This document shows, piece after piece, positions 1-64,000 of a stretch of DNA of 64,000 bases (positions within the stretch are counted from its first letter, which is position 1; every line of letters begins with the position of its first letter). The notes beneath the pieces are model-generated. The model saw nothing but the letters and a program-made list of their open reading frames with translations, made no database searches and was not told the DNA's origin. The stretch comes from Saprospiraceae bacterium (GTDB lineage Bacteria; Bacteroidota; Bacteroidia; Chitinophagales; Saprospiraceae), in the NCBI GenBank assembly GCA_020629515.1, contig JAHDDE010000003.1, positions 1 through 64,000 on the forward strand, read 5' to 3'. The position numbers and the translations under genes were made by a program.

Positions 1-60
1 CCTGTTTCCAAGTACGACGATTTAGCAAACCGTTGGTTTCAGCCACTCACCCACCTCTCC
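1..60 (-). tRNA. tRNA-Ser(GCU), 3' part beyond the window edge
   Basis: Read on the minus strand, the sequence starts at 60 with GGAGAGGTGGGTGAGTGG, a serine-type acceptor and D-arm. An anticodon stem ACGGT/ATCGT follows, around the 7-nt loop TTGCTAA, which gives anticodon GCU (bases 24-26). The variable arm and T-arm lie left of base 1. A matching promoter is found upstream at 106-136. The identity rests on the anticodon and on similarity to bacterial tRNA-Ser. Confidence 0.9.
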
Positions 61-105
61 ATGCTCTAATAGCATTAATTCGATAGGCTTCTTTCAAAGC
101 GATCG

Positions 106-136
106 CAAAGATATGTATAAGTTAAGTAATAGCAAA
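106..136 (-). promoter_or_regulatory. Bacteroidota-type promoter of tRNA-Ser
   Basis: On the minus strand TTTG (136-133) is followed by exactly 19 nt and then TATCTTTG (113-106). This is the known -33/-7 consensus of the primary sigma factor of this phylum (TTTG-N19-TAnnTTTG). Transcription would start near base 100, about 40 nt before the mature tRNA 5' end. It is the best promoter match I found in the window and supports the phylum assignment. Confidence 0.75.
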
Positions 137-252
137 TTCAATATTGATTTTCTGTAGGATTTTTAATCCGCTATTGAATTCTGTTGGATTTTAATACCCA
201 AAATGGGTACCTAAAAAATTAATGAAAACAAATTCAAATTTTCTTGGATATG

Positions 253-385
253 TTTGACATAAACTATTTCTTTACGTTACGTTTTCATCATTAGATCCAT
301 ATTGGTCATTTTCTTTTTCTACCTGAGAGAGGTAATAATGACCAAGAAAATCGGGGCTGTCTACTTTGTAGACAGCCTTTTTTAT
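253..385 (+). ncRNA. candidate small structured RNA with its own promoter
   Basis: The stretch 61-452 holds no convincing gene. Within it, TTTG (253-256), a 21-nt spacer and TACGTTTT (278-285) resemble a promoter that would start RNA near 290. The RNA would contain a perfect 9-bp stem (TTGGTCATT 302-310 with AATGACCAA 337-345) enclosing a small ACCT/AGGT hairpin (321-333), and would end in the strong terminator at 355-385. The total is about 95 nt. A 69-codon reading frame crosses this terminator and is unlikely to be real. Promoter and RNA are inferences; stem and terminator are seen directly. Confidence 0.4.
355..385 (+). terminator. intrinsic terminator, plus strand
   Basis: A perfect 10-bp stem GGCTGTCTAC (355-364) / GTAGACAGCC (368-377) with a TTT loop is followed by TTTTTTT. 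No plus-strand gene lies upstream in the window, so it most likely ends the candidate small RNA starting near 290. Confidence 0.8.
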
Positions 386-395
386 TACCCTCAAC

Positions 396-426
396 AAAAA
401 AGGGTATTTATCAATGATAAACACCC
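396..426 (-). terminator. intrinsic terminator of the response regulator gene
   Basis: On the minus strand a 12-bp near-perfect palindrome with one G-U pair (426-415 with 413-402) is followed by TTTTTT (401-396). It begins 27 nt after the stop codon of the leftward response regulator gene. Confidence 0.75.
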
Positions 427-452
427 TCACTTTATTACGATTTATATAGTTA

Positions 453-1097
453 CTAAGCCAACTGGAATTCCATTGCCTTTTTTACAAGCCCAGCTGTATT
501 TCGGGCATTAAGTTTTGATAATAAATTACTCCTATGCGCTTCAACAGTTTTAAGACTTATAAAAAGTTTCCCAGCTATCTCTTGGTTAGTATTTTCATCC
601 ATGATCAGATCTAAGACCTCTTTTTCTCTTCGAGTAATTTTAGGGATATCCTTTTCGACCGGCTTGGCCTTTTTATTATTGTTGATTAATCCATTCATGA
701 TAGTATTAGTGATAGCCTCACTAAAATATGTTCTGCCTGAAGCGACAGTCCTTATAGCCGTCACTAATTCTTTACGGCCAGTATTTTTAAGTACATATCC
801 CAAAGCTCCACTTTTCAGCACTTCGGTAATATAACTCTCCTCATCGTGCATAGAAAGAACTAAAATTTTTACATTTTGATTCATTTTTAAGATTCTCTCG
901 CATACTTCTATACCGCTCATATCTGGCAAATTAATATCTAAGAGTATGATATCAACCTTGTCTAATAATTCTTTATTAAAGACCCCTTTCCCTTCAAAAC
1001 ATCTCTCCACAATCCTGATATCATCTTCTTTACTTAAGATAAACTCTAAACCCTCCACGAACATTTTATGATCATCAACAATTAGAATCTTTATCAT
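453..1097 (-). CDS. LuxR/NarL-family response regulator
   Basis: The 214-residue protein has a CheY-like receiver domain (residues 1-120: acidic pair D8/D9, phospho-acceptor D54 in LLDINLPDMSG) and a C-terminal LuxR-type helix-turn-helix (about 145-205, TRREKEVLDLI...LKTVEAHRSNL). It should be a DNA-binding transcription factor activated by aspartate phosphorylation. The partner is almost certainly the divergent histidine kinase at 1196. The start ATG at 1097 is chosen because MIKILIVDDH is the canonical receiver beginning; an upstream in-frame ATG at 1127 would add 10 unlikely residues. A palindrome at 1143-1162, between the two genes, is a candidate autoregulatory site. The signal sensed is unknown. 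Confidence 0.9.
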   Translation of the reverse strand: MIKILIVDDHKMFVEGLEFILSKEDDIRIVERCFEGKGVFNKELLDKVDIILLDINLPDMSGIEVCERILKMNQNVKILVLSMHDEESYITEVLKSGALGYVLKNTGRKELVTAIRTVASGRTYFSEAITNTIMNGLINNNKKAKPVEKDIPKITRREKEVLDLIMDENTNQEIAGKLFISLKTVEAHRSNLLSKLNARNTAGLVKKAMEFQLA

Positions 1098-1142
1098 ATT
1101 AATTATTTTAGAATTCAAGTTAAACAAGCTTTCGTCTTAGAA

Positions 1143-1162
1143 AATTAGGGTATACTCTAATT
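1143..1162. promoter_or_regulatory. 20-bp near-perfect palindrome between kinase and regulator genes
   Basis: AATTAGGGTATACTCTAATT matches its own reverse complement at 18 of 20 bases and is centred on GTATAC. It sits 46 bp from the regulator start and 34 bp from the kinase start in a divergent intergenic region. Dimeric LuxR-type regulators bind this kind of site, so it is a plausible operator for both genes. Binding is inference only. Confidence 0.5.
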
Positions 1163-1195
1163 ACTCCCATTTTATTTAAGATCAGTTTAGTCTTT

Positions 1196-2992
1196 ATGAG
1201 AGAATTAACCATTATAGGGCTTTTATTATTATGTTTCAACTTCATAATCGACCTCAATGCTGCACTACCAGATAGCTCTTATGTGAACAAACTGCAGGAT
1301 ATTAACCAACGTATAGAAAGCAGTCTGGATGAAAACAATTATTCTGAATTGGCTTCAGCTTATTATGATAGGGCCATTGCTAATTTTGATGTACCATTAA
1401 GGAACCAAGATATTATCGGAGATCTGATAGAAAGTGCCAAAGTATACAAATATCTCAAAGATGATTTAGGCTTCTACAATGCAAGATTAGCATTGGCGGA
1501 ATTTTATATCCTCGAAGAAATTTATCTAGACGAGGCTTTTAAGCTTACTTCTGAGGCTTTTAGATTTTATAAACAAAATGGTATAAAAACTAAAGTCGTT
1601 AAGTCAACTACACAGTTAGGCCGTGTATATCAAAAAAAACAGGATTACGAAAAGGCAATATCTTATGTAGAGCAAGCTTTAGAAGGAAGCATAGAACTAC
1701 AAGATCACCCTGAAGAACTTAGGATTAGATTATTGATAATAGAGTTATTTGGCAAATTAGGTAATGTAGAACGAGTAGTCGAACAAGGACTTTATACAAT
1801 CAATTTAGAAGCATCCTATGACTTAGATATAGTAAGCACAAAAATAAATCATGTGATCGCTCTCAATCTTTATAAAGATAATCAGATAGATCAAGCCCTG
1901 GAATATGCCGAACTCGCACAAAGAAATCTCACTTCTGACAGCCAATTAGCTTTAGACAACTACGAATTATTGTCTTCTTTATATGGTGAAAAAAGTATGT
2001 ACGAAGACGCATACAATGCAGCTTTAAGTTCCAACAACATAAAAACCGACTTATATAATCAAGAAAAGTATGCGTTATCCAACCAACTTGCGGTAAAGTA
2101 TCAGACTTATGAAAAGGAAAAAGAAATAAGAACTTTAGAACAAGATAACGAGCATAAAGAATTCATGCTTGACCAAAGAACTCGTCTATTCCTCATACTG
2201 GGTTCTATTCTTTTAATTTTTACTATTGGAGCCATATATCTCTACAGACTGCAGAAACAAAAACTCCAAGCTAAAAATCTCATAACAAAGCAACAAGAAG
2301 AAATAAGTCAACAAAAAATAAACGAGCTCGAGAATTCACTTAAAATAAAGAATCTGAAAGCCATGGTTAATGGTCAAGAAGCAGAACGGACTCGGATAGC
2401 CACTGACTTGCATGATAGCTTGGGGGGGATGTTATCAACGCTCAAGCTACAATTTGATAGCCTCCAAGTAGACCATGCTCACCTGAGTAATGATAATGAC
2501 TATCATAAGATAATGTCACTGATCGATGAGGCATGCACAGACATCAGAGATATCGCTCGGAATCTAAAGCCCAATGCCTTAGAAAAACTCGGTTTGACAG
2601 CCGCTCTTAAAGATCTAATCAATAGATATAATTCGAGGGGCATACTGGACATATCTCTTCATGTCAATCAGGTAGATGGCATTCTAAATCAAGAATCAAA
2701 ACTTCATGTTTATAGAATCATACAAGAACTATTAAATAATGCTCTCAAACACGCTAAAGCTGGAGAAATCGATGTCCAAGTCAATAAGAATGAACATGAA
2801 CTACTTATCATGGTTGAAGATAATGGTGTAGGCTTTAATCAAGATGAAGTAGAACGAGGATTAGGCTTAGGCAATCTCCAATCAAGAGTGAATTTATTAA
2901 AAGGCGAAATAAACATTGATTCTGTCAAGGGGCAAGGAACTTCTGTTGTAGTTCATATACCTATAGCTACTGCAATTGCCACCTTTTCTTAA
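1196..2992 (+). CDS. TPR-containing membrane sensor histidine kinase (HisKA_3/NarX type)
   Basis: The 598-residue protein starts with a signal peptide. A long helical region with tetratricopeptide-like repeats (about 60-300, e.g. 'DYEKAISYVEQALEGS') would be periplasmic. A coiled segment, one membrane helix (about 330-350, LFLILGSILLIFTIGAIYLY) and a second coiled coil follow. The kinase core has a HisKA_3 box with phospho-acceptor H406 in DLHDSLGG, an ATPase N-box (N514/N515 in ELLNNALKHA) and G-boxes DNGVGF and GLGLGN (about 555). This is the known Bacteroidota architecture of a TPR sensor with a NarL-type kinase. It is divergent from its likely partner regulator. What the TPR region senses cannot be read from sequence. 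Confidence 0.9.
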   Translation: MRELTIIGLLLLCFNFIIDLNAALPDSSYVNKLQDINQRIESSLDENNYSELASAYYDRAIANFDVPLRNQDIIGDLIESAKVYKYLKDDLGFYNARLALAEFYILEEIYLDEAFKLTSEAFRFYKQNGIKTKVVKSTTQLGRVYQKKQDYEKAISYVEQALEGSIELQDHPEELRIRLLIIELFGKLGNVERVVEQGLYTINLEASYDLDIVSTKINHVIALNLYKDNQIDQALEYAELAQRNLTSDSQLALDNYELLSSLYGEKSMYEDAYNAALSSNNIKTDLYNQEKYALSNQLAVKYQTYEKEKEIRTLEQDNEHKEFMLDQRTRLFLILGSILLIFTIGAIYLYRLQKQKLQAKNLITKQQEEISQQKINELENSLKIKNLKAMVNGQEAERTRIATDLHDSLGGMLSTLKLQFDSLQVDHAHLSNDNDYHKIMSLIDEACTDIRDIARNLKPNALEKLGLTAALKDLINRYNSRGILDISLHVNQVDGILNQESKLHVYRIIQELLNNALKHAKAGEIDVQVNKNEHELLIMVEDNGVGFNQDEVERGLGLGNLQSRVNLLKGEINIDSVKGQGTSVVVHIPIATAIATFS

Positions 2993-3116
2993 GTAGAAAC
3001 CCGAATATAAAAAGACTGGTTTTCACTACTTTAATCACATATTATTAAAGATATATTTGAATTATCATTATGACAAAAAGTTGACATATGACATTTCAGC
3101 CAAGGTGATTTATTCT

Positions 3117-3169
3117 ACCGTTCTTCAATAGTTCTTATAAAGTGATTTATTGAAGAACGGTATTTTTTT
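3117..3169 (+). terminator. intrinsic terminator downstream of the histidine kinase
   Basis: A perfect 14-bp stem (ACCGTTCTTCAATA at 3117-3130 with its complement at 3148-3161) is followed by ATTTTTTT. It lies 125 nt after the kinase stop. The space between (2993-3116) shows no gene. Confidence 0.75.
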
Positions 3170-3190
3170 GCCCTTTAAATGAGCTCAAAC

Positions 3191-3219
3191 AAAAAAAGGC
3201 ATTCGACTGATCGAATGCC
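3191..3219 (-). terminator. intrinsic terminator of the rpsU/cold-shock operon
   Basis: The stem GGCATTCGA (3198-3206) / TCGAATGCC (3211-3219) has a 4-nt loop. On the minus strand it is followed by seven T residues (3197-3191). It lies 28 nt after the stop of the cold-shock gene. Confidence 0.8.
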
Positions 3220-3246
3220 CTTTATTATATCTTATTGTAAGGAAAT

Positions 3247-3513
3247 CTAATTTAATATAACTGCTTCTTTAGCTTTTACGCCTTTGTCAGTTTGTTCTAC
3301 TTTAAACTCAACTTTCTTTCCTTTTCTCGCTTTTCCAGAGAGTTCTGAGACATGAAGGAAAATTCTGTTCTCCATTTTCGGCACTTCTATGAATCCATAT
3401 CCCTTTCTGTAATTGAAATGACTGATTTCACCAACCATTTTGCCCTTGGTAATTGCAGGAGCAGAGCCCCCATTCAATCCAAAAACTTTTTTTATACTAT
3501 CAATAAAACCCAT
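3247..3513 (-). CDS. cold-shock domain protein
   Basis: This 88-residue protein has a cold-shock (OB-fold, nucleic-acid-binding) domain over residues 25-88. RNP1-like KGYGFIEV and RNP2-like RIFLHVSEL are both visible, and the chain ends in the usual KAKEAVIL strand. A 25-residue lead (MGFIDSIKKVFGLNGG...) precedes the domain, longer than in classic CspA. Such proteins melt RNA structure and act as RNA chaperones. The start ATG at 3513 lies 4 nt after the stop of the 82-aa gene; an in-frame upstream start at 3531 would overlap that gene. It is the last gene of a three-gene operon with rpsU, which fits a translation or growth role. Confidence 0.88.
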   Translation of the reverse strand: MGFIDSIKKVFGLNGGSAPAITKGKMVGEISHFNYRKGYGFIEVPKMENRIFLHVSELSGKARKGKKVEFKVEQTDKGVKAKEAVILN

Positions 3514-3517
3514 ATGA

Positions 3518-3766
3518 CTATTGTACAGCAACTATAGACTCTTGCTTGAACAAAGCATCTACGTCGTCTTCAATAAATTTCTTTCCATCCCATTTGCCCA
3601 ACCACTTACAATTATCTCGTTGTGTTCTGAGATACATATTGTAGGCTTCCAAGGCTTTTCTCAGGGTAGTTCTTTTGATGCAGATATTATTATTAAATCC
3701 TTTTTTGATTTCGAAATAGTAGATTCCTTCTCCGTAATCAAATCTTTTTGTACTCCTTCTTGCCAT
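3518..3766 (-). CDS. small basic protein of unknown function in the rpsU operon
   Basis: I do not recognise this 82-residue protein. It is basic and rich in aromatic residues (starting MARRSTKRFDYGEGIYYFEI, with a KWLGKWDGKKF segment), has no signal peptide or membrane helix, and looks like a compact soluble protein. It lies between rpsU (9-nt gap) and the cold-shock gene (4-nt gap), all on the same strand, so co-transcription is near certain. The company of a ribosomal protein and an RNA chaperone suggests an RNA or ribosome-linked role, but that is context only. Confidence 0.7.
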   Translation of the reverse strand: MARRSTKRFDYGEGIYYFEIKKGFNNNICIKRTTLRKALEAYNMYLRTQRDNCKWLGKWDGKKFIEDDVDALFKQESIVAVQ

Positions 3767-3775
3767 GTTTGATGT

Positions 3776-3964
3776 TTATGCGTCAGCGAATTTGTTCTGA
3801 CGATATCTTGCATTCAATATCTCATTGCGACGTGAAACAGACTTTTTTGTGTAGTGCTTTCTATTTCTTATTTCTTTGATGATACCCACATTCCTGTGTT
3901 TTCTCTTGTATCTCTTTAAAGCTCTATCAATTGTTTCTTCGTCTTTTACGTTAATAATGATCAA
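3776..3964 (-). CDS. rpsU: 30S ribosomal protein S21
   Basis: The 62-residue protein has the bS21 hallmark IDRALKRYKRKHRNVG near the N-terminus, followed by a very basic helix (KKSVSRRNEILNARYRQ). Length and start (MIIINVKDEE) match Bacteroidota S21 proteins. S21 binds near the 3' end of 16S rRNA on the small-subunit platform and influences initiation. It is the first gene of an operon with an 82-aa protein and a cold-shock protein. The leader holds an inverted repeat at 4004-4029. Confidence 0.95.
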   Translation of the reverse strand: MIIINVKDEETIDRALKRYKRKHRNVGIIKEIRNRKHYTKKSVSRRNEILNARYRQNKFADA

Positions 3965-4003
3965 AGTAGAATATTTTCTTGTTACTAATAGTTTTCGATA
4001 AGA

Positions 4004-4029
4004 CCTGCCAGAGTGTCGATTTTGACAGG
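4004..4029. promoter_or_regulatory. imperfect inverted repeat upstream of rpsU
   Basis: CCTGCCA (4004-4010) and TGACAGG (4023-4029) form a 7-bp inverted repeat with one mismatch, with TGTC in the spacer. It lies 40-65 bp upstream of the rpsU start, where an operator or promoter-proximal site would be expected. No regulator is identified. Confidence 0.3.
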
Positions 4030-4135
4030 ATTCTCAAATGAGGCTGCAAATATAGACCATTTTGGTATTTTTTGCTACAATATTCTAAGTGACTTATCAA
4101 TCAAATTTTGAAATGAGATACTTTAGGTCTGAATG

Positions 4136-4210
4136 TGGGTCATACTGGACTCGAACCAGTGACCTCTGCCCTGTCAAGGCAGCGCTCTAAACCAACTGAG
4201 CTAATGACCC
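4136..4210 (-). tRNA. tRNA-Val(GAC)
   Basis: A complete 75-nt cloverleaf is read on the minus strand: acceptor GGGTCAT (from 4210) pairs with ATGACCC, the D-arm is AGCTCAGTTGG, and the anticodon stem CTGCC/GGCAG holds loop TTGACAG with anticodon GAC (4173-4175). The T-arm is CACTGGTTCGAGTCCAGT and the discriminator is A at 4136. CCA is not encoded. Confidence 0.95.
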
Positions 4211-4283
4211 AAAATGTTTAACCGTAAAACAAAGATGAAAAATATTTTGAAGTATTCGATGGATAATTCAGATAGGTTTATCA

Positions 4284-5819
4284 TCAATTAATCAATTTGA
4301 CTCTTTCGGATCTATATAAGATATCAAATTGTGCCCAAGCAAAACTATTATCCCCATTTAAATCCTTAAAATATAAGGTTGCTTCAAAGAAAATTTCATT
4401 GTCTCTTGGGTTGATTTCAACAATTTTAGCAGAATGCACGCCTTTATAATTTAAATACCCTGCAGAAATTAATACATGTCCACTTTTAGGCAGAAAATCG
4501 ACATCAGATATAATAAGCGAATAAAAATCTCTATTCCTTTCTTTGCCAAACTGCCATTTTTGTCGAACCAACATATTATTATCATCAATCTCATACTCCA
4601 CTGCCCTAGAGTAATTTGGGGTTACGCTAAAATTTCTCAAATATCCATTATCGAATAATAGCAAATTGCCATTAGGTAATAATTCTGGAGCATGTTGACC
4701 CCAAGGAAAATCAAAATTATCCAAACTATGATTACCTCTTTGCACTTCGATATTGTAAGGTATGTAGTTGCTATCTACGGCGGTTAATAGATATTTGTTG
4801 GTGTTTAATCCCTTTCCCTGTCTTCCTGCTAAGCCCCAATTCTTTTTTGGACCAAGTATCCATTTGAGTTTATTATTCCAATCGATTTTAACTACTCCTT
4901 GGTGCTTACTGGACACAATAATAGTAGAATCTTGAAAATTAAAAGCTAAACCATTCATATGCAACCAATTGCCCTGTCCACCAATATGTATCAAATCATC
5001 CCTCGAAACATCTAATACTTCTGCCAGATCCCACTCTTTGACTACTTGTTGAGCGCCCCTGTCATATAAGACAATATAATCTTGACTTGAAGATTGGTAG
5101 ATTCCATCCAACAAAATTTTAGTCCCCGATTTACTTACAGCAATGAGAAGGTTCCCATTAGGCAATTCGACCCACTCATGGTGGGCAGTATATACATCAT
5201 TCATTTTAGTCTTATTGACCAGTGCTCCGAGCATATTAAATTCTAATATGACATTATTATCAATTACACATAGATTTCCATTGGCCAATTGTCCAATTGG
5301 CATTAAAGCATGATTGAATTGGCTTAAATCTAAAAACCACCTCACTTTCTCTTCATTGTCAAATAAGAAGGGAATAGTATAAAATTTCCCATCCTGCGCA
5401 AAGTGGGTATCACAAAAATGTAGACCAGGTTCCATTTTCGTTAAATCCAATTTCTCTATCTCAATTTTAGGGAAATAGTAAGGTAATGAGTCAATATATA
5501 TTGATATAGTGTCATGGAAGGTCCCCCTCGGATGATTAATCTTCAGTGCAATATTATTAATCTCGCCTGGATACAAACCAACTACTTCGACAATATTATT
5601 TTTCGACTCTAACCGGGATTCACAAACAATTGGAAACCTGCCTAAAACTGTCGCAGTTGTTGAAATTGCAGAACTTGTCTCAATATATATTTCTGCGGTA
5701 AGAGGGGCTAATCCATGAGGATTAACAACAACGTTGGTATTATAATCTAATCGCTCATTATCACATCCCATTATAACCAACAAGGTCATGAACCCTAATA
5801 AACCTATGATTCTCTCCAT
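4284..5819 (-). CDS. lipoprotein aryl-sulfate sulfotransferase-like protein (ASST family)
   Basis: The 511-residue protein has a lipoprotein signal (LLVIMGC, Cys near residue 19), an N-terminal beta-sandwich-like domain (about 25-110) and a beta-propeller resembling the arylsulfotransferase family. That family moves sulfate between phenolic compounds through a sulfo-histidine. The expected histidine motifs are present: HHEWVELPNGNLL, NWLHMNG and GQHAPELLPNGNLLLFDNG. The usual arginine of the SSRHQ-type motif appears as lysine (SSKHQGVVKID). Substrate and activity are unknown. No dedicated DsbA/DsbB partner lies nearby, unlike the enterobacterial locus. It stands alone next to tRNA-Val. Confidence 0.8.
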   Translation of the reverse strand: MERIIGLLGFMTLLVIMGCDNERLDYNTNVVVNPHGLAPLTAEIYIETSSAISTTATVLGRFPIVCESRLESKNNIVEVVGLYPGEINNIALKINHPRGTFHDTISIYIDSLPYYFPKIEIEKLDLTKMEPGLHFCDTHFAQDGKFYTIPFLFDNEEKVRWFLDLSQFNHALMPIGQLANGNLCVIDNNVILEFNMLGALVNKTKMNDVYTAHHEWVELPNGNLLIAVSKSGTKILLDGIYQSSSQDYIVLYDRGAQQVVKEWDLAEVLDVSRDDLIHIGGQGNWLHMNGLAFNFQDSTIIVSSKHQGVVKIDWNNKLKWILGPKKNWGLAGRQGKGLNTNKYLLTAVDSNYIPYNIEVQRGNHSLDNFDFPWGQHAPELLPNGNLLLFDNGYLRNFSVTPNYSRAVEYEIDDNNMLVRQKWQFGKERNRDFYSLIISDVDFLPKSGHVLISAGYLNYKGVHSAKIVEINPRDNEIFFEATLYFKDLNGDNSFAWAQFDILYRSERVKLIN

Positions 5820-6003
5820 AAGAGTTCTTTAATCTATTATAAGCCAAATAAATCAGCATAGTACTCAGTTAGACCAATAAATTCAATCGTCCATCGAAAA
5901 AAATTAATCATTATGAAAATTTGATGGATCTTAAAATCGTATAGTTAACCGTGCAACTATTACATTTTTTTTAAGTCATTAAATCAGACAAATAATTATC
6001 AAA

Positions 6004-6702
6004 ATGAAAAAAGCTATTCTTAGTTCAGTTCTAATTCTTATCACCATGGCAGCTCATGCCCTTGGAGATCAAACAACCAGATCACTTAAATCTTTTGAGG
6101 GAGTGAGAGTATCGCAAGGTATAGAAGCCACACTGATGAAAGGATCAGAGAATAAAATAAATATTGAAGCAGAAGGGATTGAACTGGACAAAATTATCAC
6201 CGAGGTTAAAAACGGAACGCTAAAAGTGCGTATAGACGAAAAATGGTGGAAAATGGGCTGGGGTAAAAAGAGAAAAGTTCAAGTAGAAATTTTTTATAAT
6301 GGAGAATTAGATGATTTAGATGCTTCCTCTGGGGCCGCTATTTATTCGAATGATGTAATAGAAAGTGAGGAATTATCTATAGATGCGTCGAGTGGATCAA
6401 GAATTGATATTGAAGTCGAAAGTCATAGTATAGATGGTGATGTAAGCTCTGGTGCATACATCAAAGTAGATGGGAGAAGTGACCATGCAAAAGTCAATGT
6501 AAGTTCTGGATCATCATTCAAAGGATCTGAGTTTGAAGTGAAAAATGCTGTATTAAGTGCAAGTTCAGGAGCGAATATCAAAATTAATGTCAGCGATAAA
6601 ATTAAGGCCAACGCTAGTTCAGGAGGAAGTATTAAATATAGTGGCAATCCCACCAATAGTAATATCAATAAAAGTTCTGGCGGAAGCGTTAAGAAAATGT
6701 AG
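6004..6702 (+). CDS. secreted head-GIN domain protein (DUF2807)
   Basis: The 232-residue protein has a signal peptide (about 1-20) and a DUF2807/GIN-type domain. Seven SSG motifs occur with their glycines at 110, 131, 150, 169, 189, 207 and 226, a period of 18-21 residues. This is the pattern of a right-handed beta-helix or beta-solenoid with one SSG turn per rung. The family is abundant in Bacteroidota, is thought to be exported, and has no established function. It stands as a single gene with its terminator at 6728. A second GIN-type protein is encoded at 61409-62308. Confidence 0.85.
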   Translation: MKKAILSSVLILITMAAHALGDQTTRSLKSFEGVRVSQGIEATLMKGSENKINIEAEGIELDKIITEVKNGTLKVRIDEKWWKMGWGKKRKVQVEIFYNGELDDLDASSGAAIYSNDVIESEELSIDASSGSRIDIEVESHSIDGDVSSGAYIKVDGRSDHAKVNVSSGSSFKGSEFEVKNAVLSASSGANIKINVSDKIKANASSGGSIKYSGNPTNSNINKSSGGSVKKM

Positions 6703-6720
6703 GAAATAAAACTGCATCAA

Positions 6721-7893
6721 TCAATTAAGGTGGTGGAATCTGATTTCATCACCTTTTTTTATCTGACTCGTCTTGTGTTTCTTGATAAATGGGAAAGAAT
6801 CTGTATCAACAAAATAAACATCTCCTCCCAGCCAATTCACTTTTGCTCCCTTGTCCATAATAATAGATGCCCCTTCATGGACATAAATATCCGCATTAAC
6901 ATGAAGGGTGACACCTTTCTTCAATTTGAGCCTTCCGACGATCTCCCTCGGTTTGCTCCACTTCTGATCAGTATGTATAGACACTTCATGTGAAGCTTTG
7001 TTAGGATAGACGGTTTCTCTCACAAACGAGTATGCACTACTATATCGGTCACACAATCTCACATGCATCTTTTCTATTTGACATGGAGTAATCGCAGATT
7101 GGTGGGCATTATAGTCCATCAGATTATTGGATCCCTCTTGATCACAAGGGGGCTCTGAAGTTATATTCCAACAATTTTCATTGAGTGGTGTATCATCGCA
7201 TCCATCATTGCGATTCCAAGTGTGGGATAGCCCTAAGGCATGACCAATCTCATGAGTAAAAATGCCCCCATGGGCCCAACCAGGACTTTGGGATTCATAA
7301 TATCCTGCAATTTTAATCGCCCCTCCTAAGGTAACACCCGTAGTTTCAATCTTTTGCCGCCCTGATGCTATCTCTTCAGGATCAAAAGGCATAATATAAA
7401 TATGCAAAGAGTAAATGTCTTCTTTAGTCGGTTTATTAATAAATGAACGATCGTATCTATTAGCCTTTCGCCCTTTTTTTATGAAATAAGGATTGTCAAG
7501 GAAGTGGTGAATTATCCCATTTTCGGCTAATACGAACCTAATTTTTGTATCCAACTTGGGTGTAGAGTTATCCTTGGGTAAGGACATCATAGCATTATTA
7601 GCAAATCTTTTGTTGGCGTTATAAACCAAATCATTAATGAAAGTGGTGGCCTGAGTTGAATTAAAATTAGCCGTTGAGTCAGTGCTATTAACTATATGAA
7701 ACTTGAGCTGGATAATCCTTTGATATATAAAATTTTCATAATCATCGGATAAATATTTTATTTCTTGAAAGGAAGGCAATTCATCATAGGACACCTCCCA
7801 ATGATCATCTCTGATATCTATGAGATCATAACTTCTACAAGAAATTAAAATGAAAAAAATCGCTAAAAGAACTAAATATTGAGTCCTCCACAT
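6721..7893 (-). CDS. lipoprotein zinc metallopeptidase, M43 (pappalysin)-like
   Basis: The 390-residue protein begins with a lipoprotein signal (IFFILISC). Its catalytic domain carries the metzincin motif HEIGHALGLSH (first His about residue 214), a downstream DDTP segment, paired cysteines and the Met-turn NNLMDYN, the layout of M43 peptidases. A C-terminal region (about 300-390) rich in short beta strands may be a substrate-binding or sorting part. It should act outside the inner membrane, on unknown protein substrates. Start ATG at 7893 gives the lipobox spacing; an upstream in-frame start at 7950 would bury it. The 5' end overlaps the fabG stop by 22 bp, so translation is probably coupled. 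Confidence 0.85.
   Translation of the reverse strand: MWRTQYLVLLAIFFILISCRSYDLIDIRDDHWEVSYDELPSFQEIKYLSDDYENFIYQRIIQLKFHIVNSTDSTANFNSTQATTFINDLVYNANKRFANNAMMSLPKDNSTPKLDTKIRFVLAENGIIHHFLDNPYFIKKGRKANRYDRSFINKPTKEDIYSLHIYIMPFDPEEIASGRQKIETTGVTLGGAIKIAGYYESQSPGWAHGGIFTHEIGHALGLSHTWNRNDGCDDTPLNENCWNITSEPPCDQEGSNNLMDYNAHQSAITPCQIEKMHVRLCDRYSSAYSFVRETVYPNKASHEVSIHTDQKWSKPREIVGRLKLKKGVTLHVNADIYVHEGASIIMDKGAKVNWLGGDVYFVDTDSFPFIKKHKTSQIKKGDEIRFHHLN
6728..6760 (+). terminator. intrinsic terminator of the GIN-domain gene, inside the neighbouring coding region
   Basis: AGGTGGTG (6728-6735) pairs with CATCACCT (6747-6754, one G-U pair) and runs into seven T residues. It serves the rightward gene ending at 6702, but lies inside the last codons of the leftward peptidase gene. 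Confidence 0.65.
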
Positions 7894-8612
7894 ACACTTA
7901 ATACCTGACCAGTAATATATCTTGATCCATCTGCCGACAAGAAAACGCAAGCCTCAGCAACATCATCGACCTGTCCAAAATCATTTAAAGGGATGTTCGC
8001 GACATAATTTTCTTTAGTCTTATCGTCTAAATCCTCTGTCATTTCTGTTTGGATGAATCCTGGAGTAATAGCATTACAGCGAATACCTCTTGAGCCAACC
8101 TCCTTAGCTATAGACTTGGTAAAACCAATAACCCCTGCTTTGGAAGCGGCATAATTAGCTTGTCCCGCATTGCCAAATACACCAACCACAGAACTCATAT
8201 TAATAATAGAACCTGATCGTTGCTTTAGCATTGTTCTCAAAACCGATTTAGTCAAATTAAAAACTGACTTCAAGTTGACCTGTATCACATCATCCCATTG
8301 TTCCTCACTCATCCTAAGCATAAGATTATCTTTAGTAATACCTGCATTATTAATTAGTACATCTACTCGTCCAAATTTATCAAGTGTCGCTTGGATCAAC
8401 TCTTGAGCATCCCCCATGATGGACGCATCTGATTTTACTCCAATTATATCATCACCTCCTAAATGAGCTATCAAGGCATTGGCTTTTTCTTCAGAAGAGC
8501 GATAAGAGAACACCACTTGCGCTCCTTCTTTATGAAATCTCTCGACAATTCCTCTTCCTATACCTCTGGTTCCTCCTGTTATAATCGCCACTTTTCCGTT
8601 TAATGATCCCAT
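7872..8612 (-). CDS. fabG: 3-oxoacyl-[acyl-carrier-protein] reductase
   Basis: The 246-residue classical short-chain dehydrogenase has the NADP-binding TGGTRGIGRG, NNAG, the catalytic triad in INMSSV and YAASKAG, and the PGFIQTEM loop typical of FabG. It reduces 3-oxoacyl-ACP in the fatty-acid elongation cycle in the cytoplasm. Length and the C-terminal GQVLSVCGGLNI match true FabG well. Its 3' end overlaps the metallopeptidase start by 22 bp. It is divergent from the acyl-CoA oxidase-like gene at 8684 across a 71-bp gap. Confidence 0.93.
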   Translation of the reverse strand: MGSLNGKVAIITGGTRGIGRGIVERFHKEGAQVVFSYRSSEEKANALIAHLGGDDIIGVKSDASIMGDAQELIQATLDKFGRVDVLINNAGITKDNLMLRMSEEQWDDVIQVNLKSVFNLTKSVLRTMLKQRSGSIINMSSVVGVFGNAGQANYAASKAGVIGFTKSIAKEVGSRGIRCNAITPGFIQTEMTEDLDDKTKENYVANIPLNDFGQVDDVAEACVFLSADGSRYITGQVLSVCGGLNI

Positions 8613-8683
8613 AATTAAAATTTGGTTTAATTTATGTTAAATATGCTGCTACGCCGTTAATAATATAGATAAAGTCACAAGAT

Positions 8684-11008
8684 ATGAGTTCTTCTACTAT
8701 AAGCCATACTTTCAGCCCTGGTGTATTAAGCGTACTACCAATATTTTATGTAGCATGGTCAGATTCTTTGTTGAGTCCAGGCGAAATTGAGATCATTCAT
8801 AGGACCTTGGAGGAATTACCATTTTTGACCGATGGAGACAAAGAATACCTAATTAAGTATACCAATCCTAAGAATATCCCTTCTACAGAGATTTTTCTAT
8901 CCTGGTTAACCGCAATTAAGAAAGGCGCCAGAAAACTACAAGATGACAAGAAAAAAGATTTAATCAATTTGGGCTTAGAATTGGCTAAAGCCAATGGCCA
9001 AATAAAAGAAGGAGAATGGTCAAGAGCAGATACTAAGGATGCCTTAGTAGAATTACAAAAAGCACTAAATATTTCAAATACTACAGGTGCAGAACTATTA
9101 TTGAAAAAAGTCAATAAAAATATTCGAGAAGAGGACATAAGGACTAACTATCCAGTAAAACAAATGTCCCAATTATTGGATGGGCCTTACAGTGAAATAC
9201 GCACCAAAATGAAAAGGCTTTTAGAAGATCCTCTATTTGAACTTAAGTACGAGTCTGACAAGGACATCCATCGATTGCTGACTTTAAAGAGAGTAAAAGC
9301 TTTGGCCGATCAGGGAGTAAGCGCCTTTTCATTTCCAAAAAAATTTGGTGGTGGTGAAAAAGCTGGAGAACATATTGTTGTATTCGAGATGTTAGCATAT
9401 AGCGATCTTAGCCTTACTGTTAAGTTCGGAGTTCAGTTTGGCCTATTTGGTGGTGCCTTGTATTCATTAGGTACAGAGAAGCACCATAAAAAGTACTTAG
9501 AAGCTATGCATAAAGCAGAACTCCTTGGATGTTTTGCAATGACCGAAACTGGACATGGCTCCAATGTAAAGGGATTATGCACTACCGCCACATATGATAA
9601 AACATCTGACGAATTAATTATACATTCTCCTGATTTTGCCTCCGGCAAAGAATATATCGGAAATGCATTACATGCCGAGATGGGGGCCGTATTTGCCCAA
9701 CTGATTGTTGATGGCACTAATCATGGAGTCCATGCTGTGCTTGTCCCTATGAGAGATCACAATGGTGATCTGTTAAAAGGCATCAGAGTAGAGGACTGCG
9801 GAGACAAGATAGGACTTAATGGGGTTGATAATGGCCGGATCTGGTTTGATCAAGTTAGAGTACCAAGAGAAAATCTCTTGGACAAATACGGCGCTGTTAC
9901 TAATGATGGTCAATATAATAGCCCTATAGAAAACCCATCTAAGCGGTTTTTCACGATGTTAGGAGCCTTAGTGACCGGTCGTATATCAGTAGGACTGGCA
10001 TCAGTCAATGCGGCCAAAAAAGCACTGACTATAGCTTCCAAATATGCTGTAAACAGAAGGCAGTTTGCTGCCAAAGATGGTATGGACGAAACGAGAATCA
10101 TTGACTACCCTACTCATCAAGCGAGACTGCTGCCAAGTATATGTAAAACTTATGCCTACTATTTTGCTTTGCGGGATTTAGCAGATGAGTATACGGCTGA
10201 TATCGATGGTTCTATGAGCCGAAGGATAGAAACTTTAGCTGCAGGACTAAAGTCTAAAGCGTCGTGGCATGCCACAGCTACGATCCAAGAATGTCGAGAG
10301 GCCTGCGGTGGAAAGGGGTACTTATTAGAAAATCAATTAGGAGTACTCAAAGCTGATACTGATATATTCACCACCTTTGAAGGAGACAATACCGTGTTGA
10401 TGCAGCTTGTGGCAAAAGGACTTTTAACAGAATTCAAACAAAGCTTTCATAATGAAGGAATTAAAGCTGTCATGTCATTTTTGATGAAAAAAGTCGATCA
10501 CAAGGTTCAAGAAAACAACCCCATCCAGAGAAGAAATACCGATTATAAGCACTTGACCTCACATACTTTCCTGAAAGATGCTTTTGAGTACAGATACAAC
10601 AAATTAATGATTAACCTAAGTGAAAGAATGAAAAAATATCTCTCTCGTAGGATGGACCCATATCAAGCATTCTTGAAATGCCAGATACATATGGTTGACT
10701 TAGCCGATGCATATATTGACTATATAAGCATCACATCGATAACTAACAAATATGATATCTCTACTGATCAAGAATTAAAAGATAGCTTATCCAATATCAT
10801 TCAGCTTTATGGCCTCCAAGTACTGCATGAAAATAAAGGGTGGTATCTTGAAACTGAGTATTTTGATGGCACCAAAACTAAAGCGATAAGAAGAGTGAGG
10901 AATAAACTAATGCTCGAAATGAAAAAAGATATTATCGGCTTAGTTGATGCTTTTGGTATACCTGACCATCTTATTGCTGCCCCTATAGCTCAAAAAGAGT
11001 TTAGCTAA
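8684..11008 (+). CDS. acyl-CoA dehydrogenase/oxidase-like flavoprotein with N-terminal extension
   Basis: The 774-residue protein has an acyl-CoA dehydrogenase core from about residue 155 (FGVQFGLFGGAL, the FAD-loop MTETGHGSNVKG, and YPTHQARLLP) and an acyl-CoA oxidase-type C-terminal half. The likely catalytic base is E566 in TTFEGDNTVL. It should oxidise acyl-CoA at the alpha-beta bond in beta-oxidation. Whether electrons go to ETF or to oxygen cannot be told from sequence. The first 150 residues (SDSLLSPGEIEIIHRTLEEL...) are an extra helical domain that loosely resembles TerB-like helical bundles (weak inference). It is divergent from fabG. Confidence 0.85.
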   Translation: MSSSTISHTFSPGVLSVLPIFYVAWSDSLLSPGEIEIIHRTLEELPFLTDGDKEYLIKYTNPKNIPSTEIFLSWLTAIKKGARKLQDDKKKDLINLGLELAKANGQIKEGEWSRADTKDALVELQKALNISNTTGAELLLKKVNKNIREEDIRTNYPVKQMSQLLDGPYSEIRTKMKRLLEDPLFELKYESDKDIHRLLTLKRVKALADQGVSAFSFPKKFGGGEKAGEHIVVFEMLAYSDLSLTVKFGVQFGLFGGALYSLGTEKHHKKYLEAMHKAELLGCFAMTETGHGSNVKGLCTTATYDKTSDELIIHSPDFASGKEYIGNALHAEMGAVFAQLIVDGTNHGVHAVLVPMRDHNGDLLKGIRVEDCGDKIGLNGVDNGRIWFDQVRVPRENLLDKYGAVTNDGQYNSPIENPSKRFFTMLGALVTGRISVGLASVNAAKKALTIASKYAVNRRQFAAKDGMDETRIIDYPTHQARLLPSICKTYAYYFALRDLADEYTADIDGSMSRRIETLAAGLKSKASWHATATIQECREACGGKGYLLENQLGVLKADTDIFTTFEGDNTVLMQLVAKGLLTEFKQSFHNEGIKAVMSFLMKKVDHKVQENNPIQRRNTDYKHLTSHTFLKDAFEYRYNKLMINLSERMKKYLSRRMDPYQAFLKCQIHMVDLADAYIDYISITSITNKYDISTDQELKDSLSNIIQLYGLQVLHENKGWYLETEYFDGTKTKAIRRVRNKLMLEMKKDIIGLVDAFGIPDHLIAAPIAQKEFS

Positions 11009-11017
11009 TTTTATTGT

Positions 11018-11512
11018 TTATTCCAATACTTTAAGGTAATTGCCCCATACCCATCCTATAGATCCCTGATAATTTACCTTGCTCCAAGTGCCTCGAGTAC
11101 CATCAAGATATTGCTCCTTTGTATCATACTCTATAATTGAAACAAGACTTTCATTTGGAATTTTTAGTATCAATGCACCGGATAACGAAGGTTCTGCTCT
11201 TAAATTAAGTGTGGCCGATTCCACACTAACCACTGCAGTAATAAATCCGAATCGCTCTTGTAATAAATCTAATTTAGCACGAAGTGTATCGATTGTCTTA
11301 TTGGCCACAGTCAATTCCTCTATAAGCCTCTCTTTGGTATAAGTAGAAAGATCAGTTTGTACATATTCTTTAGTGAACAAATCCTTTAGCACTTGCCCAG
11401 GATTCTTTTTATTTATTAATGAATATCCAAACCATAGTATTAAAAGTGAAAAGATGATAAAACTAATCCACGTCCATATTTTAGGTATTTCTCTTTTCTT
11501 CTTTCTTCTCAT
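11018..11512 (-). CDS. membrane-anchored bacterial SH3-domain protein
   Basis: The 164-residue protein starts with a very basic cytoplasmic tail (MRRKKKREI), followed by one membrane helix (about 14-34), a coiled-coil stretch (about 55-90, with LIEELTVANKTIDTLRAKLD) and a C-terminal SH3b-like domain (about 95-164, NLRAEPSLSG... and GSIGWVWGNYL). Such domains bind peptidoglycan or wall peptides. It probably sits in the periplasm, tethered to the inner membrane. It follows a small lipoprotein gene by 8 nt on the same strand. Exact role unknown. Confidence 0.75.
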   Translation of the reverse strand: MRRKKKREIPKIWTWISFIIFSLLILWFGYSLINKKNPGQVLKDLFTKEYVQTDLSTYTKERLIEELTVANKTIDTLRAKLDLLQERFGFITAVVSVESATLNLRAEPSLSGALILKIPNESLVSIIEYDTKEQYLDGTRGTWSKVNYQGSIGWVWGNYLKVLE

Positions 11513-11520
11513 AATAATGC

Positions 11521-12003
11521 CTAATTAACGGCCTGATACATTAGTTTAATATCATCAAGAGAATATTGTTGTCCCATGCCCGCCTGAAACGAATATTTAG
11601 TATCTCCTTGAAGTTTGAAAGATCTAAAATCATAGTTTGAATAGTCTTCGGTAATGTCCTTTTTATAGATAAATCCTCGATTATCTTCGCTGATAATTTC
11701 AGAAAAGAATTCAGAGTCCTCAACCTCACTTTTAGCCTCCTCTATCAGTTTCTTAATTTCTAATACATCCGTATTCATAGCATAAATCTGAAGATGAAAA
11801 TTACCCTGACCTTTGACAGTTACATCTTTCATTATACCCAAATCATCAAATTCTACTGATGCACTATCCGGAGCCATAATCTTAATTGGCAAGCCTTGTG
11901 ACATCATATCCAATGGTTGTAATTGAACACTATTATTATTACAACTGGTACTCACCAAATTAATGAATACTAATAGTACAAGGCTAAAACTTATTTGATT
12001 CAT
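11521..12003 (-). CDS. hypothetical lipoprotein
   Basis: I do not recognise this 160-residue protein. A lipoprotein signal is clear (FINLVSTSC, Cys near residue 20). The rest looks like a small mixed alpha/beta domain, rich in acidic residues at its centre (LIEEAKSEVEDSEFFSE). ATG at 12003 is preferred over an upstream in-frame ATG at 12027 because it gives a normal signal peptide. It is 8 nt upstream of the SH3 gene and presumably co-transcribed. A -7-like TATTTTTG lies upstream at 12092-12085. Confidence 0.7.
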   Translation of the reverse strand: MNQISFSLVLLVFINLVSTSCNNNSVQLQPLDMMSQGLPIKIMAPDSASVEFDDLGIMKDVTVKGQGNFHLQIYAMNTDVLEIKKLIEEAKSEVEDSEFFSEIISEDNRGFIYKKDITEDYSNYDFRSFKLQGDTKYSFQAGMGQQYSLDDIKLMYQAVN

Positions 12004-12117
12004 ATTTGAAGAGTTTATATAATGCATTAATCATATGTTTCATAATGTTATAAGACCTAACTATCTTGAGGCTTATTTATAGTACAAAAATAAGATCATT
12101 GTTCAGATAATTATCAA

Positions 12118-13731
12118 ATGCAGAATGAGTTAAAAATAAGAAAGTCCATTTTATGGGTCTTTTCAGCAATATGGATAGGTATCCTTTTGATCGATTACTG
12201 GGACAAACATCCATTATACTGGTATTCTATTACCCATTTCAAGTATTTATCGTGGTCCATTATCCTTTTAACAATAGGTAGCTTATTAGGACTATATTGT
12301 TCTCGGTCCCTTTTGTTCAAAAGCATTAAAGCGCCTTGGATTAATGGCCTGGTAGTTTATTTGCTATTTATTATTGGACTTTGTTTAACTGCTTTTTCAT
12401 TCAATCATTTTTTTCAAGCAGAGCTTAATTTCAGTCACTATTGGCATCTGGTCAGTAGATCGACATATACTTTAGTATGTTCATTCATCGTATTACTTTC
12501 TGCTTTATCTTCTGGGCACCTATTAGCACGTTTTGCCCCCTACTTAGCACAGATAGGAGGTATAACAACTTATTTGGTCCATTTGGCATTGGGATTCTTT
12601 ATAATAATTTTAGGCTTATTTTTTTTGGGCTATATAGGTCAACTCAAACAACTTCCTGTTCTTATTTGGCTTTTAATTTTTCCAATTTCACAATACCAAT
12701 ATGTTATTAAGTATATTAAAAAAGTACTGATTACGCCATTTATACTCGATGAATCATGGTCATTTTGGGGTTATTTCGCAATGTATATTGGGTTAATCTA
12801 TAGTACCATCAATTTCTTTTTTGTTCAAGCGCCATTTCCATTGGGTTTTGATGCTCGGAACTATTACGTTAATATTTCTAAATTGCTCGCAGAATCTGGT
12901 TCTTTGGTAGAAGGATTTCAGCCATATGCATGGAGCCTCCTCACCTCAGTTGGTTATATTGCTTTTTACAGTCCCGAAGTGACTTTATTCTTATCCACTT
13001 TAGGTGGCTACATTACTTGCTGGGGTATATATGAACTCGGTACAAGGTATCTTAAATTAAACAAGAATTATGCGCTATGGTCTACACTCTTGTTTATGAT
13101 AACACCTGCGATTAATAATCATTGGATCATCGAATTTAAGATTGACTTGTCTCTATTATTTATTCAATTCGCCATTCTCAACTTATTATTTCATTGGTTT
13201 TTTGAAAAGAAAAAAACTGAAAGTTCTACTCTAATTAAAGACAAGAATGACTGGATGATAGTCGTTGTGATAGCTATTTTGATGGGTTTTTCCTTATCGA
13301 TCAAAGTATTGAGTGTATTCTTGACATACTCAGTTTTTCTGCTTTATTGGTTGTTCAGTCGAGATAAGATGGGCGCATTAGGATTAGCCAGTATCGGCGT
13401 AAGTCTAACACTACTACTAAAACTTGATGAGATAAGTGGCCTTAGAGCATATCACGATTTACAGAATACAACAGCAATTATATTCATACTGATAGGTGTT
13501 GCTTTGCTCTCATATTCCATCTACAAAAATGGGGTAAAACTGCTCCTACGAAATTCAAAACCAATTGTGCTCTCTGGACTGATTATGATAGGTTGCTTCA
13601 GCCCATGGCTCGTTAAAAATTATTCTGAATCTAGTAAGAAGGATGTAATCTCCATTATACTTGGTGGGATCCCTAATTCAGAATTAGATTTAGGTAAAAT
13701 GTTAAGAGATTATAAAAAGCAAGATGAATAG
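12118..13731 (+). CDS. polytopic membrane protein, GT-C glycosyltransferase-like, N-terminal half
   Basis: The 537-residue protein has about a dozen hydrophobic segments and a GT-C/ArnT-like look: a loop GFDARNYYVNISKLLAESG after the fourth to sixth helices, repeated pairs of helices, and a late 'SPWLVKNYSES' motif like the PW-x-x-KN motifs before the large soluble loop of such enzymes. It ends soon after that motif, where family members continue. The next ORF starts 8 bp before its stop (ATGAATAG) and carries further helices. Together they look like one enzyme in two pieces or two coupled subunits. Substrate is unknown; a lipid-linked sugar is likely given the adjacent GT2. Confidence 0.65.
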   Translation: MQNELKIRKSILWVFSAIWIGILLIDYWDKHPLYWYSITHFKYLSWSIILLTIGSLLGLYCSRSLLFKSIKAPWINGLVVYLLFIIGLCLTAFSFNHFFQAELNFSHYWHLVSRSTYTLVCSFIVLLSALSSGHLLARFAPYLAQIGGITTYLVHLALGFFIIILGLFFLGYIGQLKQLPVLIWLLIFPISQYQYVIKYIKKVLITPFILDESWSFWGYFAMYIGLIYSTINFFFVQAPFPLGFDARNYYVNISKLLAESGSLVEGFQPYAWSLLTSVGYIAFYSPEVTLFLSTLGGYITCWGIYELGTRYLKLNKNYALWSTLLFMITPAINNHWIIEFKIDLSLLFIQFAILNLLFHWFFEKKKTESSTLIKDKNDWMIVVVIAILMGFSLSIKVLSVFLTYSVFLLYWLFSRDKMGALGLASIGVSLTLLLKLDEISGLRAYHDLQNTTAIIFILIGVALLSYSIYKNGVKLLLRNSKPIVLSGLIMIGCFSPWLVKNYSESSKKDVISIILGGIPNSELDLGKMLRDYKKQDE

Positions 13732-15106
13732 AATTTCCTCCAAACATATACTGTTCGCTTTAAGCATTTTTTTATTCTTACTTGTTCCTTCTTTAGAAGC
13801 TCAGGAAGAAGATAAGGTGCTGACTGAGATTCCTCTTGGAGATATCAAGAGAGAGGAGATACAGCGTTACTTTGGTTATGAAAATGTACTGTTCAGATAT
13901 CTTACGGTGCCTTACGATAGTAGTATAAATGTCAATCAACAAGGGAGGTTTGTCGACATTGGTTTTCTATTGATAGCTGTATTTCCACTCATCTTATTAG
14001 GATTATCATTTAAGAATAAAAAAGCATTTTATTCCATTATAGGTCTACTCACTTTGTATCTTTTAATCTGCCTTAGTAATTCTTTATTGATCACTTTAGA
14101 GGCCTATTATCCTGTTGTCAATGATGATTGGGATATCGCTATAAAACCACAGTATCTAAGTTATACAGATCAGTTTCTCTATCATCTTTATGCTTTCTCT
14201 GAGTCGTTTATGAGTCCAATGATAGAATATGCTAAAAATAATAATGCGCTCACCTCCAAGATCACTTATGGTATACTATTCTCTATATTCTTAGGATTGC
14301 TCTATTGGAGCATGTCCAAAGTTGAGAACTTTAAAAAAGAGAAATACTTGTTAATTGTATTCATGTCTTACTTTTTCTTATGGATGCTTTTGTCCGGAGG
14401 TATTATTTGGTACGGCTTTCTATTTATTCCGTTGATCATATTATTCATAGGGATAATATTTGAACAAGAATCTCTCAGTCGAATTTATAAAAATCTAATT
14501 TTTACGGTTCTTATCATCTGGACTACCACAGCCATTATCAACAGAGTATCTAATATTGATGTAACTGTGGCCAACTACGAGGAACATTATGGTAAAACGA
14601 TTATCAACGGTACTATATTCCCATATGCCATGGGAATATTTAATGAAGATCAAACTATCGATTATTCCACTCCAAACTTGTCGAAGGCATTAAATAAAAT
14701 AAATGCTGACGATGAATTGATTTATATGGTAGGAACGAGTTTTTCATTCAATATTAGGAATAACCTAAAAAGGATTTTTAGTGATAATGCATTAGGTAAT
14801 ATTTGGTGGATTGCTAAAAACTATCCGGACAAAAGCACCCAAATCGATGTACTTAAGCAGGCAGGCATTAAATATATGATAATCGATCTCCACACTCCTT
14901 CTCTCGATAAGACTCCTGAACAGAGCCTAACACAGAAATTTCAATTGTTACTGAATACTTTATACCAGAATCCATCTGTCAGCCTAATCGGTACGGACAG
15001 AATTATAGAATTCATTGATAGCAATGGCAATCAACAAAAACTGGCTAATGTTTTTGGAGAAAAGATATTGAATCCAGGGTCTTATGCCATCTATGAAATC
15101 CTATAG
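13724..15106 (+). CDS. membrane protein, probable C-terminal half or partner of the GT-C-like protein
   Basis: The 460-residue protein begins with a hydrophobic segment that could be a signal peptide or helix (HILFALSIFLFLLVPSLEA). A short loop (ENVLFRYLTVPYDSSINV), about seven more membrane helices and a C-terminal soluble domain of about 150 residues (340-460, IIDLHTPSLDKTPEQSL...) follow. The order of loop, helices and soluble tail is what would follow the end of the preceding ORF in a single GT-C enzyme. The two ORFs overlap by 8 bp in different frames, allowing coupled translation or a frameshift product. I cannot assign a function on its own. Confidence 0.6.
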   Translation: MNRISSKHILFALSIFLFLLVPSLEAQEEDKVLTEIPLGDIKREEIQRYFGYENVLFRYLTVPYDSSINVNQQGRFVDIGFLLIAVFPLILLGLSFKNKKAFYSIIGLLTLYLLICLSNSLLITLEAYYPVVNDDWDIAIKPQYLSYTDQFLYHLYAFSESFMSPMIEYAKNNNALTSKITYGILFSIFLGLLYWSMSKVENFKKEKYLLIVFMSYFFLWMLLSGGIIWYGFLFIPLIILFIGIIFEQESLSRIYKNLIFTVLIIWTTTAIINRVSNIDVTVANYEEHYGKTIINGTIFPYAMGIFNEDQTIDYSTPNLSKALNKINADDELIYMVGTSFSFNIRNNLKRIFSDNALGNIWWIAKNYPDKSTQIDVLKQAGIKYMIIDLHTPSLDKTPEQSLTQKFQLLLNTLYQNPSVSLIGTDRIIEFIDSNGNQQKLANVFGEKILNPGSYAIYEIL

Positions 15107-15109
15107 ATA

Positions 15110-15805
15110 ATGATAAAAGATGTCTCTATAGATATGTCCGACATTTATGTAGTAATACCTGCCAAGGATGAGGAAAATTATATAAACCAACTCTTAGAAG
15201 AGTTGATATCATTAGGATTCGAAAACATCATATTAGTTAATGACTCAAGTATAGATAACACTCGATCTATCGCCGAGAATCATCCAAGAGTGACCATTTT
15301 AGACCATGTCATCAATTTAGGCGCAGGTGCGGCAACTCAAACAGGTATCGCTTATGCGGTTGAGAAAAAAGCACAGATAATAGTGACCATAGATGCTGAT
15401 CTACAGCATAATCCCAGAAATTTATTAGATCTAATAGCTGCATTGGAAAAAAATAATGCTGACTTAGTAATCGGCAGTCGGTTCACCAAGAGAAATAGTA
15501 TACCAAAAAGTAGAGTTTTTTTCAATAAAGCGGGTAATCTAATCAGCTGGTTCCTAACTGGAAAATATCTCTCAGATAGTCAGTCAGGCCTTAAGGCGAT
15601 AAGTCATAAACTGGCGAAAAAGCTCGATATGAATTATGATGGATTCGAATTTTGTATGGAGATGATTAAAGTCGCCAATGCAACTAAGTCTAAAATTATT
15701 GAAGTACCAATTGATGTTATTTATACATCTGAGACAATGCAAAAAGGTCAAGGTCTTACCTCAGGGTTTAAGATGATAGCTCGTATTTTTTCGCCCTTTA
15801 ACTGA
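15110..15805 (+). CDS. family 2 glycosyltransferase, Dpm1/polyprenyl-phosphate sugar synthase-like
   Basis: The 231-residue protein has a GT-A fold: VVIPAKDEENYINQLLEEL at the start, VNDSSIDNT, the metal-binding DADLQH and IGSRF. The pattern matches Dpm1-like enzymes, which load a sugar onto polyprenyl phosphate at the inner membrane face. No C-terminal membrane helices are present. It starts 3 nt after the GT-C-like ORF, so all three form one operon, and a polyprenyl-phosphate sugar donor is what a GT-C enzyme would use. A second Met at residue 9 (15134) is an alternative start. The 3' end overlaps the convergent GT4 gene by 8 bp. Confidence 0.85.
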   Translation: MIKDVSIDMSDIYVVIPAKDEENYINQLLEELISLGFENIILVNDSSIDNTRSIAENHPRVTILDHVINLGAGAATQTGIAYAVEKKAQIIVTIDADLQHNPRNLLDLIAALEKNNADLVIGSRFTKRNSIPKSRVFFNKAGNLISWFLTGKYLSDSQSGLKAISHKLAKKLDMNYDGFEFCMEMIKVANATKSKIIEVPIDVIYTSETMQKGQGLTSGFKMIARIFSPFN

Positions 15806-16838
15806 GGAATGGTAGAGAAATTACACGTCTCGAGAACTGCTCAAAACGCTCTCTAATAATGTCCAATTCAATCTGATCATTATGAATAATGAGTTCAGCG
15901 AGAACATTTATATCTGAAAAATATAGACCTGCTTCACCAGCCACTTCACGATGGACAATAGTATCTGATAATATGAGTTTCAGACCATATGACAAGCTTT
16001 CTGTGATAGGCATGCCGAATCCTTCATATTCTGAGGCATAGACTAATACATCACTTTTTTTATATAGATCATGAAGCTCCTCATCGTCGACATATCCAAC
16101 AAGGTCAACCAAATGATTTACAGGGGATTTATTCAGTTTATTATAAAATCCATCGTTATTCCAACCCTTCTGGCCAACAACAATCCATTCAAAATCAGAA
16201 AATCCTCTACCATAAGCTCGCTCAAAACCTGCAAGGATTAATTCATGTCTTTTTCTTGGCTCAATGGTCCCCACAGTTAAAAAGGTAGTAGTAGTCTTGT
16301 CTTCATCCGTCTTTGGTGTAAAAGTACTGGCTAAACGAGGATAATTGACATAGATTTTATTTGGCTCAATTCCGAATTGATCTACTACATCTTTTTTAGT
16401 ACTGTATGAATTAGTCAATATCCCATCAACTTTCTGAAGTAAACGTCTAAAAAACAATCTGTGCCATGTAACTGACAAGCGATCATGATAATATGGATAT
16501 AGTATAGGTGTCAAGTCATGCACCATCGTCATTCTTTTGATTTGTCTATTAAGGCGGAAAGGACCGAAGTGAGCCATCTCAATGGCCACATCAGCATCTA
16601 AAGAATTAATGACTTTTGGAATTGCCCCAAAATATCTCAATCTATAATGAAAAGGTACGCGTTGATTTATGGGAATCACTATGTTTTTTGAGCCAACTAT
16701 CTCATATGCTTCTGATGTAATATGATAAAATTCATTATTGGAAAAGTCTCGAATAACATCAGGAATAAAATTTTTAGCATAATAGTGTATGCCCGCAATT
16801 TGGGTGGTTAAACAATCTGCAATAAAGACGACCTTCAT
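15798..16838 (-). CDS. family 4 glycosyltransferase (GT-B fold)
   Basis: The 346-residue protein has the GT4 layout: an N-terminal acceptor domain starting MKVVFIAD, the TVGTIEPRKRHELIL hinge motif, and the donor-binding SEYEGFGMPITESLSYG (E-x7-E motif). It transfers a nucleotide-sugar-derived sugar onto an unknown acceptor, probably a cell-surface glycan. ATG at 16838 gives the usual start; a GTG at 16847 would add three residues. It is the last gene of the leftward series from ligD, 12 nt after the hotdog gene, although its role fits the convergent sugar genes better. Confidence 0.85.
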   Translation of the reverse strand: MKVVFIADCLTTQIAGIHYYAKNFIPDVIRDFSNNEFYHITSEAYEIVGSKNIVIPINQRVPFHYRLRYFGAIPKVINSLDADVAIEMAHFGPFRLNRQIKRMTMVHDLTPILYPYYHDRLSVTWHRLFFRRLLQKVDGILTNSYSTKKDVVDQFGIEPNKIYVNYPRLASTFTPKTDEDKTTTTFLTVGTIEPRKRHELILAGFERAYGRGFSDFEWIVVGQKGWNNDGFYNKLNKSPVNHLVDLVGYVDDEELHDLYKKSDVLVYASEYEGFGMPITESLSYGLKLILSDTIVHREVAGEAGLYFSDINVLAELIIHNDQIELDIIRERFEQFSRRVISLPFLS

Positions 16839-16850
16839 AACCTGCACTTC

Positions 16851-17585
16851 CTATATAAATCTATCTGGATCAATCTCAATCCATACCGAATGCCCTATCG
16901 CCTTGAGCTTTCCGTCAGAGGTAAAAATAGCCGTACCGGCATAATTTTTTCTTTTATCTGTCCCCATATACCAACCCGAGACTATCAGTCTCTCTTCTCG
17001 TTTTATAGGCTCTACAATCTTCGCCTTTAACTTGCCAAGCACCATCATTTTTTCTTCGCTTATTTGTGTGATCGCATATGCTCCTGGACAGTCTAAAGCG
17101 GACCAAATGATCTCGGGATACATATGTCCATGTTGATCATATAGCCCTCTAAAAGTTCTAAATGGTGCGGCAACATAGTCTTTAGAGCCTGATACTCCTG
17201 TGAACAATCGCAGACCATCCTCCTCCATGCGCTGAGGACCACACACAAAACAATGAGGGAATATATGCCGATCAAAACCCGGATAACGTGTTTCGCAAAG
17301 TATAGCATCAGCCATCGAAGGGATCACAGGGACACTTATATCTATATCTGACCTAATCGCCGAAGCTATTAAGTTATTTGCATCCCAAAGTTCATATCTT
17401 CCGTCGACATTTTTGATAATGACTTCAGTATCGAGAGGAGGTGGAGCGATTAATTTAACCTCTATAGTATCATACGGAGTGCTATTAGCCAATAATCCAC
17501 AGACATATCCCCCATTTCCCGAATTAGGAGGTCCGTTGTATTTTGAATTTATAATTACTGACTCCACATTAATTGATTTAGCCAC
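16851..17585 (-). CDS. hotdog-fold protein, thioesterase-like
   Basis: The 244-residue protein looks like two fused hotdog domains. The first has the sequence NSGNGGYVCGLLA followed by EVKLIAPPPLDTEV; the second (about 125-244) holds the strand-helix-strand pattern YPEIIWSALDCPGAYA and a C-terminal AGTAIFTSDGKL. A central CFVCGPQR motif is typical of THEM4/PaaI-like thioesterase relatives. It probably acts on an acyl-CoA or similar thioester, but the substrate is unknown. Translation starts with GTG (17585); no in-frame ATG is available. It lies 28 nt after the EEP nuclease gene in the ligD-ku series. Confidence 0.7.
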   Translation of the reverse strand: MAKSINVESVIINSKYNGPPNSGNGGYVCGLLANSTPYDTIEVKLIAPPPLDTEVIIKNVDGRYELWDANNLIASAIRSDIDISVPVIPSMADAILCETRYPGFDRHIFPHCFVCGPQRMEEDGLRLFTGVSGSKDYVAAPFRTFRGLYDQHGHMYPEIIWSALDCPGAYAITQISEEKMMVLGKLKAKIVEPIKREERLIVSGWYMGTDKRKNYAGTAIFTSDGKLKAIGHSVWIEIDPDRFI

Positions 17586-17613
17586 ATTAATAACATAATT
17601 TAATCATAATAAA

Positions 17614-18306
17614 CTATCCTAAGGTCAGCATCATAGGTGAGTGGTCTGATAAACCTTCTTCACGCCACTTATGCATATACTGACAATCCTTAGTGATAAC
17701 TTTCAAATCTTGATGTACAATAGTATGATCATATCTATATCCATTTCCCTGATGACTATACCAAGAATATTCTTTCACAGTACCATTAATTGCTCTAAAA
17801 GCATCGAAACAGTGTAAAGAGGTTAATTCTTTAAACTCATCTTCATACCAAAAAGAACTGCCTTTTTGATCAATGTGATTTATCCCTGTGTTGAAGTCTC
17901 CACAAAATATCATTGGCTGATCATCACCAGTCGCTCTTTGTATCAGTATCTCAAATAAGTTATGCTTTTTCTTATGGGGAAGATACATCCCATATACTGA
18001 GAATGCCGAGAATGACGCTTTTATTAAATTGTGGTCATATTCAGTTGTATGACCGATAAAAAGTTCAGAATCAAAGGGTAATGTAGACGCTATAATCACA
18101 GAATTAATATTAGCATCAGCACTGCTAACTGCTTGAAATCGATAGCCCATCCTTAATAAATTAGTCCGAAGCTTTATTCCAGAATCATTATTTCTATATT
18201 CTGATAATACTATTATCTGAGCATTTGCCTTTGATAGTGCTTTGGTAATTTGAAGTATTCTACTTCCTCCTCCTTGTCTTATGTTCCAAGAGAGTATTTT
18301 TATCAT
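17614..18306 (-). CDS. EEP-family (ExoIII/DNase I-like) nuclease or phosphatase, coupled to Ku
   Basis: The 230-residue protein has the endonuclease/exonuclease/phosphatase fold with the usual metal and catalytic residues: N8 in SWNIRQGG, E36 in LSEYR, D and N in CGDFNTG, and the terminal D-H pair in LSDHSP. Family members cleave phosphodiesters or phosphomonoesters in DNA, RNA or lipids. The start ATG overlaps the ku stop (ATGA), which gives tight translational coupling and points to a DNA-end-processing job in non-homologous end joining. That function is inferred from position. No signal peptide is present, so it is cytoplasmic. Confidence 0.82.
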   Translation of the reverse strand: MIKILSWNIRQGGGSRILQITKALSKANAQIIVLSEYRNNDSGIKLRTNLLRMGYRFQAVSSADANINSVIIASTLPFDSELFIGHTTEYDHNLIKASFSAFSVYGMYLPHKKKHNLFEILIQRATGDDQPMIFCGDFNTGINHIDQKGSSFWYEDEFKELTSLHCFDAFRAINGTVKEYSWYSHQGNGYRYDHTIVHQDLKVITKDCQYMHKWREEGLSDHSPMMLTLG

Positions 18307-19091
18307 GCACCCTTCTTCATTTTTGCCTCAGCGATACTTGCTTTCAAGGCATCCATGATATCAACTACCGGTGCATCAGACTTCTCTTCTGTGACACTTA
18401 CGATCTCCTGTCCTTCAATCTTTTTATCAACTAATTCCATTAGTGCATCTCGATACCTATCTTCAAAATCAACCTTGTCAAAAGTAGTTGTCAACGATTC
18501 TACTAAGGTCTCAGCTAAGTCAATTTGTTTTTGATCTACTTCGATTACTTCAAGATCTGGAACATTCTCCATTGATCTTAACTCATATGGGAATCTCAGC
18601 TTATACATGATCAAACCTCGCTCCTCGGCCTTCAGCAATACAACATCTTCCTTATCTCTCAAAATGATTCTTCCTATGCCGGCCTTGTTTGTCTTATTTA
18701 ATACATTGGTAAATAAAGAAAAAGTTTTTTTAGCTACCTCTCCAGATGGACCGACGAAGTAAACTGCTTCAAACCTGCTGGGGTGGACCTCTGCAATGTC
18801 GACAAATGCTTCTATATCAATAGCTCGGGTACTTTTTAATTTTAGAGCATCAAATTCTTGTGACTCAAAGACTACATATTGATCATCCGAATATTCATAT
18901 CCTTTTACAATATCCTTGCTTGACACCTTCTTATTACAAGATTTGCATACTTTCTGATAGGAAATACGCCCATTATCTTCTTTATGAAGTTGATTAAAAC
19001 TAATATTTCCTTTAGTCTCTACAGCATTGAAAATCTGAATGGGTATGGTAACTAATGAAAAACGAATATGTCCTTTCCAAATCGATCTCAT
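18303..19091 (-). CDS. ku: non-homologous end-joining protein Ku
   Basis: The 262-residue bacterial Ku starts MRSIWKGHIRFSLVTIPIQIF, the standard opening, and shows the CKSCNKKV and KGYEYSDDQYV core and the ring-forming central strands. It has a short C-terminal tail (DIMDALKASIAEAKMKKGA) of the kind that contacts LigD. As a homodimer it threads onto double-strand DNA ends and recruits LigD. It starts 17 nt after ligD and overlaps the EEP nuclease gene by 4 bp. Confidence 0.96.
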   Translation of the reverse strand: MRSIWKGHIRFSLVTIPIQIFNAVETKGNISFNQLHKEDNGRISYQKVCKSCNKKVSSKDIVKGYEYSDDQYVVFESQEFDALKLKSTRAIDIEAFVDIAEVHPSRFEAVYFVGPSGEVAKKTFSLFTNVLNKTNKAGIGRIILRDKEDVVLLKAEERGLIMYKLRFPYELRSMENVPDLEVIEVDQKQIDLAETLVESLTTTFDKVDFEDRYRDALMELVDKKIEGQEIVSVTEEKSDAPVVDIMDALKASIAEAKMKKGA

Positions 19092-19108
19092 GTCTTTATG
19101 CTTTTTTC

Positions 19109-21403
19109 TTATTTGATTAAATCAATAAATACTGGCTCCCTGTAAGTCCCATTATTAGTTAGTGATGCATATTTTAATTTACATTTTAACCTAGGTTCAA
19201 TCCAAATTGTATTTCTTTCTTCTTCGATCTTTTCGTCGATATATTTTTCCATTATTTCAATATCATCTATCACCGTCATGATATTCTTTAACTTAGTCAT
19301 ATCAAATCCTGTCCCTACCTTACCCATATATTTATAGGTTCCTTTTTCTTTTTTGGCCAAATGTAAGGCCCCAAATACTTCTGCTCTATCTCCCTTACCT
19401 TTAGTATATCCAATGATCAAACATTGATCCATTTTTCTACACTTCACTTTTAACCAAGCATTGGACCGAGTATCTGGCTCATAAATAGCGCTCTGGTCCT
19501 TAGCCATAATTCCTTCCATACCCTTGGCATCAATAGCATCAAAAAGCATTTTCCCATCATCAAATGATTGGCTATATCTGTAGGTAGTATTCCATTTTAT
19601 TACCTGACTTAACCATTGTCTTCTCCTAAATAATGGAGCATCCAAAATATTAGTGCCATCTAAAGATAGCATATCAAAAAAGTATGCTACCACAGGCTTG
19701 GTAGATTGTAATTTGCTTATAGCAGATGGCGAACCCGTATGCATCCGACTGATCACATCAGAAAAAATTGGTCGCCCTTCTTCATCTAATACCACTATCT
19801 CGACATCAAACACCCCGTGCTCAACATTATAAAAATTAGGATCAAGCAGTTCAGGAAATTGTGAAGTAAGTCCTTTACCATTCCTACTGATGATATGTAC
19901 AGTATCTTCCTCTACGTAAATTAGGGCTCTTATACCATCCCATTTAACCTCATATTTATAATCGTTTCCTTTAGGTATTGATGGAGCAGCATTTGCCAAC
20001 ATTGGTTTAAGCTGGTTGTCAATATCAATCTTGGATACTGGGTGGTTAACTTCTATGATCCATTGATCTTCGGCTTTTAGCTTGTAGAGTTTATACTCAC
20101 AGTTTATTCTGAGTCCTTTGAGGTGAAAATGCAGCTTTTTTTCTTCCCTTTTAATCCAATTGATCTGTCCAGTATCAAATATGTACATCTGCCCTGCGCC
20201 ATATTCTCCTTTGGGGATTAGCCCTTCAAATGTCAAATATTTTATAGGGTGATCTTCTGTTCTTATAGCTAGTCTCTTTTGCCCCACTTTATAAGGGAGA
20301 CATTTGGGGATGGCCCAAGAAAGTAATACTCCATTTTGTTCTAATCTGAGATCATAATGTAAATTGCTGGCATTATGCTGCTGAACGACAAATTGATTTT
20401 TGTATTCATACGATATCCGCGGCAAAGGCTCAGGTGAGGCCTCCAAGTTTCTTTTTGATACATAACTATCGAGACGTTCGTCGATCTGATTATTATCCAT
20501 AAATACCTGAATCTTCTGAGTATGAAGGTCTGCTTCATGGTTGCGCCATTCTTGCCAAGGGTCTCGTCTCTGATCTAGATAATTAAATACATTCCTTATG
20601 TTATACTGGCCCGGACTTTCGAGCTTATTAAGTTCTTCCCAAGCAATGGGCATTGATACTGGAGCCCCTTTTCTTCCTCTCAAACTATAAGGAGCAACGG
20701 TAGTATTAGACAGATGATTTCTATAAATATCAATTAGAATTTTTCCTTTTCTCTTTTGTTTAGAGACATTTAAAGTGTATTGATTAGGGAATTTTCTTAT
20801 TAATTCGAGAGAGATACTTTTAGCACATTCTTTAATTTCATCAAACGTCCAGCTTGCGATGACTGGGACTATGATATGCAATCCTTTCCCCCCTGATGTT
20901 TTAATAAATGGTTGATAATTTTTAAGCTCTAATATTTTTTTAAGCTCAAAAGCACATTCTTTGATTTGATCAAAGCTTATTGAATCATCAGGGTCCAAAT
21001 CAAAAATAAAATGATCTGGATAATCATTTCCATCAGCTACAAATTGTGTAGGGTGTAATTCGAGACATGCCAAATTTGCCATCCAAACCAATGATGGCGT
21101 AGTTTGCGCCATTATATATTCTATCGCTTTATCATCGTGCTGTATTATATGACTGGCCAACCAATCGGGTGTCCAATCTGGTTTATCCTTACTATAAAAA
21201 CCCTTTTGGTTTATACCATCAGGAAATCTTATAAATGTCAAAGGTCTATCACGGATATATCTCAACATTATCGGTGCTATCCTCATATAATACTGAATTA
21301 TTTCGGCCTTGGTGACGCTGAGTTGAGGATAGATTACTTTGTCCAAATTTGTTAATTTGAGTTTTCTTCCCTCTACTTCAGTATGTATTATCTTTGCAGA
21401 CAC
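19109..21403 (-). CDS. ligD: multifunctional DNA ligase D (polymerase-phosphoesterase-ligase)
   Basis: A 764-residue LigD with domains in the order POL-PE-LIG, as in mycobacteria and unlike Pseudomonas. POL (about 15-280) has D135/D137 in FDLDPDD and SGGKGLHI. PE (about 330-440) has H349 in NLHYDLRLE and PKGEYGAGQM. The ATP-dependent ligase domain has the adenylated K487 in KWDGIRA and a final OB fold. It fills, trims and seals double-strand breaks held by Ku. No ATG is available: a TTG at 21445 would overlap the divergent DUF1684 gene, so I use the GTG at 21403, which gives a typical N-terminus. The exact start is uncertain; the function is not. Confidence 0.93.
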   Translation of the reverse strand: MSAKIIHTEVEGRKLKLTNLDKVIYPQLSVTKAEIIQYYMRIAPIMLRYIRDRPLTFIRFPDGINQKGFYSKDKPDWTPDWLASHIIQHDDKAIEYIMAQTTPSLVWMANLACLELHPTQFVADGNDYPDHFIFDLDPDDSISFDQIKECAFELKKILELKNYQPFIKTSGGKGLHIIVPVIASWTFDEIKECAKSISLELIRKFPNQYTLNVSKQKRKGKILIDIYRNHLSNTTVAPYSLRGRKGAPVSMPIAWEELNKLESPGQYNIRNVFNYLDQRRDPWQEWRNHEADLHTQKIQVFMDNNQIDERLDSYVSKRNLEASPEPLPRISYEYKNQFVVQQHNASNLHYDLRLEQNGVLLSWAIPKCLPYKVGQKRLAIRTEDHPIKYLTFEGLIPKGEYGAGQMYIFDTGQINWIKREEKKLHFHLKGLRINCEYKLYKLKAEDQWIIEVNHPVSKIDIDNQLKPMLANAAPSIPKGNDYKYEVKWDGIRALIYVEEDTVHIISRNGKGLTSQFPELLDPNFYNVEHGVFDVEIVVLDEEGRPIFSDVISRMHTGSPSAISKLQSTKPVVAYFFDMLSLDGTNILDAPLFRRRQWLSQVIKWNTTYRYSQSFDDGKMLFDAIDAKGMEGIMAKDQSAIYEPDTRSNAWLKVKCRKMDQCLIIGYTKGKGDRAEVFGALHLAKKEKGTYKYMGKVGTGFDMTKLKNIMTVIDDIEIMEKYIDEKIEEERNTIWIEPRLKCKLKYASLTNNGTYREPVFIDLIK

Positions 21404-21435
21404 TTTAACAGATTCTATCAAAAAATTATACAATA

Positions 21436-22329
21436 ATGAATCCAATTCTTAATCGACTATATTTCGTTATTGGGATCATCTCACTACTATCAATTTGTTC
21501 TTGCAAGAGTAGCTACGAAAAAGATATTATCAAGTGGCAAAAAGAAAGATTCGAAGAGCTGAAAGCCCCTTATGGTTGGCCATCGGTGGTTGGTTTATAT
21601 TGGATTAGAAATTCTATGGCTTACTTTGGGCATCAAGAAGGGAATGATTTCATCCTCCCAGAGACGGCTCCATCTGGATTTGGCCGTATAATGGATTATG
21701 ACACGGCATACTATATGATCGCTCACTATAGCCTGAGAGTTCAACTTGATGGAGAGACCGTCACTAAAGTAAGAATGTTGACTGATCAAGAGGAAGGAGG
21801 ACCAAGCGAAGCAAGCTGGAGAAGTTTAAGATGGCATATTATAGAAAGACAAGATAAAGCCTATCTAAGAGTCAAAGACTCACTGAGTCAATATAGAGCC
21901 AATCTAACAGAAATACCTTACTTCTCAATTAATCCAAACTTTAGAGTCGACGCAAAATTTACTCCAGCAGATACCTCAGATAGAGTAAATTATGAGAATA
22001 TAATAGGCATGTCATTCTCTGATTCTTTTGCGGGATATCTCGACTTTCAACTATTAGGTAAAGAGTATCGACTTAAGGCACTTGAAAATGACGACAACAG
22101 TTATTTTGTGATATTTTCAGACGAAACAACTGATCATTCTACATATGGCGGTGGTCGGTATATCTATCCCCTTAAAGCCGACGAAAATGGAATGACAACT
22201 TTAGACTTCAATAAAGCCATCAATCCTCCTTGTGTGTTTACTCCATATGCTACATGCCCATTGCCTCCCGAGGAAAATTTTCTACCAGTCGAAATCGTTG
22301 CCGGTGAAAAAATGATCAAATTGTACTAA
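21436..22329 (+). CDS. DUF1684 lipoprotein
   Basis: The 297-residue protein has a lipoprotein signal (LLSICSC, Cys near 23) and the DUF1684 features: W-x-GL-type segment 'PSVVGLYWIRN', YENIIGM, STYGGGRY, and the conserved end LDFNKAINPPCVFTPYATCPLPP followed by a VEIVAGEK strand (the quoted motif spans positions 260-280 of the protein). The family is widespread in Bacteroidota and actinobacteria, with no established activity. Being lipid-anchored, it acts at the envelope. The promoter must lie in the 32 bp between this start and ligD. Confidence 0.85.
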   Translation: MNPILNRLYFVIGIISLLSICSCKSSYEKDIIKWQKERFEELKAPYGWPSVVGLYWIRNSMAYFGHQEGNDFILPETAPSGFGRIMDYDTAYYMIAHYSLRVQLDGETVTKVRMLTDQEEGGPSEASWRSLRWHIIERQDKAYLRVKDSLSQYRANLTEIPYFSINPNFRVDAKFTPADTSDRVNYENIIGMSFSDSFAGYLDFQLLGKEYRLKALENDDNSYFVIFSDETTDHSTYGGGRYIYPLKADENGMTTLDFNKAINPPCVFTPYATCPLPPEENFLPVEIVAGEKMIKLY

Positions 22330-22385
22330 ATACCATAGCTATAGTCTTCTAATCTTTTAATTCTTTTGTATGTCAAGATAAAAGA

Positions 22386-23828
22386 ATGAAGAACAAAGTA
22401 AATCTAATCACATATGTGGATAGGTTAGCCGATGGTGGTTTAAAAGAATTTATCAATCTATTAAACCATGAACTTAAAGGTATTTTTGGAGGAGTCCACT
22501 TACTTCCATTTTTCTATCCGATAGATGGAGAAGATGCTGGTTTTGACCCAATTGATCATACTAAAGTGGACCATCGTCTAGGCGATTGGGGAGATATCTA
22601 TGCTATCAGTGAATTAGTTGATATTACTTCTGATCTAATCGTCAATCATATTTCTGCACAATCCAATCAGTTCTTAGATGTATTAAAGAATGGTCAATCA
22701 TCTGAATACACCTCTCTTTTTTTAACTAAAGAAACTGTTTTTCCAAATGGTCTTGACTCAGACCAACTTAAAGCAATATACCGCCCTCGGCCAGGACTTC
22801 CATTTTCTGATAAGCTAATGTCTGATGGGACTACTACAGAGTTTTGGACAACTTTTACCTCTAATCAAATAGACATTGATGTATATAGTGAGGCTGGCAA
22901 GACTTACTTAGATTCAATTTTAAACACCTTTGCTCAATCTGGTATCAGCTTGATCAGGTTAGACGCAGCAGGATATGCCGTCAAGAAAGCAGGAACAAGC
23001 TGCTTTATGATACCCGAAACATTTGAATTCATAGATCATCTTACTACCAAGGCCCATGATCTCGGGATGGAAGTTTTAGTAGAGATTCATTCATATTATA
23101 AAGAGCAGATTGAAATTGCAAAGAAGGTAGATTACGTATATGACTTTGCTCTTCCTCCCCTTATTCTTCACGCCATTTATAATCATACAGGTCAATACCT
23201 TAAAAAATGGCTCGACATCAGTCCACGCAATGCTATTACAGTATTGGATACACACGATGGGATTGGAGTGATAGACATAGGTCCTCATAGTCTAGATAAA
23301 AGCTTGAGTGGATTAATCCCAGACGAAGACATCAATTCACTTGTCGAAGAGATGCATACTCGTACCAACAATACTTCAAGATTAGCAACAGGTGAAGCTG
23401 CTTCTAACTTAGACCTCTACCAAGTAAATACAACATACTATGACGCATTAGGCCAAGATGATCGCCTCTATTTATTGGCCAGAGCCATTCAATTTTTTAG
23501 CCCTGGCATCCCACAAGTTTACTATCAAGGATTTTTGGCAGAACCAAATGATATGGATCTTCTTCTTAATACAGGAGTTGGTCGAGATATAAATCGTCAT
23601 TATTTTACAAAAACATCTGTATCTGAAGCTTTAGATCGTCCAGTAGTAGAAGAATTAATACAACTTATAAAGTATAGAAATGGTCGTAAAGCTTTTAATG
23701 GAACTTTCCATTGTAACTATGCTGGTGAAAAGTTAACGTTACAATGGACATTAGATAAAGAACATGAAATTTTGGTCGTTGATTTTGGACAACTAAGTTT
23801 TAATATCAACAGTGTTATTGATCAATAG
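22386..23828 (+). CDS. sucrose phosphorylase (GH13_18)
   Basis: The 480-residue enzyme is homologous over its full length to Bifidobacterium sucrose phosphorylase. The nucleophile is D193 in IRLDAAGY, the acid/base E233 in VEIHSYY and the transition-state Asp D288 in VLDTHDG, nearly the same numbers as in the B. adolescentis enzyme (192/232/290). The phosphate-site loop YRPRPGLPF is present. It converts sucrose and phosphate to glucose-1-phosphate and fructose in the cytoplasm. Relatives act on sucrose-6-phosphate or glucosylglycerol, so the substrate should be tested. No sugar transporter or fructokinase is nearby; the neighbours are unrelated. Confidence 0.88.
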   Translation: MKNKVNLITYVDRLADGGLKEFINLLNHELKGIFGGVHLLPFFYPIDGEDAGFDPIDHTKVDHRLGDWGDIYAISELVDITSDLIVNHISAQSNQFLDVLKNGQSSEYTSLFLTKETVFPNGLDSDQLKAIYRPRPGLPFSDKLMSDGTTTEFWTTFTSNQIDIDVYSEAGKTYLDSILNTFAQSGISLIRLDAAGYAVKKAGTSCFMIPETFEFIDHLTTKAHDLGMEVLVEIHSYYKEQIEIAKKVDYVYDFALPPLILHAIYNHTGQYLKKWLDISPRNAITVLDTHDGIGVIDIGPHSLDKSLSGLIPDEDINSLVEEMHTRTNNTSRLATGEAASNLDLYQVNTTYYDALGQDDRLYLLARAIQFFSPGIPQVYYQGFLAEPNDMDLLLNTGVGRDINRHYFTKTSVSEALDRPVVEELIQLIKYRNGRKAFNGTFHCNYAGEKLTLQWTLDKEHEILVVDFGQLSFNINSVIDQ

Positions 23829-23940
23829 AAACCCTAATATTTCATAGAGTATTCCTCTAAAAGTAATGTTAAGATTGGGTCGATTAGAATTTTTTGAAAC
23901 TATTGGCCGTTTTATTGCTATAACTTAAGAAAGAACTATT

Positions 23941-24426
23941 ATGCGTATAGCAACAATATTGTTAGTTGGATTTTTCTTTTCTATGCAAATGGCAAATGCT
24001 CAGAAAAATATCCCTGAAGCCATTGTGCAGGATATTAATGGCAATGACATAAATATCTTGAACTATAGCAAAGATGGGAAACCAAAAATTATCAGCTTAT
24101 GGGCTACGTGGTGCGGCCCATGTAGACAAGAGCTCAACGCATTGAAAAAAGTGTATCCTAAGTGGAAAGACAATTATGACGTAGAAATTGTAGCCATCAC
24201 TGTAGATCGAGGAAGAATGGTGGCACGAGCTAAAAGCATGTTTGAAGGCAATGGATGGGATTACACCTTTATGCACGACAAAAATCAAGAACTTATGGGA
24301 AAGCTGGGAATAACAGGAATACCCTATTCGATATTGATTGATAAAAATGGAGAAATAAAATCCGTACAGACCGGATACTTCCCAGGTTATGAAAAAGAGT
24401 TGGAAAATAAATTAAAGGCTCTTTAA
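23941..24426 (+). CDS. TlpA/ResA-like exported thioredoxin-fold protein
   Basis: The 161-residue protein has a signal peptide (about 1-20) and a thioredoxin fold with active site WATWCGPCRQEL (C58, C61) and cis-proline GIPYSILID. Such proteins reduce disulfides in the periplasm, often for cytochrome c maturation or general redox upkeep. There is no adjacent cytochrome assembly gene. Its stop overlaps the convergent uup gene by 4 bp. Confidence 0.87.
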   Translation: MRIATILLVGFFFSMQMANAQKNIPEAIVQDINGNDINILNYSKDGKPKIISLWATWCGPCRQELNALKKVYPKWKDNYDVEIVAITVDRGRMVARAKSMFEGNGWDYTFMHDKNQELMGKLGITGIPYSILIDKNGEIKSVQTGYFPGYEKELENKLKAL

Positions 24427-26291
24427 CCTTCAATTTCAGCTAATTCTAACCATTTAATTTCTATTTCGTCAGTTTCGTTATTGAGTTGGCCTAACTCTTT
24501 GGATAGTGATTGTATCTGTTCAGAGGAAAGATCTTTTTCAAGAAATGAATTTTCAATTTCTTTTTTTCGTTTAGCTATTTGTTCTAACCTCTTTTCGATA
24601 TTCTGCATTTCCATTTTTTCGGTATAGCTCAATTTTCTTTTAGTCGACTCCTGGGCCTCTACAGGTTTATTTAGTGGTTCTTCAATAATTTTTTTAGGCT
24701 TTGACTGGTGATTATGTGATTGGGCTTTCCATTCGCTATAAGTACCGTTATAATCTTGTATCTCACCTGCTCCTTTAAATATGAACATATGGTCTACCAA
24801 CTTATCCATAAAGAATCTGTCATGGCTCACTATCACTAAGCATCCTGGAAACTGAGACAAATAATCTTCTAATACATTGAGAGTTATTACATCCAAATCA
24901 TTAGTGGGCTCATCGAGAATCAAAAAATTCGGATTGCCCATTAACACACATAGTAAATGAAGACGTTTTTTTTCTCCACCGCTCAATTGTGATACATATA
25001 CCTGCTGTTGTTCAGGAGGAAACATAAATGTTTCTAATAGCCTTGAAGCGCTTAGTTTCAAACCCTTTTTAAGAGGAATGTAGTCACCATAATCTCTAAT
25101 GACATCGATCACCCTCTTATCCTCCATAAGCTGTATCCCATCCTGTTTATAGTGCCCAAAAGCAACTGTTTCTCCTATCACTCTCTTACCAGAGGTCAAG
25201 CGTTCATCACCTGTTATTAGTTTAATAAATGTGGATTTGCCGCTTCCATTGACGCCACTTATTCCTACCCTCTCACCTTTTTTGAATTTATACCAAAAAT
25301 CCTTGAGCAATACTTTATCACCATATGATTTAGATGCATCATAAAATTCAACTATTTTTTTACCTAATCTCACCGTATCAACATCAATCTCAAATACCTT
25401 ATCAAATGATATACTACTGACATGTTTATCTAACTTATGAAAAGAGTCCACTCTGGATTTGGCCTTCGTACCACGAGCTTTGGGTTGTCGTCTGACCCAT
25501 TCCAGCTCCTTCGCTAAGAGCTTTTTAGCCTTATCATAGTTCATAGTGTCTTGATGGGTACGCATGGCTTTTTTCTCAAGATATTCTGAGTAGTTGCCTC
25601 GATAAATCCATAATTTTCCTTTATCAAGTTCTATGATCTGATTGCATACTCGCTCTAAAAAATATCTGTCATGAGTAACCATAAAGAGTGTCAGATTAGA
25701 TGATTGCAAGTAATTCTCTAACCACTCAATCATTTCTATATCAATGTGGTTAGTAGGCTCATCTAATATTAAAAAATCGGGTTCATCTATGACTATTTTA
25801 GCGAGAGCCAGTCTTTTTTTCTGCCCACCAGAAAGCGTTCCAACCAATTGATCAAGGTCATCCAATTTTAGCTTGTACAGTATTTCCTTGATTTTGGCCT
25901 CTGTATCCCAAGCTTTTAAGTCTTCCATTCGAGCTATAGCATCTTGTATAGCTTCTTCATTCTTTGAAGACATAGCATCTTCATAATTCCTTATGGCACT
26001 TATTGACGGATGATCTGAATTAAGCAACACGTCCATTACAGTACTTAATTTATCAAAATCAGGTTCTTGATCTAAAAATGACGTTTTTATTGACTTGCTT
26101 AATCTAATCTTGGCTCTTTCTCCTTCTACTGCCTCCAGCCCTGCTATAATTTTGAGTAGTGTTGATTTTCCACTACCATTTTTAGCGATAATTGCTATCT
26201 TCTCTCCTTTGCTTATTGTTAATGAAATATTCTCGAATAAAACCTTCTCTCCATAACTCTTAGAGGCATTTTCAATTGTTAAATATTCCAT
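24423..26291 (-). CDS. uup: ABC-F family ATPase, Uup-type
   Basis: The 622-residue protein has two ABC ATPase domains with Walker A GKNGSGKST-type sites (IAKNGSGKST, ISGVNGSGKST), signatures LSGGQKKRLALAK and LSGGEKKRLHLL, and Walker B LILDEPTNHID and LILDEPTNDLD. There are no membrane helices. A lysine-rich linker and a C-terminal coiled coil (about 555-622, MEMQNIEKRLEQIAKRKKEI) are the mark of Uup. ABC-F proteins act on ribosomes; Uup also binds DNA branch structures and affects transposon excision. It is transcribed as a single gene, followed by the convergent thioredoxin gene. Confidence 0.9.
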   Translation of the reverse strand: MEYLTIENASKSYGEKVLFENISLTISKGEKIAIIAKNGSGKSTLLKIIAGLEAVEGERAKIRLSKSIKTSFLDQEPDFDKLSTVMDVLLNSDHPSISAIRNYEDAMSSKNEEAIQDAIARMEDLKAWDTEAKIKEILYKLKLDDLDQLVGTLSGGQKKRLALAKIVIDEPDFLILDEPTNHIDIEMIEWLENYLQSSNLTLFMVTHDRYFLERVCNQIIELDKGKLWIYRGNYSEYLEKKAMRTHQDTMNYDKAKKLLAKELEWVRRQPKARGTKAKSRVDSFHKLDKHVSSISFDKVFEIDVDTVRLGKKIVEFYDASKSYGDKVLLKDFWYKFKKGERVGISGVNGSGKSTFIKLITGDERLTSGKRVIGETVAFGHYKQDGIQLMEDKRVIDVIRDYGDYIPLKKGLKLSASRLLETFMFPPEQQQVYVSQLSGGEKKRLHLLCVLMGNPNFLILDEPTNDLDVITLNVLEDYLSQFPGCLVIVSHDRFFMDKLVDHMFIFKGAGEIQDYNGTYSEWKAQSHNHQSKPKKIIEEPLNKPVEAQESTKRKLSYTEKMEMQNIEKRLEQIAKRKKEIENSFLEKDLSSEQIQSLSKELGQLNNETDEIEIKWLELAEIEG

Positions 26292-26326
26292 TAGGCATTT
26301 TTAGTTTGAGTAACTATAATATGGCC

Positions 26327-26361
26327 AAAAATAAAAAAGCCTCAATCAACGATCGAGGCTT
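26327..26361 (-). terminator. intrinsic terminator after prc
   Basis: AAGCCTC (26337-26343) / GAGGCTT (26355-26361) form a stem with an 11-nt loop. On the minus strand it is followed by a T-rich run (26338-26325). It is 23 nt after the prc stop codon and separates it from uup. Confidence 0.65.
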
Positions 26362-26383
26362 TCTTATTATATGTTCTGGGATC

Positions 26384-28522
26384 TTACTCCTCTTTTTCTT
26401 TTACTACATTATTAGTATAGGCAGGGCCCTTAATCATGTCCCCAATTATCGCCAAAGTCTCCTCTAAATAAATATCTTTCTTCAGTCCCTTTATCCAATC
26501 TTCATTTCTTGCCTTTGTACTCTCGTCAAAGTTAATGGCCTCTAAGTCCACCTCAAGATTACTCACTAATAGACTTTCTAATTCTTGCTTATACAATCCT
26601 TCAAATTTTTCTGATTCCGCATCCTTGGCTTCAAGGTAAGCATCAAACTCTTCGAAGTTTAACGAATAGCTGGTTTTATCCCTATTGTCTTTTAGAAGTT
26701 TAGCCTGTTCTGAGATCAAGGTAAATTGATCATTTGCTTTTATTCTTGCCGCACTTCTATTTGACAAGCCTTTGATATCTTTTACTTGATATACTTCTTG
26801 GCTATAATCCAATCCAGCTATTTGAGACCACTCTAATGAATGAGGGTATTCTCTTTCTCCGACTTCGATATAAGAGAATCTATCTGGCAATTCAATATCT
26901 GGAGTAACTCCATTTCTTTGAGTAGAGCCTCCATTCACACGATAGAACTTTTGCATCGTAAGCTTTAATTGGCCTAAAGGTTTGTGCTCACTGTTGCCTC
27001 GTACTGCTCGATCCAAATCGATGAAGCGTTGAACCGTTCCTTTCCCAAATGATTGAGATCCAACTATAACTGCTCTATTATAATCCTGTAGTGCGGCAGC
27101 CAAAATTTCGGAGGCAGAAGCACTAAATGAATTAATCATCACCACGAGAGGACCATCATATAGTACAGAGTCATCTTCGTCTTTGTACACATATGCCTTT
27201 CGATCTCTTGGTTTCACTTGCACTATCGGGCCTTCCTCTATGAAAAGTCCTGACATGTCAACCACGTCCCTAAGTGAACCTCCTCCATTATTTCGCAGGT
27301 CCAATATGATCCCGTTTACATTCTGGTCTTTTAGTTTTTTAATTTCTTTAGCTATATCCGCTGCACAACTTGTACCATCAGGACCCTCAAAACTTGAATA
27401 AAATTTTGGTAAATGAATATATCCTATATTATCTACCGCACCATCCAAATCCATAACGGCAGATCTCGCATACGTCTCTTCGATTTCTACAATTTCCCTT
27501 TCTATTTCGATATCAAGTATAGTTCCATCAGCCTTTTGTATAGTCAAGATAACTATTGTACCCTTATCTCCTCGTATCATTGATACCACATCATCTATCC
27601 TCATACCAAATACATCTACGGGTTCTTCATCTTTCTGAGCTACTTTTAAAATAGCATCATCAACTTCGAGTTGTTTGCCCTTCCAAGCTGGGCCACCTGG
27701 GACTATTGATACAACTTTTGTAAGATCATCTTCGGATCTCAATCGAGCACCTATACCTTCTAACTTGCCACCCATATTGATATCAAAATCCTGTTTCTCT
27801 TTGGGATTATAATAGTCCGTATGTGGATCAAACAAATGTGAGAAAGAATTAAGGTATGCTTCAAAACGATCTGATCTTCTTACCTTCTTAAAATTCTTAT
27901 ACCAATCATCATAATTTTCTTTCACTGCTTCTCTGCTTTCTTCTTCAATTTGCTCAAATGACTTTAGTTCTTTATCATCGTTATCCTCTTGATCCTCCAG
28001 TCGGCCTTCTATCTTTGCCATAACATCATACTTGAGGGATTTCCTCCAGAGATCAACTAATTCTTCTTCATTTGCTGCGTAATCCTTCTTGTCAGGATCA
28101 AATTCAAAAAACTCGTTATCCTCAAAAGTGAAAGGTGTATTCAATAGATCAGTAAAAATTTGTTCGGCTGCTTCAATCCTTGCTTCAAGCAAAGATGTCG
28201 CAAGGTCAAAAAATTCAAGTGACCCTACTTGAGCCTGATCATCTAATTGGGTCTTGTAAGGTTCTAACTGAATTAGATCTTCTTTTGTAAAAAATCTTTT
28301 TCTGCCATCTATAGCCTCAAGAAATTCTTTGTAGACTTCTTCTGAGATTTCATCATTCAGATCAAGAGGGTCAAAATGAGCCTGCTCTAAAACTCCAAAT
28401 ACCGCATTTTGAATCATTCGCTCTCTGTCCACATTAACTTCTTCACCAATACCAAATGGCCCAAAAAAATAACTAGCAATACCAAGTGCCGCAACTACAA
28501 CTATTCTTATCATATTCTTCAT
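26384..28522 (-). CDS. prc: carboxy-terminal processing protease (tail-specific protease, S41A)
   Basis: The 712-residue protein has a signal/anchor segment (about 5-22), a long N-terminal helical domain, a PDZ domain (about 240-330, DINMGGKLEGIGARLRSED) and an S41 catalytic domain with Ser469 in SASASEIL and Lys494 in SFGKGTVQRF, spaced as in E. coli Prc. A C-terminal DUF3340-type region follows. It degrades misfolded or tagged envelope proteins from unstructured C-termini in the periplasm. It is a single gene, 140 nt upstream of uup (93 nt between stop and start). Confidence 0.93.
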   Translation of the reverse strand: MKNMIRIVVVAALGIASYFFGPFGIGEEVNVDRERMIQNAVFGVLEQAHFDPLDLNDEISEEVYKEFLEAIDGRKRFFTKEDLIQLEPYKTQLDDQAQVGSLEFFDLATSLLEARIEAAEQIFTDLLNTPFTFEDNEFFEFDPDKKDYAANEEELVDLWRKSLKYDVMAKIEGRLEDQEDNDDKELKSFEQIEEESREAVKENYDDWYKNFKKVRRSDRFEAYLNSFSHLFDPHTDYYNPKEKQDFDINMGGKLEGIGARLRSEDDLTKVVSIVPGGPAWKGKQLEVDDAILKVAQKDEEPVDVFGMRIDDVVSMIRGDKGTIVILTIQKADGTILDIEIEREIVEIEETYARSAVMDLDGAVDNIGYIHLPKFYSSFEGPDGTSCAADIAKEIKKLKDQNVNGIILDLRNNGGGSLRDVVDMSGLFIEEGPIVQVKPRDRKAYVYKDEDDSVLYDGPLVVMINSFSASASEILAAALQDYNRAVIVGSQSFGKGTVQRFIDLDRAVRGNSEHKPLGQLKLTMQKFYRVNGGSTQRNGVTPDIELPDRFSYIEVGEREYPHSLEWSQIAGLDYSQEVYQVKDIKGLSNRSAARIKANDQFTLISEQAKLLKDNRDKTSYSLNFEEFDAYLEAKDAESEKFEGLYKQELESLLVSNLEVDLEAINFDESTKARNEDWIKGLKKDIYLEETLAIIGDMIKGPAYTNNVVKEKEE

Positions 28523-28635
28523 TTATTCTATCACAAATGTTACTGATCTATTAACGTGAGTATTCTTTAAAAGATTTGGGAAACTCCCATAAACTATTCA
28601 ATAGAAAAGTACTTTAATGAATATACATACATTAT

Positions 28636-28670
28636 ACCAAAAGTGCCTGTCGAAATACGACAGGCACTTT
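28636..28670 (-). terminator. intrinsic terminator after hppA
   Basis: A perfect 13-bp stem AAAGTGCCTGTCG (28640-28652) / CGACAGGCACTTT (28658-28670) with loop AAATA. On the minus strand it is followed by TTTTGG. It lies about 50 nt after the hppA stop. Confidence 0.75.
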
Positions 28671-28719
28671 ATATTAACTTATGAATAACTATTTTTAGTC
28701 GATAGCTGACTAATAAAGT

Positions 28720-30915
28720 TTATATAAATGGCGCAATAACTAATGCCACCACGGTCATTAACTTTAATAGGATATTAAGAGAAGGCCCAGAAGTATCCTT
28801 AAATGGATCACCCACCGTATCACCTACAACAGTAGCTTTATGCGGCTCAGATCCTTTATAATACATCTCCCCTTTAATCTTAACTCCTTCTTCAAACATC
28901 TTCTTAGCATTATCCCATGCACCCCCTGCATTTGACTGAAATATAGCCATAAGAACACCACTTACAGTAACTCCAGCAAGTAGCCCTCCTAACATCTCTG
29001 CTCCTCCTAAAAACCCAAATATCACAGGAGTAATAACCGCTATAACACCTGGAAGGATCATCTCTCTTATAGATGCTTTAGTTGAGATATCAACACATTT
29101 TCCATACTCTGCTTTTCCATCCGCTGCTTCAAAAGTCTTTTGATCTGCATCACTCCAATCTTTCATATCTTTTCCATCATTCTTTTTCATCACAGCGAGA
29201 GCAGCGTTTAATTCAGGAATATCCTTGAATTGTCTTCTTACTTCTGTTATCATATCCATTGCCGCACGTCCTACTGCATTCATAGATAAGGCAGAAAATA
29301 AAAACGGTAACATTCCACCAACAAATAACGCTGCCATAGTACGAGCATTAGTAATATCAATGCCCGAAAGCTCCATTCCAGGATGCGCTACATTATAAGC
29401 CGTAATAAATGCAGCGAATAACGCCAAGGCAGTTAAAGCTGCAGAACCAATTGCGAAGCCTTTTCCAATTGCAGCAGTTGTATTACCTACCGCATCTAAT
29501 TTATCTGTTCTTTGTCTTACCTCCTTTGGCAATTCAGCCATCTCTGCAATACCTCCAGCATTATCAGCTATCGGACCGTAAGCATCAACTGCTAACTGAA
29601 TACCTGTATTAGATAACATCCCAACAGCAGCAATCGCAATTCCATATAATCCTGCAAAATGACTCGCTCCAATTATTGCTATTGCTAAAACGATTATAGG
29701 TAAAGCAGTAGATATCATTCCAACTCCTAATCCCGCAATAATGTTAGTAGCTGAACCAGTCAATGACTGCTCTACAATTGACAGAACAGGTTTAGTTCCC
29801 GTACCTGTATAAAATTCAGTTATAATACCTATGAGTAGTCCTGCTGCCAATCCAAATAATACAGCATAAAATACTCCCATTGCACTATACTCAACTCCTC
29901 CAGCTATCCAAGTCTCAGGTAACACATGTCTAACAATAAAGAAAGTACCAACAAGCATCAATGCAAATGATAAATATTCGCCAGTATTTAAAGCAGTTTG
30001 TGGATTTCCTCCTTCTTTGACCTTAACAAAGAAAGTTCCTATTATCGAAGTGACAATACCTAAGCATGCCAACATCATAGGTAATAAAACGCCATTCATG
30101 CCTCCAAACGGATTGTCAGTAGCGAATCCAGTAAGGCCCATAAAAGTAGCACCAATAACCATCGTACCGATTATTGAGCCAACATAAGACTCGAATAAAT
30201 CAGCTCCCATTCCAGCTACATCTCCCACGTTGTCACCCACATTATCTGCTATGGTTGCAGGATTAAGAGGGTGATCTTCAGGGATGCCGGCCTCTACTTT
30301 ACCTACTAAGTCAGCACCTACATCTGCTGCCTTGGTGTAAATACCTCCACCCACTCTTGCAAAAAGAGCGATTGACGAAGCACCAAAAGAAAAACCTGTA
30401 AGTACCGTAATAACTCTAACTACTGCCTCTTGAGTGCCTGATCCGAACATATTAGAATACAATAAAAACAAAAGTCCTAATCCAAGTACTCCCAATCCGA
30501 CTACTCCAAGTCCCATAACGGCCCCTCCGGCAAAAGCTACTTCAAGTGCTCCTGCAAGTCCTTTTCTCGCTGCATTGGTTGTTCTTACATTCGCTTTAGT
30601 AGCCACTTTCATCCCAATGAAACCAGCAAGTCCCGAACAAAAAGCTCCAAGTATAAAAGATAAAGCTACCAAAGGTGATGATCCCTCAGTATTGCCACTT
30701 ACACCTAACAAAATTGCTACTGCAACAACAAAAATTGATAATACCCTATATTCTGCCTTAAGAAATGACATTGCTCCATCGGCAATGTTATTGGCAATTC
30801 TTGACATCCTGTCAGTTCCGACTTCTTGCTTGGATACCCAAGCAGACTTCCATACGGTGTAGAGCAAAGCGATCACTCCAAACAAAGGAATTAAATATGT
30901 TACGTTTTGAGTCAT
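28720..30915 (-). CDS. hppA: membrane-bound ion-pumping pyrophosphatase, K+-dependent type
   Basis: The 731-residue protein has about 16 membrane helices. Pyrophosphate-site motifs are present: [38 protein letters not shown] and the C-terminal [14 protein letters not shown]. It splits cytosolic pyrophosphate and pumps H+ and/or Na+ outward. The motif [10 protein letters not shown] has alanine where K+-independent enzymes carry lysine, so a K+-stimulated enzyme is predicted. Whether it moves Na+ or H+ I cannot say without a structural alignment. It is a single gene with promoter-like TACATTTG upstream and a clear terminator. Confidence 0.95.
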
Positions 30916-30963
30916 TGTTATTTTAAGTTTAGCTTATCTATTAATTTGAATAAAAAATGTTTG

Positions 30964-30971
30964 CAAATGTA
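30964..30971 (-). promoter_or_regulatory. -7 promoter element upstream of hppA
   Basis: On the minus strand TACATTTG fits TAnnTTTG and lies 49 nt before the hppA start. A possible -33 ATTG lies 22 nt further upstream, so the upstream element is weak. Confidence 0.45.
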
Positions 30972-31080
30972 GCGTTATTTTGAAAAAATACATCAATTGT
31001 TACACCTCCACATTTATGGTACTCGAGTTAATATTTTTTGGTTGAAGTAAATAATATTTTTAGACTGCTCTAAATTTAGA

Positions 31081-31088
31081 TATATTTG
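31081..31088 (+). promoter_or_regulatory. -7 promoter element of the metal operon
   Basis: TATATTTG matches the phylum -7 consensus TAnnTTTG and is 19 nt upstream of the DtxR-family start codon. The -33 position holds only T-rich sequence. The 5' leader would be about 10-15 nt. Confidence 0.5.
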
Positions 31089-31107
31089 CAATTCAAACAT
31101 ATGCAAT

Positions 31108-31776
31108 ATGCTTAGCTTTACTGAAGAGAATTATCTCAAAGCCATCTATAAGATCAACGAGAAAACTAAGGAAAGGGCAAGCACTAATGCCATTGCTGAG
31201 ATAATGCAGACTACGGCGGCTTCAGTCACTGATATGATGAAAAAGCTCTCAAATAAAAATCTTATTACTTACGAAAGATATAAAGGATCTAAGTTATCTT
31301 CTCAAGGGGCTCAAATCGCCACTTCACTGATCAGAAAGCATAGACTCTGGGAAACATTTTTAGTAGAAAAACTCAGCTTTTCTTGGGAAGAGGTACACGA
31401 ATTAGCCGAACAATTAGAGCATATTAATTCTAATAAACTCATCGAAAGATTAGATGAATATTTGGATTTTCCTAAATATGACCCTCATGGCGATCCAATA
31501 CCTAATGCAGAAGGTAAATTTACACTAAGAGAACAAATCAAACTCAGCCAACTCAATATTGGTGAAGAAGGAAATTTGATAGGAGTGCAAAATCATGATG
31601 ATCAGTTTTTAGAATATTTAAATGAGCTAAATATAAAGTTAGGTTCACGAATCACAGTGACTAAAAAGGTGCTCTATGATAAAACCTATAACATAATTGT
31701 TGATAATGAACATACCGTTCAGATATCTGAAAAGGTAGCTAATAATTTGATGGTTAAAAAAATACTTGCCTTATGA
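31108..31776 (+). CDS. DtxR/MntR-family metal-dependent transcriptional repressor
   Basis: The 222-residue protein has an N-terminal winged helix (FTEENYLKAIYKI...TTAASVTDMMKKL), the dimer and metal-binding domain (about 65-140: HRLWETFLVEKL, VHELAEQLEHI, and 'FPKYDPHGDPIPNAEG') and a C-terminal FeoA/SH3-like domain (about 150-222). Members repress metal uptake genes when Mn2+ or Fe2+ is bound. It heads an operon: its stop overlaps the binding-protein start (ATGA). It likely controls that operon. Mn versus Fe cannot be decided from sequence alone. Confidence 0.9.
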   Translation: MLSFTEENYLKAIYKINEKTKERASTNAIAEIMQTTAASVTDMMKKLSNKNLITYERYKGSKLSSQGAQIATSLIRKHRLWETFLVEKLSFSWEEVHELAEQLEHINSNKLIERLDEYLDFPKYDPHGDPIPNAEGKFTLREQIKLSQLNIGEEGNLIGVQNHDDQFLEYLNELNIKLGSRITVTKKVLYDKTYNIIVDNEHTVQISEKVANNLMVKKILAL

Positions 31777-32765
31777 GAATAGTTATTCAATCGTTCATAT
31801 TATTTCTCCTTCTGCCCCAATTTATGGTAAGCCAAGAAAAGCCTCTGGTTGTAACCTCAGCGTCAATGATGGCCGATATGGCAAGAAATATAGGTGGAGA
31901 TAAAATTGAGGTAAGAATGATCGTTCCAATCGGTGGCGATCCTCATCTTCATGAGCCAACGCCCGAGGATGCTCGACTGGTGGCTAAGGCCAATCTAATA
32001 TTGATTAATGGACTGACTTTTGAGGGTTGGATTAATGAACTAATAGAAAACTCAGGGACTCAAGCCCAAACAATAACCATAACGCAAGGAGTAGATATTT
32101 TATCCAGTCAGCAATATAAAAACTCTGCTGACCCCCATGCTTGGATGGATGCATCAAATGGAATTATTTATGCCAAAAACATATTAAGGGCTCTAAATCA
32201 GTTGGACCCATCACATTCAAAATATTTCTCAGACAACTTTACACATTATGAAAAAGAATTATTAGAGTTGGATGAATACATCCAAAATTCAATTTCAACT
32301 ATACCTAGTACACAAAGGATATTAATCACTTCCCATGATGCTTTTCAATATTACGGAAAGCGTTATGGGATACGTCTTGAGGCCATAATGGGTATAAGCA
32401 CAGAAGCTGAAGCTCAAACCTCTGATGTCATAAGGGTCAATCGTACTATTAAAGAAAATAAGGTTCCGGCAATATTTGTAGAAAGCACAATTAATCCCAA
32501 ATTAATCGAGCAAATAGCCCGAGACAATAATATAAAAATAGGAGGCAAACTATTTGCAGACTCGCTTGGTGATAAAAAAAGTCCTGCAGATACCTATATC
32601 AATATGCTCAAGTACAATACAAAAACAATAGTCGAAGCTCTAAGTCAAGAATATAATTATTCGATTGAACAGGACCAAAGTGAAACGAATTATACGTTTC
32701 TATGGATATTAACTGGAATTCTCCTTTTAGGTCTCCTATTGCTTATTACAAAATTAAATCGATGA
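31773..32765 (+). CDS. metal-binding periplasmic protein (TroA/ZnuA/MntA family) with C-terminal membrane helix
   Basis: The 330-residue protein is a cluster A-I solute-binding protein for Mn, Fe or Zn. A signal peptide (about 1-20) precedes the ligand motifs: H58 in GGDPHLHEP, H122 in ADPHAWMD, Glu in ISTEAEAQT and Asp in LFADSLG. No His-rich loop is present, which favours Mn/Fe over Zn. Unusually, a hydrophobic helix (FLWILTGILLLGLLLLITKL, about 307-327) ends the chain, so it may be anchored in the inner membrane by its C-terminus. Starts overlap on both sides (ATGA with the regulator and with the ATPase). Confidence 0.9.
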   Translation: MRIVIQSFILFLLLPQFMVSQEKPLVVTSASMMADMARNIGGDKIEVRMIVPIGGDPHLHEPTPEDARLVAKANLILINGLTFEGWINELIENSGTQAQTITITQGVDILSSQQYKNSADPHAWMDASNGIIYAKNILRALNQLDPSHSKYFSDNFTHYEKELLELDEYIQNSISTIPSTQRILITSHDAFQYYGKRYGIRLEAIMGISTEAEAQTSDVIRVNRTIKENKVPAIFVESTINPKLIEQIARDNNIKIGGKLFADSLGDKKSPADTYINMLKYNTKTIVEALSQEYNYSIEQDQSETNYTFLWILTGILLLGLLLLITKLNR

Positions 32766-33514
32766 GCGTAGTAGTCGACATAAAGGGACTTTCTGTATCC
32801 TACGAAAGAAAAAGAGTACTATCCAATATATTCATGGAGGTCGAATCAGGCAACATTTATGGCTTAATTGGGCCTAATGGGGCGGGGAAGTCCACTTTAT
32901 TCAAGTCAATACTCGGAATAATAAAACCCAATACTGGCAAAATCAAAGTATTTGATGGTCATGTAGATCAAATACGCAAGAGAGTGGCCTATGTTCCTCA
33001 AAAAGATGAGGTAGATTGGTCATTTCCTGCTACAGTGATGGATATAGTGTTAATGGGTCGCTACCCCCATAAAAAGATATTACAGCGCATATCTAACGAA
33101 GATAAAAGAATAGCAATCGAGTCACTTCAAAAATTAGGCATTGAAGACCTAAAAGATAGACAAATTGGTGCTTTATCAGGGGGACAACAACAACGAGTAT
33201 TTATAGCTCGCGCTTTATGTCAAGGAGCAGATCTATTTTTCTTAGATGAGCCATTTGTTGGCGTAGATATGACCACAGAACATAAAATCATTGAAATATT
33301 AAAAGAACTTGCTGAGGAGAATAAAACTGTACTTGTGGTACATCATGATCTGGCCTCAGCTGATGATTATTTCAACAAAGTTATATTACTCAATCAGAGA
33401 CTTATCACATATGGTGATACAGATGAGGTATTTACAAGAGAAAATATCGCACTCACTTATGCTCCTCAAATGAAAATACTTCAAGAAATAGGAATGATCG
33501 ATCACACTAATTAG
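32762..33514 (+). CDS. metal ABC transporter ATP-binding protein
   Basis: The 250-residue ATPase has Walker A GPNGAGKST, signature LSGGQQQRVFIARAL, Walker B LFFLDEPFVGVD and H-loop VVHHD. It matches MntB/ZnuC-type subunits that power cluster A-I importers. Start ATG at 32762 overlaps the binding-protein stop (ATGA); a longer in-frame start at 32702 lies inside that gene and is unlikely. The membrane permease expected next is absent: the following gene is a convergent glycosyltransferase overlapping by 4 bp. Confidence 0.9.
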   Translation: MSVVVDIKGLSVSYERKRVLSNIFMEVESGNIYGLIGPNGAGKSTLFKSILGIIKPNTGKIKVFDGHVDQIRKRVAYVPQKDEVDWSFPATVMDIVLMGRYPHKKILQRISNEDKRIAIESLQKLGIEDLKDRQIGALSGGQQQRVFIARALCQGADLFFLDEPFVGVDMTTEHKIIEILKELAEENKTVLVVHHDLASADDYFNKVILLNQRLITYGDTDEVFTRENIALTYAPQMKILQEIGMIDHTN

Positions 33515-34617
33515 TGAACTCTCCTTCCCTTCCAATTGTAGTTCTTTATAAATAATCCCAATAGGCCTATAGCTACAATATACATAGCATGTAAAAGCCC
33601 TAAAATTGGATAAGAGGTCGTCAAAGGGCCTTCATTAATTTCTTTATTCACCTTCGTTATCAACTGATGATCTACTAATAGTTTAGTTATCAGCGGCAAA
33701 AACGCGAATAATACATAACTGGAGAAAAACAAAATCGAAATCACTGGAGCAAGTAATAACACCAAATGAAATAAAAAAATAAATGACAATAATACTTGAA
33801 GGCCCAATGTATCATAGGAGGTAGTCTTTGTTGCCCATCTAATGCGCTGATCCACTAAACCTCTAAAAGTTGTTACCGCTGGCGTAGATACCAATGCGTC
33901 AATATGATTGACAAAACCTATTTTTTTGGAATTATTTTTACACCAATTAATAAAAAAAAGATCATCTCCAGAAGCGAAATGATGTTGGTCTTCTTGCAAA
34001 AAATTCAAATAATCTTGCCTCTTAAATACCATATTGGCCGCATTAGCTGAGTAATATTGGCCGCTCTTGATGCCCATTAAAGTAGCCGCCATTACCCCTT
34101 TCATTTCTATATTCTGAAATAATTCAATTAACTTATTATCACCTTTAATATTCACCCAACCAGTACACATATCTAACCCCTTTTGCTTTATAATTGCCAA
34201 TCCATGCATTATCCAATGATGGCCTACCCAACAATCCCCATCTGTGGTCATTATCCATTCTGATTGAGCATGGTTTAACCCATAGTGCAAACCCGCTTTT
34301 TTATACTTTTTTTTATACGATTTTAATCTCTTGAAATTCTTTAGTTCTAACACTTGGAGTAGCGGACTAATGTTTTCATTTAGTATTTGGAGAGTATTAT
34401 CCGTCGAATGATCATCTACCACGATAACTTTATCAAGATAGCGATGGTCGTTCTTAAGAATAGATTGTATACATTGCTCTATATACTCTTCTTCATTTCT
34501 GACTACAACAATAATTGATGCTTTCGGCAATGAAAGCTGATCGAAGTCATTCGCCTCATTATTAATCGATAAATCCCTACTTACCTGTAAGATAATCCAG
34601 GCATAGGCAAGTGACAA
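33511..34617 (-). CDS. membrane family 2 glycosyltransferase
   Basis: The 368-residue GT2 has the GT-A motifs SIIVVVRNEEEYIEQCI, VVDDHSTDNT, TTDGDCWV (metal site), SGDD and QRIRWATK (Q-x-x-RW of processive enzymes), followed by three or four C-terminal membrane helices (about 270-360). It should elongate or cap a surface glycan at the inner membrane. No ATG exists: the listed start is a TTG, and in-frame sequence continues upstream (GVIIIALLFC), forming a full membrane helix with SLAYAWIILQ, back to the TAG stop of the preceding gene. The true start may be a rare codon upstream. Confidence 0.8.
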   Translation of the reverse strand: MSLAYAWIILQVSRDLSINNEANDFDQLSLPKASIIVVVRNEEEYIEQCIQSILKNDHRYLDKVIVVDDHSTDNTLQILNENISPLLQVLELKNFKRLKSYKKKYKKAGLHYGLNHAQSEWIMTTDGDCWVGHHWIMHGLAIIKQKGLDMCTGWVNIKGDNKLIELFQNIEMKGVMAATLMGIKSGQYYSANAANMVFKRQDYLNFLQEDQHHFASGDDLFFINWCKNNSKKIGFVNHIDALVSTPAVTTFRGLVDQRIRWATKTTSYDTLGLQVLLSFIFLFHLVLLLAPVISILFFSSYVLFAFLPLITKLLVDHQLITKVNKEINEGPLTTSYPILGLLHAMYIVAIGLLGLFIKNYNWKGRRVH

Positions 34618-34674
34618 ACAAAATAATAGAGCAATTATAATAACTCCGATGGTAAAATTTAGGCTAGTGAAATG

Positions 34675-35121
34675 CTAAAATAAGTCTTTGTAAGTGTTAT
34701 CAACTTTTTGCTGAGCTTTCTTTAATTCTTTTAGATCAAGGAAATCTTCCTCTTCGACATCTTCATATTTAATGTACTCTCCTTGGGCAGGTGGATTGTT
34801 ATCTAACGTATTAATTTTTTTAGAGACGATGGCTTTAAATAATAAGAACATGCCAACTAACGGATAGGCCAAAAGACTAAATAAAACTGCTAATATACCA
34901 GCGATTGGATTTTTCTTTAATGTTTCCAAAATCCATTTTCCATAACCCAGTATCACCTTGTAATTGATGACAGCGGCAGCGATAATCATGACTGGAAAAG
35001 CCCAAGATAAAATAGTGAATACCCCTTTAGCTATCCAATATAGGCCTAAAAATATCGCTACTAAAACTAATAGTGCGTATAGTGGATTCACTCTTCCTAC
35101 GTTGATAAATCGATTGTCCAT
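34675..35121 (-). CDS. small membrane protein of unknown function
   Basis: I do not recognise the family of this 148-residue protein. It has three predicted membrane helices (about 13-33, 34-54 and 72-97) and an acidic-then-basic cytoplasmic tail (YEDVEEEDFLDLKELKKAQQK). It lies directly upstream of the GT2 gene, 57 nt apart and in the same frame as it, so the two are probably co-transcribed. Proteins of this kind are common in Bacteroidota and mostly unstudied. Confidence 0.7.
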   Translation of the reverse strand: MDNRFINVGRVNPLYALLVLVAIFLGLYWIAKGVFTILSWAFPVMIIAAAVINYKVILGYGKWILETLKKNPIAGILAVLFSLLAYPLVGMFLLFKAIVSKKINTLDNNPPAQGEYIKYEDVEEEDFLDLKELKKAQQKVDNTYKDLF

Positions 35122-35217
35122 AAGTATTAATTAAATATCCGTGCACTAATATAACAGCCTTAAGATATCCAAAGTTGCCATAAATCGATTAAACCAAGCA
35201 TGAATTGGACTAAAACA

Positions 35218-36984
35218 TTAATACTGAAATTCCTCCTGACCAAACTGCATATTATACAATTCTGTGTATCGGCCCTCTTCATTAAGAATCAGCTCATCAT
35301 GATGTCCAAATTCTACTACTTCTCCTCTGTCCATAACCAATATGGCATTAGCATGCTTAATAGTGGACAATCTATGGGCAATAATAATGCTGGTTCTCTT
35401 TTCGATCAGCTTTTCTATCGCATGTTGAATGATTTCTTCGGTATCAGTATCAATCGATGAAGTTGCCTCATCAAGTATCAAGATATCTGGATCAAATACT
35501 AATGCTCTAACGAAAGAAATTAATTGTCTTTGCCCCATGGATAAATTAGCTCCTCTCTCCATAACCATATATTCATAGTCATTGGCTAATTGAATAATGT
35601 AGTCATGAGCTCCTATAATTTTAGAGGCACGCAGAACTTCATCTTTTGAGATACTTGGGTCTTTAAGGGTTATATTTTCGTAAATAGTCCCATAAAATAG
35701 AAACACATCTTGCAAAACTATGGCCATCCTTGATCGCAATGAATCCAAATTATACTCCTTTATATCTTTTGAATCAATACTGATTTTACCCGATTGGATA
35801 TCATAAAATCGAGTCATGAGATTTATGATAGTAGTTTTTCCTGACCCTGTACTTCCTACTATAGCCATTGTTTCTCCAGCAGCTATTTCAAACGAAACAT
35901 CTTTTAAGACCACATTTTCTTCATCATAGGCAAAAGTAACTGCATCAAAATGTACATCTCCGGCTATTTTTTCTGGTTTAAGATATCCACGATCTGGAAT
36001 TTGCTCTTGGCTATCTAATACATCAAATACTCTATCCGCTGCTACCATTCCCATCTGGAGCGTATTAAACTTATCTGCAAGCATCCTGACTGGCCTAAAC
36101 AAAAGGTCTATATACCAAGGAAATGCCAACAACGCTCCTAAAGAAACCGTGTCTCTTATGACAAAGGTTGCTCCTAGATAAACCAAAGCCGACAAAGCCA
36201 AATAATTGATGAATTCAACGGTAGGAAAAAATATAGCATAGTGATTAATAGCATCCAAATTAGCCCGTGTATACTTTCGATTAATACCCTTGAATTTTTG
36301 CATCTCTTGTTCTTCTGCATTGAATATTTGAATCACGCTCATACCTGTGATCCTTTCTTGCAAAAAAGCATTCATATTAGACAATTGAGATCTCACTTTT
36401 TCGAAAGCCACCTTAACCTTTTCCTTAAATACGTAGGTGGCTATCATGAGCAGTGGAAGAGTCATTAGTACCAACAAGGTTAACTGCCAGCTTGTATAAA
36501 GCATTATACCCACCACTGCAAAAATGCTTAATAGATCAGCTGTCATGGTAATAATACCCTGAGTGAATACCGTATTGATAGTCTCAATATCATTGATCGT
36601 TCGTGTAGTAACTCTTCCAATCGGTGTTTGATCAAAAAACCTAAGCCTCAAGGAGAGGATATGACTGAATACCTTATCTCTTAAGTTTCTTATCACATAT
36701 TGTCCCAATAGAGAACTATAATATATCAAGAAGTATCTCAATCCTGCAGTCGCTAAAATCACAAATATGAAGACTATTGAAATCCTATATAATCCCTTTA
36801 AATCTTCATATAAGATATACTGATCAACCATCACTGATACTAAGTATGGACGGAGCATAGACACAGGTGCAAGAACTACAGCTAAGACAATCGTACTCAG
36901 AAAAAGAAACCGATATGGCCTCGCTAAACCTACTATTCTTCCGAATAGTTCTAAATCAAATTTCTTTTTATTCTCTCCTTTCAC
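35218..36984 (-). CDS. ABC exporter half-transporter (MsbA/multidrug type)
   Basis: The 588-residue protein fuses six membrane helices (about 25-310) to an ATPase domain with Walker A GSTGSGKTT, signature LSMGQRQL and Walker B ILILDEATSSID. It works as a homodimer or heterodimer exporting lipids, drugs or peptides. The signature has Met where Gly is usual (LSGGQ), as in a number of homologues. Translation starts at a GTG (36984). A 7-bp inverted repeat GGTTCTT/AAGAACC lies upstream at 37008-37030. It is a single gene. Confidence 0.9.
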   Translation of the reverse strand: MKGENKKKFDLELFGRIVGLARPYRFLFLSTIVLAVVLAPVSMLRPYLVSVMVDQYILYEDLKGLYRISIVFIFVILATAGLRYFLIYYSSLLGQYVIRNLRDKVFSHILSLRLRFFDQTPIGRVTTRTINDIETINTVFTQGIITMTADLLSIFAVVGIMLYTSWQLTLLVLMTLPLLMIATYVFKEKVKVAFEKVRSQLSNMNAFLQERITGMSVIQIFNAEEQEMQKFKGINRKYTRANLDAINHYAIFFPTVEFINYLALSALVYLGATFVIRDTVSLGALLAFPWYIDLLFRPVRMLADKFNTLQMGMVAADRVFDVLDSQEQIPDRGYLKPEKIAGDVHFDAVTFAYDEENVVLKDVSFEIAAGETMAIVGSTGSGKTTIINLMTRFYDIQSGKISIDSKDIKEYNLDSLRSRMAIVLQDVFLFYGTIYENITLKDPSISKDEVLRASKIIGAHDYIIQLANDYEYMVMERGANLSMGQRQLISFVRALVFDPDILILDEATSSIDTDTEEIIQHAIEKLIEKRTSIIIAHRLSTIKHANAILVMDRGEVVEFGHHDELILNEEGRYTELYNMQFGQEEFQY

Positions 36985-37120
36985 AATTAGTATTGTTAAG
37001 CAAAGATGGTTCTTATTAATTACAAGAACCCTCTTTATTTAATATTGTAAAAATTAAATAACGTTGGAGATAGACCAATGTTGATTTTGATCGTTAATAA
37101 TTCTCTAACTCATTGTTTTA

Positions 37121-37729
37121 ATGATCGATGCCATATTATTAGCAGCTGGTAGCTCAGTTAGGATGGGCCCACAGAATAAATTACTTCTCCCTTATTCATC
37201 TTCTACAATCATTAGAGAAACTACTAAAAAATTAGCCAAGGCTAACGTCAATAAACTGATAATTGTCTTGGGATACGATCATCGGAGAGTAAAAGAAGCA
37301 ACTAAAAGTATAGATAAGGTAGAATATGTCTACAATACCATACATCTCCACGGACAACTAAGTAGTCTTCAATCAGCCATGAGTCTAATAGATGATAGAG
37401 CTGATGCCTTTATGGTCTGTTTAGCAGATATGCCCAATATTTCTACTGCAGACTATAATTTCTTAATAGATCAATTCAATCATAAAACTTCGAACTGTAC
37501 TATATTAAGACCCTACTATAAAAATCAATTAGGTCATCCTGTGATTTTTGATAAAAAATATAAATTCGACATTTTGAAAACTTCAAAAGAAGTCTCGGGG
37601 AAAACAATAATAGAAAATAATCAGAAGCAACTATTAAAAGTTGAAGTGAGTTCTGTAAATTTCTTTCTTGATGTAGACAATCCAAGCGACTATAACCGTT
37701 TGATGATGTATAATGACACTGATAACTAA
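37121..37729 (+). CDS. MocA/MobA-like nucleotidyltransferase
   Basis: The 202-residue protein has the NTP-transferase opening LLAAGSSVRMGPQNKLLLPY and further matches to molybdenum cofactor cytidylyltransferase-type proteins (VCLADMPNIS, NQLGHPVIF, LDVDNPSDY). MocA-type enzymes add CMP to molybdopterin for xanthine-dehydrogenase-like enzymes; related proteins have other NTP-transfer roles. No molybdoenzyme gene is in the window, so the specific reaction is uncertain. The haem-motif lipoprotein gene follows by 9 nt, in the same direction. Confidence 0.78.
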   Translation: MIDAILLAAGSSVRMGPQNKLLLPYSSSTIIRETTKKLAKANVNKLIIVLGYDHRRVKEATKSIDKVEYVYNTIHLHGQLSSLQSAMSLIDDRADAFMVCLADMPNISTADYNFLIDQFNHKTSNCTILRPYYKNQLGHPVIFDKKYKFDILKTSKEVSGKTIIENNQKQLLKVEVSSVNFFLDVDNPSDYNRLMMYNDTDN

Positions 37730-37738
37730 GAAAAAATA

Positions 37739-38137
37739 ATGGGCATTAACAAATTTTATTTTTATAAAAAACTATCAATAATTTCGATTGTCGTATTGGC
37801 ATTCGCATGTAGCTCTGATGTGTTAGAACCCACAGACAATTGTGCTACTGCAGCCACCTACTCAACAAATGTGAAAACCATAATTGATGATACTTGTGCT
37901 TATAGTGGTTGTCATAATGGTGAGGGGAGTGCTCCAGGAGACTACAGAACATATGCCGGCTTACAACGATTTCTGACCGACGGTAGTTTTGTGGAACGAG
38001 TGATTGACATCAGAGATAATCCTACACGAGGTATGCCTCCTAATCGAAACATCTATCCAGAATCTCTGCAGGATGATCTTACTGCTGAACAACTAGATAT
38101 TATAACTTGTTGGGTTCAAAACAACTTTCCCGAATAA
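37739..38137 (+). CDS. lipoprotein with an unusual CX4CH haem-c-like motif
   Basis: The 132-residue protein has a lipoprotein signal (SIVVLAFAC, Cys near 24) and a single putative haem-attachment motif CAYSGCH, i.e. CX4CH rather than CX2CH. A distal methionine in RGMPPNRNIYP could be the second axial ligand. It resembles the small cytochrome-c-like domains of Bacteroidota and Planctomycetes that are often lipid-anchored. If haem is attached, it would carry electrons at the envelope. It is 9 nt downstream of the MocA-like gene. Confidence 0.7.
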   Translation: MGINKFYFYKKLSIISIVVLAFACSSDVLEPTDNCATAATYSTNVKTIIDDTCAYSGCHNGEGSAPGDYRTYAGLQRFLTDGSFVERVIDIRDNPTRGMPPNRNIYPESLQDDLTAEQLDIITCWVQNNFPE

Positions 38138-38161
38138 GCTAATTACTCATAAATCAAAAAT

Positions 38162-38884
38162 ATGACCAACATCAAAGGAAAGGTAGCTATTGTTACTGGA
38201 GGATCAAAAGGAATAGGTTTTGGCATAGCCGAGTCGCTTATCAAAGCTGGGCTTCATGTATTAATAACCAGTAGATCTAAAGAATCTGCCGACTCCTCTG
38301 CAAGCGCATTGACCAAATTAGGATCGGGGGACTGCTTGGGCATGGCCGCTGATGTTCGGCTATTAGAAGATCAACAAGCTGTTGTAGCAAAAGCTAAATC
38401 CACTTGGGGTTCGGTAGATATAATAATTGCTAATGCCGGAGTCGGTCACTTTGCATCTATAGAAGAGCTCAGTCCACAACAATGGAATGAAGTCATCGAT
38501 ATCAACTTAACGGGAGTATACAATTCTATTAAGTCCAGCATTGATGTACTTAAAGAATCAAAAGGTTATTTTATCACTATTGCCAGCTTAGCTGGCACCA
38601 ATTTCTTTGCTAAAGGGTCTGCTTACAACGCTAGTAAATTTGGTGTAGTAGGATTTACTCAGGCTGTGATGTTAGACTTAAGGAAGTATGGAATCAAAGT
38701 AAGTACAATCATGCCCGGATCTGTTGCCACTTACTTTAACAACCATACCCCAAATGAAAAAGATGCCTGGAAAATACAACCTGAGGATATTGGAGAGTTA
38801 GTTTTGGATTTGCTCAAAATGAATCCTAGAACTCTACCTAGCAAAATAGAAGTAAGACCAACTATACCGCCAAGTGCTAAATAA
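38162..38884 (+). CDS. short-chain dehydrogenase/reductase
   Basis: The 240-residue classical SDR has the cofactor motif TGGSKGIGFGIAE, NAGVG and catalytic Ser and Tyr/Lys in TIASLAG and YNASKFG. It oxidises or reduces an alcohol/ketone with NAD(P). The substrate is unknown. Its stop overlaps the start of the DsrE-like gene by one base (TAATG), suggesting coupled expression. An Arg in position 39 of the fold (TSRSKES) hints at NADP preference. Confidence 0.85.
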   Translation: MTNIKGKVAIVTGGSKGIGFGIAESLIKAGLHVLITSRSKESADSSASALTKLGSGDCLGMAADVRLLEDQQAVVAKAKSTWGSVDIIIANAGVGHFASIEELSPQQWNEVIDINLTGVYNSIKSSIDVLKESKGYFITIASLAGTNFFAKGSAYNASKFGVVGFTQAVMLDLRKYGIKVSTIMPGSVATYFNNHTPNEKDAWKIQPEDIGELVLDLLKMNPRTLPSKIEVRPTIPPSAK

Positions 38885-39420
38885 TGAAATCATTAGTATT
38901 TACCATTATTATATTATCATCCTTTAACATTGGTGCCCAAAATACTAAATCCGACGGACCACTTATAAAAGGATATGGACACGTTTGGGATATAAAAGAC
39001 TTAGACTACCCTACCGATACATCTATGACGTATAAAGTCATTTTTGACATTCACAATACGCCAGAAGATTACAATCAAACTAATCCTCAAATTAATACCA
39101 TAGCCAGATTCCTAAATATGCACCTCAATGCAGGAATCCCAATAGAAAAATTACAAGTGGCCGCTGTATTCCATAATAAAGCAAGTAAGGATATATTAGA
39201 TGATGAACACTATCAAGAGAGATTTGGAACTACTAATCCCAATAGTCATCTTTTATCCCAACTATTAGAAAACAATATAGACCTCTTTTTCTGTGGTCAA
39301 TCATCTTATTCGAGGAACATCCCAAAAGAGGAAATCATATCAGGTATACAGCTATCTCTATCTGCTATGACAGTGATATTGGCGCATACACACAGAGATT
39401 ATACGATGATAAGATTTTAA
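38884..39420 (+). CDS. exported DsrE/DsrF-like protein
   Basis: The 178-residue protein has a signal peptide (about 1-18, ending NIGAQ) and a DsrE-like fold: FDIHNTPEDYN, ARFLNMHLNAGIP, VAAVFHNKAS and FFCGQSSYSRNI with a single Cys in the position of the DsrE active cysteine. DsrE relatives carry sulfur on that cysteine; many Bacteroidota members are periplasmic and uncharacterised. It overlaps the SDR gene upstream and meets the CDGSH gene tail to tail (4 bp overlap). Confidence 0.75.
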   Translation: MKSLVFTIIILSSFNIGAQNTKSDGPLIKGYGHVWDIKDLDYPTDTSMTYKVIFDIHNTPEDYNQTNPQINTIARFLNMHLNAGIPIEKLQVAAVFHNKASKDILDDEHYQERFGTTNPNSHLLSQLLENNIDLFFCGQSSYSRNIPKEEIISGIQLSLSAMTVILAHTHRDYTMIRF

Positions 39421-39656
39421 ATCTTTTTGTGAGAACCATCACAAAAATGTGGACGATCAGATTGCTTACATGTACACATAGAATAAGCTCTTGATTCTTC
39501 TACTTCAACCATAACTGGGCTAAAATCCGAACCTTTGTGAGAACCATCACACCATGGCTGATTAGTACTCTCACCGCAACTACACCAAAAATATTTCTTT
39601 CCTGCCTCCAATTCTATTCTCATAGGAGACGTTCCCGCAACTTTTCCTTTTTCCAT
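39417..39656 (-). CDS. tandem CDGSH iron-sulfur protein
   Basis: The 79-residue protein consists of two CDGSH motifs, each with the 3Cys-1His set for a redox-active 2Fe-2S cluster: CSCGESTNQPWCDGSH and CTCKQSDRPHFCDGSH. Two motifs in one small soluble chain is the known bacterial (mitoNEET-related) form. It probably takes part in electron transfer or cluster transfer in the cytoplasm. It is a single gene transcribed towards the DsrE-like gene. Confidence 0.92.
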   Translation of the reverse strand: MEKGKVAGTSPMRIELEAGKKYFWCSCGESTNQPWCDGSHKGSDFSPVMVEVEESRAYSMCTCKQSDRPHFCDGSHKKI

Positions 39657-39749
39657 TTATTAAAATTTGTTCAATGAAATTAATATCTTTTATATATAGT
39701 CATAACTATATTGATACTCAAATTACTAAAAGGGAAAAAACAAGGGTCA

Positions 39750-40433
39750 ATGAATGAAAAATCCATAAAGTCTTGGGATGTTGAAGATCGTCCAAGAGAG
39801 AAAATGCTCTTAAAAGGGAAAAGTGCACTTTCTAATGCCGAATTGATAGCAATACTCATGGGATCAGGGTCTGCTCAGGAAAGCGCCGTAGACTTAGCAA
39901 AAAGAGTTCTTAGAGGGGCTTCCAGTCTAAATGAATTAGGCAAAAAATCAATTGACTTTTTCACCTCATTTAAAGGTATAGGGGAAGCAAAAGCCGTTAC
40001 CATATCTGCCGCACTTGAGTTAGGAAGAAGACGTCAGGCCGAAGCCCCTTTAAAACGAATAAAAATATCTTCAAGCCAAGATGCTTACAATGTGATGGGC
40101 CCTTTGTTAGAAGACTTGCCGCATGAAGAATTTTGGATGTTGTTATTAAACAGGAATAACGTAATAATAGTCAAGGAAAAAATAACCTCTGGCGGAGTTG
40201 CCGCAACTGTGGTGGACCCTAAACTTATATTTAAATCGGCTTTAGCCAATTTAGCTTCTGGGATAATACTATTTCATAATCATCCATCTGGTCAGACTAA
40301 ACCCAGCTTGGAGGATGTCAATATCACTAAAAAATTAACAGAAGCTGGTAAACTATTGGAAATTAAAGTGTTGGATCACATTATAATAGGACATAAAGGC
40401 TACTATAGCTTTAGAGATGAAAATCAAATTTGA
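39750..40433 (+). CDS. radC: RadC-family protein (UPF0758, JAMM fold)
   Basis: The 227-residue protein has the N-terminal RadC helices (SWDVEDRPREKMLLKG..LSNAELIAILMGSGS), a helix-hairpin-helix-like segment FKGIGEAKAVTI, and a C-terminal JAB1/MPN domain with the zinc motif HNHPSGQTKPSLED. Despite the name, a role in repair is not proven. ATG at 39750 gives the standard start; the in-frame upstream start at 39711 adds 13 basic residues and is less likely. The 3' end overlaps the convergent GT4 gene by 10 bp. Confidence 0.92.
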   Translation: MNEKSIKSWDVEDRPREKMLLKGKSALSNAELIAILMGSGSAQESAVDLAKRVLRGASSLNELGKKSIDFFTSFKGIGEAKAVTISAALELGRRRQAEAPLKRIKISSSQDAYNVMGPLLEDLPHEEFWMLLLNRNNVIIVKEKITSGGVAATVVDPKLIFKSALANLASGIILFHNHPSGQTKPSLEDVNITKKLTEAGKLLEIKVLDHIIIGHKGYYSFRDENQI

Positions 40434-41518
40434 CTTCTTTTATAAATGTCATTATACAATTGATTATAATCTCTAATTGTATCCACTAAAGGAAACTTTT
40501 TAGTTTCTGCATATTCCCATCGTCCATGGTGGGCGCTCTCAATAGACTCAAAGAGGGATTTGATAGAAAATTCTTTCATTTTAATGAATTGACCAGTAAC
40601 CACCTCACTAAGTGCTCCTTGGTCTGAGGATATAATCGGTGTGCCAATAGCCATTGATTCTACAGCAGCAAAGCAAAAGCCTTCACTATAAGACGGTATA
40701 ATTATAGCATAACTCTCTGATATTAACTCCTTCAATTGTTCAAACTCTAATTCATGACGAAGTATCACCATATCACTTACATCATTTGCTTCAATTAGGT
40801 ATAGTAACTTTTGTAGTAGTGGGCCTCGAGATGTAACAAGTTGAAATTTACATTTTAGTCCACGATCTTTAATCAGCGCAATAGCAGGAACTAATAAATC
40901 TAATCCTTTAGAATAACCAACGCGTCCAAAATAAGTAAAAACTTTTTCACCAATTTTTGATTTATGTGTTGGCCAATCTTCATAATCTATACCGTTGTAA
41001 ATACGATATATTTTACGCCCTTTTACACCAGCTTTTTGTAGGGCCTCTTTCGTAAAGTCCGATACCGCTACGACATATTCAAAATTTAGTTTTACCAGTA
41101 ACTTTTCAAAGCTGGCATGCAATACTTTAGTGAATGAAGACATCCATGGTAGCCTAAACCAGAGATCCCCCCAATACTCATGAAATGTAATCACAATGTG
41201 CTTCTTGCGAATTTTCGCGGCTATCCAAGCAGGTATAGCAGCATTATAGGATGTAGTATGAATTATATCAATATTCTTGGATAATTGATAGGCTTTGATC
41301 CAAGCGAAAAATGTAAATACATATCTGTTATAATAATCATACCTATGTATGGTGATATTCTTTGATGCCTCTATTTTAGACAATTTTTTATCATGTCTAT
41401 TAGTAAGTACTGTTACTTGATGGCCCTGGACTGCTAAATTTTCAACCAGACCTTTGAATAGGCTCTCTACCCCACCAATATGTGGATGATAATATTCAAG
41501 AACGAAAAGGATTTTCAT
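40424..41518 (-). CDS. family 4 glycosyltransferase
   Basis: The 364-residue GT-B enzyme starts MKILFVLEYYHPHIGGVESL, a classic GT4 opening, and has YFGRVGYSKGLDLLV and the donor site SYSEGFCFAAVESMAIGTP. It transfers a sugar to a surface glycan or lipid. It shares an operon with a DUF2304 protein 19 nt upstream, a pairing common in exopolysaccharide loci. Confidence 0.88.
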   Translation of the reverse strand: MKILFVLEYYHPHIGGVESLFKGLVENLAVQGHQVTVLTNRHDKKLSKIEASKNITIHRYDYYNRYVFTFFAWIKAYQLSKNIDIIHTTSYNAAIPAWIAAKIRKKHIVITFHEYWGDLWFRLPWMSSFTKVLHASFEKLLVKLNFEYVVAVSDFTKEALQKAGVKGRKIYRIYNGIDYEDWPTHKSKIGEKVFTYFGRVGYSKGLDLLVPAIALIKDRGLKCKFQLVTSRGPLLQKLLYLIEANDVSDMVILRHELEFEQLKELISESYAIIIPSYSEGFCFAAVESMAIGTPIISSDQGALSEVVTGQFIKMKEFSIKSLFESIESAHHGRWEYAETKKFPLVDTIRDYNQLYNDIYKRSQI

Positions 41519-41537
41519 ACTGATTCAGTGATATCGG

Positions 41538-41939
41538 CTAAATCTTATTAATCAGTTTGGACTCTTCCTTCTTTTTCAACTTATTGATCCTTTTTCTTTC
41601 GAGTTCTCTGATTTTGCTCTCATCGAGTGCCAGCTGTCGCACTAACTCGGTAATTTTTCGATCCATTGTTTCAATTTTGGCTGATAGATAGAATGCCAAA
41701 ACAATAACAAAAGCCAATGAAATGAAGATAATGGCGTTTATATTACTCTTTATTCCTAACAAGCTGGCGAGTTGTGTTGACAATTCATGAGGGACTATTC
41801 CCAACACAGCTATCACCGCCCAAAAAGCTAGCCAGAGGAAATTCGTAAATATGAACTTCTTTTTCTCTCTAAGCTCTAATACTATTCTGTATATGTAATA
41901 TATGGATAGAGCTGGTGCTATGAATTGATATACCTCCAA
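41538..41939 (-). CDS. DUF2304 membrane protein
   Basis: The 133-residue protein has three membrane helices (about 5-22, 30-50 and 65-88) followed by a charged coiled coil (ITELVRQLALDESKIRELERK). It matches DUF2304, a family usually found beside glycosyltransferases and dolichol-phosphate-type sugar enzymes. The function is unknown. Initiation is at a TTG (41939); no in-frame ATG exists near the start. Confidence 0.75.
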   Translation of the reverse strand: MEVYQFIAPALSIYYIYRIVLELREKKKFIFTNFLWLAFWAVIAVLGIVPHELSTQLASLLGIKSNINAIIFISLAFVIVLAFYLSAKIETMDRKITELVRQLALDESKIRELERKRINKLKKKEESKLINKI

Positions 41940-42031
41940 TGTTCAAATTGTCTATGACAAAATTATATCAATATTCGTACCTAATGGAAGACTTCTTAAC
42001 TTTTAAGGTTAAATAGACCTATTATAACTAT

Positions 42032-42358
42032 CTATACAGCAAAACTTTCTCCGCAGCCGCAGGTTCGAGCCGCATTAGGATTGTTAAAATAAAAACCCTT
42101 ACCATTCAGACCTCCACTAAATTCTAATGTAGTATTGCAGAGATATAAAAAACTTCTGAGATCAGTAACAACCTTAACTCCGTTGTCTTCAAAAACTTGA
42201 TCATCTGTTTTAGACTCATTGTCAAAATCCATACTATAACTGAGTCCCGAACATCCTCCACTGGTTACTGACACTCTCACAAAGTAATCTTCTCCAAAAG
42301 ACTCTTGTTCTTTGAGCTCGTTAATTTTTTCTTTTGCACTTTCAGCTACGAATAACAT
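42032..42358 (-). CDS. iscA: HesB/IscA-family iron-sulfur assembly protein
   Basis: The 108-residue A-type carrier has the three conserved cysteines: SGGCSGLSYSM and the C-terminal CGCGESF. It takes up assembled clusters and hands them to targets. It is the last gene of the iscS-iscU-iscA operon, 24 nt after iscU. SufA or ErpA would be equally possible names; the context favours IscA. Confidence 0.9.
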   Translation of the reverse strand: MLFVAESAKEKINELKEQESFGEDYFVRVSVTSGGCSGLSYSMDFDNESKTDDQVFEDNGVKVVTDLRSFLYLCNTTLEFSGGLNGKGFYFNNPNAARTCGCGESFAV

Positions 42359-42382
42359 CTTCTCTATTTGATTAAGAAATTA

Positions 42383-42775
42383 TTAATCAGCCAGGTCGTT
42401 TTTAGTTTTGTAATCTTTAATGGCACTTTTGATAGCATCTTCAGCCAATACTGAACAATGTATCTTAACAGGTGGAAGAGCCAATTCCTCAACAATATCC
42501 ATATTGTCTATTTTCATTGCATCCTCTATGCTTTTACCTTTTAACCATTCAGTGGCTAAAGAACTTGATGCAATGGCAGAACCACATCCAAATGTTTTGA
42601 ATTTGGCATCTTTTATTGTTTGAGAACTTTCATCTACTTCGATCTGCAGTCTCATTACATCACCACACTCTGGCGCACCAACTAAGCCCGTACCAACGGT
42701 TTTCTTTGTTTTGTCAAGCGTACCAACATTTTTAGGATGCTTGAAGTGTTCCAGTACTTTTTCAGAATATGCCAT
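42383..42775 (-). CDS. iscU: iron-sulfur cluster scaffold IscU
   Basis: The 130-residue protein is a full IscU with the cysteines in GAPECGDVM, FGCGSAIASSS and KIHCSVLAED, and the conserved LPPVKIHCS segment that binds chaperone HscA. New clusters form on it using sulfur from IscS. It is 52 nt downstream of iscS and 24 nt upstream of iscA. Confidence 0.95.
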   Translation of the reverse strand: MAYSEKVLEHFKHPKNVGTLDKTKKTVGTGLVGAPECGDVMRLQIEVDESSQTIKDAKFKTFGCGSAIASSSLATEWLKGKSIEDAMKIDNMDIVEELALPPVKIHCSVLAEDAIKSAIKDYKTKNDLAD

Positions 42776-42827
42776 TTGACCTTTCTTTTTTATTTCTAAC
42801 GATTATTATCTACAAAAAGTTTCCTAA

Positions 42828-44048
42828 TTAATGTTCTGTCCATTCGACAGATTCGAGATCTACTCCCTCTTTATACATCTCCCATATTGGACTCAAATCT
42901 CTCATATGGTTGACTCCTTTAGTCAATGCATCAATGGCTAAATCTACTTCTTCCTCTGTCGTAAATCGTCCTAAGCTGAACCTAATTGAAGAATGAGCCA
43001 AATCATCCCCAAGCCCTAACGCCATCAGTACATAAGAAGGCTCTAATGAAGCTGATGTACAAGCACTCCCCGATGACACCGCAATGTTCTGATTGAATGT
43101 CATCATTAATCCTTCTCCCTCGACATGCTTGAAAGACAGATTTGTAACATGTGGCATCCTATGCTCCACATTACCATTGATATATACTTCTTCCAGATTA
43201 TCCATTAGACCTTTTTCTAACTTGTCTCTCAGTTTAGATAATCTTTCGGCGTCTTTATCCATTTCTAAACGTGCCAATTCTGCGGCAGTCCCGAATCCTA
43301 CAATTCCAGGCACATTTAATGTACCTGAACGCATTCCTCTCTCGTGTCCTCCGCCATCTAGTTGAGCCGTTACTTTAACTCTCGGATTTTTTCTGTTTAC
43401 AAAAAGAGCGCCTACCCCTTTTGGTCCATACATTTTGTGAGCGGTAAAGGCCATTAGATGCACTCCAGTGGCTTTCGGGTCAACAGGAATTTTACCTACT
43501 GCCTGCGTAGCATCACTCATGAACAAAACGCCATGCTTGGCACAAATCTCTCCAATTTCTTTCATGGGTTGAATTACGCCAGTTTCATTATTAGCCCACA
43601 TGATAGAGACTAAAATCGTCTTATCAGTTATCGCTGCTTCTAATTCTGCTAAGTCCAAAATACCATCTCTCTGTACGGAGAGATAAGTGACATCGGCACC
43701 CATCTTTTCTAATTTTTTGCACGAGTCCAAAACCGCTTTATGTTCCGTCTGTAACGTTATGATGTGATTTCCTTTCCTCTTGTACATTTCATATACCCCT
43801 TTTAATGCCAAGTTATCTGCCTCTGTAGCCCCTGAGGTAATTATGATTTCTTTAGGATCTACATTGATTAACTTAGCGATCTGCTCACGTCCATAATCAA
43901 CACCCTCTTCCGCTTGCCATCCGAATGGATGACTTCTACTGGCCGCATTACCAAAATAATCATTAAAATAAGGGAGCATTGCCTCAACCACTCTCGGATC
44001 ACAAGGTGTTGTGGAGTTATTATCTAAGTATATTTTTTTAACAGACAT
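42828..44048 (-). CDS. iscS: cysteine desulfurase IscS
   Basis: The 406-residue PLP enzyme has [14 protein letters not shown], the PLP lysine K205 in [11 protein letters not shown] and the long catalytic loop with C330 in [10 protein letters not shown], which marks group I (IscS/NifS). It takes sulfur from cysteine and passes it to IscU and other acceptors. It is the first gene of a minimal isc operon; iscR, hscBA and fdx are missing from the locus. Confidence 0.96.
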
Positions 44049-44225
44049 TTTTTCTATTTATACCTTTCAAAGCTGAGAAACATTCGTATGTTCAAATAGT
44101 TTGCAAGTTTAGAGAATATTATGGTGTTATACCCGATTTATTTTCACTATTGTTCATATTTCTCCCGTTATCCCCTACTTTCGCTTTTTGATATGGAAAT
44201 TTATCATAATACATAGTGCAAATTC

Positions 44226-45272
44226 TTGATTTTGAGATCTATAAATCCAAATATTAAAAGTGTCCTAAAGGATAAGAATTTTGAGATAAAGGCTTTGGAT
44301 TACTACTTCAATGGGATCGTCAATGATAGGAACTTTTTGATATTATCTGAAGCCATTACATTACTCGAAAGTGATGCACCTCAACATCAATTATTAATTG
44401 ATCAACTGCTGATCAAATGCACCAATCATCAATGTAAATCTAAACGTATTGGTATAACTGGATCACCAGGTGTAGGCAAATCAACTTTTATAGAAAGTAT
44501 TGCTGAATCCTTTGCCTCAAAGGAGCAGATCGCTGTACTTACGATCGATCCAAGTAGTTCTGATAATCGTGGAAGTATATTAGGGGATAAAACAAGGATG
44601 AATGAAATCACTAAAAACGACCACATTTTTATCCGTCCAAGTCCGTCAAGAACTCACTTAGGAGGCACAAGTGCCATGACCTATGAAGCCATTGCGTTGT
44701 GTGAAGCTGCAGGATTCAGTATGATCATAGTCGAAACGGTGGGCGTCGGTCAATCTGAGCATGAAATTAAAAATTTAGTCGATTGTACCTTGTTATTGTT
44801 ATTGCCGGGTGCTGGAGACGATCTTCAAGGAATAAAGAAAGGTATTACTGAAATAGCAGATATCATCATAATCCATAAATCTGATGGCGACAGAGTGGAG
44901 TTGGCCAAACAGATACAAAAAGATTATCAAAAGGCCACTCACGTCACTCAAAATAGCGAAAGCCCATGGAGAGTGCCTGTACACCGTTATTCTTCTATTA
45001 ATCATGACGGACGAGCAAAATTATTTGATTCTTTAGAATCATTTTTTAAAACAATGTCTGACATAGGTTTATTCAATAAAAGACGCCGAGCGCAACAAAC
45101 TTTTCTACTAAAGAATCGCTTAATCAATTATTATACGAAAGAATTAATTGAACGGATTGACAACCTTGTAGAACTAAAGCATTGGGTTGAAAAAGAGCAT
45201 ATTGATCAGCATCTATTCAAAAAATTATCTCAATTAAAAAATCACTACAAGTTAGAGCTAAACCAGAAATGA
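44226..45272 (+). CDS. meaB: methylmalonyl-CoA mutase-associated G3E GTPase MeaB
   Basis: The 348-residue protein has Walker A GSPGVGKST, DPSSSDNRGSILGDK, ETVGVGQSE and the NKxD-like HKSDG typical of MeaB/ArgK. It guards and reloads B12-dependent methylmalonyl-CoA mutase with cobalamin. The mutase is not in this window. Translation starts at a TTG (44226), as no in-frame ATG is nearby. It overlaps the M23 peptidase gene by ATGA. Confidence 0.92.
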   Translation: MILRSINPNIKSVLKDKNFEIKALDYYFNGIVNDRNFLILSEAITLLESDAPQHQLLIDQLLIKCTNHQCKSKRIGITGSPGVGKSTFIESIAESFASKEQIAVLTIDPSSSDNRGSILGDKTRMNEITKNDHIFIRPSPSRTHLGGTSAMTYEAIALCEAAGFSMIIVETVGVGQSEHEIKNLVDCTLLLLLPGAGDDLQGIKKGITEIADIIIIHKSDGDRVELAKQIQKDYQKATHVTQNSESPWRVPVHRYSSINHDGRAKLFDSLESFFKTMSDIGLFNKRRRAQQTFLLKNRLINYYTKELIERIDNLVELKHWVEKEHIDQHLFKKLSQLKNHYKLELNQK

Positions 45273-46948
45273 GAAGTCCATTATTGTTGTGTATAGTGAT
45301 AAGTCTGAATTCTTTATGGTCGCAAGACTCTTTAGTCTTTACATCTCCTATCAATTATACGACTGTGTTGTCGGGTTCGTACGCTGAACCAAGAACAGCC
45401 CATTTTCATGCAGGAATCGACTTTAAACAAAAAAAAGGTGTGCCTTTTGATAGTATTTATGCTATTGGAGATGGATATATATCCAGAATCAATGTAAAAC
45501 CAGATGGATATGGAAATGCTTTGTATATAAATCATCCTAATGGGTATACATCGGTATATGCTCACCTTCATCAGTTTGAAGATAAAATCAAGGAATATAT
45601 CGAAGATATTCTCTATAAAAAAAGGAAGCATCAAATAGTACACCATCTCGATCCGGGTGAGCTCACTATAAAAAAAGGTGATTTTGTAGGTTTTATGGGT
45701 AATACTGGTCGTTCCTCTGCTCCGCATCTCCATTTTGAATTAAGAGAAACGGAATCAGAAAATTCAATTAATCCGGCACTTTTCGGATTTAAGCCTGAGG
45801 ATTCTCTCCGACCCACGATTAATGGAGTGGTGATCTATAGCATAGGACCAGATGGGGCAATTCTGTCTAAAGAATATCATAAAGCAATCTATAAAGGTCA
45901 AGGCAATTATAGCATAGCGCAAGATATCATCCATTCTGGAGCCATAGCAGTAGGTGTTGGACTTCACTGTTATGACACCATGAATGGCGCAAGTAACCAC
46001 AACGGTATATACGGATTAGAAAGTTATATCAATGATGAACTCAATTACTCTTTTCAATTAGATCAAATATCATTTGACAATAGTCATTACATCCATTCGC
46101 ATATGGATTACAGTTATAAAAAAGCCAATAGATATGTAAGCAAATGTTTTAGAGCTGATCATAACCCTTTAAATATCTATAAGGCTACAGCATCTAACGG
46201 AATCATTCCTTTGTCAGAAAAAATACCCAGTCACATCAAGATTAGAGCATATGACATAGAAGGAAATGATGCAACCATCGAATTTGCATTGAAAAGAAAA
46301 AAGGAACTAAAAACACTAATTCCTCAAAAACATGAAGGGCACATAAGAATCATACCAACAAAAAGCTATCTCATTAATGGGGAATCTTTTTCCATAGAAA
46401 TTGATTCCTTCACAGTAGATAATCCTCAATACATGAAGGTAGAAGAAGATAATGAAATCATTGATATAAGCTCAAATAAAGAGATTGCATTGTTCGAATA
46501 TGTCAAATTAAGTTATACACTGGATTCTACTAATACAGCAGATCGGTTAATATTTAGTGGACAAAATGATAAGGGAGAATGGATTTCTTATGGGGCCAAA
46601 AAAGAAGCCAATAATATTTATACCTATATAAATCATTTGGGTAAGTATAAAGTTACCTCTGATACAATTGCCCCTATAATTAAGATGATACAACTTCCCT
46701 CTCGATCAAACCAATCTATAAGCTTTGTTATTGATGACAACTACGATGCGATTTATAACAGGGATATGTTAAATTTTGAACTACTTATAGATGGTCAATG
46801 GGTGCTATGTCAACATGATATAAAAACCAATAAGGTGTGGCATAAGATTGTAAACATCAACAAAGGCCAAGAACATAATTATAAAATAATTGTGAGAGAC
46901 GGTGTAGGAAATACTGCAACCAAAGAAGGTTCTTTTAGCTATCAATAA
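45269..46948 (+). CDS. exported M23-family peptidase
   Basis: The 559-residue protein has a signal peptide (about 1-18) and an LytM-type M23 domain (about 30-175) with zinc motifs HFHAGIDF, YAHLH and HLHFEL. The remaining 380 residues are beta-rich and probably form further domains. M23 enzymes cut peptidoglycan cross-links, so it likely works in the periplasm in wall remodelling. It is coupled to meaB by an ATGA overlap. The stop codon lies within a 12-bp inverted repeat. Confidence 0.9.
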   Translation: MRSPLLLCIVISLNSLWSQDSLVFTSPINYTTVLSGSYAEPRTAHFHAGIDFKQKKGVPFDSIYAIGDGYISRINVKPDGYGNALYINHPNGYTSVYAHLHQFEDKIKEYIEDILYKKRKHQIVHHLDPGELTIKKGDFVGFMGNTGRSSAPHLHFELRETESENSINPALFGFKPEDSLRPTINGVVIYSIGPDGAILSKEYHKAIYKGQGNYSIAQDIIHSGAIAVGVGLHCYDTMNGASNHNGIYGLESYINDELNYSFQLDQISFDNSHYIHSHMDYSYKKANRYVSKCFRADHNPLNIYKATASNGIIPLSEKIPSHIKIRAYDIEGNDATIEFALKRKKELKTLIPQKHEGHIRIIPTKSYLINGESFSIEIDSFTVDNPQYMKVEEDNEIIDISSNKEIALFEYVKLSYTLDSTNTADRLIFSGQNDKGEWISYGAKKEANNIYTYINHLGKYKVTSDTIAPIIKMIQLPSRSNQSISFVIDDNYDAIYNRDMLNFELLIDGQWVLCQHDIKTNKVWHKIVNINKGQEHNYKIIVRDGVGNTATKEGSFSYQ

Positions 46949-46989
46949 ATTTTGTTTAATCTTTTTTGGCTACCTGCTAAACAAAATTT
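46947..46989. repeat. 12-bp perfect inverted repeat at the 3' end of the M23 gene
   Basis: AAATTTTGTTTA (46947-46958) and its exact complement TAAACAAAATTT (46978-46989) are separated by 19 nt. Its left arm overlaps the stop codon. No clean T-run follows, so it may be a weak terminator or 3' stabiliser. Confidence 0.5.
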
Positions 46990-47020
46990 CTAATTAGTTG
47001 TTTCACTTAAAATTAGGAAA

Positions 47021-47500
47021 ATGACTACACTAAAAGCGGGAGACAAAGCTCCAAATTTTACTTCAGTTAATGAAAATGGCGAAACAATAAGCTTGTCAGA
47101 CTTTTTAGGTAAAAAGGTAATTCTATTTTTTTACCCTAAAGATGATTCTCCTGGCTGCACAAAAGAGGCATGTAGTTTAAGAGATAATTATAGAAAACTG
47201 ACCAAAGCAGGTTATACCATCCTAGGTGTAAGTCCTGATAAATATACTAAGCACAAAAAATTTATAGACAAGTATGAGTTTCAATACTCATTGGTAGCTG
47301 ATCCTGAGAAAGAGATAATCAATAGTTATGGTCTTTGGGGGCCAAAAAAGTTCATGGGACGAGAAGTGATTGGTGTATATAGGACAACTTTTCTAATAGA
47401 TGAGAAAGGGTTAATAGAACATGTTTTCACCAAAGTAAAAACAAAAGACCACGCAGATCAGATACTTGAGCAAATAGAACAGTTTACTGCTCAGGTATAA
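47021..47500 (+). CDS. bcp: thiol peroxidase Bcp (peroxiredoxin Q)
   Basis: The 159-residue peroxiredoxin has the peroxidatic and resolving cysteines at 46 and 51 in SPGCTKEACSLRD, five residues apart, as in Bcp. It reduces H2O2 and organic peroxides using thioredoxin, in the cytoplasm. It is a single gene; its 3' end overlaps the convergent hemW by 17 bp. Confidence 0.93.
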   Translation: MTTLKAGDKAPNFTSVNENGETISLSDFLGKKVILFFYPKDDSPGCTKEACSLRDNYRKLTKAGYTILGVSPDKYTKHKKFIDKYEFQYSLVADPEKEIINSYGLWGPKKFMGREVIGVYRTTFLIDEKGLIEHVFTKVKTKDHADQILEQIEQFTAQV

Positions 47501-48614
47501 CAAATAAGTCGGAACTAATCGCATCTGATTTATACCAATTCTGGATTGAGAGTCTGTAGTTCTTTTCTTCTTCAATTATGTAGTCATATTGAGTGAGCAG
47601 ATTTAGATTATAGTAGAATTTCTCAACAATGGACTTATCGAAGGAAGCAATCAGTTCTTTAGACAAGCCAGCTTTAGTTCTTAGTCCGAGCATCACCTGT
47701 TCATTAAATTCATCAAAAGCCGTGAGCGTCTCTCTATTATGTACTTCTGGGATTCCATTTGATTTTAGGTAGAGACTATTATTAGAAACATTATAAGATC
47801 TTGATTGTCCATAATAAGAATGAGCTCCAGGGCCTACACCTATGTAAGGTACTCTTTGCCAATAGTTAGTATTATGTTGCGACCTAAAACCCGGTTTGCT
47901 ATAATTAGAAATCTCATAATGATCATATCCATTATGTGATAATAGGTCATGACATAACATAAATTGATCAAACTGAATGGATTCATCAATGGATCGTATT
48001 TTACCAGTCTGTTCCCATTTACTAAAAGCAGTCTGCTCCTCTATGGTCAAATTATAACAAGAGATGTGCTCAGGACCATAGTCTATCGCTTTAAGTAAAT
48101 TTCGCTCCCAAGACTTAAGGTCACTCCCGATCAAGCCAAACATTAAGTCTAAACTGATATTTTTAAATCCTGCTTCGTAAAGTATGTCTAAACTTTGATG
48201 ACTTTGGTGGCTCAAGTGACTGCGATTCATAAAAGCTAAATCTTGATCTTCAAACGATTGTATACCAAGACTTACTCTATTTATACCACATCTGAGTAAT
48301 CCTAAAGCGTAATGCGAATTAACATCCTCTGGATTCAATTCTATAGTAACTTCTGGCTCTTCAATGATAAAATATTGATTTCTTATAATTTCTATCAACA
48401 TTGAGATTTGATCTATACTTAGGACAGATGGAGTCCCTCCACCTAAATAAATCGTCTCAATTCGGTCTCCTTTTAAGAATTGCTTTCTAGCTACGAGCTC
48501 CTTCCCAATTGTTTCAACCATTTGTTGAACCGTAGAAAGATTAGTCGAAAAATGAAAATTACAATAATGACAAGCCTGCCTACAATATGGTATGTGTATA
48601 TAGATTCCAGCCAA
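47484..48614 (-). CDS. hemW: radical SAM haem chaperone HemW
   Basis: The 376-residue radical SAM protein has the cluster motif C11-x3-C15-x2-C18 in YIHIPYCRQACHYCNF and the downstream GGGTPS, with a HemN_C-type C-terminal region. HemW-type proteins bind haem and deliver it to respiratory enzymes rather than act as coproporphyrinogen dehydrogenase. Initiation appears to be at a TTG (48614). It follows the O-methyltransferase gene by 4 nt. Confidence 0.9.
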   Translation of the reverse strand: MAGIYIHIPYCRQACHYCNFHFSTNLSTVQQMVETIGKELVARKQFLKGDRIETIYLGGGTPSVLSIDQISMLIEIIRNQYFIIEEPEVTIELNPEDVNSHYALGLLRCGINRVSLGIQSFEDQDLAFMNRSHLSHQSHQSLDILYEAGFKNISLDLMFGLIGSDLKSWERNLLKAIDYGPEHISCYNLTIEEQTAFSKWEQTGKIRSIDESIQFDQFMLCHDLLSHNGYDHYEISNYSKPGFRSQHNTNYWQRVPYIGVGPGAHSYYGQSRSYNVSNNSLYLKSNGIPEVHNRETLTAFDEFNEQVMLGLRTKAGLSKELIASFDKSIVEKFYYNLNLLTQYDYIIEEEKNYRLSIQNWYKSDAISSDLFVIPEQ

Positions 48615-48618
48615 ATTA

Positions 48619-49248
48619 TCAATTCTTGGTAATCATTAATAAGCCATCACGGTGGGGCAAAATAAAACTCTTGACCCTATTATCCTTAGCTACTCTATCG
48701 TTAAAATTATCCAAAGAGCTTGCTATTTTGGATTTATCTTCTTGCCATACTTCACCTTTCCAAAGTACATTGTCGGCTATTATAACTCCACCGCTTCTAA
48801 CCTTTGGTAACACTTTTTCATAGTAGTCGTTATATTCTCGTTTGTTAGCATCTATGAACACCATATCTATCTCTTCGGTAATCATATCAATCATCTCTAA
48901 GGCTGACCCGATGATCACTTCAACCTGATCCGTGAACCCTGCGTATGAAATGTGATGATCTATCAAATCCTTCAAATCTTCATTACACTCAATTGTTTTA
49001 ACCTTTCCATCCGATGCAAGCCCTTCGCACATGCATACTGTTGCGTATCCAGAGAATGTCCCAATTTCCAATATTGTCTTGGGTCGTAATAGGGATGAAA
49101 TAAAAGCCAGCAACCTACCCTGAGTATAATCAGAGGCATCAAAAGGCTTTACCGTATTAAGAAATGTACTTCGCTCAATATAGTCAAGACTTTTATTAGA
49201 ATTCAAGTTTCTGCTATAGGCTTCGAACCAGTTGGAATCTAATGTCAT
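48619..49248 (-). CDS. SAM-dependent O-methyltransferase (COMT-like, class I)
   Basis: The 209-residue methyltransferase has SAM motif LEIGTFSGYATVCM and the metal-site aspartates in VFIDANKREY and IIADNVLWKG, the pattern of small metal-dependent catechol/caffeoyl-CoA O-methyltransferases. Bacterial members methylate catechols or tRNA wobble uridine derivatives (TrmR). The substrate is unknown. It heads a two-gene operon with hemW. Confidence 0.87.
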   Translation of the reverse strand: MTLDSNWFEAYSRNLNSNKSLDYIERSTFLNTVKPFDASDYTQGRLLAFISSLLRPKTILEIGTFSGYATVCMCEGLASDGKVKTIECNEDLKDLIDHHISYAGFTDQVEVIIGSALEMIDMITEEIDMVFIDANKREYNDYYEKVLPKVRSGGVIIADNVLWKGEVWQEDKSKIASSLDNFNDRVAKDNRVKSFILPHRDGLLMITKN

Positions 49249-49300
49249 TGATACAAGCCATTTTATTTTAATACAAATCTATTTAAAACCCAATGGTTCA

Positions 49301-49316
49301 TGGCACGAATTTTGAA
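49301..49316 (+). promoter_or_regulatory. sigma-54-like promoter candidate
   Basis: TGGCACG, four bases and TTGAA resemble the sigma-54 consensus TGGCACG-N4-TTGCW: the -24 half is perfect, but the -12 half lacks the key GC. Transcription would start near 49328 and meet the terminator at 49360. Low certainty. Confidence 0.25.
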
Positions 49317-49359
49317 ACATGATATGATAATTGGTTTTTTTGGGGTAATAAATTTTGAT

Positions 49360-49390
49360 CCTATCGAGCATTGTATCGATAGGGTTTTTT
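49360..49390 (+). terminator. hairpin with T-tract in the tetR leader
   Basis: A perfect 8-bp stem CCTATCGA (49360-49367) / TCGATAGG (49376-49383) is followed by GTTTTTT. No plus-strand gene lies upstream, so it may be an attenuator in the TetR-gene leader, the end of a short RNA, or an operator (a palindrome 39 bp before the start). Confidence 0.5.
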
Positions 49391-49422
49391 ATTTCTATAT
49401 AGCCATCGTATTTTGCAAGCTT

Positions 49423-50088
49423 ATGGATGTTGCCAAAAGACAGTTAAAAGAAAATAAAATAATAACCGCAGCAGAAGAAATCTTTGCTAAAGTTGGATTT
49501 CATAATGCTAAAATGGAAGATATCGCTCAAAATGCGGACATCACAAAAGTTACGCTTTACAGTTATTTTAAAAGTAAAGAGAACCTCTATTTAGCTGTTA
49601 TTTATAAAGGATTTCAAGCATTAACAGAAATATTTTATACCACTATCAACGATAACAGATCCAATAGCGGATTCGAGTCGACAATAGCCATATTCAATTC
49701 ATTCTATCAGTTTTGTGAGAATAGTTTTCTTTACTCCGAGGCTATTTTAGATTATTTCTCCATGATTAGAAATAGTAATAGATCTGGTGATAATTCTAAT
49801 CTTACTGACAGTATATTTTTTAGCAAGCTGCAAGACATTCAAAATCTACCGCTCAAACTAACCGCCAAAGAAATCATCAGGGGTATTGATGATGGATCCA
49901 TAAGGGAAAACATAGACCCTATGTTAAGCACCATTCAGGGTTGGACTATGGTAGTGGGATATATCAAACTCCTCATTGCATCAGGCAATAAGGGCTCGAA
50001 CCTAATGAGTGTCGACTTAAAATCTCTAAAAAGTCTCAGCTTAGACATGGCGAGACAATCACTTCAAAGTGAAAAGCTTCATATCTGA
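49423..50088 (+). CDS. TetR/AcrR-family transcriptional regulator
   Basis: The 221-residue protein has an N-terminal TetR helix-turn-helix (ITAAEEIFAKVGFHNAKMED, ITKVTLYSYFKSKENLY) and a helical ligand domain. The start at 49423 (MDVAKRQLKEN) matches the family; an ATG at 49300 in the same frame would place the hairpin at 49360 inside the coding region. It lies upstream of an acyl-CoA dehydrogenase and an SCP2 gene in the same direction, as FadR-like TetR repressors of beta-oxidation do, so an acyl-CoA ligand is a fair guess. Confidence 0.85.
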   Translation: MDVAKRQLKENKIITAAEEIFAKVGFHNAKMEDIAQNADITKVTLYSYFKSKENLYLAVIYKGFQALTEIFYTTINDNRSNSGFESTIAIFNSFYQFCENSFLYSEAILDYFSMIRNSNRSGDNSNLTDSIFFSKLQDIQNLPLKLTAKEIIRGIDDGSIRENIDPMLSTIQGWTMVVGYIKLLIASGNKGSNLMSVDLKSLKSLSLDMARQSLQSEKLHI

Positions 50089-50207
50089 ACATTTTTGCCC
50101 AAAAACGTCAATAATTTTAATCACTCCAATCTTAATTGGCGAGCATGTCAATTCAATTAGCATTATTTTTAATTAAATATTTAACTATTAGTAAAAATTA
50201 ATTTGCC

Positions 50208-52025
50208 ATGTCAAAATACGTTAGTGTAGATCACCTCAAATTTTTATTGGATAAAGTACACGACATTGATGATGTATTAGCACTGCCAAGGTTTGCTGAT
50301 TACGACAAAGACAGTATAGAAATGTTACTCGATTCAGCGAAACAGCTAGCAGATAAGGAGCTTTATCCTTATTTCATCGAGATGGATCGTGTAGGCGCAA
50401 AATATGAAAATGGGACAATCACTTGTCATCCTCAGATAGAAAAGGTGATGAAAATGTATGGAGAGAATGGATTTATATGTCCACATTTTGATTACGACGA
50501 AGGAGGCTCACAGATGCCTCATGTGGCAAATTTAGCCTTAGGCTTCATCAGCACTGCCGCCAATAATACCGCTGTTGGATACCCTGGACTTACTGCTGGA
50601 GCCGCAGGATTAATAAGATCTTATGCTACAAAAGATCTATTTAACAAATTTGTACCAAAGATGATGTCTGGTGAATGGGGTGGTACTATGGCTCTGACAG
50701 AACCTCAAGCCGGAAGTTCACTTTCAGATATAGTGACCTCTGCTAAGCCTAATGAGGATGGAACTTACAATATAGAAGGGCAAAAAATATTTATTTCTGC
50801 AGGAGACCATCAATGTAGTGAAAATATCATACACCTAACATTGGCAAGAATCGAAGGAGCCCCTGCCGGCACTAAAGGTATATCTCTATTCATAGTACCT
50901 AAATATCACATTGAGGATGGAAATAAAGTATCCAATGACGTAAGCACTGCTGGAGAATTTGAAAAAATGGGTCAGAGAGGTTACGTAACTACTCACTTGG
51001 TATTTGGAGATAAGAAAAATTGTAAAGGCTATTTAGTGGGCGAGGCAAATAGAGGATTGAAATACATGTTCCAAATGATGAATGGCGCAAGGTTAGAAGT
51101 AGGATTGACCGCTGCTGCAATTGCTTCAGCTGCATATCAAGCATCATTACAATATGCCAAAGAAAGACCACAAGGAAGAAAATTAGATGGTACTGGCGGA
51201 AAGAATATCAATGCTGATCAAACACTAATCATCAACCATCCTGATGTAAGAAGGATGTTGATGCTCCAAAAGTCAGTGGTAGAAGGATGTGCGAGTCTAT
51301 TGATACTGTGTGGCAAATACCTAGACTTAAGCCATTATGCGGAGTCTGAAGAAGAAAAAGAAAAATACCATGACTTGTTAGAATTACTCACACCTATCGC
51401 TAAAACTTATCCATCCGAAATGGGTAGAGTATCCACTTCAAATGGCATGCAAGTTCTAGGAGGATACGGATTTACTACTGACTTTCCATTAGAACAATTA
51501 TATAGAGATATACGTATTACCGCTATCTATGAAGGTACCACAGGTATTCAATCTTTGGACCTATTAGGTAGAAAAGCACTCATGAAAAACGGTGCGGTGT
51601 TGATGAGCTTGATGACAGAAATAAACAGTGATTTATCAACTGCAAACACTTATAATGAATTACAACCATATTGTGCACAAATGGAAAAGGCCTTAGCGAC
51701 TTCTCAAAAGGTCTTAGCCCATCTAAGTAAATTTGCCATGGCGGGTAAATTCGAACAATTTCTAGCTGATGCGACAATCTTTATGGAACTCATGAGCAAT
51801 GTAGTGATAGCTTGGCAATGGATAAAAATGGCAACTGCTGCAAAACAAGCAATAGTCACTAATCAAATGGTGAAAGAAGAATCTTTCTACCAAGCGCAAA
51901 TACATACCATGAAATTCTATTTCAAATATGAATTACCAAAGGTTAAAAGTGCAGCCGAAACTTTATTAAATGAAGAGACGTTAACTATAGTGAGTGAAGA
52001 AGAAGCTGTAAAAGCTTTTGCTTAA
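50208..52025 (+). CDS. acyl-CoA dehydrogenase (FadE-like)
   Basis: The 605-residue flavoprotein has the acyl-CoA dehydrogenase core (ALTEPQAGSSLSDIVTSA as FAD loop; GGYGFTTDFPLEQLYRDIRI) with likely catalytic base E442 in IYEGTTGIQ, plus an extended C-terminal domain (about 465-605) found in about 600-residue bacterial members. It catalyses the first step of fatty-acid beta-oxidation with ETF as electron acceptor. An SCP2-like protein gene follows by 42 nt and a TetR gene precedes it by 119 nt. Confidence 0.92.
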   Translation: MSKYVSVDHLKFLLDKVHDIDDVLALPRFADYDKDSIEMLLDSAKQLADKELYPYFIEMDRVGAKYENGTITCHPQIEKVMKMYGENGFICPHFDYDEGGSQMPHVANLALGFISTAANNTAVGYPGLTAGAAGLIRSYATKDLFNKFVPKMMSGEWGGTMALTEPQAGSSLSDIVTSAKPNEDGTYNIEGQKIFISAGDHQCSENIIHLTLARIEGAPAGTKGISLFIVPKYHIEDGNKVSNDVSTAGEFEKMGQRGYVTTHLVFGDKKNCKGYLVGEANRGLKYMFQMMNGARLEVGLTAAAIASAAYQASLQYAKERPQGRKLDGTGGKNINADQTLIINHPDVRRMLMLQKSVVEGCASLLILCGKYLDLSHYAESEEEKEKYHDLLELLTPIAKTYPSEMGRVSTSNGMQVLGGYGFTTDFPLEQLYRDIRITAIYEGTTGIQSLDLLGRKALMKNGAVLMSLMTEINSDLSTANTYNELQPYCAQMEKALATSQKVLAHLSKFAMAGKFEQFLADATIFMELMSNVVIAWQWIKMATAAKQAIVTNQMVKEESFYQAQIHTMKFYFKYELPKVKSAAETLLNEETLTIVSEEEAVKAFA

Positions 52026-52067
52026 TTTTTATATTCGAAATTTTTAAATCATACTAAACAATAAAAA

Positions 52068-52364
52068 ATGGACGCTACAGCATTGTTAGCACAACTTAAT
52101 GAACAAGCCAAATCAACTGATCCTATTGGAGCAACTATCAAATTTGAAGTTGATGAACATATAGTGTTTATAGATGGTACTGGAGATTCAAATGTAGTCA
52201 GTCAGGATAATAATGATGCTGATTGTACTATTACGACAAGTGTAGACACTTTGGTTCAGCTAAAAAACGGTGACTTAAATCCTATGATGGCCGTTATGGG
52301 AGGGAAAGTTAAAATTAAAGGTGATATGGGCTTAGCAATGAAATTGCAATCATTGTTATCATAA
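52068..52364 (+). CDS. SCP2 (sterol carrier protein 2)-like lipid-binding protein
   Basis: The 98-residue protein is a single SCP2 domain: a beta strand IKFEVDEHIVFIDG, DADCTITTSVDTLVQLKNG, and the conserved NPMMAVMGGKVKIKGDMGLAMKL. Such domains bind fatty acyl chains or acyl-CoA in the cytoplasm. It follows the acyl-CoA dehydrogenase gene and shares its terminator at 52387. Confidence 0.92.
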   Translation: MDATALLAQLNEQAKSTDPIGATIKFEVDEHIVFIDGTGDSNVVSQDNNDADCTITTSVDTLVQLKNGDLNPMMAVMGGKVKIKGDMGLAMKLQSLLS

Positions 52365-52386
52365 GCATTAATTCTAATGAATAATT

Positions 52387-52420
52387 AAAGAGCTCTTGTT
52401 TTCAACAAGGGCTCTTTTTA
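52387..52420 (+). terminator. intrinsic terminator of the acyl-CoA dehydrogenase/SCP2 operon
   Basis: A 14-bp stem (52387-52400 with 52404-52417, one G-U pair) with loop TTC runs into TTTTTAATTT. It lies 23 nt after the SCP2 stop and can also serve the leftward gene ending at 52418. Confidence 0.8.
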
Positions 52421-52786
52421 ATTTGGATTATAATACTTATTCAAAAGACTATTAGATGTAATCGACGGATCTTCTACCTTGATCCATGCAGCTAAATCAG
52501 GTATGATTTGAGCAAGTTCTATATGAATAGATTCTTTAGTACCGCTAATTACCATTTGCGGGTGAGTCAAACAAAGTCTAATAAAAGCTTTCTCAATCTG
52601 GATTTTAGTCTTTTCTTCTGATTGATTGATCTCTATTAAGGAATTAAACAGCCAACTATAATTTTTAGCATAAAATTCATCCCAATAATTAATCATATCC
52701 CCTAATATCTCTGTTGTTTGCGGTCTTAACATATCAGGTCCATTTAAAAGTAAAACGAATGAGCTCTCACCTTTGTTTTTATACAA
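52418..52786 (-). CDS. hypothetical protein downstream of ald
   Basis: I do not recognise this protein (122 residues from a TTG at 52786; 104 from an in-frame ATG at 52732). It has no signal peptide or membrane helix, and reads like a soluble, mostly helical protein (ILGDMINYWDEFYAKNYSWL...IQIEKAFIRLCL). It sits 55 nt downstream of ald in the same direction and ends at a bidirectional terminator, which supports a real gene. Confidence 0.55.
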   Translation of the reverse strand: MYKNKGESSFVLLLNGPDMLRPQTTEILGDMINYWDEFYAKNYSWLFNSLIEINQSEEKTKIQIEKAFIRLCLTHPQMVISGTKESIHIELAQIIPDLAAWIKVEDPSITSNSLLNKYYNPN

Positions 52787-52841
52787 AGGTTATATAAGCG
52801 TTAACATTTATTCTTTACAATAATCCCGCCAATCTATATAC

Positions 52842-54068
52842 TCAATGTGATGAGGTAAGAACTAATTCTAAAGCCATATACTTGAGATCAAACCTTTTTG
52901 CGAGATATTCATTTGTAAGATGTCCTTCATAGGAGTATACTCCATTTCTTATTCCATCATTTTGATAGAGTAAATCCTTTAATTTGGTAGGAGCCGCAAT
53001 TTGTAATATCATCGGTGTTATTACATTACTTATGGCTGATGAACTTGTCCTTGGTACCTTGGCAGCAATGTTTGGCACACAGTAATGGATTACTCCATGC
53101 TTAATGAAAGTTGGTTTTTCATGTCTGGTCATTCTTGATGTTTCGATACATCCTCCTTGATCGATACTTACATCAATTATTACGGCACCTTTTTTCATAT
53201 TAGACACCATTTCTTCGGTGACTAATACTGGTGCTCTTCCTGATTTGGAGTGCATTGCACTAATAACTACATCTGCACTTGTCAACTGGTAGGCCAAGTA
53301 TTCTGGATTTATCGAAGAAGTGTGTAGTTGTCTACCTACCTTATTCTGCAATCGAATAATCTTATTGATATCATTATCAAAAATTCTTACTGAAGCCCCT
53401 AATCCAAGGGCTGTTTGTGTAGCATGTTGACCAACCACCCCTGCACCTAATATCACTACCTTACTAGGAGGAACTCCAGAGACTCCACCCAGTAACACTC
53501 CTCTCCCACCCTTATCAATGCTAAGTAACTCAGATGCCGTCTGTATAGCTATACGGCCAGCCATCTCGCTCATCATTCTAATGACTGGAAATGTTCCATC
53601 GGGATTTTTAAGTTGTTCCATAGCAATGGCTATCACCCGTTTTGATTTTATCTTTTCAAGATATTCTTTAGATATCATTGGTAAGGGAAGTGGCGATATC
53701 AATACTTGTCCTGCGCTCAACATATCCAATTCAGACAGACTTGGCGGTGATGACTTAATAATAATCTCAGAGGCAAAGACTTTTCCCCTATCCTTCGTTA
53801 CTTCAGCACCAGCTGAAGTATAATTTTCATCCTGATAATTAGCCAATTGTCCAGCACCAGATTCCACAATTACTTTATGCCCATATCCAGTAATAGTTCG
53901 GATTGAATTAGGGACTAACGCTACCCTATTCTCATTAATCATATCCTCTTTGGGTATTCCGATGATTGCTCCTTCCCCACTCGTTAATATCTCCAATGTT
54001 TCTACCTGGGTTTCATATTGCCCCTGGGTGAAAAATGAAGAAAATTTGTATTTATCTCCTCTTGGCAT
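52842..54068 (-). CDS. ald: alanine dehydrogenase
   Basis: The 408-residue enzyme has the alanine dehydrogenase/transhydrogenase fold: IGIPKEDMINENRVALVP, the pyruvate-site lysine region EIIIKSSPP, the NAD-binding VVILGAGVVGQHA and the family signature IDVSIDQGGCIETSR. It interconverts L-alanine and pyruvate plus ammonia with NAD. The N-terminus is extended by about 30 residues compared with the usual 370-residue form, a common Bacteroidota trait. It follows tsaE by 3 nt. Confidence 0.9.
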   Translation of the reverse strand: MPRGDKYKFSSFFTQGQYETQVETLEILTSGEGAIIGIPKEDMINENRVALVPNSIRTITGYGHKVIVESGAGQLANYQDENYTSAGAEVTKDRGKVFASEIIIKSSPPSLSELDMLSAGQVLISPLPLPMISKEYLEKIKSKRVIAIAMEQLKNPDGTFPVIRMMSEMAGRIAIQTASELLSIDKGGRGVLLGGVSGVPPSKVVILGAGVVGQHATQTALGLGASVRIFDNDINKIIRLQNKVGRQLHTSSINPEYLAYQLTSADVVISAMHSKSGRAPVLVTEEMVSNMKKGAVIIDVSIDQGGCIETSRMTRHEKPTFIKHGVIHYCVPNIAAKVPRTSSSAISNVITPMILQIAAPTKLKDLLYQNDGIRNGVYSYEGHLTNEYLAKRFDLKYMALELVLTSSH

Positions 54069-54071
54069 GAA

Positions 54072-54488
54072 TTATTGTATCGTTATTAGTCTGTGCTCCT
54101 GATTATCGTCTACTTCAATATTAACCAAAATAGTATTGTCTGGCATCATTGGTAGAGCTAAATCTGGCCATTCTATCAAGCATATGCTTCCAGACCATAA
54201 ATATTCTTCTAATCCTATCTCAACTAATTCATCTAAATTTTCTACCCTGTATAGATCCATGTGATACACTTCTCCTCTCTCAGTAAGATACTCATTGATG
54301 ATAGAAAAAGTCGGACTGCTTACAATATCCTCTACACCCCAAAGCGACAGAAGATATTTGACCAAAGTTGTTTTACCAGAACCAAGATCTCCATTTAGTA
54401 GAATAACAGATTGATCAGAACATAAACCACTTATAAATTCAGCTACAACTTTTAACTCATTTTCATCTTTTATCTTCCAGGTACTCAT
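54072..54488 (-). CDS. tsaE: tRNA threonylcarbamoyladenosine biosynthesis ATPase TsaE
   Basis: The 138-residue protein has Walker A GDLGSGKTT, SSPTFSIINEY and VYHMDLYRVENLDE, the TsaE pattern. With TsaB and TsaD it makes t6A37 in ANN-decoding tRNAs. ATG at 54488 (MSTWKIKDENEL) is the normal start; an in-frame upstream ATG at 54524 lies inside the promoter region and is unlikely. It forms an operon with ald and is divergent from gyrB. Confidence 0.93.
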   Translation of the reverse strand: MSTWKIKDENELKVVAEFISGLCSDQSVILLNGDLGSGKTTLVKYLLSLWGVEDIVSSPTFSIINEYLTERGEVYHMDLYRVENLDELVEIGLEEYLWSGSICLIEWPDLALPMMPDNTILVNIEVDDNQEHRLITIQ

Positions 54489-54504
54489 GGTGAATTTTAT
54501 AGTA

Positions 54505-54512
54505 CAAAAATA
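54505..54512 (-). promoter_or_regulatory. -7 promoter element of tsaE-ald
   Basis: On the minus strand TATTTTTG fits TAnnTTTG and is 16 nt before the tsaE start, giving a very short leader. No clear -33 TTTG is present. Confidence 0.4.
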
Positions 54513-54602
54513 GCGATTGTACAATTGAACGTTTTACCTAAATCCATTAAAAATGAAGGACTTACATATTGTCATATCTATCAAACAAGCCGTTATTATT
54601 AG

Positions 54603-54610
54603 TATATTTG
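54603..54610 (+). promoter_or_regulatory. -7 promoter element of gyrB
   Basis: TATATTTG fits TAnnTTTG and lies 34 nt before the gyrB start. A -33 TTTG at the expected distance is not seen. Confidence 0.45.
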
Positions 54611-54638
54611 CAGCTCGTTAGTTTAGCTAAGCTGATAA

Positions 54639-56591
<1,953 letters not shown>

Positions 56592-56615
56592 ATTATTGTT
56601 TAAAAGATAATACTT

Positions 56616-56652
56616 AAAAGCCCTTCGTAATTTTTGGAGGGCTTTTTTATTT
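56616..56652 (+). terminator. intrinsic terminator of gyrB
   Basis: AAAAGCCCT (56616-56624) pairs with AGGGCTTTT (56638-56646) and is followed by a T-run. It lies 24 nt after the gyrB stop. Confidence 0.8.
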
Positions 56653-56763
56653 AACGTTAGGCTCGTAAAACTCTATATGATGTAGATATCACCAAGTGAG
56701 ATGAGGCCTTGTTCAACAATAATTACCACAAGGCATAATCTATTCTATTTTGATTAGGTACTA

Positions 56764-56827
56764 TATAAAAAAGAGAAGCCACCTCAAGACGAGGCGACTT
56801 CCTTTCACTGCATCAACCAAAAAATAA
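56764..56827 (-). ncRNA. structured RNA cassette, copy 1 of 2
   Basis: Read on the minus strand this unit starts with a 29-nt block (56827-56799) identical to copy 2, containing TTTTTTGGTTGATGCAGTGA and then AAGGAA. A hairpin follows: an 11-bp stem (56801-56791 with 56785-56775) and a GTCTT loop. Its two non-Watson-Crick positions are G-U pairs on the minus strand but C-A mismatches on the plus strand, so the RNA is read leftwards. A T-rich run (TCTTTTTTATATAG, 56774-56761) follows, as in an intrinsic terminator. TATTTTTTG in the block is close to the -7 promoter consensus, with one extra T. No protein is encoded. Confidence 0.5.
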
Positions 56828-56861
56828 GTCTTTATAATAAATCTCTAAGAGATAAAATTTT

Positions 56862-56925
56862 TAAAATTAAGATAGGAACCATCTCCTAAGAGACAGTTCC
56901 TTTCACTGCATCAACCAAAAAATAA
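56862..56925 (-). ncRNA. structured RNA cassette, copy 2 of 2
   Basis: The same 29-nt block (56925-56897) is followed on the minus strand by a hairpin (11-bp stem 56900-56890 with 56885-56875, loop TTAG). The stem sequence differs from copy 1 at several positions, but partners change together so pairing is kept, again with two G-U pairs on the minus strand only. After the stem the sequence TATCTTAATTTT is less terminator-like than in copy 1. The two units are 98 nt apart. They lie in 56592-57070, the largest gene-free stretch here, which also holds a small ATGAAG/CTTCAT hairpin at 56945-56962. Confidence 0.5.
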
Positions 56926-57057
56926 ATCCTATTACTATATTTTAATGAAGTCTTTTCTTCATTTATCCTTTAGACATAGATAGAATTAAAAAGTCACAGC
57001 TTTTTTTAAAAAATTATTTGACACCTTCTTTACAAAATAAATAAGTGCTAAGGGTCG

Positions 57058-57065
57058 TATCTTTG
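57058..57065 (+). promoter_or_regulatory. -7 promoter element just before the DUF6702 gene
   Basis: TATCTTTG fits TAnnTTTG and ends 5 nt before the ATG at 57071. If used, RNA would begin at or next to the start codon, giving a leaderless message. No -33 element at the expected distance. Confidence 0.4.
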
Positions 57066-57070
57066 TATTG

Positions 57071-57577
57071 ATGAATTATATCATACTCCTTATATCATCA
57101 TTCCTAGGAATTCAAAGTGGCTCTATACATGACTTGCATCTTAGTAGAACTGATTTAGCATTTAATCCATCATCCAATTCATTTGAGGTTACGATCCACC
57201 TATTTATTGATGACCTTGAGTACGCACTTGCTGAAGATGGTTTTGATAATTTAATGTTATGTACTGACAAAGAAGATGTAGAAGCTGATACATATATAGG
57301 CCATTATCTTTCTGAACATCTTAAGATCCTTGTTGATAATAATCAAGTTAATATGACCTATTTAGGCAAAGAGGAAAGCGACGATCTTCAAGCTGTTTGG
57401 TGTTATATTGAGATTCCATTAAAAGAGCAACCTGAAATGGTAACAGTAGAATTAGATTTTTTTAATGAACTCTATGAAGATCAAAAAAATATACTTCAGA
57501 TCAACTTTGACGAAACCAATAAAGGCTATTTTTTATTAAATAGTCAAAAAACATCTGGGTCAATAAATATTCGATGA
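57071..57577 (+). CDS. exported DUF6702-family protein
   Basis: The 168-residue protein has a signal peptide (about 1-18) and then a beta-rich domain beginning [20 protein letters not shown] with [16 protein letters not shown], the pattern of the DUF6702 family of Bacteroidota envelope proteins. The function is unknown. ATG at 57071 is preferred to the TTG just before it. It overlaps yidD by 4 bp (ATGA) and is the first gene of an operon with yidD and hemB. Confidence 0.7.
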
Positions 57578-57858
57578 TCAACTACATATTTCAGAGCATA
57601 TTTATTCTTCCAATCAAGATATACCAATGGACTCTATCACCATTATTGAGTAGTCTGTTTGGACCAAAATGCAGATTCGACCCTACATGCTCACACTATA
57701 TGATTGAGGCAATAAGAGAATGGGGCGTAATAAAAGGAATATGGCTCGGAACTAAAAGGATAAGTCGGTGCCATCCATGGGGAGGTTTTGGACCAGATCC
57801 TGTACCAAAAAATCATACAAATAAACGTGTAAATGAATCAAAGACCACGGAGAAATAG
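57574..57858 (+). CDS. yidD: membrane protein insertion efficiency factor YidD
   Basis: The 94-residue protein has the YidD motifs [26 protein letters not shown] and [15 protein letters not shown], each spanning part of the three-cysteine membrane-associated fold (the first motif begins at about residue 18). It assists YidC-dependent insertion of inner membrane proteins. It is usually found next to rnpA-yidC, but here it lies between DUF6702 and hemB, overlapping both (4 bp and 26 bp). Confidence 0.95.
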
Positions 57859-58816
57859 AAAATCCAACTCTATAAGAAGATTGATAAGCGAAACAAGAGT
57901 AACCAATGATGATCTCATATATCCCTTGTTTCTTACCGAAGGAACCAATATCAAAGAAGAGATATCATCTCTTCCTGGTAATTATAGGTGGTCCACAGAC
58001 AGGATGCTAAAGGAAATAGAAGAATGCATAAAATTAGGATTACATAGCTTCATGGTATTTCCCAAAATATCCGATCAGCACAAGGATAAGAAAGGGACAT
58101 ACAGTTATGATGACAATAATTATTATTTAAAAGCTGCAAAACAAATTAAAAAAGAATTTCCTGATATCACTTTGATTAGTGATGTAGCCTTGGATCCTTA
58201 TAATGTGGATGGTCATGATGGAATTGTGGAAAATGGAAGAATTCTCAATGATGAAACATTAGAAATATTGGGTAAAATGAGCATTGCTCAAGCCGAAGCC
58301 GGATTTGATATTTTGGGACCATCTGATATGATGGACGGAAGAATAGGATTCATCCGAGAGGAGCTGGATGACCATGGATATGAAGACATATCGATCATGT
58401 CTTATACGGCTAAATACGCAAGTGCATTTTACGGACCATTTAGAGATGCATTGGATAGTGCTCCTGTCTTGGATCCAAGTATTCCTAATGACAAAAAAAC
58501 TTATCAAATGGACCCTGCGAATAAAAGAGAGGCCATTATTGAGGCAGATTTAGATGTAGATGAAGGAGCAGATTTTTTGATGGTTAAGCCAGCTTTAAAT
58601 TATCTCGATGTGATTCATTTAATCAAAGAAAATTATGATAGACCATTGGCTGCTTATCATGTAAGTGGAGAATGTGCCATGCTCATAGCCGCTTGTCAAC
58701 GTGGATGGTTAGACTATAATATAGCGATGCCAGAGACACTATTATCGATAAAAAGAGCTGGTGCGGATGTGATCATTAGCTATTTTGCTAAAGACTTCAT
58801 GGGTCAGGCGAGATAG
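57833..58816 (+). CDS. hemB: porphobilinogen synthase (delta-aminolevulinic acid dehydratase)
   Basis: The 327-residue enzyme has both Schiff-base lysines, K194 in [18 protein letters not shown] and K252 in [12 protein letters not shown]. It joins two 5-aminolevulinates to form porphobilinogen, the haem precursor. The metal loop reads [14 protein letters not shown], without the cysteine triad of zinc-type enzymes, so a Mg2+-type enzyme is expected. Its start overlaps yidD by 26 bp, so it relies on coupled translation. Confidence 0.96.
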
Positions 58817-58819
58817 TAC

Positions 58820-59356
58820 CTACTTTTTCTCAACCCAGTCGTAGTTTATTTTTTTATAATTCTCTATGGACTCGCCAGTCGGGAAAGTAACGCTTTCCAT
58901 TACATCAAGACGACTTCTGAAGTCCATACTTTCTATATGATAAGCTTTGCCATCGTGAGCGGGCTTGATAAATATCTGGATTCCCAATCGTCCTTTCTGA
59001 TCTAACCATGCATAATCAAATCCTTGAGATTGATCTGTACTCTTACTCAACTCGTGAAAATCATGAAAATCCCAATCCTTCCTACCTCCAATACCTGAAG
59101 AGTACATACTGACAATTCTATTCAATTGAACAATATTTACCGCCGTCTCTGGGCCAAATTCATCTTTCAATGGCTTCTCACGGCTCGTCTTTATCGCTTT
59201 TAGTACCAAATCAGCATACTCTTTTGCGCTTTCAGCCTTATTGAAAGGCAAATCCTCAATGACCATTTTTTTAGCCTCTTTCCCTTCACCACCACAAGAA
59301 GTGGCTAACACAGCCAATAAAATTCCTGCAAACAACCAAAATCCTAATTTATTCAT
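58820..59356 (-). CDS. hypothetical lipoprotein
   Basis: I do not recognise this 178-residue protein. The lipoprotein signal is clear (LLAVLATSCGGEG, Cys near 21). The mature part is a compact alpha/beta domain with many charged residues. It ends 3 nt from the convergent hemB stop and looks like a single gene. Confidence 0.7.
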   Translation of the reverse strand: MNKLGFWLFAGILLAVLATSCGGEGKEAKKMVIEDLPFNKAESAKEYADLVLKAIKTSREKPLKDEFGPETAVNIVQLNRIVSMYSSGIGGRKDWDFHDFHELSKSTDQSQGFDYAWLDQKGRLGIQIFIKPAHDGKAYHIESMDFRSRLDVMESVTFPTGESIENYKKINYDWVEKK

Positions 59357-59489
59357 ATGTGTACTCTATAGACCTTTCTCAAAAAAGCTGCAAACATCAA
59401 CATTTTATTTGATTAATGTCAATAGTAGAAGACCTTAATGTGTGAGAATAAGTAGAGATAGCTGCAAAATACTATATATATTACAGCAG

Positions 59490-60857
59490 ATGGAGCAATT
59501 AGATCAGTTCATAAGTATGTTTGCCAACTTTGCTTGGGGTCTGCCATTACTAACATTATTGATAGGTGGTGGACTCTATCTTATGATTTATATTAAGGCT
59601 GGACCGCTGAGATATATTCGCCATGCTCTTTCACTATTAAGAATTAAAGAAAATGACCCTACTATTAGAGGAGAAATCTCCCATCTCCAGTCCTTATCTA
59701 CAGCATTAGCCTCTACTATTGGTATGGGTAATATAGCAGGTGTAGCCGTGGCCATAAGTATCGGTGGGCCAGGTGCCATTTTTTGGATGTGGATAAGCGG
59801 AATAATCGGAATGACTACTAAATTTTTTACGGGTTCTTTGTCTATAATGTATCGTGGATATGATGATAAGGGAAAAATTCAAGGGGGGCCAATGTACTTT
59901 ATTAAAGAGGGTCTGTCTGAAAAATGGCATTGGTTAGCCACATTTTTTTCACTGTCAGGTCTTATTGGAGCATTACCCGTGTTTAATGTCAATCAACTCA
60001 CTCAGGCTATTAGAGACATTGTACTAATACCAAATCAATGGTATCATCCATCCTACTCCAACTTGTGCATCGGGTTGGTATTACTAACTATCACTTCGAT
60101 AGTCATCTTGGGTGGCCTTAAGCGTATAAGCAAAACGGCTGAGCGATTAGTACCCTTTATGGTCATGATTTATTTTTTAGCTGTGATGGCTATTATAGTA
60201 GTCAACATTGAAAAAATTCCGTACTATTTTTCTCTAATAATTACAGAAGCTTTTGTTCCAACTCATTTTAATGGAGATTCGTTTTTAGGCGGCACATTAG
60301 GTGGGCTTATACTACTTGGCATCCGTAGAGGAGCATTTAGTAATGAAGCCGGAATTGGTACCGCTCCAATGGCTCATGGAGCATCTAAAACGAATGAACC
60401 GATCCGAGAGGGATTAGTCTCCATGTTGGGTCCACTTGTTGACACTCTAATCGTCTGTACATTAACTGCGCTAGCCATTTTGGTCACCGATACATGGCAA
60501 TTGAGTGAAAGTAATGGTGTTAGTCTAACAGCCAATGCGTTTTCAAATGCTCTTCCGACCTTTGGTTCTTATCTTCTATTGTTATGTATTTCTGTATTCA
60601 GTATTTCGTCGCTTTTCTCTTTTAGTTACTATGGTACTAAATGTTTAGGATTTCTGGTAGGGGCAAAGCGAGCCCATTACTATAATTATTTCTATTTGTT
60701 GAGCATCCTCATTGGCGCATTGACAAGCTTAGATATGATGATTAATCTGATAGATGGATTTTATGCTCTAATGGCATTTCCAACTATGATCGCCACCTTG
60801 ATTCTTGCGCCAAAAGTGATCAAAAAATCAAAAGAATATTTTAATAAAATCAGTTAG
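59490..60857 (+). CDS. sodium:alanine (amino acid) symporter, AGCS family
   Basis: The 455-residue protein has about 11 membrane helices and the AGCS signature RRGAFSNEAGIGTAPMAHGASKT-like segment (positions about 285-307; begins RRGAFSNEAGIG), plus STIGMGNIAGVAVAI in the first substrate helices. It imports alanine, glycine or similar small amino acids with Na+. ATG at 59490 (MEQLDQFISMFANFAW) is the normal start; the in-frame one at 59442 adds 16 residues of unlikely sequence. Its 3' end overlaps the convergent GNAT gene by 8 bp. Confidence 0.92.
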   Translation: MEQLDQFISMFANFAWGLPLLTLLIGGGLYLMIYIKAGPLRYIRHALSLLRIKENDPTIRGEISHLQSLSTALASTIGMGNIAGVAVAISIGGPGAIFWMWISGIIGMTTKFFTGSLSIMYRGYDDKGKIQGGPMYFIKEGLSEKWHWLATFFSLSGLIGALPVFNVNQLTQAIRDIVLIPNQWYHPSYSNLCIGLVLLTITSIVILGGLKRISKTAERLVPFMVMIYFLAVMAIIVVNIEKIPYYFSLIITEAFVPTHFNGDSFLGGTLGGLILLGIRRGAFSNEAGIGTAPMAHGASKTNEPIREGLVSMLGPLVDTLIVCTLTALAILVTDTWQLSESNGVSLTANAFSNALPTFGSYLLLLCISVFSISSLFSFSYYGTKCLGFLVGAKRAHYYNYFYLLSILIGALTSLDMMINLIDGFYALMAFPTMIATLILAPKVIKKSKEYFNKIS

Positions 60858-61407
60858 TCCAATCCCATAACACGATATCCCATGGGTGACCGTCAGGAGA
60901 AAGATAACTATGTATTAACTCAAACCCCTGTTTTTCATGAGCTCTAAAGGATCTTTTGTTCCAATTAGATATTTCTGTTATGACTAAATCATAATATGGA
61001 TTCATGCTTTTCTGGAGGTGGTCATACATATCATAGAATATATTCTGCCCTCGATATTGCTTATCTACACAAACCTGGCCCATCACGAAATACTCTGTAC
61101 TTTGTAATGGTTGATCCTTATACATGCGTTGATCTATTAGATCAAACATTGGCTTAAGAATCTCTATATCGTTTCTTCTTTCTGGCAACATCACTAAGCA
61201 ATAACCTACTACTTTTTTAGTATCCTTTGCGATAACATGATGATAGGGTTCATTCATTTTTCGGATCAAGTCTATATCATGCTCGCATGTAACAAAACCC
61301 TGTTCCTGTAATTCCTTTTCACTTATATTCTTGCGTAGGTTTTTTTGTTGCAAATCCAGAATTTGCTCCAGTTCTCTTTCATTTTCAACACATTTAATTT
61401 CTATCAT
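60850..61407 (-). CDS. GNAT-family N-acetyltransferase
   Basis: The 185-residue protein has the acetyl-CoA fold: KKVVGYCLVMLPERR, the QVCVDKQYRGQNIFYDMYDH core with Q/RxxGx-like motif, and EISNWNKRSFRAHEKQGFEL. The acceptor is unknown. ATG at 61407 begins directly next to the upstream gene's stop; starts at 61428 or 61422 would overlap that gene. It is the last gene of the leftward ABC/GntR series. Confidence 0.83.
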   Translation of the reverse strand: MIEIKCVENERELEQILDLQQKNLRKNISEKELQEQGFVTCEHDIDLIRKMNEPYHHVIAKDTKKVVGYCLVMLPERRNDIEILKPMFDLIDQRMYKDQPLQSTEYFVMGQVCVDKQYRGQNIFYDMYDHLQKSMNPYYDLVITEISNWNKRSFRAHEKQGFELIHSYLSPDGHPWDIVLWDWTN

Positions 61408-61408
61408 A

Positions 61409-62308
61409 TCATTTGACTCCATTGACATTAACCACTCTACCTAAGCTTATTTCTGTCTTAGCTATCTCTGGATTTCCATTATAAAAGACATCTAAGTTTC
61501 CATAAAGATTTGCCCTTAAATCATCGCGGACAGTTATTGATATTGAGCCATTCACATCTGGATCAGTATTTTTATTGGTGTTCACAATTACTTTATTGAC
61601 TTGCGTATTTGTAGCATAAAGACTAACAAATTTGCCCATATTGCCTTTATGATTCACTTCTAACAAGTCTATTTCTCCATATATACTTGGGTTCCCTGAA
61701 AAGTAATTATCATAATTCATAGTTAGATCTTCGCCCTTCACTAATATATTAAAAGTACCATAATCCTGTAGATTGATAATTAAGCTGTCGAATACATAAA
61801 GGTGTCTCTTGAGCTGACTTTGACTATATACGGGCCTTCCTGTCTCATCCGCACCATATGGCTTTATTGGCGTCAATAACTTACCATTTTTATCAATAGT
61901 TATTGATTTCAAGTTTGAAGCTCCCACAATTATCTTTACAGCACTCAAGCCATCGGTTTCGACAGGCCGAGGATCACATTCAGTCTTTGGCGTAACTCGT
62001 AGCGTATCATTTACTACCTGGACATCATAAAATTCTCTTACATTTTCATATCCTTCTACATAAACAATATTCTCGAGATGAGGATTAAACTGCACTTCAT
62101 GAAAACTGATATATAAATGGCTATACTCAACTATTAATGTATCTGCAAAATATTCGCCCTCCGCCAGCTGAATGCCTGGAGAACATTTTGGTTCTCTCAA
62201 CTCAACTTGGGTACTTACATAATAGGCATACCCGATGGCAGAAAAAATTAAAAGGAATAAAATGAGTATCAATGTTTTTTCACTCTTTGTTATTTCTATA
62301 TTCTTCAT
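61409..62308 (-). CDS. membrane-anchored GIN-domain-like (DUF2807) protein
   Basis: The 299-residue protein has an N-terminal membrane anchor (about 12-30, LILILFLLIFSAIGYAYYV) and then a periplasmic beta-rich domain that fits the head-GIN/DUF2807 layout (IVEYSHLYISFHEVQF, SITIDKNGKLLTP, SIYGEIDLLEVNHKGNM, LYGNLDVFYNGNP). It overlaps the GntR regulator gene by 29 bp and is probably co-transcribed with the ABC transporter. It may sense or scaffold at the envelope; the function is unknown. Confidence 0.72.
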   Translation of the reverse strand: MKNIEITKSEKTLILILFLLIFSAIGYAYYVSTQVELREPKCSPGIQLAEGEYFADTLIVEYSHLYISFHEVQFNPHLENIVYVEGYENVREFYDVQVVNDTLRVTPKTECDPRPVETDGLSAVKIIVGASNLKSITIDKNGKLLTPIKPYGADETGRPVYSQSQLKRHLYVFDSLIINLQDYGTFNILVKGEDLTMNYDNYFSGNPSIYGEIDLLEVNHKGNMGKFVSLYATNTQVNKVIVNTNKNTDPDVNGSISITVRDDLRANLYGNLDVFYNGNPEIAKTEISLGRVVNVNGVK

Positions 62309-62648
62309 AGAGTTGTTTGATTTTTTCTATATCAATGTGAAGTAATTCCATTTTACTAAACAACTGTGGTAGTTCATTTTGTAAGAATTCATTTTCACGA
62401 GACCTACGTGATATCTCATAAGCATCTTCACTTATAAAATAGCCTACTCCACGTTTATTAAAAATTAGTCCTAAATCACTTAAATAAGTATATGTCCTAG
62501 CTATTGTGTTTGGATTTACTTCAATTTCTGATGCGAGTTCTCTTACAGAGATTATTCGTTCGCCCTGCTTCCACTCATTCATGATAATTTTATCTATTAT
62601 ATATTGAGCTATTTGAAGATATATTGGGTTGCTATCTTTAAAATTCAT
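62280..62648 (-). CDS. GntR-family transcriptional regulator, YtrA subfamily
   Basis: The 122-residue protein is a short GntR regulator: winged helix (IYLQIAQYIIDKIIMNEWKQ, ISVRELASEIEVNPNTIART) and a short C-terminal helix for dimer contact, with no large ligand domain. YtrA-type regulators usually control the ABC exporters encoded beside them. The ABC permease and ATPase genes lie directly upstream, so it probably controls its own operon. Confidence 0.9.
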   Translation of the reverse strand: MNFKDSNPIYLQIAQYIIDKIIMNEWKQGERIISVRELASEIEVNPNTIARTYTYLSDLGLIFNKRGVGYFISEDAYEISRRSRENEFLQNELPQLFSKMELLHIDIEKIKQLYEEYRNNKE

Positions 62649-62649
62649 A

Positions 62650-63543
62650 TTAAGCCTCTAATTCTGTAAATCTCAAATAACTCAAGAACAAAGCTCCCAA
62701 TGCACCTAATATTATAGCGACATATTTTATTGTAACCATTAATTCTGTAGGCAATCCTTGTTTTACATACATCTGATTACCCAAGATATATGACATGTGA
62801 CTAGTCCTATTGAGATAACTATCCATATATTTTATATCAAGATCAGGAAGTAAAATGATCATGCTGAGATTAATGACTATAATCAAAATAAAGTATAGCA
62901 CCAATGCGGATAAAGTAAGCTTAAAAAAAGAATACTTCCTAAATACTACGGCTCCCAGAAATACAAAACATTGCGCCACCACATACCATCTGATATAATA
63001 CCAAGTATAAGGATCAAAAAAATGTAATCGCACATATTCTAAGCCTTTTGAGTTGCCCCACTGATAGGTGATTAAAGCAAACAATTGATAAATAGTTAAA
63101 AATAAAATAGGAAATAGTACAGCTGATATGATCAATTTTGAAATCCATTTTTCTACACTCATTGCTGGAAGTGCAATATGAAATCTACGAGATGTGATCT
63201 CTCCATACTCCATAAACAATAAGGATGTAATTATAAAACCTGTCAAAAAGAGCGCTTTGGGAAAATATTCTAAATGGTATTTCAAAAAATGCAAGTTTTG
63301 GGCTATTGGTCCTGTCGATGAATAGTAAAACGTCGTAACAGTCCTCGATGAATAGCTTACTTGCTGATTGGGATTAAAAATAAGATCCAGAAAAGATGAG
63401 ATAGAAAAAGAATTGTTGAAAAAGAGGAATGTAAGCACTCCAAAGCAGGTTAATAGTACTGAAGCATACAGGTACTTTTTATTCTTTATATCAGTAAGTA
63501 TTAACCATAGTATTCTCTTATACGAAGTATCTATAATGATCAT
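62650..63543 (-). CDS. ABC-2-type transporter permease-like membrane protein
   Basis: The 297-residue protein has six or seven membrane helices (about 25-45, 105-120, 138-165, 180-200, 208-235 and 270-292) with a periplasmic loop after the first. The layout fits permeases of YtrA-linked ABC systems. It starts four bases before the end of the ATPase gene (ATGA overlap) and ends one base before the GntR gene. Its substrate is unknown. Confidence 0.8.
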   Translation of the reverse strand: MIIIDTSYKRILWLILTDIKNKKYLYASVLLTCFGVLTFLFFNNSFSISSFLDLIFNPNQQVSYSSRTVTTFYYSSTGPIAQNLHFLKYHLEYFPKALFLTGFIITSLLFMEYGEITSRRFHIALPAMSVEKWISKLIISAVLFPILFLTIYQLFALITYQWGNSKGLEYVRLHFFDPYTWYYIRWYVVAQCFVFLGAVVFRKYSFFKLTLSALVLYFILIIVINLSMIILLPDLDIKYMDSYLNRTSHMSYILGNQMYVKQGLPTELMVTIKYVAIILGALGALFLSYLRFTELEA

Positions 63544-64000
63544 GACTGGCCTGCTTTAAGTATGTGAGAGAAAACTTTTTTATCAGTCATAACCGCATTA
63601 AACAATACTTCCATATCAACCTCCAATGACTCTGGACGTCCACCTCCTTCCTTGAGGCACATATATCCTCCTGGCACTCTTTCTGAGTATAAATTTGACT
63701 CTTCATCGGGTTGAGTGCGGCAAACTTCAAAGCTTATTGCTCTTTCGATCATCATGATACTGTTGTCTACAATTACCTCCCCATTATCTAATATTATCAT
63801 GTGATCAATCAGACTATGTAAATCCCTAATCTGATGAGTTGAGACTATAAATAATCTTTTGTCATCAATCATATGAGAAATTATTTTTCGGAATTGTCTT
63901 TTAGAAGGTATGTCTAACCCATTAGTAGGTTCATCCATTATTAACAATGGAGTATGAGTGGCTATAGCAAAAGCGATTAATGCTTTTTTCTTTTGGCCAA
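63540..64000 (-). CDS. ABC transporter ATP-binding protein, N-terminal part beyond the window
   Basis: This gene enters from the right edge. Read from base 63998 in the frame of the stop at 63540, it starts within the signature region (GQKKKALIAFAIATHTPLLI), followed by Walker B LIMDEPTNGLD and the H-loop in FIVSTHQIRDL. About 150 residues are present. With the permease at 62650 it forms an ABC-2-type exporter. An apparent internal start at 63947 is not the true start. Confidence 0.88.
   Translation of the reverse strand, partial: GQKKKALIAFAIATHTPLLIMDEPTNGLDIPSKRQFRKIISHMIDDKRLFIVSTHQIRDLHSLIDHMIILDNGEVIVDNSIMMIERAISFEVCRTQPDEESNLYSERVPGGYMCLKEGGGRPESLEVDMEVLFNAVMTDKKVFSHILKAGQS

Follow-up and report, generated by a model that had tools for sequence, protein, structure and literature searches.

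Tandem cassettes with a constant core and drifting hairpins, a candidate multicopy small RNA family of Saprospiraceae

Two tandem cassettes beside a gyrB-like gene

The window, that is the whole stretch of DNA analysed here, comprises 64,000 nt of a Saprospiraceae contig. Between a gyrB-like open reading frame (ORF) and a divergent ORF with a DUF6702 domain, it carries two cassettes on the minus strand, of which the copy with the higher coordinates (copy 2) would be transcribed first. The features of the region are given below, the gyrB-like, yidD-like and hemB-like names having been assigned by reading of the sequence.

54645-56591, plus strand: gyrB-like ORF, convergent, with its 3' end downstream of the small RNAs
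56616-56646, plus strand: terminator-like site of the gyrB-like ORF
56774-56802, minus strand: terminator-like hairpin of copy 1, followed by CTTTTTT (56773-56767)
56799-56827, minus strand: copy 1 (predicted to be transcribed second), identical 29-nt block, without a promoter motif of its own
56874-56901, minus strand: hairpin of copy 2 with a weak T-tract, a putative leaky terminator
56897-56925, minus strand: copy 2 (predicted to be transcribed first), 29-nt block with the core TTTTTTGGTTGATGCAGTGA at 56903-56922
56944-56963, minus strand: small inverted repeat AATGAAG-AAAAGA-CTTCATT, seen in the sequence of the predicted 5' leader of the upstream copy
56970-56997, minus strand: ECF-sigma-like promoter motif GTGACTT-N14-TGTCTAA (-35-like GTGAC, -10-like GTCTAA)
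57068-57577, plus strand: DUF6702 ORF, divergent
57574-57858, plus strand: yidD-like ORF after the DUF6702 ORF
57833-58816, plus strand: hemB-like ORF after the yidD-like ORF

The whole cassettes occupy 56762-56828 (copy 1) and 56864-56926 (copy 2) of the minus strand. The two exact 29-nt copies named in the original prediction were confirmed at the listed positions with a start-to-start distance of 98 nt, and the similarity between the copies goes beyond the block, with 86% over 44 nt. A 22-mer of the block (up to three mismatches) occurred twice in the window and in none of 100 shuffles. The stems, predicted to differ in sequence while keeping their pairing, were recovered as minus-strand hairpins of 11-12 bp with energies of -21.6 and -19.2 kcal/mol (z -4.2 and -3.65). 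Folds of the plus strand were weaker (-12.5 and -13.9 kcal/mol), in keeping with G-U pairs present on the minus strand only, which bears out the strand assignment made earlier. A terminator scan of the region found three sites, namely both hairpins and the end of the gyrB-like ORF (shuffle mean 0.1); the terminator-like T-tract expected for copy 1 is its CTTTTTT tail, and the T-tract of copy 2 is poor (ATCTTAATTTT). The inverted repeat at 56944-56963 is present in the centroid fold and absent from the minimum-energy fold.

Three further details of the original prediction call for correction. The -7-like TATTTTTTG within the block cannot serve as a usable -7 box because its TA is not conserved in other copies (AATTTTTGG, GATTTTTTGG), and a promoter inside the block (TATTTTTTGG) was accordingly rejected. 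The tiny ORF ATG-CAG-TGA is lost in divergent relatives (GATACAATAA, GATACATAAA) and was ruled out. The RNA length of about 50-65 nt is probably too short for the upstream copy, whose block begins 45 nt after the end of the promoter motif.

Distribution and conservation of the family

A search of related genomes for the block and for a covariance model built on it, proposed along with the original prediction, returned copies in nine Saprospiraceae genomes of the window's genus and a second one. The 18-nt core TTTTGGTTGATGCAGTGA has 34 exact matches in these nine genomes, which belong to two genera and carry 1-11 copies each. In the window's genus there are two copies in G000, one in G001 and two in G002; in the second genus there are two in G123, one in G212, 11 in G267, six in G306, five in G334 and four in G356. 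A DNA search of 298 genomes of the bacterial family gave matches in eight. The covariance model scored at least 47 bits in nine of 398 such genomes, the same nine that hold the exact core, and the next best score was 36.5 bits; 13 candidates were scored per genome under strict filters, which may have passed over weak relatives. Matches of 29-36 bits in other genera were not accepted as a wider distribution because core matches lacking a hairpin in unrelated organisms (L085, L098, L102) score 29-34 bits. Patterns with three mismatches matched 270 of the 398 genomes and were excluded from the counts. When the genome_contigs collection (described as covering 84,980 species) was scanned for an exact 19-mer, 24 stretches matched. 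Contigs labelled Saprospiraceae, Saprospirales or Bacteroidetes account for 21, and the other three (Neomarinimicrobiota, Diapherotrites, Lachnospiraceae) had no hairpin following. In the window itself, positions 31030-31065 hold a core-like stretch TATTTTTTGGTTGAAG (18.3 bits) with no terminator hairpin apparent, just upstream of an ORF starting near 31110.

The copies are arranged singly or in tandem groups of two (window, L091, L095, L104), three (L097) and six (L100), and the 11 copies of G267 lie on five contigs with unrelated hairpins within the one genome. The comparisons that follow use 33 distinct copies, whose relatedness by tandem duplication and descent means that counts over them are not independent. 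These were obtained from 38 distinct core matches (at most one mismatch) by dropping five, the three in unrelated organisms without a hairpin (L085, L098, L102) and two with an altered core and no matching hairpin seen (L131, L053). One copy on contig C75 of G267 does not differ from another over 55 nt and is counted in the 34 exact matches but not in the 33; a copy in G356 (C436; 47.5 bits, one core change) and L237, a near-core without a matched hairpin, are outside both.

Across the copies the core UUUUUGGUUGAUGCAGUGA is unchanged, a constancy which in the 33-copy alignment is built in by the design of the search, while the hairpins change with compensation. In predicted folds a hairpin follows the core in all 33 copies, and the conserved 5' stretch is single-stranded and succeeded by a Rho-independent terminator. 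Ten of the 12 stem pairs are altered on both sides, pairing is kept in 89.4% of alignment cells against 72.6% after shuffling, and the covariation score of 0.615 exceeds the values of the shuffled (0.313) and the slid alignment (0.131-0.252). The accepted core variants in the nine genomes are L163, the pair at L138 in G001 and the G356 copy with one changed letter. L163 and L138 retain only UUUUUGGUUGAURCA of the core and score 23-31 bits with the model, a range that calls for caution; they were accepted on the upstream motif, on position and on a terminator that folds well in two of the three, the hairpin of the first L138 copy folding poorly. Their surroundings are alike, with a TetR-like gene on one side and a galactose-mutarotase-like gene on the other (by reading).

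One further copy is carried by a phage contig of the viral collection (IMGVR_UViG_3300029183_000001), where the exact core and a matching hairpin (53.5 bits) lie on the minus strand at L275:777-841, in the interval that separates the terminase gene from the next ORF. The first-listed relative of this terminase (38.9% identity) belongs to a Flavobacterium phage, which makes a Bacteroidota host likely. The 65-nt copy had no match among 50,697 phage records.

The cassettes were said to match no named family, and this held in Rfam scans: at the gathering cut-off the only match in the window and 12 loci was a tRNA elsewhere in the window, and a permissive scan of the window region (E up to 10) gave no family matching the cassettes. 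The open-access literature searched held no description of this RNA family. The earlier suggestion of a duplicated small RNA family is thus strongly supported at the level of sequence by its presence in nine genomes and at several loci, by the compensatory hairpins and by the lack of an Rfam match.

Upstream motif, sigma genes and other units

A two-block motif, GTGAC-N15-18-GTC, with ECF-like spacing is present within 110 nt upstream in 21 of the 33 distinct copies, as compared with a mean of 0.037 and a maximum of 1 in 1000 dinucleotide shuffles. The stricter TGACYT-N14-15-GTCTWA precedes 14 of the 33 (shuffle mean 0.003). The remaining 12 copies, window copy 1 included, lack GTGAC-N15-18-GTC in the 110 nt scanned, so that in the window the motif precedes copy 2 only. 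We take the roughly 16 nt between GTGAC and CGTC to be a spacing typical of ECF-sigma promoters and regard the motif, a putative ECF promoter, as unlike the primary promoter of Bacteroidota. It also led to L163 without use of the core, and the counterparts of L163 in G001, the two L138 copies, are preceded by GTGAC-N17-GTCTAA and ATGAC-N17-GTCTAA. In the nine genomes the strict motif has 35 sites against eight for the reversed pattern, and in the window's genome seven against none. The looser GTGAC-N16-18-GTCTWA shows no overall enrichment in the window's genome, with 13 sites against 17 reversed.

These 13 looser sites were examined for other units behind the motif. Five lie in ORFs and eight are intergenic, and six of the eight have a terminator-like site within 130 nt, compared with 14 of 400 random intergenic window positions. 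The seventh is window copy 2, the T-tract of which falls short of the terminator criterion, and the eighth precedes, in the looser form of the motif, a homologue of mechanosensitive channels (PF05552; L201). The six motif-terminator units are L163 of the core family (family A), L169/L205 and L200 (family B), L159 and L167 (family C, weaker) and L204, a further unit of about 115 nt. The family B units, about 55 nt each (L169 from 1033 and L200 from 1533, both on the plus strand), share 25 of 25 nt (TTTTTTGGTATTTTAAGGTAAGATA) and consist of TGTATTTTTTGGTATTTTAAGGTAAGATA followed by a terminator-like hairpin that differs between L169 and L200. In the possible third family, C, L159:1529-1616 (plus strand) and the minus strand of L167 share CACCTTTTATAA. 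Families A and B have UUUUUUGGU in common, which is possibly a common chaperone or anchoring site. Outside the window's genome, the nine-genome set holds 12 distinct strict sites without a core, none with a terminator in the stretch tested, and families B and C are for this reason known so far from the window's genome alone.

In the second genus, a relative of the L201 channel (L164; PF05552, 48% identical) is preceded by the strict motif, and the presence of a channel gene behind the motif in both genera hints at an osmotic or envelope signal. By its sequence, L161 is also among the mechanosensitive-channel loci preceded by the motif.

Sigma genes adjoin L093, L200 and the second-genus copies L090, L092, L096, L105 and L108, those next to L092, L096 and L108 having been identified by reading. 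The copy at L093 has no motif; an anti-sigma gene (RskA_C) that belongs to an ECF sigma operon has its stop codon no more than 20 nt ahead of the core, and the RNA of this copy may be released from the 3' end of that gene. Upstream of the sigma gene of this operon, at about 5361-5396 of L093, lies a palindrome, CTTATACACAT...ATGTGTATAAG, which is perhaps an operator. Next to L200, and divergent from it, is an ECF sigma gene (Sigma70_r2 and r4); after this gene comes a 102-aa ORF without a Pfam match, a possible anti-sigma gene. Autoregulation pointed to no responsible sigma factor, as the motif preceded none of 30 sigma loci examined out of 37 matches in the window's genome; the scan took in each complete frame plus up to 400 nt upstream of it, and 27 of the 30 had at least 300 nt upstream.

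Tentatively, these units may form a small-RNA-rich ECF regulon of the clade, comprising in the window's genome families A, B and C together with the channel, with family A amplified in the second genus to 11 copies and captured by a phage, which may steer its host with it, a picture we regard as having a little better than one chance in three. The six-copy tandem array of the second genus, in which most copies have their own motif, belongs to this reading.

Proposed mode of action and relation to known systems

The family, its constant core, the compensatory hairpins and the shared upstream motif are all apparent from the sequences, and we consider it probable that each of the tandem cassettes is a gene for a multicopy, trans-acting small RNA controlled by an ECF sigma factor. 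From this we infer expression, read-through, base-pairing, repression and a stress signal in the following manner. Transcription would depend on an ECF-type sigma factor, which probably responds to envelope or osmotic stress, and would begin about 40 nt upstream of the copy 2 block. In the RNA, a variable 5' leader would be followed by the U-rich core (UUUUUUGGUUGAUGCAGUGA), constant and single-stranded, and then by a terminator hairpin that can change in sequence provided that pairing holds. Copy 1 would probably be made by read-through of the weak terminator of copy 2 and end at its own stronger one. The core, through its proposed pairing segment UUGGUUGAUGCA, would probably pair with the A-rich translation start regions of several mRNAs and block their translation, and multiple copies would raise the dosage.

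The searches for such targets gave little. Matches to the core complement numbered 69 against 40 for the reversed sequence and 35 against 21, three near or true copies being included in each. Core pairing with 302 start regions hardly beats shuffled cores, of which 25 (mean), 32 (count) and 8 (minimum) out of 150 were as extreme. The best start-region candidate, L211, paired through its leader in one genome (-19.3 kcal/mol) and was ruled out as a target since the pairing was not conserved in seven of seven relatives. A string like GTTAATGTAGCATTAAGA recurs upstream of ORFs in L270-L274, several of them relatives of the L211 lipoprotein, and is perhaps another promoter type.

These weak target tests favour the main rival reading, that the core is chiefly a protein-binding site, for an RRM protein like RbpB or another chaperone, and that the RNA acts as a protein sponge. 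The core is kept over 19 nt, which is beyond the need of a single seed, family B in the same genome has TATTTTTTGGT in common with it but not the remainder, and a gene for an RRM protein lies about 2.2 kb from one copy (L106). However, a sponge RNA usually carries a short motif several times over, whereas here there is one site per RNA and the divergent members retain only the segment given above. We judge this rival unlikely, with something like one chance in five.

The original prediction had also offered a serial regulatory leader, that is a cis-acting leader or attenuator controlling a downstream gene after sensing. A same-strand gene does come next in 4 of 21 other loci (L099, L101, L106, L107), with DUF2927 genes (Pfam) after L099 and L107, a lipoprotein-like gene after L106 and a universal-stress gene after L101, but the next gene is convergent in 14 of the 21, as it is in the window with the 3' end of the gyrB-like ORF, and three loci show no next gene (L088, L091, L103). 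The leader is left unsupported and is quite improbable. We give equally little credence to a DNA repeat or mobile element of MITE, REP or attC-like kind in place of an RNA gene: the copies are both tandem and dispersed and one is in a phage, but a neighbourhood of a gyrB or sigma gene and a DUF6702-like gene is common to both genera (partly by reading), the T-tracts and G-U pairs are strand-specific and the promoter motif stands on one side only. Least probable of all are ordinary terminators near a primary-sigma promoter that resemble one another through recent duplication only, for while a T-run followed by G presumably resembles part of the Bacteroidota -7 box, the 19-nt identity spans two genera despite unrelated hairpins within one genome (G267) and the upstream motif is far beyond shuffles.

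To return to the trans-acting small RNA under ECF control, regulation by small RNAs in Bacteroidota is, to our knowledge, known mainly from Bacteroides and a few flavobacteria. If the reading is true, the cassettes add an environmental clade with a multicopy family that has no name, and the predicted stress promoter allows further members to be found from sequence alone. The phage copy would then suggest an exchange of regulatory RNA between phage and host. The family would also be a testable case for ECF-controlled small RNAs in the phylum and for the question why bacteria amplify one seed into tandem arrays.

MicA and RybB are sigma-E-dependent sRNAs of enterobacteria, and the multicopy families Qrr and LhrC belong to other phyla and are under other control than the family here. 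As with Qrr and LhrC, which are named as multicopy sRNA families in the cited part of the FopS study (PMC11697453), there are several related RNA copies per genome. FoxJ of Fusobacterium is described in the source as a small RNA under an ECF-type promoter (PMC11005410). Like MicA, RybB and FoxJ, the cassettes would encode small RNAs with an ECF-type promoter, which is only predicted here, and unlike them the family is multicopy and tandem, with no Rfam match at the gathering cut-off. The SM6 sigma-ECF motif and the Rfp RNAs of Flavobacterium psychrophilum offer a parallel within Bacteroidota, where, going by the cited passages, SM6 is a -10 CGT-type ECF motif and Rfp11, a putative regulatory RNA, is among its promoters (PMC9723704). 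The SM6 promoters listed there mostly serve protein genes, several of type IX secretion (PMC9723704); the likeness is drawn at the level of description.

Among the closest is FopS, a family of paralogous sRNAs of Bacteroides thetaiotaomicron, which, going by the cited part of its description (PMC11697453), the cassettes resemble in architecture, copy number, the presence of one member of the mRNA-3'-end type and carriage by phage. Two differences stand out against the same part of that account: FopS genes use canonical sigma-ABfr promoters where the family here has GTGAC-N-GTC, and tandem arrays, present here, are not named there for FopS (PMC11697453). In 21 of the 33 distinct copies GTGAC-N15-18-GTC stands in place of the sigma-ABfr feature, and the TA of the -7-like element in the block is not kept. 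The permissive Rfam scan of the window region (E up to 10) listed no FopS-named family, which bears on FopS only if that release contains a FopS model. The cassettes are an unnamed family, a variant of the kind seen in FopS and the sigma-E RNAs, and on our best reading by analogy the family would work like FopS of Bacteroides or the sigma-E RNAs of enterobacteria.
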